Positions 1-32,851 of a DNA stretch of 32,851 bases are shown here, piece after piece. Source of the stretch: Bacteroidota bacterium (GTDB lineage: Bacteria; Bacteroidota; Bacteroidia; Chitinophagales; Saprospiraceae). The stretch's first letter is position 1, and each line of letters starts with the position of its first letter. Made by a program: the position numbers and the translations under genes. The DNA is taken from assembly GCA_024642705.1 (NCBI GenBank), contig JAHEAQ010000007.1, forward strand, positions 78,204-111,054, read 5' to 3'. The notes under the pieces are model-generated. The model did no database searches. It had not been told where the DNA came from and worked only from the letters and a program-made list of their open reading frames with translations.

Positions 1-1454
1 ATTTGAAATTTATCATTCCATCCTTCCATTACAGGAACACTATAAAGTGCTTGGAATTGCTTAAAATCAATTTTGTTCTGTTTAAAAGTGCTTAATACTT
101 CTGCTTTTTTTGATGAATTATATGGATTTGAATGCAATTGAGCAAATACAAAATCCTTCAAGTAAAGATGTGTTTCCAAGCCCCAAATTCCAATTGTTGA
201 TACCATAAAAATAGTGGCAATAGTTTTACTTTTTTGATGTAAGAAATCAGACCACTTCTGCAAATAAAATGTTGCTGCTAAAGTCGCAAAAAAGTAAATT
301 GGCCAAGAAAACCTTCCAGAAGCTTTGAACATGGTTAATATTCCAAACTTGTGAAAAAATGTATCCTGAAAAAAAGGAACCCTATACAATAAAGCACTCG
401 AGTAAATTAATAATATGAAGGAAGCAAAAATAAAAGATTTAAAGATCAATTTATTTGGATTGATCACTCTTTGTTTTTCTGTTTTAATGAAGTAAAATAG
501 GGTGGCACTGATTAATAATAATACTGGAATTAGTCCTAAATTAACCCATGTTTCGCCGCCGAAATTTTTTATTTCGCTGAATTTAGAAACTATTTTGTTC
601 AACAAGCTTGTGTGAGGGAAGATAAAACTACCCAAATCTACACTATTGGTATAATAACCCCATTGTATGCTTATTCTATCAGCTCCTGGATCAGTAAAAA
701 AAATAAACCCATATAATATAATGACCATTCCAATACTGTAACCTAATAAGATCGTACTTTTTATTCTGTAATTCTGAGAAAAAACAAAATATATGGAGAC
801 CAATGCGAGAATAGAAATATTTATTATTCCAATATAAAAATTGTTCAGACCAAAGTATAAAAGAGTGAAAAAAAGGCCAACAAACGGCCAAATTTTAATT
901 TTCCTATCCTGATAATATTGTAAAAGAAAATAGATTACAAATGCAAAGACAAATGGGTAAGCTAACCCAAAATGGCCGGCGGTTAATCTTATCATTAGTG
1001 GAGAAAGTAAAATAATTAAAATACTCGCGGGAATAGCTATTATTCGATTGATTTTCAAAATGGATAATGACTTGAATAAATAAATGCCGCCTATTCCCAG
1101 CATCAAGTAATGAAACCTGTGACTTAATCCAATAATTTTTTCTGGTGTTAAATAATTTGGGAAAAGATCATTGATAATAGAAAGAAAAAGCCCTACTGAT
1201 GCTTGTGAATCCGTCATAAACAAAGATTCAAAATTCGGAAAGTTCATGTTTGTTAACATCAAGCCACTCCCAAATAAACTATGGTAAATCATATTAAAAT
1301 ACACAAAGGCACCGTCACCACCGTAAGTGTATACGTATTTTGAAGGGTGCCAAAAAGCATCTCTGAGATAAAAGGATAAGATTAATTGGGTCGCAAAGAA
1401 GACGATAAAGCAAGCGAATAAATTTAATTTATGATTCGAGAAGACTCGTGACAT
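1..1454 (-). CDS. Polytopic membrane protein, C-terminus cut by window edge
   Basis: A continuous minus-strand frame runs from an ATG at 1454 to the window edge, giving 484 residues with no stop, so the C-terminus is missing. The translation starts MSRVFSNHKLNLFACFIVFF and shows many hydrophobic segments separated by short loops, which suggests about ten or more membrane helices. An N-proximal YTYGGDGAF acidic motif is followed much later by a FKASGRFSWPIYFF stretch. Acidic early loops and a late ASGRF-W motif remind me of GT-C-fold glycosyltransferase-like membrane proteins (DUF6311/YfhO-like), but I do not recognise the family with certainty. It is transcribed divergently from dapF. A weak -7-like site lies at 1505-1512 (one mismatch to TAnnTTTG). 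The reading frame is certain; the function is not. Confidence 0.75.
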   Translation of the reverse strand, partial: MSRVFSNHKLNLFACFIVFFATQLILSFYLRDAFWHPSKYVYTYGGDGAFVYFNMIYHSLFGSGLMLTNMNFPNFESLFMTDSQASVGLFLSIINDLFPNYLTPEKIIGLSHRFHYLMLGIGGIYLFKSLSILKINRIIAIPASILIILLSPLMIRLTAGHFGLAYPFVFAFVIYFLLQYYQDRKIKIWPFVGLFFTLLYFGLNNFYIGIINISILALVSIYFVFSQNYRIKSTILLGYSIGMVIILYGFIFFTDPGADRISIQWGYYTNSVDLGSFIFPHTSLLNKIVSKFSEIKNFGGETWVNLGLIPVLLLISATLFYFIKTEKQRVINPNKLIFKSFIFASFILLIYSSALLYRVPFFQDTFFHKFGILTMFKASGRFSWPIYFFATLAATFYLQKWSDFLHQKSKTIATIFMVSTIGIWGLETHLYLKDFVFAQLHSNPYNSSKKAEVLSTFKQNKIDFKQFQALYSVPVMEGWNDKFQ

Positions 1455-1686
1455 TACAATGCGTTTTTATTTTGCTTAATTCGTAACTATTTTAATTATG
1501 TCAACAAAGATGGAAAAAACAATGATGCATTCAAAATTTTATAAATTCATTACTTAGTGGTTAATTTGACTTTTAAGAAAAAAACATTTAGTCATTAATT
1601 TTCTCCAGCAATTATAAAATTTATCATCAAAGATTCCCCTAGTGGATTTCTGCACATAAAAAATGGAATAAATAATTGAGGTTAGA

Positions 1687-1694
1687 TATATTTG
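1687..1694 (+). promoter_or_regulatory. Bacteroidota -7 element upstream of dapF
   Basis: TATATTTG matches the TAnnTTTG -7 consensus of the Bacteroidota primary sigma factor. It ends 7 bases before the dapF ATG, so the transcript would have almost no leader. No good -33 TTTG is seen at the expected distance. Confidence 0.5.
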
Positions 1695-1701
1695 CATTAT
1701 T

Positions 1702-2490
1702 ATGGAATACAAGTTTTGGAAATATCAAGGCACAGGAAACGACTTCATTATTTTTGATGGGAGAGACGACATTAGCGGAATTAAAGGAAAAAAAGAAATT
1801 ATATCACGTCTTTGTGATCGCAAATTTGGAATAGGTGCAGATGGATTGATTATTATTGAAAGTGATGAGGAAAGCGATTTCAGAATGGTATATTATAATG
1901 CTGATGGTGGTGAAACATCAATGTGCGGAAATGGGGGAAGATGTTCGATTGCATTTGCTGAATGGAAAGGATTTTCAGGAACTAAAACAATCTTTGCAGC
2001 AATTGATGGAAAACATACCGGAATAATTTCACAAAATGGCTGGATAGATTTAGGTATGATCGATGTGGCTAAGGTAAATCGAGAAAGCAAAAATGTATTT
2101 GTTCTTAACACAGGATCTCCGCATTACGTTTATTTTGCAGATAAGGACGAAGCAATAGATATCGTCGATTTCGGCAAAACCATTCGATACAATGAAAACT
2201 TTAAAAAGGAAGGAATAAATGTTAATGTAGTCAGAATATTGGAGGATGGAATTTATGTTGAAACCTATGAAAGAGGAGTGGAAGATGAAACTCTCTCATG
2301 CGGAACTGGAGTTACAGCTTGTGCAATTGCATTTTCAATATTTAACAATAAGCAGTCAATCCATACGATTAAAGTTAAAACTAAAGGTGGCGACCTTAAA
2401 GTTTCTTTTACTGTAGAAGGTAATTTTTATTCAAATGTAGTGCTAAGTGGACCTGTAAAAAAAGTTTTTTCAGGAATTATTGAATTATAG
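1702..2490 (+). CDS. dapF: Diaminopimelate epimerase
   Basis: DapF interconverts LL- and meso-diaminopimelate in the cytoplasm, the step that supplies meso-DAP for peptidoglycan cross-linking and for lysine synthesis. It is a cofactor-independent two-cysteine epimerase. Both cysteine motifs are present: MCGNGGRC around Cys75 and ETLSCGTGVTA around Cys200. The N-terminal KYQGTGNDFIIFDG motif and the RYNENFKKEGINVNV segment are also family hallmarks. At 262 residues it is close to the usual 260-275. The ATG at 1702 is directly preceded by a -7 promoter element and puts the conserved N-terminus at residue 5. It is transcribed alone, converging on the small gene at 2538. Confidence 0.96.
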   Translation: MEYKFWKYQGTGNDFIIFDGRDDISGIKGKKEIISRLCDRKFGIGADGLIIIESDEESDFRMVYYNADGGETSMCGNGGRCSIAFAEWKGFSGTKTIFAAIDGKHTGIISQNGWIDLGMIDVAKVNRESKNVFVLNTGSPHYVYFADKDEAIDIVDFGKTIRYNENFKKEGINVNVVRILEDGIYVETYERGVEDETLSCGTGVTACAIAFSIFNNKQSIHTIKVKTKGGDLKVSFTVEGNFYSNVVLSGPVKKVFSGIIEL

Positions 2491-2537
2491 CAATTGTAAA
2501 TTATTTCTCTTTTTTTGACATCTATAAACAAGAAGTA

Positions 2538-2834
2538 TTAATTCCGCGCCAAGCACTTTTTAAGGATGTATTCCCATTCTTCCTCCTCATTTTGAGGAAT
2601 ATTTTCAAACCCTGATTTTTGGTACCAATATTTGGAGTTCCACAAATCACCTTCTAATTTGTGAAGGTACCCATGCAACAACATTCCTATTTTTGTATTT
2701 ATATTTTGAGCAATATCATGAGCAGATTCCCATTTATCCTGTTTGATCAAATATAAACATTGCATAATTGGGTCTCCAAAAAATTGGTTTTTTTTCTTTA
2801 TTTTTGATTTGAACTCTTGAATACTGATTATCAC
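2538..2834 (-). CDS. Small conserved protein with H-YLHK-EGD and YWY motifs
   Basis: This encodes a 98-residue soluble protein with no signal peptide or membrane segment. Its centre reads HGYLHKLEGDLWNSKYWYQK, a pattern (H-x-YLH-x-x-EGD-x-x-N-x-x-YWY) I recall from short uncharacterised proteins of bacteria and fungi. The aromatic, helix-rich make-up would suit a small helical fold. It starts 36 bases after the stop of the TPR gene at 2871 on the same strand, so the two are probably one transcript. It converges on dapF with a 47-base gap. The gene looks real from its motif conservation and codon use; no biochemical function can be given. Confidence 0.7.
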   Translation of the reverse strand: MIISIQEFKSKIKKKNQFFGDPIMQCLYLIKQDKWESAHDIAQNINTKIGMLLHGYLHKLEGDLWNSKYWYQKSGFENIPQNEEEEWEYILKKCLARN

Positions 2835-2870
2835 GGAATTAATTATTTTGTGTAATATTAAATTTTGATT

Positions 2871-3197
2871 TTACATTTCCATCTCAAGATTCATTTTTGC
2901 AGATTTCAGCTCTGATAAAGCATGCAAATCTTTTATCGAAATGGCTATTTGTATTCCTTGGGTATAAATGTCTAGGGCTTTGTCCATTTCGTCTATTTCT
3001 TGATATAATGCGCCTAAATGATAATACAATCCCACATACATTGGGTCTTTTTCAAGTAATAAATGATATGAGATTAGAGCTTGATCAAAATCATGCATGC
3101 CCTCATATTCCTTAGCAATTGCAAACAAAAGAAATCCATCATTGGGATCGTCTTCTAAAAGTGCTTTTAAGTGGATTAATCTTGAATTGTTTTCCAT
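2871..3197 (-). CDS. Small TPR-repeat protein
   Basis: This 108-residue protein has two to three tetratricopeptide repeats. Helix pairs are visible around DGFLLFAIAKEYEGMHDFDQAL (residues 20-41) and GLYYHLGALYQEIDEMDKAL (56-75), with TPR positions 4, 7-8, 11, 20 and 24 filled by Leu, Gly/Ala, Tyr and Ala. There is no signal peptide, so a cytoplasmic protein-protein adaptor role is likely. Short TPR proteins starting with a DPND-x-FLLFA-x-A-EYE segment are common in Bacteroidota. It is the first gene of a likely two-gene minus-strand unit with 2538-2834 and is divergent from etfB. The partner cannot be inferred. Confidence 0.85.
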   Translation of the reverse strand: MENNSRLIHLKALLEDDPNDGFLLFAIAKEYEGMHDFDQALISYHLLLEKDPMYVGLYYHLGALYQEIDEMDKALDIYTQGIQIAISIKDLHALSELKSAKMNLEMEM

Positions 3198-3276
3198 CAG
3201 AATGTTTAGAAATAATTTATTATGTTTAATTTAATACAACAATGTCAAATCGCAAATGTTATCCATCTAAAATGTA

Positions 3277-3284
3277 TATATTTG
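3277..3284 (+). promoter_or_regulatory. Bacteroidota -7 element upstream of etfB
   Basis: TATATTTG is an exact TAnnTTTG match 23 bases before the etfB start. It probably drives etfB-etfA and possibly the downstream nuclease gene. The same octamer precedes dapF and the giant gene at 7913. Confidence 0.55.
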
Positions 3285-3307
3285 TGGCAAAATTAATCAA
3301 ATAAAGA

Positions 3308-4048
3308 ATGAAGTTTTTAGTTTGTATTAGTAAAACACCAGAAACAACGTCAAAAATTGCATTTAAAGAGAATAATACAATCTTTGATGAAAGCGGTGTC
3401 CAATTTATTATGAATCCTTATGATGAATGGTATGCTCTTGTTCGGGCAATAGAATTGCAAGAGGAATTTGGAGGAGAGGTAGTAGTGATAAATGTGGGAC
3501 CAGATAGCAATGATATCATTATTAGAAAAGCATTGGCAATAGGAGCAGATCGAGCCATTCGAGTTAATGATAATGCTTTAAGTGCTTTTGCAGTAGCAAG
3601 TCATATTGCTAATCACGCCAAATCTGAAAATTATGACATAATTTTTACGGGGAAGGAAACTATTGATTATAATGGTTCCGAAGTTGCTGCTATGGTTTCA
3701 GAATTATTGGATTTGCCATTTATATCGTATGCTAGTAAAATAAACCTTGAAGGAAATACGGCAACCTTAGAAAGAGATATAGAGGGTGGAGTAGAAAGTG
3801 TTAAATTATCAACTCCTTTTGTTGTCTCAGCATCGAAGGGAATGGCGGAACAAAGAATTCCCAATATGAAAGGTATAATGATGGCCAAAAGGAAGCCATT
3901 GGAAATTGTTCAACCTGAAAAAATTGAAGAGACTGTTGTCGCACTAAGCTATGAACTTCCAGAAAAGAAAAGTGGCGTAAAAATGGTGGATCCGAACGAT
4001 ATGGATGAATTAGTTAGGTTGCTTCATGAGGAAGCTAAGATTATTTAA
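3308..4048 (+). CDS. etfB: Electron transfer flavoprotein, beta subunit
   Basis: EtfB pairs with EtfA to form the soluble heterodimeric flavoprotein that takes electrons from acyl-CoA and related dehydrogenases and passes them to ETF:quinone oxidoreductase. The 246-residue protein has the Rossmann-like FixA/EtfB fold: MKFLVCISKTPE at the N-terminus, the conserved NPYDEWYALVRAIEL segment (residues 36-50), KALAIGADRAIRV (about 79-91) and FTGKETIDYNGSEVAAMVSELL, where the family has the GKQxxDxDxxQVG motif. Length is normal. It precedes etfA by 26 bases in an evident operon. The short C-terminal tail (KKSGVKMVDPNDMDELVRLLHEEAKII, given here as its two ends KKSGVK and EEAKII) is the usual Bacteroidota form. 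A TATATTTG -7 element lies just upstream. Confidence 0.95.
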   Translation: MKFLVCISKTPETTSKIAFKENNTIFDESGVQFIMNPYDEWYALVRAIELQEEFGGEVVVINVGPDSNDIIIRKALAIGADRAIRVNDNALSAFAVASHIANHAKSENYDIIFTGKETIDYNGSEVAAMVSELLDLPFISYASKINLEGNTATLERDIEGGVESVKLSTPFVVSASKGMAEQRIPNMKGIMMAKRKPLEIVQPEKIEETVVALSYELPEKKSGVKMVDPNDMDELVRLLHEEAKII

Positions 4049-4074
4049 AATTACATAATTAAAAATATTAAGGA

Positions 4075-5037
4075 ATGTCAGTTTTGGTTTTTGCTGAAGC
4101 ATCGAATGGTAAATTTAAGAAGGCAGCTTTTGAAGCAGTTACATATGCTAGAAAGCTTGCAGATAAATTGTCCATAGAATGTGTAGCACTATGCGTAGGC
4201 ACAGTAAATGGTGCAGAAGAATTGGGTGTTTATGGAGCACAAAAAGTTTATCATATAAATAATAACAATCTCGATAATTTTGATAGTCAATTATATACAA
4301 GTGTAATTTCTCAAGTTGTTAAGAAATTAGGCATTAAAATAGTTATATTAACTAACAACTCTACAGGCAAATCAATATTAGGGAGGTTAGCAATAAGATT
4401 AAACGCTGGTTCCATTTCAGGAGTTAATGCAATTCCAGATACTTCTGCGGGCTTCAAAGTTGCAAAAGGGGTTTATTCAGGAAAAGCTACTGCATTATTT
4501 GAATTAAAAACAGATATTAAAATATTATCTGTAATGGGCAATTCTATAGGAGTAGAAAAAATTGGTTCTGAAGTTAGCGTTGAACAAATAAACGTTGAGG
4601 TTCCTGTTTCCAAACTAGACATTTCACATGGTAAAGTATCTGAAGGAATAGTTCCTTTACCAGAAGCAGAAGTGGTTGTTTCAGCTGGAAGAGGGATGAA
4701 AGATCCTGGAAATTGGGGTATAATTGAAGAATTAGCAAAAACATTAGGTGCAACAACCGCTTGCTCAAGACCTGTTGCTGATTCTGGTTGGAGACCTCAT
4801 CATGAACACGTTGGACAAACAGGAATTGCGATTCGACCAAATTTATATATTGCGATTGGAATTTCTGGCGCCATTCAACATTTAGCAGGAGTTAATAATT
4901 CAAAAGTAATTGTGGTAATAAATAAAGATCCAGAAGCACCCTTCTTCAAAGCTGCAGATTATGGTGTGTGCGCAGACTTATTTGATGTTGTACCAAAGTT
5001 AAATGAAGCATTAAAAAAATTCAAATCTAACGTATAG
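4075..5037 (+). CDS. etfA: Electron transfer flavoprotein, alpha subunit
   Basis: EtfA carries the FAD of the electron transfer flavoprotein. The 320-residue protein has the N-terminal ETF domain (MSVLVFAEASNGKFKKAAFE) and a very well conserved C-terminal FAD domain. Visible FAD-contact motifs are AGRGMKDPGNWG (about residues 204-215), SRPVADSGW (231-239), HEHVGQTG (243-250) and LYIAIGISGAIQHLAGV (about 257-273), followed by INKDPEAPFFKAADYG. Length fits the 310-330 norm. It follows etfB by 26 bases and precedes the bifunctional-nuclease gene by 46 bases, so all three may be co-transcribed. Nothing is missing from the cofactor site. Confidence 0.97.
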   Translation: MSVLVFAEASNGKFKKAAFEAVTYARKLADKLSIECVALCVGTVNGAEELGVYGAQKVYHINNNNLDNFDSQLYTSVISQVVKKLGIKIVILTNNSTGKSILGRLAIRLNAGSISGVNAIPDTSAGFKVAKGVYSGKATALFELKTDIKILSVMGNSIGVEKIGSEVSVEQINVEVPVSKLDISHGKVSEGIVPLPEAEVVVSAGRGMKDPGNWGIIEELAKTLGATTACSRPVADSGWRPHHEHVGQTGIAIRPNLYIAIGISGAIQHLAGVNNSKVIVVINKDPEAPFFKAADYGVCADLFDVVPKLNEALKKFKSNV

Positions 5038-5060
5038 GTTCCAACATAAAAAATATTATT

Positions 5061-5068
5061 TACCTTTA
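5061..5068 (+). promoter_or_regulatory. Possible weak -7 element before the BFN gene
   Basis: TACCTTTA has one mismatch to TAnnTTTG and lies just before the start of the gene. If used, transcription would begin about 5075, favouring the ATG at 5084 over the upstream TTG at 5075. This is weak; read-through from etfBA is equally possible. Confidence 0.25.
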
Positions 5069-5083
5069 GGTTTTTTGAAGCTA

Positions 5084-5674
5084 ATGAAGAAAATAGAATT
5101 AGATATTGTAGCATTGTCGCATAGCGTTACTCAGTCGCATAACTATGCAGTTGTACTTGGAGAAATATTGGGTTCAAGAAGATTACCAATTGTGATTGGT
5201 GGTTTTGAAGCTCAAGCTATAGCCGTTGCTATGGAAAAGATGTCCCCTAATCGTCCTTTAACACATGATTTGTTTAAGAATGCACTAGAAACATTCGATA
5301 TTGAATTGAAAGAAGTGTTAATCAGTAATTTATTGGATGGGATTTTTTATGCAAAATTAGTTTGTCTGAGGGCAGGCGAATTATTTGAAATTGATTCCAG
5401 AACTTCAGATGCAATTGCCATGGCTGTGCGCTTTGATTGCCCAATTTTTACATTTGAGTTTATCATGGAACAAGCAGGCGTGGTATTAGATGATGCGGAA
5501 GAAGAAAGAATAGCAACACCTAAACAAACTGTTCAAAAAGGAGACAGTCCTCTACATTCTTATTCAATTGAAGCTCTAAACAATTTATTGGAAGAAGTAT
5601 TGAAAAATGAGGATTATGAAAGAGCAGCTGAAATTAGAGATGAACTAAAAAACAGAGAAGGAAAAGATAGTTAA
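5084..5674 (+). CDS. Bifunctional nuclease (DUF151) with C-terminal UVR motif
   Basis: This 196-residue cytoplasmic protein joins a BFN/DUF151 domain (residues 1-135) to a UvrB/UvrC-type UVR helical hairpin (about 164-190, LNNLLEEVLKNEDYERAAEI). BFN markers are LGEILGSRRLPIVIGGFEAQ, NRPLTHDL and IDSRTSDAIAMAVRFDCPIF. Family members from plants and bacteria have been reported to have RNase/DNase activity, but the bacterial role is unsettled. The UVR tail is the usual Bacteroidota architecture and suggests protein-protein contact. I chose the ATG at 5084; a TTG nine bases upstream would add three residues (MKL). It follows etfA by 46 bases and ends 11 bases from the convergent threonine aldolase. 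Confidence 0.88.
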   Translation: MKKIELDIVALSHSVTQSHNYAVVLGEILGSRRLPIVIGGFEAQAIAVAMEKMSPNRPLTHDLFKNALETFDIELKEVLISNLLDGIFYAKLVCLRAGELFEIDSRTSDAIAMAVRFDCPIFTFEFIMEQAGVVLDDAEEERIATPKQTVQKGDSPLHSYSIEALNNLLEEVLKNEDYERAAEIRDELKNREGKDS

Positions 5675-5685
5675 AATTCAAATTT

Positions 5686-6720
5686 TCACGTCTGATCCAA
5701 TTTCAACAAAACAGATCTAACTTTGTCTACCATTGAAGCTTTTATATCTAAATGGGTAACAAACCTGATCGTTTGAGGCCCAAATGCTACTGCTAGAATA
5801 CCGTGTTTTTCCAATTCCTTTAGAAATGACTCTGCAGTCCATCTTGCATCAATGTCAAATATCAAAATATTTGTTTGAACTGGTCTTATGCTTGTTACAT
5901 ATGAGCATTCGTTTAATGTAATTGCAATTTCTTTTGCTCTATCATTATCTTCTTTTAGTCTAGAGATATGGTTATTGAGTGCATATAATCCTGCAGAAGC
6001 AATGATTCCTGCTTGCCTCATACCTCCACCCATAACTTTTCTAAATCTTCGAGCTTGTTTTATAAAATCTTTATTTCCAATAAGCAAAGATCCTACGGGT
6101 GCACCTAATCCTTTGGACAAACAAATTGATATACTGTCAAAGTGCTTTCCGACATCTTCTGTTGATTCATTGGTTTCCACAAGTACATTAAACAATCTAG
6201 CCCCATCTAAATGGAGAGCTAATCCTTCCGTTTGACATAATTTTGTTATTGGTGCAATTTCATTTAAAGTGTAAAAACTTCCTCCCCCTTTATTACAAGA
6301 ATTTTCCAAGACTACTAAACTAGATTTAGGCAGCCAATCAAAGTCTCCATTTATAGAAGATTTTAATTGTTCAGCAGTGATTTTTCCATTTGAACCTTTA
6401 AGCAGCTTTACACCTATTCCTGAATTGAATCCATATCCACCAGTCTCATATTGATATACATGAGAATATTCATCACAAATCATTTCATCAAGTGGTTGAG
6501 TGTGACATTTAATTGCTATTTGATTGGTCATTGTGCCTGAAGGGCAAAATAATGCACTTTCTTTCCCAAACAGATTTGAGGCTTTTTCTTCTAATGCATT
6601 GATACTTGGATCTTGTTTGAAAACATCATCCCCTAAAGGAGCTTGAAACATAAAATTTTTCATTGCTTCGGTTGGCAATGTGACGGTATCACTCATTAAA
6701 TTAATTAGAGAATTTTCCAT
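5686..6720 (-). CDS. ltaE: Low-specificity L-threonine aldolase
   Basis: This PLP enzyme cleaves L-threonine or L-allo-threonine to glycine and acetaldehyde. The 344-residue protein is of normal length and belongs to fold-type I. Key residues can be seen: SDTVTLPTEAM at the N-terminus, CPSGTMTNQIAI for the PLP phosphate, SHVYQYE with the ring-stacking His87, LHLDGARLFN with Asp172 and Arg175, and SICLSKGLGAPVGS carrying the Schiff-base Lys203. The ATG at 6720 gives the expected N-terminus. It lies 78 bases downstream of the lipoprotein gene on the same strand, so the two might share a transcript; no promoter element is evident between them. It converges on the BFN gene. Members of this family can also act on beta-hydroxy amino acids such as phenylserine, so the exact substrate is not certain. 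Confidence 0.94.
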   Translation of the reverse strand: MENSLINLMSDTVTLPTEAMKNFMFQAPLGDDVFKQDPSINALEEKASNLFGKESALFCPSGTMTNQIAIKCHTQPLDEMICDEYSHVYQYETGGYGFNSGIGVKLLKGSNGKITAEQLKSSINGDFDWLPKSSLVVLENSCNKGGGSFYTLNEIAPITKLCQTEGLALHLDGARLFNVLVETNESTEDVGKHFDSISICLSKGLGAPVGSLLIGNKDFIKQARRFRKVMGGGMRQAGIIASAGLYALNNHISRLKEDNDRAKEIAITLNECSYVTSIRPVQTNILIFDIDARWTAESFLKELEKHGILAVAFGPQTIRFVTHLDIKASMVDKVRSVLLKLDQT

Positions 6721-6798
6721 TTTTCATTATTTCAGAAATGGAAGATAGGAAAAAATGATAATTAGGTGAATGAAAGAAAACTAATTAAACTTTAAAAA

Positions 6799-7581
6799 TC
6801 AAAATTCACTTCCATCTGAAGCATAAAATTTAAAAGTCAATCCAGGATTCAAAGTTTTGAATCTGCTTACTTTATCTTTTATATTTGAAATTTCCATATT
6901 TTCAAACCCGAATTGCACTACAGTTCCTAAAGTAGGAATGTTTTCGATTGATATCTGACCTTCTTTGTCAATAGAAAAATAGGAATAATACCCATTCTGA
7001 AGATGTCTTAATGGTCCAATAGTAAAATAGTTGGAAGTGAAAAATGATTCTAATTTTTCTATTTCAATACTTTTTTGCGCTTGATAATATCCCCAGACAA
7101 AGTTATTTGGAATCCTATGAAGAAAATCAGTGGTTGGAATCAACCCATTAGTATTCTGGAATCCCAACATATAGGCATTATTTGTAACTTCTAGGGTTCC
7201 TTTATGATTGACAATATCTTGTATATTTACTTCTAATTGATAAAGACGTTCAGCAATATTGAAAGATGCTGAGCCAATAGGATAGCTTCCTTTTGCACCG
7301 CAAATATCTGGAAAGAGTATATCCGCGATTTCAATATTAAGAGAATTAAGAGTAGTCTTCTTCTTTAATTCTAATATAGTCTCTTGGCATTCCTGCTTAG
7401 TTAAAGAAACTATTGTAAATTCTACGCCTCTTACATCAGAACCTAAAACTTCTTTCATACTTATCTCAAACTCATTATCTACATTAAGAATAAGTTCATC
7501 ATCAGGATCATTAAAATAATTACAAGAACTCGTTAGAATTCCGAAGATAATTATCAATAATCCAATCAAATTTTTCTGCAT
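6799..7581 (-). CDS. Predicted lipoprotein of unknown function
   Basis: The 260-residue product begins with a lipoprotein signal peptide (MQKNLIGLLIIIFGILTSSC), with the lipobox Cys at residue 20, so it should be lipid-anchored at an outer or inner membrane. The mature part is mixed polar and hydrophobic with no recognisable domain. It has three further cysteines (residues 64, 94 and one in the lipobox neighbourhood counted loosely) and no repeats. It is transcribed divergently from the giant protein at 7913, with an exact TATATTTG -7 element upstream at 7639-7646. It may be lineage-specific; I cannot assign a function. Confidence 0.8.
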   Translation of the reverse strand: MQKNLIGLLIIIFGILTSSCNYFNDPDDELILNVDNEFEISMKEVLGSDVRGVEFTIVSLTKQECQETILELKKKTTLNSLNIEIADILFPDICGAKGSYPIGSASFNIAERLYQLEVNIQDIVNHKGTLEVTNNAYMLGFQNTNGLIPTTDFLHRIPNNFVWGYYQAQKSIEIEKLESFFTSNYFTIGPLRHLQNGYYSYFSIDKEGQISIENIPTLGTVVQFGFENMEISNIKDKVSRFKTLNPGLTFKFYASDGSEF

Positions 7582-7638
7582 TACAACCTATTTATTAAAG
7601 AAACGGTAAAGAAGGTGATTTGCTGCTTTTTACAAAAA

Positions 7639-7646
7639 CAAATATA
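7639..7646 (-). promoter_or_regulatory. -7 element for the lipoprotein gene
   Basis: The minus strand reads TATATTTG here, an exact TAnnTTTG match with a leader of about 50 bases to the lipoprotein ATG at 7581. Confidence 0.45.
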
Positions 7647-7789
7647 ATAATATATATAGTCATTAAAATGGAAAGGCTTATTAATTCAAATATCAGACCA
7701 AAAATGAGGATTTTTACCAGAATAAATAATTTTTTTTTAAATATGTGAAATTTTTATAATATATTTATCACTGTTATTAAAAATGTTTA

Positions 7790-7797
7790 TATATTTG
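7790..7797 (+). promoter_or_regulatory. -7 element for the giant surface protein gene
   Basis: TATATTTG is an exact TAnnTTTG match, followed by an AT-rich leader of about 110 bases before the ATG at 7913. The long leader leaves room for regulation at the RNA level, but no clear fold is seen in it. Confidence 0.5.
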
Positions 7798-7912
7798 TAA
7801 ATATTTTAATAAGAAACTACCAACTGTTACACCTCCCTCTGAGTAAATATAGAATTCTTCTGTATTGATAGAACTTATGTTTTAAAAGAAAACTCGATTT
7901 AAAAAGGTCTTT

Positions 7913-10900
7913 ATGAGAAAACTACACCAAGGCAGTACAAATACTGTTAGAAACACATTGTCTAGTATGATACTTTCCTTCTTTGGAATAGTATTCAGTT
8001 TTCATTCATTGAATGCACAATGTGATGTCTATTCTGGAAGTATTCAAGGCACAATATTTCAAGATTTGGATTTTAATGGATTGAAATCAGGAAATGATAA
8101 TGGATTGTCAAATGTCTTGATCAAAGCATTTTCAGCAAATGGAGATTTGGCAGATCAAGCGATGTCTGATTATTTTGGAAATTACACCCTTGAACAATTA
8201 ACAGACAATAAAAAATATAGATTAGAATTTTCTTATACTTCTGATTTTAAAGTTTCTCAAAGTGGTCTAGGTAATAATACAGATATACAATTTGCAACCT
8301 CCCCAAGTTGCAATAATAATTTTGGACTGGTGAATGCTTCATCATTATGTTTGGATAATTCTAAAATTGCACTTACTTGTTTTGTAAAAAGTGTTGAATC
8401 CGAAAATGATGGTGTCGAAACTATAGTATATACGGATTATAACTTCACTTCTAATAGCCAAGTAAAAAAATATGCTATTAAATCTGGAACAGGTTCTGTT
8501 TGGGGTTTAACATGGAAAAGTTCTACTAAAGATCTTTTTTCAAGTGCATTTGTAAAGCAATATGCTGCCCTCACTTCACATGGACATGATGCAATTTTCA
8601 AAACAAACACTATTTCAGGAGAAACCAACTTATTTGCTAAATTATCTGATTTAGGACTTTCAACAGGTGTAGTTGCAGGAAATCACAATGATCCTGCATA
8701 TGGCGCTCAAGTAGGAAAAATAGGTTTAGGAGGAATCGAAATATCAGATGATGAACAATTTTTATATGTTGTTAATATATATAATAATACGTTAGTAAAA
8801 TTATCTTCAAGCGAGCCCAAAATATTCACCACAGAATCTTTTAATATCCCAAATCCTGGATGTAAAAATCAAGACACTTATAAAGCATTTGCTTTAACAA
8901 AAAATGGAGGGAAATTTTATGTCGGTGTAACCTGCACATCTTTTGAATCCGGGGCAGCTGGAGAATTATCAGCTACTGTTTTTGAATTTGACCCAATAAC
9001 AAAGGTTTTCACAAATATTTTTTCAACTGATTATCCTAAAGGTTTCTGGAAAGACACACCTGCAAATTCAACAGCAGTTCAAGGCTGGTTAACTGATTTA
9101 GCATTTACTGATGAAGGAAACATGGTATTATCTCTATCAGATAGAGTAGCTCATAGATATGCAAATTTGGTAACTAATGGAAGATTAGACGATCAACATC
9201 CTGATATTCTATTGGCATATAAAGAGAATGGAGTATGGACGCTTGAAAGTGGAGGGAAAGCTGGTCAATATACAGGAAGTCACCCAATAAGCGCTGATGG
9301 TCCTGGAAATGGGGAATTTTTTGGTTTTGATTTTTGGGTAAGTGGGCCTAATTACCATTCAGAAATTGCTACAGGAAGTGTAGTTGTTCTCCCAGGTTCA
9401 GGTTCTGTGGTTGCTACAGTTTTTGATCCCGAATTTGACTCATATACTGGAGGACTGCATAGATATAGTACTTCAAATGGTTCGAAATTAGGATCTTTAG
9501 TGGTATATGCACATTCTAATAATCCTTTATTTGGAAAAGCTTCAGGTCTTGGAAATGTTGTTCAAATGTGTGAATCTATCCCACTAGAAATTGGAAACTT
9601 ACTTTGGATTGATTCTAATAAAAATGGAGTTCAAGATCCTGGTGAACCATTTTTACCAAATGTTGAACTTAGCTTGTACGATGAAGATTGTCAATTAGTT
9701 GGAATTACTCAATCCAATGAAAATGGCAATTATTATTTCAATGAAAGTAATGTAGATGTTGACAATGACGGCACTTTCGATGGTTTAAATTATAGCTCAA
9801 ATTATTATGTAGTTGTTTCTGATTCTGATTTTTCTGTTTCAACTGGCAGACTAACTAAAGGAATGAGTTTTGGGTTAACTAATGATAATACAGGATTCGG
9901 TACAAATTTAGATAGCAACGATAGCGACGGAAGTATTTTTGATGGAAATTGTGATGAATTGGTAGGAAGACCATATATATTGGTAAAAACTGGAGGATCA
10001 GGAACGACAGATCATAGTTTTGACTTTGGATTTTCTTTGGTTGAAGAATTTGATCTTGCATTGATAAAAACAACAGATGAAACATCAGTTAAAGCCGGAA
10101 GTAATATTGTTTTTGATATAACAGTCATTAATCAAGGTACCATGGCTGCGGATAATATCATTATAGTTGATTACATCCCAAATGGTTTAACTTTAAATGA
10201 TGCCAATTGGACGAATGTTGGTCCAGATCAAGCCAAGTTTTTAATATCTTCTGCGAATGGAACATTGCCTGCAGAGGGATTAACTTCAGGCAATTCTGTA
10301 ACAATTCAAGTTACAATGACATTGAATCCAGATTTCACAGCAGGAACTCTTATTAACATTGCAGAAATTGGTGGAGCCGAAGATACAAATGGCAATGACT
10401 TAACACCTTACGATACTGATTCGAGCCCTGATGATGATAGCTTCAATGATATTGGGGGTATTCCTTTTACACCGTCTGATAATGAAGTGGATGACAATGG
10501 TCTTATAGATGAAGATGATCATGATCCAGCTTATGTTTCTGTTTTTGAAAGTGGAATTGAGGAAGGATGTATATGTCTTGGTAATGCAACTTATGATGAA
10601 AAGGGTCAATTTGGTCAAATAATTAGAGTAAGAGCTAACTCAGGTCAAACATGGTATGTACATCAGACTAGTAATTTGTACGATCCTGAAAATTTGCCAA
10701 GTATGGGAACGCCGTCTAGTTATTCTTTCTATTATGGCAGTCAATATCCCTTAACTTCATTTAATACTGGGATAAATGGTTTTAATTTACAAGAATTTCC
10801 TATTGATAATTCAGGATTAAGTGATTATTACTTAACAGGAATATCGTTAGATGGCGAAGATTTCCAAGTTGTATTAAGAAACAATATAGGAGATCAAACA

Positions 10901-13900
10901 ATTATTGATGGATCAGCGTGCGATTATGATGGAATGAAAATATTAGGAAATTCTGGAGTTTGTGCGAATTCAACTAATCCATATTGCTTAGATGTTTACA
11001 ATCAAAACCTACCAATGGAGTGGGTAATTCTAAGCGGTGATGCTCAAATAACAGGAAGTAATACAAATGAATGTGTAAATATTAATTTTGGTAATAGTGT
11101 TGGAACTCTTGTTAGATTGGCGTATACAATGGTTTATAATAACAACATAAACAACGGGCTTGCACCTCTTCAATGCATTTCGCCAACTATATTTGACATT
11201 ACAATTGGTGAAAATGGAGGAATTCTTTCTTGTTTAGCAAATATTAATTCTTCCTTAAATAATGAATGTGAGATAGGCTTAACACCTGATGCAATATTAA
11301 CTTCTCCTTTAAATCCTAATGCAGCATATGGATTGGTTTATACAGATATTCAAGGAAAAATGCTTCCACAAAATGTTGATTGGCATGAATATATTGGCTC
11401 GACTGTAATTGCAAAAGTTATGGATCAATGTAGCGGCAATTCATGTTGGTCATTTATAAAAGTAGAAGATAAAAGAGCACCTGAAATTGAATGTTTTGAT
11501 TTAACCATTTCTTGTATTGATATGTCAGAATATAATGGCCCTTTCACACTTGATAATTGCTCAGGAGAAAGTGAATTGATTCAAACAGGTGAGACAAAAA
11601 CAGCGCTAGATTGCGATCCAGATTACGTATATTTAATTACAAGATCCTATAAATCAATCGATGGATACGGTAATATTTCTCCAGAATGTACTCAAACCAT
11701 TTATGTAGAAAGACCTAATCTAGATAATATCGTACGCCCTTCTAATTATACTGTTGCGAACAATAACCCACTATCATGTGCAGGTTATGTAACAAATGAG
11801 GAAGGTCAGATTGATCCTTTGGTTTATGGAGTTCCAACTTTAGATGGTTATCCATTATACCCAAATAATGACCAGTTTTGTAATTTAGGAGTTGCATTTC
11901 AAGATGTAGTTCTTCCAACCAATGATTGTGTTCAAAAGATAATGAGAACATGGACAGTATTTGAATGGTGGTGCGAGTTTGGTGAAATGGATACAATTGT
12001 CCAGGTTTTCAACATTGCAGATAAGGAAGATCCAATTATCAAATGTCCGCAAAATATTAAAGTAAGTTCAAATAGTGCGACATGCAGTGGAAATGTGCTG
12101 CTGCCTGCAGCTGTTGTCTCTGATGACTGTACAAAAAATCCTCTGGTAGACATCACCTTCCCTGGTGGATTCTTAGATAATATGAATGGTGGCAATATAA
12201 GTTTACCATTAGGTATTCATGAGGTAGTCTATACGGTTTATGACGATTGTTTTAATTCTACTAGTTGTTCCCTTCAGGTAACTGTTACGGATAATTCTCC
12301 TCCGATTGCTGTTTGCAAAAAGAATACAGTCCTAGGTTTAAAAGCAGATGGAACTACTTATGCTTATGCATCAGCTTTTGATAATGGTAGTTATGATGAT
12401 TGTGAATTTGATAGAGTTGAGGTAAGAAGAATGGACGGCGGAAGTGCTTGCAATTTAGATCAAAATTACTTTTCAGATAAAGTAAATTTCTGTTGTGCTG
12501 ACGTTGGAAATAATGTAATTGTAGTGTTAAGAGCATATGATAAAGCAGGGAATTACAATGATTGTATGATTAATGTAGAGATACAAGATAAAAACCCACC
12601 AACAATTGAAGGCCCAGATGATATAACAGTTAGTTGTTTAACAGAATTTGATTTTGATGATTTGTCTGAATTTGGAATCGCAACATCTATGGATAATTGC
12701 ATGAATTCAACAATCCAAGAATATATATCCATTAACATTAATGAATGCAGAGTAGGTACGATTACAAGAACCTTTATTGCTAGTGATGGGAATGGAACAG
12801 CTTCAACAACTCAAATTATTCATGTTGAAAATGAAGGTAGATTTGATGGAGAGGATATTGATTGGCCAGATGATTATGCAACTAGTGCAAGTTGTTCAGC
12901 TGGAAGTTTAGAACCTCAGAATTTACCAGCTCCTTATAATTACCCAATCATAATAGAAGATTATTGTGATCAAGTGGCAATCTCTCACTCTGATTTGGTT
13001 TATAATATTGTAGGTTCAGGTGGTGCATGTCAGAAAATTGTAAGAACATGGATAATTGAAGATTTCTGTCAACCTTTAGGTAACAATAAATTTACTAAAT
13101 GGGAATATGACCAAACGATCACCATAAGCAATTCTGTAGCACCAGTTATAACTTCTGATTGTTCAGATGTAACAGTTTGTTCTTTAAATGAGAATTGTTC
13201 AACAGGGCCAATAACTTTATCTGCAGGAGCGCAGGATGATTGTACACCAGGAGCAATGCTTAATTGGAGTTATTCAATAGATTTTGATATTGACGGAATT
13301 GCTGATATCTCTAGTAAAGGAAAAGGAGACTCTATTACAATTCAAGGTGAATACCCAATTGGAATTCATAGCGTAATTTTTACTTTTGAAGATTTATGCG
13401 GAAATAAAGTTTCGTGTACTCAAAAGTTTACCATAGAAAATTGTTTAGGACCTTCAGCGGTATGTCTTCAAGGGTTGAGCGTAGGTCTTGAACCAATGGA
13501 TACCGATGGAGACAATATTGTCGATAATGAAATGGCTACTGTTAAAGCTAGGATGTTCAATGCAAGTAGTAGTCATCCATGCGGCCAAGAAATAACCTAC
13601 AGTTTTTCTGAAAATCCATTAGATTCTTGTATTACATTTAATTGTAATGATATTGGCATTAACGATGTTTCTATTTATGTTTTTGACGAAACAGGAAGAT
13701 TTGACTTTTGCGTGACTACAATTGATGTTCAAGATAATAATTTAGTCGATATATGCACAGGTGTTGAAGAATGTATTGAAATGCCTGCTGACATTACTGT
13801 GACCACGTGTACAGATGATCTTGATCCTATTACAATAAACAGTATGCCAACTGTTGATCCAGATTGTATTTGTACACAATATGAATTAGATTATATTGAC

Positions 13901-16900
13901 ACAGATTTGTCAGATCCTAATAATACCTGCACAATAATTAGGAGAGATTGGTTGGTCACATTCACTTGTGGCTTCCCAAAAACTTTTGAAACAACGCAGA
14001 TGATTACAAAGTATAATGACAAAGCTCCTATTATAACATGTCCAGATCCTGTATCAGTTTCCACTGATGGTAGTGCTTGTGAAGCATTGGCTGCATTGGA
14101 TATTCCTATTGTTTCTAGCGATTGTTCTACAGGAATTGTAATTACAAATGATTCTCCGTTTGCAAATTCCAATTCTGGAGCTGCTACAGGGCTTTATCCT
14201 GTGGGTCAAACTTCAGTTATCTATACAGTTACTGACCAATGTAATAATTCTTCATCGTGTGAGGTTATCGTAAATGTTGTTGATGGAACTTCACCAATTT
14301 GTAATGCCCAAGACATAACAATTAGTATTCTTGATGCATCGATTGATGTAACTGTCAATGCAAATGATATTGATAATAATAGTACTGATGAATGTGGATT
14401 GATTGTAACTAGAACTATTGAACCAAGCGTTTTTGGTTGTGCAGATGCAGGAACCTCGAGTATAGTTACACTCACCGTTACAGATGATAGTGGAAATTCC
14501 AGTTCTTGCGAAGCAAATGTTACCATTGTAGACGGTGTCGCACCGACTTGTTTAGCTAGAAACTCAAATGCGAATATTCTTACTCCGGGTAATTTCACAG
14601 TTCCAATATTCTTATTAAATAATAATAGTTTTGACGAATGCGGAGTCATAAGCACCATAACAGCAGAACCAAATACATTCTCATGTAATGATTTAGGAGA
14701 GAGATTAGTTGTATTAACAGTAACGGATAATAGTGGAAACAGTAGCACCTGTACAAGTATTGTAACAGTTAGAGACATTGGAGTTCCAAATTGTGTTGCA
14801 CAAGATATTACTGTACAACTTGATGGTTCAGACCAAGCCACAATAACTGGTGCAGATATTGATAATGGAAGTACTGATCTTTGTTCTGGAATAGATACGT
14901 TAACTGTTACACCAAATGTATTTACTTGCGATAATTTAGGTGCAAACAATGTTGTTTTAACAGTTACTGATAATTCTGGTAATACTAGTACTTGTTCAGC
15001 TATTGTAACTGTAGAATCGCCAAATAGTTTGCTTTGTATTGCGCAAGACGTTACCATTTACCTTGATGAAGCAGGTTCTGCAACAATTACAGCAGATGAA
15101 GTAAATAATGGAAGTGGAATTCCTTGTGCGGATGATGTTTCAATTTCAATTGATAGAACTGAATTTTTCTGCAACGATGTAGATATTCCAAGAGAAGTTA
15201 CCTTAACTGTTGTTGGCGGTGGTTTATCGATTACTTGCGTTTCAATGGTTACAGTAAGAGACACACTTCCACCAGTAGTAATATGCCCAATAGATCTTAC
15301 AGTAAATTGTCAAGAACTTTCAAGTGATTTAACAGTTTATGGTGAAATAAATACAGATAATAGTAATTGTTTAGTTCTACCAGCAGATATTTCTGAAACT
15401 GATGTATTTAATCTAAATGATTGCGGGATAGGTAATGTAATAAGAACTTTTGTTGCTATTGGAATTAATGGAAATAGTTCTACCTGTGATCAAACGATAA
15501 CAGTAATAAACCCTGACCCATTTGTTCTTGAGGATATTACTTGGCCGTCTGATACAATAAGAATAACAGAATGTACTAGTTTGCATCCTGACACATTATC
15601 AAGTAATCCAATACTTAGAATTTCTTCTGAAGCATGCTCAAATATCAGCGTAGATTTTGAAGATATTAGTTTGACTAACAATCAAAACTGTATGGATACA
15701 ATCAGCAGAACTTGGACAGTAATCGATTCATGTCAGTTGATGGAAGGTACTTCTGATGGGATATTTACATTTGTACAATTCATTTCATTAATTGATGAAA
15801 TGGCTCCAATAATATCAGCGGTAGATTCTATAAGTCAGTGTGAACTCGAAGTTGTTTATTCTTTTCTAGTTGAAGATTGCAACGATGTAACCATAACCAA
15901 TGATTCTGGATTTGGAACAGGTAATGATATTAGCGGAACTTATCCAAGCGGAGAAACCAAAGTTAAAATATCAGCGGTTGATAAATGTGGCAACACATCA
16001 ACAGATTCAATTATAATTACAATTACGCCTGATACTATTCCACCTAGTATAATTTGTGTTAACAGATCGATTATTATAGAAGAGGATGGTGTTACAGAGG
16101 TAACTGCTGGCGATGGAGCTTGGTATTTTACAGCTTCTGATAATAAAACTGATTCTGCAGACTTAGTTTATTCATTTCACTCCGATTTTAGAGCGGATAC
16201 ATTGAGATTTATTTGTGATAGCGTATTGGTGAAATCGCATACTCTGAAACTTTATGTTAAAGATGCTGCTGGAAATGTTGATTCTTGTATTGCTTCCTAT
16301 GTTGCAATTGATCCAAATGGAGTTTGTACTTCCGGATTAGCTGCTATTCAGGGACAAATAAATACAGAAAAAGACCTTAATATTCCTGATGTCCAAGTCA
16401 ACTTGATCAATGGAGATATTTATGAGATGACTAATACTAATGGATTGTATGTGTTCCCAGAAATGAAACGTGATAATGTATACGAATTAAAACCTGTTAA
16501 AGACACTGATCATATGGCTGGTGTTAGCACATTGGATTTAGTGTATATTCAAAGACATTTATTAGGTCTTGCAACGTTGAATTCTGCTTATCAATTGATA
16601 GCTTCTGATATAAATAATTCAGGAGATATCTCTGCAAAAGATATTCTTGACTTGAAAAAGAACATATTAGGAATTCAAACTAGGTTCCCAAATAATACGA
16701 GTTGGAGATTTATTGATAAGGACTATAAGTTTATCGATGCGAACAATCCATTCAATGAAATATTGGCAGAATCATATATGATTTACAATATGAGTGGACC
16801 AGTTAATAAAGATTTTGTAGGTGTAAAAATAGGAGATGTTAATGGTTCTATTCAAATGAACAAAAACACTTCATCTTCAACACGATCTAAATTTATTGCA

Positions 16901-17563
16901 TTAAATATTGAAAATAAAATTGTTGCTGGAGATTCTGATTTTAATATTCCTGTAATCATAGCTGAAAATGTGAATGTTTCAGGAATGCAAATAAGTATTG
17001 TTTTGGATAAAGACATTATTGTTAAAAATATTGAATCTGATAAATTCAAAATTGCATCATCTGATTTCAATATCTCATCTATAGCCAATAAGAATATTCT
17101 AACCTTGGTTATCGTACCTACAAAAGATATTGATTTAAAAGCTGGAGATATCATTTTCCAATTAGAAGGTCATGCAAATGCAACAGTTCAGTTATCAGAA
17201 GAACTTGTGATCAATAGTGATTTTGAAAATGAATTGTATAACAACAACTTAGAAATAAGAGAAATTGGAATTGCATATTCTGATTTAGCTGAAAATTCAG
17301 AGACTGATTTGCTTTATCAAAATGCTCCAAATCCATGGAGTGATAAAACGAATATATCTTTCAAATTAGGCAAAGATCAGAAAGTTACCATCAATGTGTA
17401 TAGTGTAAATGGCAAATTGGTAGAACAGCACAATGGAGCTTACAAAGCTGGAACCCATAGTGTTGAATTAAAGAGTTCAAAGTTCTCTGAAAGTGGCATT
17501 TACTATTATGAATTATTAACAGAAACAAATAGAATTTCAAAAAGAATGATTTTAATAAAATAA
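7913..17563 (+). CDS. Giant T9SS-exported surface protein with SdrD-B, DUF11, HYR, dockerin
   Basis: This 3216-residue secreted protein starts with a signal peptide (cleavage near LNAQ, residue 36). In order I see an SdrD-B-like beta domain (about 40-140), a cell-surface region resembling a beta-propeller (150-555), a second SdrD-B domain starting GNLLWIDSNKNGVQDPGE (559-705), a DUF11 repeat (713-875), a CICLGNAT module (880-1090) and then a long run of Cys-rich HYR-like Ig modules to about 2790. Four tandem modules of about 82 residues lie at 2124-2449. A carboxypeptidase-like beta domain, a dockerin-type repeat (VSTLDLVYIQRHLLG to LKKNILG, about 2870-2935), a cohesin-like domain (2996-3113) and a T9SS type A sorting domain (from NAPNPWS, 3134-3216) end it. 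The architecture suggests a cell-surface adhesin or matrix filament. The downstream gene is its paralogue. The frame is unbroken. Confidence 0.92.
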   Translation: MRKLHQGSTNTVRNTLSSMILSFFGIVFSFHSLNAQCDVYSGSIQGTIFQDLDFNGLKSGNDNGLSNVLIKAFSANGDLADQAMSDYFGNYTLEQLTDNKKYRLEFSYTSDFKVSQSGLGNNTDIQFATSPSCNNNFGLVNASSLCLDNSKIALTCFVKSVESENDGVETIVYTDYNFTSNSQVKKYAIKSGTGSVWGLTWKSSTKDLFSSAFVKQYAALTSHGHDAIFKTNTISGETNLFAKLSDLGLSTGVVAGNHNDPAYGAQVGKIGLGGIEISDDEQFLYVVNIYNNTLVKLSSSEPKIFTTESFNIPNPGCKNQDTYKAFALTKNGGKFYVGVTCTSFESGAAGELSATVFEFDPITKVFTNIFSTDYPKGFWKDTPANSTAVQGWLTDLAFTDEGNMVLSLSDRVAHRYANLVTNGRLDDQHPDILLAYKENGVWTLESGGKAGQYTGSHPISADGPGNGEFFGFDFWVSGPNYHSEIATGSVVVLPGSGSVVATVFDPEFDSYTGGLHRYSTSNGSKLGSLVVYAHSNNPLFGKASGLGNVVQMCESIPLEIGNLLWIDSNKNGVQDPGEPFLPNVELSLYDEDCQLVGITQSNENGNYYFNESNVDVDNDGTFDGLNYSSNYYVVVSDSDFSVSTGRLTKGMSFGLTNDNTGFGTNLDSNDSDGSIFDGNCDELVGRPYILVKTGGSGTTDHSFDFGFSLVEEFDLALIKTTDETSVKAGSNIVFDITVINQGTMAADNIIIVDYIPNGLTLNDANWTNVGPDQAKFLISSANGTLPAEGLTSGNSVTIQVTMTLNPDFTAGTLINIAEIGGAEDTNGNDLTPYDTDSSPDDDSFNDIGGIPFTPSDNEVDDNGLIDEDDHDPAYVSVFESGIEEGCICLGNATYDEKGQFGQIIRVRANSGQTWYVHQTSNLYDPENLPSMGTPSSYSFYYGSQYPLTSFNTGINGFNLQEFPIDNSGLSDYYLTGISLDGEDFQVVLRNNIGDQTIIDGSACDYDGMKILGNSGVCANSTNPYCLDVYNQNLPMEWVILSGDAQITGSNTNECVNINFGNSVGTLVRLAYTMVYNNNINNGLAPLQCISPTIFDITIGENGGILSCLANINSSLNNECEIGLTPDAILTSPLNPNAAYGLVYTDIQGKMLPQNVDWHEYIGSTVIAKVMDQCSGNSCWSFIKVEDKRAPEIECFDLTISCIDMSEYNGPFTLDNCSGESELIQTGETKTALDCDPDYVYLITRSYKSIDGYGNISPECTQTIYVERPNLDNIVRPSNYTVANNNPLSCAGYVTNEEGQIDPLVYGVPTLDGYPLYPNNDQFCNLGVAFQDVVLPTNDCVQKIMRTWTVFEWWCEFGEMDTIVQVFNIADKEDPIIKCPQNIKVSSNSATCSGNVLLPAAVVSDDCTKNPLVDITFPGGFLDNMNGGNISLPLGIHEVVYTVYDDCFNSTSCSLQVTVTDNSPPIAVCKKNTVLGLKADGTTYAYASAFDNGSYDDCEFDRVEVRRMDGGSACNLDQNYFSDKVNFCCADVGNNVIVVLRAYDKAGNYNDCMINVEIQDKNPPTIEGPDDITVSCLTEFDFDDLSEFGIATSMDNCMNSTIQEYISININECRVGTITRTFIASDGNGTASTTQIIHVENEGRFDGEDIDWPDDYATSASCSAGSLEPQNLPAPYNYPIIIEDYCDQVAISHSDLVYNIVGSGGACQKIVRTWIIEDFCQPLGNNKFTKWEYDQTITISNSVAPVITSDCSDVTVCSLNENCSTGPITLSAGAQDDCTPGAMLNWSYSIDFDIDGIADISSKGKGDSITIQGEYPIGIHSVIFTFEDLCGNKVSCTQKFTIENCLGPSAVCLQGLSVGLEPMDTDGDNIVDNEMATVKARMFNASSSHPCGQEITYSFSENPLDSCITFNCNDIGINDVSIYVFDETGRFDFCVTTIDVQDNNLVDICTGVEECIEMPADITVTTCTDDLDPITINSMPTVDPDCICTQYELDYIDTDLSDPNNTCTIIRRDWLVTFTCGFPKTFETTQMITKYNDKAPIITCPDPVSVSTDGSACEALAALDIPIVSSDCSTGIVITNDSPFANSNSGAATGLYPVGQTSVIYTVTDQCNNSSSCEVIVNVVDGTSPICNAQDITISILDASIDVTVNANDIDNNSTDECGLIVTRTIEPSVFGCADAGTSSIVTLTVTDDSGNSSSCEANVTIVDGVAPTCLARNSNANILTPGNFTVPIFLLNNNSFDECGVISTITAEPNTFSCNDLGERLVVLTVTDNSGNSSTCTSIVTVRDIGVPNCVAQDITVQLDGSDQATITGADIDNGSTDLCSGIDTLTVTPNVFTCDNLGANNVVLTVTDNSGNTSTCSAIVTVESPNSLLCIAQDVTIYLDEAGSATITADEVNNGSGIPCADDVSISIDRTEFFCNDVDIPREVTLTVVGGGLSITCVSMVTVRDTLPPVVICPIDLTVNCQELSSDLTVYGEINTDNSNCLVLPADISETDVFNLNDCGIGNVIRTFVAIGINGNSSTCDQTITVINPDPFVLEDITWPSDTIRITECTSLHPDTLSSNPILRISSEACSNISVDFEDISLTNNQNCMDTISRTWTVIDSCQLMEGTSDGIFTFVQFISLIDEMAPIISAVDSISQCELEVVYSFLVEDCNDVTITNDSGFGTGNDISGTYPSGETKVKISAVDKCGNTSTDSIIITITPDTIPPSIICVNRSIIIEEDGVTEVTAGDGAWYFTASDNKTDSADLVYSFHSDFRADTLRFICDSVLVKSHTLKLYVKDAAGNVDSCIASYVAIDPNGVCTSGLAAIQGQINTEKDLNIPDVQVNLINGDIYEMTNTNGLYVFPEMKRDNVYELKPVKDTDHMAGVSTLDLVYIQRHLLGLATLNSAYQLIASDINNSGDISAKDILDLKKNILGIQTRFPNNTSWRFIDKDYKFIDANNPFNEILAESYMIYNMSGPVNKDFVGVKIGDVNGSIQMNKNTSSSTRSKFIALNIENKIVAGDSDFNIPVIIAENVNVSGMQISIVLDKDIIVKNIESDKFKIASSDFNISSIANKNILTLVIVPTKDIDLKAGDIIFQLEGHANATVQLSEELVINSDFENELYNNNLEIREIGIAYSDLAENSETDLLYQNAPNPWSDKTNISFKLGKDQKVTINVYSVNGKLVEQHNGAYKAGTHSVELKSSKFSESGIYYYELLTETNRISKRMILIK
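14281..15260 (+). repeat. Four tandem HYR-like modules of about 82 residues
   Basis: Within the giant gene, four units begin near 14281, 14530, 14771 and 15014. Each carries the pattern C-x-AQD-x-T (or variant), then NNGS/DNGS, C, F-x-C-x-D, LTVTD-x-SGN-SS-C and VTV. Spacing and four-cysteine layout are conserved, pointing to expansion by internal duplication. The repeats leave the antisense strand free of stops, which explains a 278-codon antisense frame. Confidence 0.8.
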
Positions 17564-17569
17564 ATATAC

Positions 17570-17601
17570 TCAGGTAATACCTCCCTAAAGGTATTACCTG
17601 A
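17570..17601. terminator. 12-bp hairpin after the first giant gene
   Basis: A perfect 12-bp inverted repeat (CAGGTAATACC and GGTATTACCTG, plus one outer T-A pair) encloses the 8-base loop TCCCTAAA, starting six bases after the stop codon region. No T-run follows, so it may be a weak terminator or an mRNA 3'-stabilising or attenuating hairpin. Confidence 0.5.
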
Positions 17602-17662
17602 TTTCAAACTCCCCGTTTCCGATTTTATTTTACTAGTTCCCAATGCGCAGTAAAGAGTAAGT

Positions 17663-17681
17663 CCCAGGTTGACTACCTGGG
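17663..17681 (+). terminator. Second hairpin between the two giant genes
   Basis: CCCAGGT and ACCTGGG form a perfect 7-bp stem with a 5-base loop, followed by TTGATTTTAG. It is terminator-like but with only a short T-run, about 80 bases before the next ATG. Confidence 0.4.
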
Positions 17682-17761
17682 TTGATTTTAGATCTTATTA
17701 TAAATATTCAGGCATGAATTGAAAAGCATGCAAACTGAATTTAAACTAAAACTTATTTAAA

Positions 17762-20700
17762 ATGTGCAGATTTACTATTACTGAGAGAAATTTCAGATTT
17801 TTAAGATGGACTTATATAGCTGTCTTAACGCTATTTGCTACGAATATTTACAGCCAATGTGAAATTTCGTGCAAAGCAAGTATTAATGTTTCCATTGGTG
17901 AAGATTGTCAAGGAGTAATTACTCCTAGTATGATTTTGTCAAAACAAATAATGGGTGCTACCGTTGAAGTTACTGACGCAAATGGAAATATTGTACCAAA
18001 CAATACTGTTGATTTAAGTCATGTTGGGAAGACATTGACTGTTAAAGCAACTGAGCCAAATTGCAGCAATTCATGTTGGGGAGTAGCTTTAATTGAAGAC
18101 AAAATTCCTCCTATCATTGATTGTTTTGATGTTACAGTTACATGTGCAGAGCTGATTGTGTTTCAAGACCCAATACCAGTAAGCTGCGATGTCTCAAGTT
18201 TAGTGGTTTTGAATAAATCAAACGTTGACATTTCTTGTGAAAGTGAACTTTTTCAACAAGTGATTACCCAAACTTATCAAGCGTCTGATTTACAAGGCAA
18301 TAAAAGTGAGCCTTGTACTCAAAAGATAACTGTTGAAAAGTTTGATTTAGGGCTAATTGATTTTAACATCAACAATGATACTACATTGTACTGTGATGGA
18401 GGATATGAAGTGGATTTTGCAGGTAATCCAAAATTTGATATTTTAGGAGGACCAACACTTTCAGGCCAGCAATTGTATCCAGACCAATTTATCATTTGTA
18501 ATACTTACATTGAATATAAAGACCAAGTATTGGCATTCAATAATTGTGTAACGAATGTATTGAGAACTTGGAAAATATCTAATTGGTTTTGCGGAAGAGA
18601 TAATTTCAGAGAGTTTACCCAATTGTATACCATTGTGGATACTGTTGGACCAGTATTTTTAACATGTCCTTCAGACGTTACTGTAAGTACTTCTGGAAAT
18701 AGTTGTGAAGCAACTTATCAATTGCCTTTATTAGAGCTTTCAGATGCTTGTAATAATGCGATCGTAAGAGTGGATGTTAATTACACAGGAGGTTTTCTTT
18801 CAAATGGAAACGGTGCAACCATCCAATTGTCTGCAGGTGTAAATTCAGTGGAATATATATCATATGATGAGTGTGGGAATAGTAATTCTTGCAGATATGA
18901 AGTTCTTGTAAGAGATTTAGCCCAACCAGTAACAATTTGTGATAGAAATACTGTGGTTTCCTTGTCTTCGGATGGTTATGCATTCTTATATGCAAAAGAT
19001 TTAGATGATGGAAGTTTTGATGAATGTGGTGAAGTGACTCTAGAAATTAGAAGGATGGACGCTGTATTGTGTGACCTTAATGATCTTAATTTTGGAAATG
19101 AAGTGCAGTTTTGCTGTGACGATATTGGTACTAACCATATGGTAGCATTACGTGTTACAGATGCATCTTTGAATACTAATACTTGTATGGCTTCCGTAGA
19201 AGTTCAAGATAAATTGCCGCCAGTAATTTTAGCAAATCTTCCAAATATTACTGTATCATGTACATTTCCTTTTGACCCAGAGAATTTGAATGTATTTGGA
19301 AAAGTTGCAACTCATCCTGATGATCAAGAAGATATTATTATAACTTCAGAAACTGTAAAGTTTAGTGGTCCTAATAGAGATGGTTTAGTTATAGACAATT
19401 GTAGCTCAGTTGCTAGTGATGCTATAACATATGAGCAAATTAATCAATGTGGAATAGGATATATTGTTAGAACAATTGTAACATCTAATCCTCAAGGACA
19501 ATCAGTGACAATGTCGCAAACAATTTATTTTGCAAATAATGCACCTTTCATTGAAGAAAATATTGATTGGCCAGATGATTACAACCCTACAACTTCTTGC
19601 AGACCTGAAGATTTAGAGCCTTCTGATTTACCTGATGGTTATAATTTTCCTGTTTTTACTGAAGATGGATGCGACATGGTTGGGGTAACATATGAAGATA
19701 AAATAGTAACTAATACGCCAAATGGTGGAGGTTGTTATAAAATAATTAGATCATGGTATGTAAGCGATTGGTGTCAAACCATTAATGGCAAGTTCCCAGT
19801 TTGGAAACATGATCAATACATTGAAGTTTTCAACAACATAGCACCAACAATTGATTCAGGTTGTGAAAACCAGTTGGTTTGTGTTTATGACGCAGATTGT
19901 GGTCCTGGTTTTATTGAATTAGAAGTTAATGGATCTGATGACTGTGTAATAGCTGCGAATTTAATTTGGAAATATGAAATCGATCTTCACTCAAATGGTG
20001 GCGCTCCTGACTTAGTTGGAAAAACTAATAAAATATCTGGTAATTTTGAAGTAGGAATTCACACTGTAACGTGGACCTTATCTGATGGCTGTAGCAATTT
20101 TGATGTTTGTACGCAACAATTTGAAATTAGAAATTGTAAAACACCAACACCATATTGTATTAATGGATTGTCGGCTGATCTTACAGCTATGGATTTAAAT
20201 AATGATGGAGAAATCGATGCGGAAATGTTGATGCTGACTCCTGATATGTTGGATGTTGGAAGTTCTCATACCTGTGGTTACGACGTTCTGCTTAGTTTTT
20301 CTTCAGATGTCAATGATACATTGAGAATATTCAATTGTGAAGATTTAGGACAGCAAGAAATAGAAGTGTGGGTAACAGATGTTGTTAATTATAACCAAGA
20401 TTTTTGTCGAACTTATATTATTATTCAAGACAATAATGATTATGATTTTTGCGAACCAGGTTTAAATGCTTTTGATGTAGAAGGTAAAATTTCTACAGAG
20501 CAAAATCAAGGAATCGTAGATGTATCCATTCAATTAGAAGGAACAGATTATGAAGTAGTTTCTGATAGTGAAGGAAAATATCATTTCGATCACTTAGCAC
20601 AAGGGATGAGCTTTTCGATTGTGCCTGGATACAATGAAAATCCGATTAATGGGGTTTCTACTTTGGATTTAATTTTGATTCAAAAACATATTTTAGGTCT

Positions 20701-21700
20701 TGAGACTATGAATAATCCATATAAGTTAATAGCTGCAGATATCAATAATTCAGGTGAAATTACCGCTTCGGATTTAATAGTGCTTAGGAAAATGATTCTG
20801 GGTAAATATGATTCATTCCCTGAGAATAAATCTTGGAAGTTCTTAGATGCTAATTTCCAATTTTTACAACCAAGTAATCCATGGACCAGTTCATTGCCTG
20901 AAAAATATGATGTAGCCAAGTTAGGTGCAAATATGGATGTTAACTTCACTGGAATTAAGATTGGTGACGTAAATGGCTCTGTGCAAATGAGTAAGGATGA
21001 AAATGTCATTACTAGGTCAAATGTAGGTTTGGATTTATATGCAAATAATGTTATTTTGAAAGCTGGTGCAGTAAAAGAAGTTGAAATTTTAGCTTCAGAA
21101 AACGGTGTATATTCAGGATATCAATTCGCTTTAAAATTTAATCCAAATTTGGTTGATATAGTTGCTGTCAATGGTCAGTCAATTACAAATGATATTGATA
21201 ATGTAGGTTCAAAATGGATACAACAAGGAATTATTAAAACAAATTTCTTTGACTCTAATAATTTTGAATTGAATAAAGATCAGCAAGTTATAAGTGTTTC
21301 TTTAGTTGCAAAGCAAGATGTTGAATTAGCTAACATCATCAGTATTGATCATAGTATGATGGTTGCTGAATCCTATAATACTGAACTTGAAGAAAAAGGG
21401 GTTGAAATTGAAATTAGAACATTGGAAAACACTTTTGGTGAAAATATTTTATTCCAAAACTCACCAAATCCATGGTCCAATGCCACTGAAATACAATTTA
21501 ATTTAGCAAAAGCACAAAATGCAAATGTTAAAATATATAGTATTACTGGGAAATTAGTAGCAAATTATAGCAACTATTATAACAAAGGTATCAACAAGCT
21601 CAAATTGACAAATTCAGATATTCCAAACAACGGAGTTTATTATTACGAGCTTGCCACAGAAGATTTTAGGGCAATCAAGAAAATGATTGTAACAAAATAA
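17762..21700 (+). CDS. T9SS-exported HYR/dockerin surface protein, paralogue of the giant gene
   Basis: This 1312-residue protein begins with a signal peptide ending near IYSQ (residue 32). It consists of Cys-rich HYR-like Ig modules (a clear HYR at about 293-385, starting GPVFLTCPSDVTVS), a dockerin-type segment (GVSTLDLILIQKHILG to LRKMILG, about 964-1030), a cohesin-like domain (about 1098-1213) and a T9SS type A sorting domain (from NSPNPWS, 1230-1312). It is colinear with residues about 1090-1955 and 2800-3216 of the upstream protein, sharing marks such as EDIDWPDDY/ENIDWPDDY, EIRRMD and KIGDVNGS. It lacks the N-terminal propeller and the tandem-repeat block. It is probably a surface adhesin or matrix protein; no clear own promoter is seen in the 198-base gap, so read-through from the upstream gene is plausible. 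Confidence 0.92.
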   Translation: MCRFTITERNFRFLRWTYIAVLTLFATNIYSQCEISCKASINVSIGEDCQGVITPSMILSKQIMGATVEVTDANGNIVPNNTVDLSHVGKTLTVKATEPNCSNSCWGVALIEDKIPPIIDCFDVTVTCAELIVFQDPIPVSCDVSSLVVLNKSNVDISCESELFQQVITQTYQASDLQGNKSEPCTQKITVEKFDLGLIDFNINNDTTLYCDGGYEVDFAGNPKFDILGGPTLSGQQLYPDQFIICNTYIEYKDQVLAFNNCVTNVLRTWKISNWFCGRDNFREFTQLYTIVDTVGPVFLTCPSDVTVSTSGNSCEATYQLPLLELSDACNNAIVRVDVNYTGGFLSNGNGATIQLSAGVNSVEYISYDECGNSNSCRYEVLVRDLAQPVTICDRNTVVSLSSDGYAFLYAKDLDDGSFDECGEVTLEIRRMDAVLCDLNDLNFGNEVQFCCDDIGTNHMVALRVTDASLNTNTCMASVEVQDKLPPVILANLPNITVSCTFPFDPENLNVFGKVATHPDDQEDIIITSETVKFSGPNRDGLVIDNCSSVASDAITYEQINQCGIGYIVRTIVTSNPQGQSVTMSQTIYFANNAPFIEENIDWPDDYNPTTSCRPEDLEPSDLPDGYNFPVFTEDGCDMVGVTYEDKIVTNTPNGGGCYKIIRSWYVSDWCQTINGKFPVWKHDQYIEVFNNIAPTIDSGCENQLVCVYDADCGPGFIELEVNGSDDCVIAANLIWKYEIDLHSNGGAPDLVGKTNKISGNFEVGIHTVTWTLSDGCSNFDVCTQQFEIRNCKTPTPYCINGLSADLTAMDLNNDGEIDAEMLMLTPDMLDVGSSHTCGYDVLLSFSSDVNDTLRIFNCEDLGQQEIEVWVTDVVNYNQDFCRTYIIIQDNNDYDFCEPGLNAFDVEGKISTEQNQGIVDVSIQLEGTDYEVVSDSEGKYHFDHLAQGMSFSIVPGYNENPINGVSTLDLILIQKHILGLETMNNPYKLIAADINNSGEITASDLIVLRKMILGKYDSFPENKSWKFLDANFQFLQPSNPWTSSLPEKYDVAKLGANMDVNFTGIKIGDVNGSVQMSKDENVITRSNVGLDLYANNVILKAGAVKEVEILASENGVYSGYQFALKFNPNLVDIVAVNGQSITNDIDNVGSKWIQQGIIKTNFFDSNNFELNKDQQVISVSLVAKQDVELANIISIDHSMMVAESYNTELEEKGVEIEIRTLENTFGENILFQNSPNPWSNATEIQFNLAKAQNANVKIYSITGKLVANYSNYYNKGINKLKLTNSDIPNNGVYYYELATEDFRAIKKMIVTK

Positions 21701-21726
21701 ATAGTCTAGAACTGCATTTTTTAAAG

Positions 21727-21755
21727 AAGGGTTGGCATATTTGTCAACCCTTTTT
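21727..21755 (+). terminator. Intrinsic terminator after the second surface gene
   Basis: AAGGGTTG and CAACCCTT form an 8-bp stem with a 10-base loop, running into a T5 tract. It lies 26 bases after the stop codon. Confidence 0.8.
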
Positions 21756-21786
21756 GCATTATTTAAAAAATATATTAATCTGCGAT

Positions 21787-21820
21787 TTTGTCAATATTTA
21801 AGGTAGTTTTTTTATTTTTG
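21787..21820 (+). promoter_or_regulatory. Promoter of the DUF2911 gene
   Basis: A TTTG at 21787-21790 and TATTTTTG at 21813-21820 form a -33/-7 pair with 22 bases between, close to the Bacteroidota consensus. The -7 lies 26 bases before the ATG at 21847. It is the best complete promoter in the window. Confidence 0.6.
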
Positions 21821-21846
21821 TGGTTCAATAAAAAAATCACTTAACA

Positions 21847-22695
21847 ATGAAAAAAATTTTTAATCTAGTATTTCTATTCAGTTCTATTTTAACCACTCAA
21901 ATGATTGGACAAATAAGAACTCCTGCACCTAGCCCATTTTCTACACTTACCCAAGTTGTTGGTTTAACGGATGTTTCAGTAGAATATTCAAGACCAAGTA
22001 AAAAAGGTAGAACAATTTTTGGTGCTGATGCTCTTGTTCCTAATGGAAAAGTATGGAGAACTGGAGCAAATCAAGCTACTAAAGTAACATTTTCAACTGA
22101 TGTGAAAGTAGAAGGAAAAGCTTTGAAAGCAGGATCTTATGCTCTTTTAACTAAACCAGGCGCTGGAAAATGGGGAATTCATTTTCATGCTTATGAAAGT
22201 GGGAACGCTGGAAGTTATACGGACAAAACTCCAACTCTTGCTGTAGATGTAATGACCCAGCAACTGCCTATGGTGATAGAGTCTTTCACCATCATGATCA
22301 ACGATTTGACTTCAAGTGGAGCAACTCTTGCTTTATTGTGGGATGATACTTACGTTCCTGTAATGATAGGAACAGACGTTGATGCTGTAGTAATGAAAAG
22401 TATCGAAGAAACCTTAGCGGGACCTACTGCAAGCGAATATTATGCTGCAGGCGCATACCTTCATGACGCAGGAAAAGATCTTGAGAAGGCTTTAAAATAC
22501 GTTCAGATGGCAACTAAGACTGGTGAGCCAGCATATTGGCAAGTAAGAAAAGAATCTCTAATTTTAGCAGATCTTGGAAAATACAAAGATGCTGTAACAG
22601 CTGCTAAATTGTCATTAGAATTAGCAACAAAAGCTGGAAATGACGATTACATTAAAATGAATAATGATTCCATAGCAATGTGGAGTAAAAAATAA
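21847..22695 (+). CDS. DUF2911 family exported protein
   Basis: The 282-residue protein has a signal peptide (MKKIFNLVFLFSSILTTQMIGQ) and a DUF2911 domain over about residues 25-180. Hallmarks are PSPFSTLTQVVGLTDVSVEYSRPS near the N-terminus (read here as PSPFS and VEYSRPS), GRTIFG, LVPNGKVWRTGANQATK and WGIHFH. The C-terminal part (about 190-282) is helical with TPR-like pairs such as SEYYAAGAYLHDAGKDLEKA. DUF2911 proteins are frequent in Bacteroidota and of unknown function; the export signal places this one in the periplasm or outside. It has its own promoter and a strong terminator, so it is a single-gene unit. Confidence 0.9.
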   Translation: MKKIFNLVFLFSSILTTQMIGQIRTPAPSPFSTLTQVVGLTDVSVEYSRPSKKGRTIFGADALVPNGKVWRTGANQATKVTFSTDVKVEGKALKAGSYALLTKPGAGKWGIHFHAYESGNAGSYTDKTPTLAVDVMTQQLPMVIESFTIMINDLTSSGATLALLWDDTYVPVMIGTDVDAVVMKSIEETLAGPTASEYYAAGAYLHDAGKDLEKALKYVQMATKTGEPAYWQVRKESLILADLGKYKDAVTAAKLSLELATKAGNDDYIKMNNDSIAMWSKK

Positions 22696-22720
22696 TTCAT
22701 CAAATTCAATGAAAGAATGG

Positions 22721-22748
22721 AGGCTTTGCACATGCAAAGCCTTTTTTT
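22721..22748 (+). terminator. Strong intrinsic terminator after DUF2911 gene
   Basis: AGGCTTTGC and GCAAAGCCT form a perfect 9-bp stem with the loop ACAT, leading into T7. It lies 25 bases after the DUF2911 stop. Confidence 0.93.
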
Positions 22749-23080
22749 ATGCCATATTTCATCGGATTCTTTCTTGGTTCCCATCATGTTAATAAAAGCT
22801 CTCATTATAAACCATAAGTTGGTTTGGATAAATTATTTTCGTTCCACTAATGATTTAAAAAACTTTAAAATCTTTTGTCCAAATGGTTTTAAATTAATAA
22901 TCAAAGTTGTAATCCTACTTTGATTATTAACTCGCCATATTTTCAGAATTTTTAAAATTAATGACGCCTAATTGTCATTTCTTTACGAAAATGTCATTTT
23001 TCTTACAAAATAAGTGTCGGCTAATAGGGGGTAAGTTGGTCGTCTAGTTGTCATGAGGTTGTATTCTATAAATATTAAGA
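22749..23080. promoter_or_regulatory. Intergenic region with hairpin and TGTCAT repeats
   Basis: No gene is seen in these 332 bases. They hold a perfect 14-bp inverted repeat (22894-22907 with 22917-22930, 9-base loop), an AATGAC-N8-GTCATT palindrome (22960-22979), and three same-strand TGTCAT hexamers at 22973, 22992 and 23049. Two of these head 19-base near-repeats (TGTCATTTCTTTACGAAAA type). This may be the control region of the metalloprotease gene; no TAnnTTTG is found before its ATG. Confidence 0.4.
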
Positions 23081-25606
23081 ATGAAACCTATAATTACTGG
23101 AGTGGCATGTATAATGCTGCTAGCCAACGTATTGTGTATTGCCCAAAATGATACTCCGATGGAGATCTTAATTCATGAAGTAAATGCTAATGAAAGATTT
23201 ATCCAAAAAGATATTTTTGTGCAAGATGAAAGACCTTCAGAATACCTGAATGATTATCTGTCTGATTATTCATTATTAGAATTGAATTTGGATGTACTTA
23301 ATGAGGTATTAACAAATAAATATGAATTTTTAAATATTCATGTCCCTTCACCTCGAGGTGCAAAATTTAACATAAAACTTGTTTCCTTTGATGTTCGTTC
23401 TGAGGGTTTTAAAGTTTTTGAACAATCGAATCGTGTAAAAACAGAAGTTAATTTCCCAGACGCAGTATTCTATAGAGGAATTATTGAAAGAGGAAGTCAC
23501 ACCCAAACAGGGATTAGCATTTTCGAAAATGAATTATTTGGTTTGGCGTCTACACTTGAAGAAGGGAACATTATTATTGCAAAAGATCCAATTAATCCCG
23601 GTAAACAAGGACAGAATTATATCGTTTATTTTGAAAAAGATCTGTTGTTTGATAGGAATTCAAAATGTCTAACAGATGAGTTAAGACAACTAGACCCTGA
23701 TGATTATTCATTGAATAGTACCCGAACTAATGTGTATGAAACTTGTGAAGATGTGGAGATTGAAATAGAAGCTACTCGTAAATTGTATTTGAAAAAAGGC
23801 AGCACAAGTTCAACAGTAAATTATATAAGCGCTTTTTTTAATAATGTGGCTATAATTTACAGGAATGAAGGTATTTATACCAGCTTGAAAAGCATAGTGG
23901 TAAACACAACTGAGGATGGATATACTAATTTAACTACATCACTTGATAAGCTTAATAAATTTGGTGATAATACGCGAAATACATACCAAAATTCAGGTGC
24001 TGAATTAGCCCATTTAGTAGATTATAATACACCAGGACTTGGAGGCGTTGCATGGATAAATGTTTTGTGCACAAACTATATATATTATTCTGCGCAACAA
24101 TATCATTATGGAGCATACGCATATAGTAGTATAGAAGATACTCATCAAGAATTCCCTGACTATTCTTTAACTGTATTTATGTTTTCCCATGAAATGGGAC
24201 ATAATCTTGGTTCTCGGCATACACAATCCTGTTCGTGGGACGGAGGACCAATAGACAATTGTGCTCCTGTGGAGAATGGACCGTGCTCTCCTGGTCCATC
24301 ACCGGTTGGGGGCGGAACGATTATGTCGTATTGTCATTCTACATCATATGGAATTAATTATAGCAAAGGGTTTGGGGTGCAACCCGGCAACAAAATTAGG
24401 TCGTTAATTCAATCTAAAACATGCGTTGAAAATTATATTCCAACTGGAATACTAGGCACAATTCCTTCGCAAACCATTACAGCAAATAGAGAATGCACCG
24501 ATGATGCTGGATGGACAAACTATTATTTTGACAATAATTCAACTTCCGAAAGTGACGATAAGCTGTTATTAATGGTCAAGAAAGAAGGAGAAGATATTGG
24601 AAATCTTGACGATGGGACATTAACAGTAAAGGTAAAAACGTCCTCAAAGGCTGGTAAAGGATCGACCCATATTTCAAATCCTGGCTATTCAGCTAGTCCT
24701 GATTGGCATGTGATGAATAGATGGTTTGAATTGGTGCCAACTACCGAGCCTAATAGTCCAGTAACGGTTAGATTTCCTTATTCCAATGAAGATTTTAATG
24801 ATGTAATGATGAATCAACCAGCAATACATACGCATAAAGATTTAACTTTTTATAAAATCAGCAACCCTGGAAATCCGAACCCAGACGGTGGTCACGTAAA
24901 TGTAACCAATAACCAAATTGTATTTTATGAAAATGGGGACGTTTCTTCATTAACAGAATGGAAATATATAAATATTAGTGGTAGGCATTTTGCCGAGTTT
25001 CAGGTAAATTCATTTTCTGGAGGAGGAGGTGGTTTTAGTGAAAATGGAATGCTCCAACTTCCGGTAGAACTTCATGATTTTACAGTTACAAAAAGAAATG
25101 ATAAAGCTGAAATAAAATGGTCAACTTCAAGCGAAATAAATAACGATTATTTTACAATTGAAAGATCTTCAGATGGTAAAGAATTTGAATCTATCGGCAA
25201 AATAGCTGGTAATGGGACAAGTTTTGATTTAAATGATTATACTTTTGTAGACAGACAACCTTTGGAAGGTAGAAATTATTATAGGCTAAAACAATTGGAT
25301 TTCAACGGAGTTTATGAATATTTAGGAATAAGAACGGTAGAATTTGAAACCTTCGGAAAGATTAACATTTTTCCAAATCCATTGATAAATGAGTTACTTA
25401 CATTAGAATATGAATCCAAGAATAGTGGTAGAATTGAAGTCAGAATCAATGATATTTCGGGGAATTTAGTCCATTTCCAAAATAATGAAATCGATAAAGG
25501 TTCAAATAACTTAAGCATTGATCTTTCAATATTAAATCCAGGAATATATATTGTTCAAATCACTGGAATGGGGACTCCATCATTTCAAAAACTAGTCAAA
25601 CAATAA
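23081..25606 (+). CDS. Secreted zinc metalloprotease (reprolysin-like) with T9SS domain
   Basis: The 841-residue protein has a signal peptide (MKPIITGVACIMLLANVLCIAQ), a propeptide-like region to about 220 and a reprolysin/M12-type zincin domain (about 225-455). The zinc site is HEMGHNLGSRH with His370, Glu371, His374 and His380, and the Met-turn is TIMSYC about 35 residues later. A beta-rich region of unknown type (455-640) follows, then a fibronectin-like domain (about 665-755, EIKWSTSSEINNDYFTIERS) and a T9SS type A sorting domain (INIFPNP onward, 761-841). It should cut proteins outside the cell or on its surface after export through T9SS. It is transcribed alone; whether it acts on the neighbouring giant proteins cannot be told. 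Confidence 0.93.
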   Translation: MKPIITGVACIMLLANVLCIAQNDTPMEILIHEVNANERFIQKDIFVQDERPSEYLNDYLSDYSLLELNLDVLNEVLTNKYEFLNIHVPSPRGAKFNIKLVSFDVRSEGFKVFEQSNRVKTEVNFPDAVFYRGIIERGSHTQTGISIFENELFGLASTLEEGNIIIAKDPINPGKQGQNYIVYFEKDLLFDRNSKCLTDELRQLDPDDYSLNSTRTNVYETCEDVEIEIEATRKLYLKKGSTSSTVNYISAFFNNVAIIYRNEGIYTSLKSIVVNTTEDGYTNLTTSLDKLNKFGDNTRNTYQNSGAELAHLVDYNTPGLGGVAWINVLCTNYIYYSAQQYHYGAYAYSSIEDTHQEFPDYSLTVFMFSHEMGHNLGSRHTQSCSWDGGPIDNCAPVENGPCSPGPSPVGGGTIMSYCHSTSYGINYSKGFGVQPGNKIRSLIQSKTCVENYIPTGILGTIPSQTITANRECTDDAGWTNYYFDNNSTSESDDKLLLMVKKEGEDIGNLDDGTLTVKVKTSSKAGKGSTHISNPGYSASPDWHVMNRWFELVPTTEPNSPVTVRFPYSNEDFNDVMMNQPAIHTHKDLTFYKISNPGNPNPDGGHVNVTNNQIVFYENGDVSSLTEWKYINISGRHFAEFQVNSFSGGGGGFSENGMLQLPVELHDFTVTKRNDKAEIKWSTSSEINNDYFTIERSSDGKEFESIGKIAGNGTSFDLNDYTFVDRQPLEGRNYYRLKQLDFNGVYEYLGIRTVEFETFGKINIFPNPLINELLTLEYESKNSGRIEVRINDISGNLVHFQNNEIDKGSNNLSIDLSILNPGIYIVQITGMGTPSFQKLVKQ

Positions 25607-26187
25607 ATGAATCATCTGAAATATTGAACTTTTTAATTTAAAATATCAAGAGCATAGTGATTGAAAATGTCCAGTTTTTCAAATATTAGTTAGGTATCGT
25701 TTATTGGTTTAATTTTTCTTGATGATAGAATATTCTTGGTATCCAAATGAAAAAAATTCGAAGTTAATTGGAAAGGTAATTCTTCGTTTTCTTTTAGGCA
25801 ACAATTTCAGCGATTCAACCTTTTTAATGGTATAAATGAATTCCTAAAAAACAGCAGGATGATTTTTTATTTTCTTAAAAAAGCCCAAAGACATTCAACC
25901 ATTCTTTGTTAGAGAAATGATTAATTGATCAATTTGGAATCCAACCATCCATTTTCAAAATAGTAAAAATCGAATAGGTATTATCGTTGTTAAACTTTAG
26001 CTAAAAGTTGGGCAAATATTTAATTTATAGGATTTTTTATGGTCTACAAACTTCAAAATTTAGAGCTTTATATTCCTGCTATTCTTTCATTCAAATGTTA
26101 AAGTTTGAAAATAAATTGAATTTATAAGGACAAAAGCGCTGTTTTTCACACTAATGCTATATACGAGAATATTAAAACGGAATTAGT
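25607..26187. other. 581-base gene-free spacer before the RAYT-like gene
   Basis: All frames are broken and no RNA gene, clear terminator or repeat of the 26994/32031 family is recognised. A minor palindrome AACTTTAGCTAAAAGTT occurs near 25992. I see nothing else. Confidence 0.5.
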
Positions 26188-26886
26188 ATGATAGCAAAAC
26201 ACATTTTTGAGGAAGGCATTTATTTGCTTAGCAACACTGGAGTTGCCAGAAATCCAATATTTAGAAATAAAGATAATTATGAACGATTTCGAGAAAAGAC
26301 ACTGGTTTATTTGGAGCCGCTATGTGAAATTTTAGCATTTGCTTTTCATGATAATCAATGGGAATTGGTGGTCAAGATCAAATCTAGGAGTGAATTTGAA
26401 GCTTTTTATAAGAAGAAACATCAGCTAGACTTTATAGAAAATTTTTTGATTCCAGAATCAGCTTTTATTTTCAGTCAAGAAATGGCCAATTTGCAATCTG
26501 GATTTGTCAAACATTTTAATTGGTTAAACAACAGGGTAGGTGCTTTATTTTATAGACGATATCAAAAAGAACTCATAGAATCTGAGGGTGAATTAATTAT
26601 TGTCATAAATAGATTGAACCATTTAATGGCTCGGAATCCACATAAAGGAGAATGGGCGATAAAGAAAATGGAGAGGCTGAAAAAAGTGGAAAGGAGGTCG
26701 AGTGAGGAGAAATATAGAATAAAAAAATTGAGCATAACTGAAGTAATTTGCAACCAATTATGCATTGAAAAATACGACCTTGAAGCTTACTTTAAAAATA
26801 TTCCTGAATTAAAGATTGAGAATCCATTTTTGAGATATTTAAGGACCCTCAACAAGATTTTTGCATTTTTCGAGACTACAATTTAA
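26188..26886 (+). CDS. RAYT/IS200-like (Y1) protein with degenerate catalytic motifs
   Basis: The 232-residue protein follows the plan of REP-associated tyrosine transposases. IYLLSNTGVARNPIFRNKDNYERF is given here by its marks: SNTGVARNPIFRN matches the usual RGnnrqpIFrd start. ILAFAFHDNQWELVVK aligns with the IxAYCLMPNHxHLLVR segment, SGFVKHFNWLNNRVGALFYR with the GYxxYFNRRxGRxGxLFQ segment, and RLNHLMARNP with the YIHxNP segment. The HUH histidines are replaced by Gln57 and Glu59, and the expected nucleophilic tyrosine aligns with Phe106. The frame is intact, so this looks like a domesticated DNA-binding relative rather than debris. A 240-bp palindromic element begins 108 bases after its stop. 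The alignment was done by eye; an unrelated small protein is possible but less likely. Confidence 0.6.
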   Translation: MIAKHIFEEGIYLLSNTGVARNPIFRNKDNYERFREKTLVYLEPLCEILAFAFHDNQWELVVKIKSRSEFEAFYKKKHQLDFIENFLIPESAFIFSQEMANLQSGFVKHFNWLNNRVGALFYRRYQKELIESEGELIIVINRLNHLMARNPHKGEWAIKKMERLKKVERRSSEEKYRIKKLSITEVICNQLCIEKYDLEAYFKNIPELKIENPFLRYLRTLNKIFAFFETTI

Positions 26887-26925
26887 CTATTTACTCATTT
26901 TGGAATTGTACCTTTTCTTTTCTCC

Positions 26926-26944
26926 ATCCAAATTCACTTTGGAT
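26926..26944. repeat. Short hairpin downstream of the RAYT-like gene
   Basis: ATCCAAA and TTTGGAT form a perfect 7-bp stem with the loop TTCAC, 40 bases after the stop. No T-run follows. It may be a weak terminator or part of the palindromic flank of the gene. Confidence 0.4.
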
Positions 26945-26993
26945 CCTGCAACTTCTATGCATTTCGCCTTCGTTACCTGGATAAATTTGATTT

Positions 26994-27233
26994 AACCCGC
27001 ATTATGCATTAAACATTCTATTCCTACTGGAAATGACTGCAAAATATGCCGCTTCACTAAGTTTTGGTCATGCACGATAGTGGTAACTATGATTTAGTCA
27101 GGCCATCCCTTCCGACAGATTTTCTTTCGGTTCTCTCCCTATTTTAATTTCATTAAAATTGCTTTGCATCGTTCGTTCATTTTTTATGGTCATTTCAGGT
27201 CTCATTGCGAAGCCCCAATGCATATTGCGGGTT
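26994..27233. mobile_element. 240-bp MITE/REP-like element, copy A
   Basis: The ends are 17-base terminal inverted repeats, AACCCGCATTATGCATT (26994-27010) and AATGCATATTGCGGGTT (27217-27233), matching at 16 of 17 positions. Inside lies a central hairpin ACGATAGT-GGTA-ACTATGAT (27074-27093), preceded eight bases earlier by AAGTTTT. The last 40 bases match copy B (32165-32204) at about 34 positions. It encodes no protein. It sits immediately downstream of the RAYT-like gene, as REP repeats do in RAYT systems. No target-site duplication is evident. Confidence 0.6.
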
Positions 27234-27371
27234 TAATTTTTGTCCTCCTAATTCACTTACAAAAAATAATTACATTTATTTTTAATCCCAATAGGGGTAC
27301 TTATAGTTATAGTAGTCTATATTATAACACACATGCAAACAAAGAGCAAATAATGAGTTTGGCTGGAATAA
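27234..27371. other. Gene-free spacer between element A and the symporter terminator
   Basis: AT-rich sequence with only short broken frames; a 72-codon plus-strand frame here runs through element A and looks accidental. Confidence 0.4.
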
Positions 27372-27402
27372 AAGAGTCTTGATTTATCAAGGCTCTTTTT
27401 TT
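27372..27402. terminator. Bidirectional terminator at the end of the symporter gene
   Basis: AAGAGTCTTGA and TCAAGGCTCTT form an 11-bp stem (one T-G pair) with loop TTTA. T7 follows on plus and TTTTATT on minus. On minus it lies at the symporter stop (27401-27403) and probably ends that operon. Confidence 0.75.
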
Positions 27403-29098
27403 ATTCATCAGATTTAGCTACTTGTTTGATTAAAAGCTGAGCAATAATTGAGATGATAATAACTGAAAAACAACCCACTACATTAAACCACATGTAGGAA
27501 TCTGAAAATTGGGTAAATATCAAAACCAAAATTTGAGCTCCAACCGCACCAATAAATACAGCATGAGAACCCACTTTTTTAATATAAAACGCCACAAGGA
27601 AAATTCCTAAAATCGTTCCATAAAAAACCGACCCTATATAGTTGACCAACTGAATTAAATTATCGAACAGCGAAGCCGTAGTTGCTACAAAAATAGCTAT
27701 AATACCCCACGCCAATGTGAATAACTTGCTGGCGTTAAGATATTCTTTCTCTGATAATTCTTTTTTTGTATTTCGTTTGTACAAATCAACAACTGTTGTT
27801 GCTCCTAATGCATTAATTTCAGCAGCAGTCGATGACATCGCCGCAGAAAGTATTACTGCCAACAAAAGACCAATTAGTCCCCTTGGTAGATATTTTAAGA
27901 TAAAACTTAAGAACACATAATCCCGATCATTTGATTCGATTTCCAAGCCTGAATTATCCATCAATTTCCTGCCCTCTGATCTCAATGCATTTAACTCTCC
28001 TTCTTTGCTGATCAATAATTCTTTTACATTTTCTAAAGCAGCATTATCGTTAGCTTTCTTATGAACCAAAAATTCACTAGAAAGTGCTGTTTTTTCACTT
28101 TGGAGCAATTGATATTGTTGCTCCAAATTAGCATACTCATCGGCATATTTACTTTCTTTAATGACCTTTTCAGCTTGAGGATTAAAATTCAATGGTTTTT
28201 CCTGAAATTGAAAAAATACAAAAACCATTATTCCTACAACTAAAATGAAAAATTGCAATGGTAATTTGAAAAGACCATTAAACAATAAACCAAGCCTACT
28301 TTCACGTATTGATCTTCCACTTAAGTATCTCTGCACTTGTGATTGATCTGTACCAAAATAAGCTAGCGCTATAAAGAATCCTCCTGTTATTCCTGACCAG
28401 AAAGTATATCGTTCCTTGAAATCAATTGAAAAATCTATAGCATTTGTTTTTCCAGAAGCTCCAGCCAAACTCATTGCAGTTGTAAAATTCATATCCTCAG
28501 GCAATAGCCTTAAAATAATGAAAAATGCAATGATCATTCCCGATAAAATAATAACCATTTGTTGTTTTTGGGTAACTGCGACAGCCTTTGTACCTCCTGT
28601 TACAGTATAAACAATTACCAAAATCCCAATTATAATACAAGTTAATTTTAGATTCCATCCCAATAAAACAGAAAATATTATAGCTGGAGCATAAATCGTA
28701 ATTCCAGCGGCAAGACCCCTTTGGATAAGAAACAACAATGCTGCAAAGGTTCTAGTTTTTAAATCAAAACGTTTTTCTAAATATTCATACGCAGTAAATA
28801 CTTTTAATCGATAAAAAATTGGAACAAACGTTACACATAACACAACCATTGCCAATGGAAGTCCAAAATAAAATTGAACAAATCCTAATCCTTTATCAAA
28901 TGCTTGGCCTGGAGTAGATAAGAAGGTTATTGCACTGGCTTGAGTTGCCATTACTGAAAGTCCAATAGTCCACCATTTGGAATCGCTTCCTCCCTTTAAA
29001 TAAGAATCTGTAGTATTCTCTTTTCTGGTTTTATATAAACCATAAAGGATGATAAACATCAACGTTCCAATAAGTATACTCCAATCTAAATAACTCAT
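27401..29098 (-). CDS. Sodium:solute symporter (SSS/SLC5 family)
   Basis: The 565-residue inner-membrane protein has the 13-helix layout of SSS transporters, which couple sodium entry to uptake of sugars, amino acids, sialic acid or similar solutes. Family marks include QASAITFLSTPGQAF (about residues 53-67), YFGTDQSQVQRYLSGRS (247-263) and the sodium-site stretch SAAMSSTAAEINALG (418-432). Between two helices (about 299-392) lies a hydrophilic, coiled-coil-like insert rich in Glu, Lys and Gln, seen in Bacteroidota members. It follows a 40-residue membrane peptide by 6 bases and the PIG-L deacetylase just before that, so it probably imports a product of the deacetylase. The actual solute is unknown. 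Confidence 0.92.
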   Translation of the reverse strand: MSYLDWSILIGTLMFIILYGLYKTRKENTTDSYLKGGSDSKWWTIGLSVMATQASAITFLSTPGQAFDKGLGFVQFYFGLPLAMVVLCVTFVPIFYRLKVFTAYEYLEKRFDLKTRTFAALLFLIQRGLAAGITIYAPAIIFSVLLGWNLKLTCIIIGILVIVYTVTGGTKAVAVTQKQQMVIILSGMIIAFFIILRLLPEDMNFTTAMSLAGASGKTNAIDFSIDFKERYTFWSGITGGFFIALAYFGTDQSQVQRYLSGRSIRESRLGLLFNGLFKLPLQFFILVVGIMVFVFFQFQEKPLNFNPQAEKVIKESKYADEYANLEQQYQLLQSEKTALSSEFLVHKKANDNAALENVKELLISKEGELNALRSEGRKLMDNSGLEIESNDRDYVFLSFILKYLPRGLIGLLLAVILSAAMSSTAAEINALGATTVVDLYKRNTKKELSEKEYLNASKLFTLAWGIIAIFVATTASLFDNLIQLVNYIGSVFYGTILGIFLVAFYIKKVGSHAVFIGAVGAQILVLIFTQFSDSYMWFNVVGCFSVIIISIIAQLLIKQVAKSDE

Positions 29099-29104
29099 TA
29101 TTCC

Positions 29105-29227
29105 TTATTTGAACTTTAGGGTAACATAATAAAATACCAGTATGTAAAGTATATTTGCTGCAATCACCAAAATATATATTAAATTCCAATTTGTATTTGA
29201 TTTTTGATCTGATTTATGGTCGGTCAT
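29105..29227 (-). CDS. 40-residue single-helix membrane peptide between deacetylase and symporter
   Basis: A minus-strand ATG at 29227 opens a 40-codon frame ending TAA at 29105. The product starts MTDHKSDQKSNTNWNLIYIL and continues with a hydrophobic run (VIAANILYILVFYYV) ending TLKFK. So it has a polar, partly charged N-terminus, one membrane helix of about 20 residues and a basic C-terminus. Its ATG overlaps the end of the PIG-L gene by 14 bases, and its stop lies 6 bases before the symporter ATG, a layout typical of translational coupling. Small one-helix partners are known for other SSS transporters (for example the DUF4212 and YhdT types), but this one has no family match I recognise. 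It may be a symporter subunit or stabiliser. Confidence 0.7.
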   Translation of the reverse strand: MTDHKSDQKSNTNWNLIYILVIAANILYILVFYYVTLKFK

Positions 29228-31721
29228 ATTTTCCAATTGATACAAGATTTGCAAATATTCGATATGCTCCAGCTACTCCTGGTGGAAGTTCTCTAAACCA
29301 TGAATAACCTGTGTAAATATAATAACCCTTTCCATAAGTAGCAATTAATAAGCCTCCGTCCAAGGGTTCTTCATTAATGTCATTTGACGAAAGAATTGCT
29401 GTATATTTATTATCCCATTTTCCTGGAAAATAAAGGCCTCTTTCCTGCTGCCAATTTTCAAAATCTTTCGAAGTTATTTTATTCGGATAATTGAGCACTT
29501 CATGATCTGGTTTTAACAATCTAACCTCTGCATTTTCATCTGTAACTCGATCCCTTGATAATTCTAAAGGATATGGGCCTAATTGATCTACTAGAACAGG
29601 CCTACTTGTGTTGTATTGAACAATCATGGTACCTCCCTGATTTACATATTCAAGAAAATTATCCTGATAAAATTGAATTCTATCCACTGTATTGTATGCT
29701 CTGATGCCAATTATTAATGCGTCATACTGTATTAATTTTTCTACAGATGCTTCATCAATTTCCAAAATGTCAACTTCATATCCAATTTGTTCAAGGCTCT
29801 CTGGGATTTTATCGCCAGCTCCCATTATGTATGCTACAGTTTTACCTTTTATTTTTATATCCAATTTTACGACTTTGGAACTCGCGTCGCTTACAAGGGT
29901 CTGGGTTGGAATATGATCATATTTAATAATTTTTACTGTATTAGTGTAACTAACGCTATCTTGATCCATAATTAATGGAACAATATAATTTTCTTCTTGA
30001 TCTGCAGGCGGAGCAAGTTCAAATTTAAAAGTTTGCTCGGCACCTTTTTTATCTATTTCTACAGCATAAGATTTTGGGCTAACCGTCCAACCATTTGGAT
30101 GGCATAATTCCAAACTACCTTTGACATTGTCCTTTCCCGCTTTAACCACTACCAATATTTCTTTCGATAATTCGTCTGGAAAAATAAAAACATCACTCAA
30201 TAACTTAACCGAAAATGCAGGCATTATTTCAAATGGTTCATAAGTTTCTCCTTTGACTTGATCATTGGTTTTATACACAATAGGCGAAGTAAGTTTGAAT
30301 TCTTTTCCATACAATTCAAATGCATATTCTGCATTGTATAAACTCTTATTTTCAGGTGTTCCTCTTAATAATTGATCATCCACTGTATACATTCCTAAAG
30401 TCCCTTTTTTGTCCAACCAATAAGGAGATGAAAATGAGGCATTTTTAGGTACAGTAAATTCCATTGTTGATGCAAAGTCAATGTTATTGGCTAAAATGGA
30501 ATCAAAATTAGATTTTACATTTACTGGCAAAATGTTTATTGACGTTAATTTTAGATCAATTGGCGATCTATTAATGATTTCTATTCTTGTTTTTAAAGTT
30601 TCTCCTGGTGATGCTGAGGGATTTGGGGAGGTGGTTTCTGCATACAATCCAAGACATTGTTTGATTATTTCATCGATTTCCTGAAGTTTTATATTTTTCC
30701 AATGTTCATCTTTAAGATTAACTATCATGGTTCTGATATTAATCAATTTTTTTACGGAAAGATAAGGTCGGGCAAAATCAAAATCTTTAATTAAGAAATC
30801 AACTTCTTTTCCAATTTGTACTCCACCTTGAACTCTGCTCCATGTAGTATTAATGCCATCAAATGGATCGTTCATATTAGAAGGCTTATCTCCCTTTAGA
30901 AATTCAATATATTCATTTTCTGAACCTCTTGAACCTGTAGATCCAAATCCTTGGCACTTATGCATGCTTCTTGCTTCAGCAGCTATTTCAGTATTGGACT
31001 TTCCTAAGATGGGATAATAAATACCAGCATCAAAAGATACCAAATTTGATTTGTCGGCTTCTTCGAATTTTTCTTGACTTCCATAAAACCACCAAGAAGT
31101 ATTAAAAAATAATCGCTTTGGTTGCCATGCGTCAACAAATTTTAATTGTTCAGGATAAATATTTGGGTTGCCAGTTAAATCAAAAGCTTCAAAGGAAAGC
31201 ATTGCTGAACCTGTATGATGGCCATGTGTGCTTCCTGGAGATCTATGGTCAAAGCGATTAATTATAACATCTGGTTTAAATTTTCGAATCGTCCAAACCA
31301 CATCAGAAAGCACTTCTTTTTTATTCCAAATAGCAAAGGTCTCGTCTGGATGCTTGGAATAACCAAAATCATTGGCACGCGTAAAAAATTGCTTTCCTCC
31401 ATCAATACTTCTAGCTTGAAGCAATTCTTGAGTTCGCATCACTCCCAATTCATTTCCAACTTCTGGTCCGATTAAATTTTGACCACCATCGCCTCTTGTT
31501 ATAGATAAATAAGCTGTATTTGCATTTACGGCGTTCGAAAAATAGGAAATCAATCTTGTGTTTTCATCATCTGGGTGCGCCGCAACATAAAGCACGGTTC
31601 CCAAAAAATTTAGCTTTTGAATTTTTAGATAAATTTCACCGGCATTTAACTTTTGTGGCGCCTGCGCTGAAAGTGCTTGCATAAAAAGAAAAAGCACAAT
31701 TGTTCTTATTATATATTTCAT
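29214..31721 (-). CDS. Secreted PIG-L family deacetylase with C-terminal GATase-like domain
   Basis: The 835-residue protein starts with a signal peptide (MKYIIRTIVLFLFMQALSAQ) and carries a zinc-dependent PIG-L/LmbE N-deacetylase domain. The metal motif AHPDDE (residues 48-53) and the partner motif THGHHT (165-170) are intact, as are the SITRGDGGQN and LGVMRTQELL segments. The middle (about 340-640) is beta-rich. The C-terminal part (about 650-830, VAYIMGAGDKIPESLEQIGY to YTGYSWFRELP) resembles a class I glutamine amidotransferase/ThuA-like fold. Such enzymes remove acetyl groups from GlcNAc-type sugars; the actual substrate is unknown. It heads the operon with the 40-residue peptide and SSS symporter, suggesting extracytoplasmic processing linked to import. 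A TACTTTTG -7 lies upstream at 31741-31748. Confidence 0.9.
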   Translation of the reverse strand: MKYIIRTIVLFLFMQALSAQAPQKLNAGEIYLKIQKLNFLGTVLYVAAHPDDENTRLISYFSNAVNANTAYLSITRGDGGQNLIGPEVGNELGVMRTQELLQARSIDGGKQFFTRANDFGYSKHPDETFAIWNKKEVLSDVVWTIRKFKPDVIINRFDHRSPGSTHGHHTGSAMLSFEAFDLTGNPNIYPEQLKFVDAWQPKRLFFNTSWWFYGSQEKFEEADKSNLVSFDAGIYYPILGKSNTEIAAEARSMHKCQGFGSTGSRGSENEYIEFLKGDKPSNMNDPFDGINTTWSRVQGGVQIGKEVDFLIKDFDFARPYLSVKKLINIRTMIVNLKDEHWKNIKLQEIDEIIKQCLGLYAETTSPNPSASPGETLKTRIEIINRSPIDLKLTSINILPVNVKSNFDSILANNIDFASTMEFTVPKNASFSSPYWLDKKGTLGMYTVDDQLLRGTPENKSLYNAEYAFELYGKEFKLTSPIVYKTNDQVKGETYEPFEIMPAFSVKLLSDVFIFPDELSKEILVVVKAGKDNVKGSLELCHPNGWTVSPKSYAVEIDKKGAEQTFKFELAPPADQEENYIVPLIMDQDSVSYTNTVKIIKYDHIPTQTLVSDASSKVVKLDIKIKGKTVAYIMGAGDKIPESLEQIGYEVDILEIDEASVEKLIQYDALIIGIRAYNTVDRIQFYQDNFLEYVNQGGTMIVQYNTSRPVLVDQLGPYPLELSRDRVTDENAEVRLLKPDHEVLNYPNKITSKDFENWQQERGLYFPGKWDNKYTAILSSNDINEEPLDGGLLIATYGKGYYIYTGYSWFRELPPGVAGAYRIFANLVSIGKYDRP

Positions 31722-31740
31722 ATTTTATTGGTATGATTTC

Positions 31741-31748
31741 CAAAAGTA
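31741..31748 (-). promoter_or_regulatory. -7 element of the PIG-L operon
   Basis: The minus strand reads TACTTTTG, matching TAnnTTTG, about 20 bases before the ATG at 31721. The -33 half is not clear. Confidence 0.5.
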
Positions 31749-31846
31749 ATATCTTTTCTAAGTATTCTACATATGTTGCAGTTAAATATATGTTAATCAA
31801 TCAAATTTTGATTTTAGAATTGAATATTTTTGGGTGGTCCAATTAC

Positions 31847-31910
31847 AAAAAAAAAATTAATAAAATGTAAGCATCTGAGCAACTACATATGGTTGCTCGG
31901 ATGCTTACAT
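31847..31910 (-). terminator. Strong hairpin with T-run, minus strand
   Basis: Read on minus, the 20-bp stem (31910 to 31865) is followed by TTTTATTAA and then T10 (complement of 31847-31856). This is a strong terminator shape that would block transcription entering the PIG-L operon from the right. Confidence 0.6.
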
Positions 31911-31915
31911 GAAAA

Positions 31916-31938
31916 CAACCTACGAGGTTGATTTTTTT
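31916..31938 (+). terminator. Intrinsic terminator, plus strand
   Basis: CAACCT and AGGTTG form a 6-bp stem with loop ACG, followed after one A by T7. It lies just after the 20-bp hairpin, although no plus-strand gene precedes it. Confidence 0.6.
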
Positions 31939-32002
31939 ACATGTATTTTCTCAATAATTTCATCCTTAATAAATATCAAATAACAATAAAAAATAAACTT
32001 AA

Positions 32003-32400
32003 AGGATTCGTTTTTCACCAGCATAAGTGGAACCCGAAATATCCATCAGGTCATCTATTACGACCTGAAAATTCTTCAAAAATGAACACTGCGTTAAGTT
32101 TTCCTCAATCACCATAGTGGTAACTATGGTTCACTCACAAAACTTCCAATTTTATTGCCTTTGTCAAGTCTCATTACGAAGCCCTAATGAATAATTCGGG
32201 TTGGAATCGCAGAAAATCGGGAATCCTTGGACCGATTTTCCGATTTAAATTGCTGGTTTTCCTTGGGAAAGGAATATTGTTTGATAGAAAGAATTCGAAA
32301 TCGAAAGAATAATCTCGAATGTTATAAACAAGGAAAAATGCCTTTGAAAAACTGAGTTTTTTGTTTCGTTTTTTGCTCAATCAAAAAATGAAAAGATATC
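32003..32400. repeat. Repeat unit 1 enclosing element B
   Basis: Its first 44 bases (GGATTCGTTTTTCACCAGCA start) and last 77 bases (ending ATGAAAAGATATC) recur at 32562-32691 without the middle. The middle contains element B and a perfect 9-bp hairpin, GAAAATCGG (32212-32220) with CCGATTTTC (32232-32240). Confidence 0.5.
32031..32202. mobile_element. 172-bp MITE/REP-like element, copy B
   Basis: The ends AACCCGAAATATCCATC (32031-32047) and AATGAATAATTCGGGTT (32186-32202) are inverted repeats matching at 14 of 17 positions. The core is a symmetrical palindrome: AAGTTTT (32096), eight bases, ACCATAGT-GGTA-ACTATGGT (32111-32130), eight bases, AAAACTT (32139). A further 7-bp hairpin TCAGGTC/GACCTGA lies at 32046-32068. 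Core and right end match copy A at 26994. It encodes no protein. Confidence 0.6.
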
Positions 32401-32438
32401 TTATATATTCAAATGATTTATCTCCAAGGTTCAATAAA

Positions 32439-32467
32439 ATCCTAAAATCCCTTAATCCTACAAATCA
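32439..32467 (+). repeat. Short period-8 ATCC repeat
   Basis: ATCC or ATCA recurs at 32439, 32447, 32455 and 32464, with T/A-rich fill, then ATGGTTCAGACAA. It resembles a spacer motif I recall from Bacteroidota genomes. A 47-codon frame (32388-32531) passes through it but starts inside repeat unit 1, so I do not call it a gene. Confidence 0.35.
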
Positions 32468-32561
32468 TGGTTCAGACAATTTGAGGAGTCGAGAGCTTTG
32501 GATTGATGATGGGTTTAGTTTAAAATGTTAAATAAGAAAAATATATTCAACAATAAGCCAT

Positions 32562-32691
32562 ACGCGGAGTCGTTTTTAACAGCATTTAGAATAAAACCTG
32601 AAATATATATGGTAGACAAGAAACCAAGAAAAAATGCCTTTGGAAAAGGGAGTGTTTTGTTTTAATTGCTCAACCAAGAAATGAAAAGATA
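32562..32691. repeat. Repeat unit 2, internally deleted copy of unit 1
   Basis: Bases 32565-32610 resemble 32003-32046 (TCGTTTTTAACAGCAT against TCGTTTTTCACCAGCAT) and 32615-32691 resemble 32324-32400 (AAAAATGCCTTTG, TTGCTCAA, AAATGAAAAGATAT shared). The 277 bases holding element B are absent. Confidence 0.5.
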
Positions 32692-32851
32692 TTTTGAAAA
32701 ATAGTGTGACTAGGCAATATCGATGCGTCTAAATAGTGATAATGACGTTGATTCAATTATTGTATTGTATTAATAGATTCCTATTTATATATTAAGAAAA
32801 AAGTTATATATTTTTCTTTGTTTTATAACTAAAACTTTTTATTAATTTTGA
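32692..32851. other. AT-rich right edge without a recognisable gene
   Basis: No coding frame, hairpin or exact TAnnTTTG element is seen in the last 160 bases. A gene may start beyond the window. Confidence 0.4.

Follow-up and report, generated by a model that had tools for sequence, protein, structure and literature searches.

The window analyzed here, a stretch of 32,851 nucleotides, carries on its forward strand a 232-codon open reading frame that, as stated in the initial annotation, runs from 26188 to 26886 without interruption. The gene stands alone between a metalloprotease-type gene upstream (end at 25606) and a convergent symporter-type gene downstream (27401–29098), both named by eye. 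The features of the locus, with the evidence for each, are as follows.

26092–26961, + strand: dispersed unit, approximate ends (pairwise homology with three sister A1 copies)
26104–26115, + strand: A-rich block TTTGAAAATAAA of a shared promoter-like element, window copy (upstream comparison)
26126–26135, + strand: −35-like block AAGGACAAAA, window copy, diverged from the commonest form in the source genome, GGTAACGAAA (upstream comparison)
26148–26156, + strand: −10-like block ACACTAATG, window copy, ~22 bp from the −35-like block (upstream comparison)
26188–26886, + strand: HUH-less RAYT-like gene, subfamily A1 copy, 232 amino acids (open reading frame and hhalign homology to HUH-bearing class 2 TnpA)
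26356–26364, + strand: codons 57 to 59 (Gln-Trp-Glu), in the HUH columns (alignments)
26503–26505, + strand: codon 106 (Phe), initially taken for the Tyr site, really in the column of a SYAKxxN helix (hhalign and column counts)
26611–26613, + strand: codon 142 (Arg), in the column of the nucleophilic Tyr (hhalign and column counts)
27154–27179, + strand: REP-like repeat, 3′ part (matched 22 times in the source genome at up to two mismatches)

Searches of Pfam, NCBIfam, PHROGs, and PADLOC with the window protein gave nothing meaningful. The Pfam Y1_Tnp model matched neither this protein nor any of the copies scanned (0 of 21, and 0 of 23 in another scan). The single-sequence AlphaFold model had a mean pLDDT of 38, below usable confidence. 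When a profile of the HUH-less family was searched against PDB sequences, no convincing match was obtained; the best row (7op4, E = 0.0034) is a repeat protein of which no stretch passes by itself. A wider contig scan, in which records close to the window were possibly excluded, returned a single distant HUH-bearing locus. An HUH-bearing RAYT in a record titled Woesebacteria MAG (L114, 3001–3417) has a VARNPIF motif in common with the HUH-less family and aligns poorly with the window protein.

The relationship of the gene was assessed by comparing profiles. Using hhalign, a profile of 21 copies from the source genome was matched to a profile of 29 HUH-bearing relatives with a probability of 99.8 (E = 1.6e-27) over 140 columns. 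An HUH-less profile built from other genomes matched the same HUH-bearing profile at E = 1.1e-12 and the source-genome profile at E = 1.8e-19. Of the HUH-bearing relatives, only 14 of the 29 match Y1_Tnp at E = 0.01 or better; their profile reached the TnpA_REP structure 4er8 (E = 1.8e-5, 46 positions). By these profile comparisons, homology of the window gene to REP-associated (class 2 TnpA_Y1/RAYT) transposases can be regarded as secure. Among the subclasses of class 2 TnpA_Y1, 2.6 is described as the one dominated by Bacteroidetes.

The initial annotation had placed Gln57 and Glu59 where the two HUH histidines are expected, and the alignments bear this out: both columns hold His in 41 of 41 HUH-bearing rows, compared to 0 of 50 (column 57) and 2 of 50 (column 59) rows of the HUH-less family. 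Its assignment of the nucleophile to Phe106 proved wrong. The class 2 nucleophile is reported to be the Tyr of a Y-x-x-NP motif (PMC6006769), which hhalign aligned with Arg142, and column 142 contains Tyr in 41 of 41 HUH-bearing rows versus 0 of 50 HUH-less rows. Since the motif aligns there and no HUH-less row has retained its Tyr, the nucleophile is lost as well, at the Arg142 column. Position 106 was rejected as a nucleophile site: it belongs to a conserved S-Y-A-K-x-x-N helix, and its column, with Tyr in 39 of 41 HUH-bearing rows, is still Tyr in 29 of 50 HUH-less rows. Conservation of Gln, Glu, and Phe among relatives was not found either, as QxE, QxQ, ExQ, GxA, GxQ, and other combinations occur; what is constant across the HUH-less family is the absence of HUH and nucleophile, whatever replaces them. 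Judged from these columns, nothing of the active site remains, neither HUH nor the nucleophilic Tyr, and the protein is predicted to be catalytically dead.

The window gene is not the single domesticated gene that had been proposed but belongs to a large intragenomic family. The source genome (G000; 5.7 Mb in 194 contigs) contains 40 family matches at E = 0.1, 21 of which are diverged copies with open frames. The 20 open-frame copies other than the window gene are 28 to 80% identical to the window protein; in one of them, L005, the contig stops shortly before the gene does. Everything else among the 40 matches is cut by a contig end, interrupted by a repeat, or decayed to a fragment. Neither HUH column contains His in any of the 21 rows from this genome that entered the tree, and two contig-cut pieces (L053 and L056) read NQFQ. 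A profile of HUH-bearing relatives found 26 matches in the source genome, all of them, by eye, at places of the 40-match list, and PF01797 found none at E = 0.01; hence, no HUH-bearing member was seen in this genome at E = 0.001.

Expansions of HUH-less members were also detected in other genera of the same taxonomic family, with 25 matches in G168, 22 in G233, and 9 in G006. Gly replaces the first His in 22 of 22 matches in G233 and in all 21 matches in G168 that reach the column (the other 4 of 25 are pieces falling short of it), while the second position is His in 1 of 22 and 2 of 21, respectively. Two genomes of the same genus as the source, G001 and G002, have members with both HUH and Tyr, at two and six loci, respectively, counts that leave out one further match in each; the HUH-less profile found no HUH-less match in either genome. 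G006 has one intact HUH-bearing gene beside its 9 HUH-less copies. At a threshold of E = 1e-14, the HUH-less profile matched 7 of 398 sampled genomes of the taxonomic family, representing 4 of 112 genera. A maximum-likelihood tree of 41 HUH-bearing and 50 HUH-less rows was built with the three active-site columns removed. In this unrooted tree, all 41 HUH-bearing rows lie on one side of a single branch (support 99/96). Copies mostly cluster by genome: those of the source genome form one group at 59/73, the G006 and G168 groups are well supported, and the G233 group has one outlier. The topology is consistent with a single loss of the active site and, after it, separate expansions or concerted evolution; being unrooted, the tree does not prove that the loss was single.

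To estimate selection, dN/dS was calculated by the Nei-Gojobori method for pairs within subfamilies. Values were 0.111 to 0.171 in subfamily A1 (10 pairs), 0.145 to 0.238 in A2 (6 pairs), and 0.120 to 0.187 in B (10 pairs). In subfamily C, 6 of 10 pairs gave 0.095 to 0.174 and 4 were saturated; among G006 copies, of which 5 of 9 were used, 3 of 10 pairs gave 0.056 to 0.088 and 7 were saturated. A ratio well below 1 was thus observed for all 26 A1, A2, and B pairs (0.11 to 0.24), and the coding sequences indicate that copies of widely differing age are kept as proteins. Taken with the hhalign and column results, this upholds the proposal of a non-cleaving RAYT/Y1-derived protein under purifying selection; the position given for its Tyr does not stand.

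Comparison of upstream regions revealed an element consisting of an A-rich block, GGTAAC (G000) or GGAAC (G168 and G233), a spacer of 16 or 17 nt, and ACACTAAT. The distance from the first G to ACACT is fixed at ~22 bp; the distance to the ATG is variable. ACACTAA together with a −35-like block was present in 24 of the 25 source-genome copies examined, the 25th being cut by its contig end, and in 10 of 10 copies examined in each of G168 and G233. The −35-like block reads GGGTAC or AAGGAC in A1 copies of the source genome, GTGTCAC in 3 of the 10 G168 copies, and GGAAT or AGAAC in 2 of the 10 G233 copies. G006 has the element in another form, GGnnAT...ACACTTA, in 8 of 9 copies, and the ninth reads ACACTTC. 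The paired motif was found upstream of none of 44 HUH-bearing relatives, two of which have a lone ACACTAA.

We then counted occurrences of the element genome-wide. Exact GGTAAC-N16-ACACTAAT occurs at 19 sites in the source genome, compared to 0.07 expected from base composition. Fifteen of these sites are at family genes, one is in a contig-cut family-type leader, and the three found elsewhere precede only genes whose products were identified by Pfam as ComM/YifB (Mg_chelatase, ChlI), RadC, and ComEC (Competence). Among the 21 open-frame copies, 12 have the exact motif upstream; the window copy lacks it. With up to one mismatch, 21 sites were found versus 6 for a reversed-pattern control; of the two additional sites, one is at a family copy and one, on contig C85, is unexplained. 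This latter site (L165, G000:C85:499-528) lies ~630 bp before an open reading frame that resembles, by eye, an ECF sigma factor gene, possibly by chance.

The GGAAC form with up to one mismatch occurs 32 times in G168 and 26 times in G233, while the reversed control gave 0 and 1 sites, respectively. Sites were assigned from the retrieved sequence or from their location next to a family match, which placed 31 of 32 and 26 of 26; 27 in G168 and 22 in G233 fall at family genes or contig-cut family-type leaders. Four sites in each genome are outside the family; they precede genes for ComM, RadC, ComEC, and DUF2851 in G168 and for ComEC, RadC, SSB, and DUF2851 in G233. In the sister species G002, where the search gave no HUH-less member, radC is likewise preceded by the element. 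Across G000, G002, G168, and G233, Pfam confirmed ten proteins encoded under the element (2 ComM, 3 RadC, 3 ComEC, 1 SSB, and 1 DUF2851); L171 and L186 are called DUF2851 and RadC, respectively, from similarity only. A DUF2851 gene lies under the competence-type promoter in G168, G233, and G068 (L171, L183, and L196; Pfam assignment for L183 only), which suggests a competence role for the DUF2851 family.

A broader pattern, AACNTTTT-N9/13-ACACTAA, had five matches in seven genomes. Four are in the source genome, before comM, radC, comEC, and at an unexplained position with no long frame close by (C60:1586), and one is before radC in G002; G001, G003, G006, G168, and G233 had none. By itself, this pattern is weak evidence, since the reversed control gave as many matches or more in several genomes. 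Loci of genus g66 additionally show a palindrome (type ATATTAA-N8-TTAATAT), which, counted by eye, forms the best dyad between −121 and −123 relative to ACACT at 20 of 29 family loci in G168 and 4 of 13 family loci in G233. It does so also at 4 of the 8 com-type genes (a comM, two comEC, and a radC); in G000 and G006, it has no comparable fixed position. Matches to a strict version of the palindrome (6 of 30 family loci in G168, 1 of 13 in G233, and 1 of 8 com-type loci) are always 99 to 101 bp before the −35-like block.

A GGAAC −35 box is a hallmark of promoters recognized by ECF sigma factors. The element has such a GGAAC-type −35, with variants GGTAAC, AAGGAC, and GTGTCAC, and a fixed spacer. 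Of the nonfamily genes preceded by it, radC, ssbB, and comEC are reported in the pneumococcal competence regulon (PMC6560143), and Haemophilus parasuis CRP-S sites are reported at radC, comM, and ssb (PMC5809987). Since the element also stands before comEC, comM, radC, and ssb, known genes of competence regulons, it is read here as the promoter of a natural-competence regulon recognized by a putative alternative, ECF-like sigma factor. On the evidence of the shared upstream sequences, regulation common to the family and to comEC, comM, radC, and ssb in G000, G168, and G233 is well supported.

To see what is dispersed with the gene, we determined the limits of homology between copies. The window unit, compared with three A1 sisters, begins 57 to 74 bp before ACACT and ends 73 to 77 bp after the stop codon. 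Homology extends from 54 to 80 bp before ACACT to 73 to 104 bp after the stop in A1 (6 pairs), from 59 to 112 bp before to 60 to 169 bp after in B (10 pairs), and from 54 to 184 bp before to 223 to 312 bp after in A2 (15 pairs). Four A2 pairs with 84.7 to 88.2% identity have sharp limits, 54 to 56 bp before ACACT and 236 to 240 bp after the stop, and three of them include copy L009; similarity among L007, L008, and L010 reaches further upstream, to −172 to −184, and for the L007-L008 pair also to 312 bp after the stop. By these comparisons, the spreading unit is the promoter plus the gene, ~0.9 to 1.2 kb long, with ends that are not uniform. One repeat-interrupted copy is present in two places with 80 to 85% identity. 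In L009 itself, an A2 copy (705–1406) directly follows the truncated 5′ end of another A2 copy (~440–500), as if it had inserted beside a remnant. In G233, a truncated and a full family copy lie in tandem, each with its own promoter (L184, G233:C79).

Of 17 copies examined in G168, 15 are truncated by the end of their contig no more than 376 bp from the motif. All 55 pairs among 11 cut copies are 91 to 100% identical over 62 to 300 nt of the 5′ end, which suggests recent multiplication in this genome. The leaders of the same copies (−60 to −360) agree only at 0.60 to 0.74, but their coding parts differ by 0.10 to 0.21 at synonymous sites (6 pairs); this contrast between leader and coding part suggests that coding tracts in G168 may have been homogenized by recombination.

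A REP-like repeat of ~80 nt (DNA fold z-score of −3.46 for the one copy folded) lies ~270 bp downstream of the stop of the window gene (27154–27179) and at five other copies (L010, L061, L062, L047, and L052); none was seen bracketing genes. Matches of its CAACATTCGCT subtype are all at family copies (5 of 5; contigs C1, C9, C109, C120, and C154), and a sixth REP-like match lies in a decayed copy (C115). Matches of the non-CAACATTCGCT subtype are scattered, with one near the window gene. By eye, the sequence at the point of insertion is GGAGTTG in L010 and GGATTTG in L062. For subclass 2.4, REPs inserted into tnpA_REP genes have been reported (PMC6006769).

The explanation that we favor, with a probability of roughly 0.6, is that these genes are catalytically dead RAYT descendants which have become part of the natural-competence regulon, bind incoming single-stranded DNA (ssDNA), and have multiplied in several lineages. 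A clade of RAYTs (class 2 TnpA_Y1) would have lost HUH and the nucleophilic Tyr, come under the natural-competence promoter, and multiplied in several lineages of one bacterial family. Its copies would be transcribed on entry into competence. Their protein products, whose ancestral fold holds ssDNA hairpins, may bind without cutting the ssDNA that enters through ComEC. The bound ssDNA could then be protected, sorted, or partly blocked alongside SSB. Many diverged copies may provide a repertoire with different DNA preferences or act through dosage. Several observations count against this explanation. The single-sequence model has low confidence, and the family profile has no convincing PDB match; the −35-like block of the window copy, AAGGACAAAA, is off consensus, with 12 of the 21 open-frame copies carrying the exact motif; the element of G006 has another form; and 4 of the 8 com-type genes, as well as G000 and G006, lack the upstream palindrome. 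It is somewhat speculative, and rather unlikely, that competence in these bacteria is accompanied by a diversifying repertoire of dead RAYTs, each with its own ssDNA hairpin or motif, which screens transforming DNA, for instance by trapping ssDNA transposons, and whose genes spread during transformation.

The dispersal data can also be explained by a selfish or hitchhiking unit of promoter and gene that is moved in trans or by illegitimate recombination in transformation, the competence promoter serving the spread of the unit itself and not the host. We consider this possible but improbable. Homology between dispersed copies that is limited to the promoter, the gene, and short flanks would be expected of such a unit, as would the lineage-specific expansions on the tree, the recent-looking amplification in G168, and the interrupted copy found in two places. 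However, the boundaries vary, with L009 contributing to three of the four sharp A2 pairs and L007, L008, and L010 extending further; frames remain open, and dN/dS is far below 1, even in old copies whose synonymous sites are nearly saturated; no HUH-bearing member or PF01797 match that could act as the mover is found in the source genome at the above thresholds; and the plasmid and phage collections searched for the family contained no match. A special case of the favored explanation, in which the dead copies act as guards or dominant negatives that bind the hairpins of incoming ssDNA transposons (IS200/IS605 and RAYT/REP) and block their establishment, seems to us quite unlikely. All matches read at the HUH columns in G000, G168, and G233 are HUH-less, while the sisters G001 and G002 have HUH-bearing members; the family has diversified, and competence is the time when such elements enter as ssDNA. 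Yet few genomes are concerned and PADLOC finds nothing, and the evidence is thin because G006 keeps an HUH-bearing gene together with its 9 HUH-less copies.

Two further explanations concern the nature of the element and of the gene. Given that RAYTs recognize sites beside their own genes and that the element precedes nearly all family copies, it might be the binding site of the protein, or a transposon end, rather than a promoter. This is very unlikely: the same element with the same spacing precedes comEC, comM, radC, ssb, and DUF2851 genes, including radC of G002, and its position relative to the ATG varies while the internal spacing of ~22 bp is kept. A transposon end was rejected because the com genes carry the same element. 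Finally, some copies are fragments or repeat-interrupted, as would be the case if a transposase gene were decaying into a pseudogene, but there are 21 open-frame copies with dN/dS of 0.1 to 0.24, a conserved promoter, and an identical clade-wide loss of the active site. The open frames and dN/dS rule out a pseudogene as the general description, and we give decay almost no credence.

If the favored explanation is true, a transposase lineage has been made into a multigene part of natural transformation. The finding also provides a signature by which a competence regulon and its promoter can be recognized in a group for which the literature searched contained no competence promoter motif, and it opens to test the factor that runs competence there, the targets of the dead RAYTs, and their multiplication without a visible transposase of their own. 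By title and abstract, no publication describing the combination found here was identified, subscription papers being mostly outside the search.

With class 2 TnpA_Y1/TnpA_REP proteins, the HUH-less family shares a homologous N-terminal domain of ~140 residues. It differs from them in having neither HUH nor the Tyr of Y-x-x-NP, in its C-terminal part, in its competence-type promoter, and in its high copy number: TnpA_REP genes have a low copy number per genome, compared to 40 matches in G000, 25 in G168, 22 in G233, and 9 in G006. The active HUH-containing Y1 transposase that defines IS200/IS605 elements is likewise absent from the family. As for the promoter, the pneumococcal ComX set and the H. 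parasuis CRP-S sites are likewise described as one motif before radC, ssb, comEC, or comM (PMC6560143 and PMC5809987). The element found here, with its ECF-like GGAAC/ACACTAAT structure and, in g66, an upstream palindrome, differs from both in sequence. A further counterpart by description is the ComX-regulated pneumococcal pair SPV_2082 and SPV_2340, which is also of transposase type, repeated, and competence-controlled; these are reported as few, and as pseudogenes of a gene annotated as nuclease or transposase (PMC6560143). A role on incoming ssDNA, as proposed here, would be shared with the competence SSB (SsbB) and DprA, which belong to other protein families.
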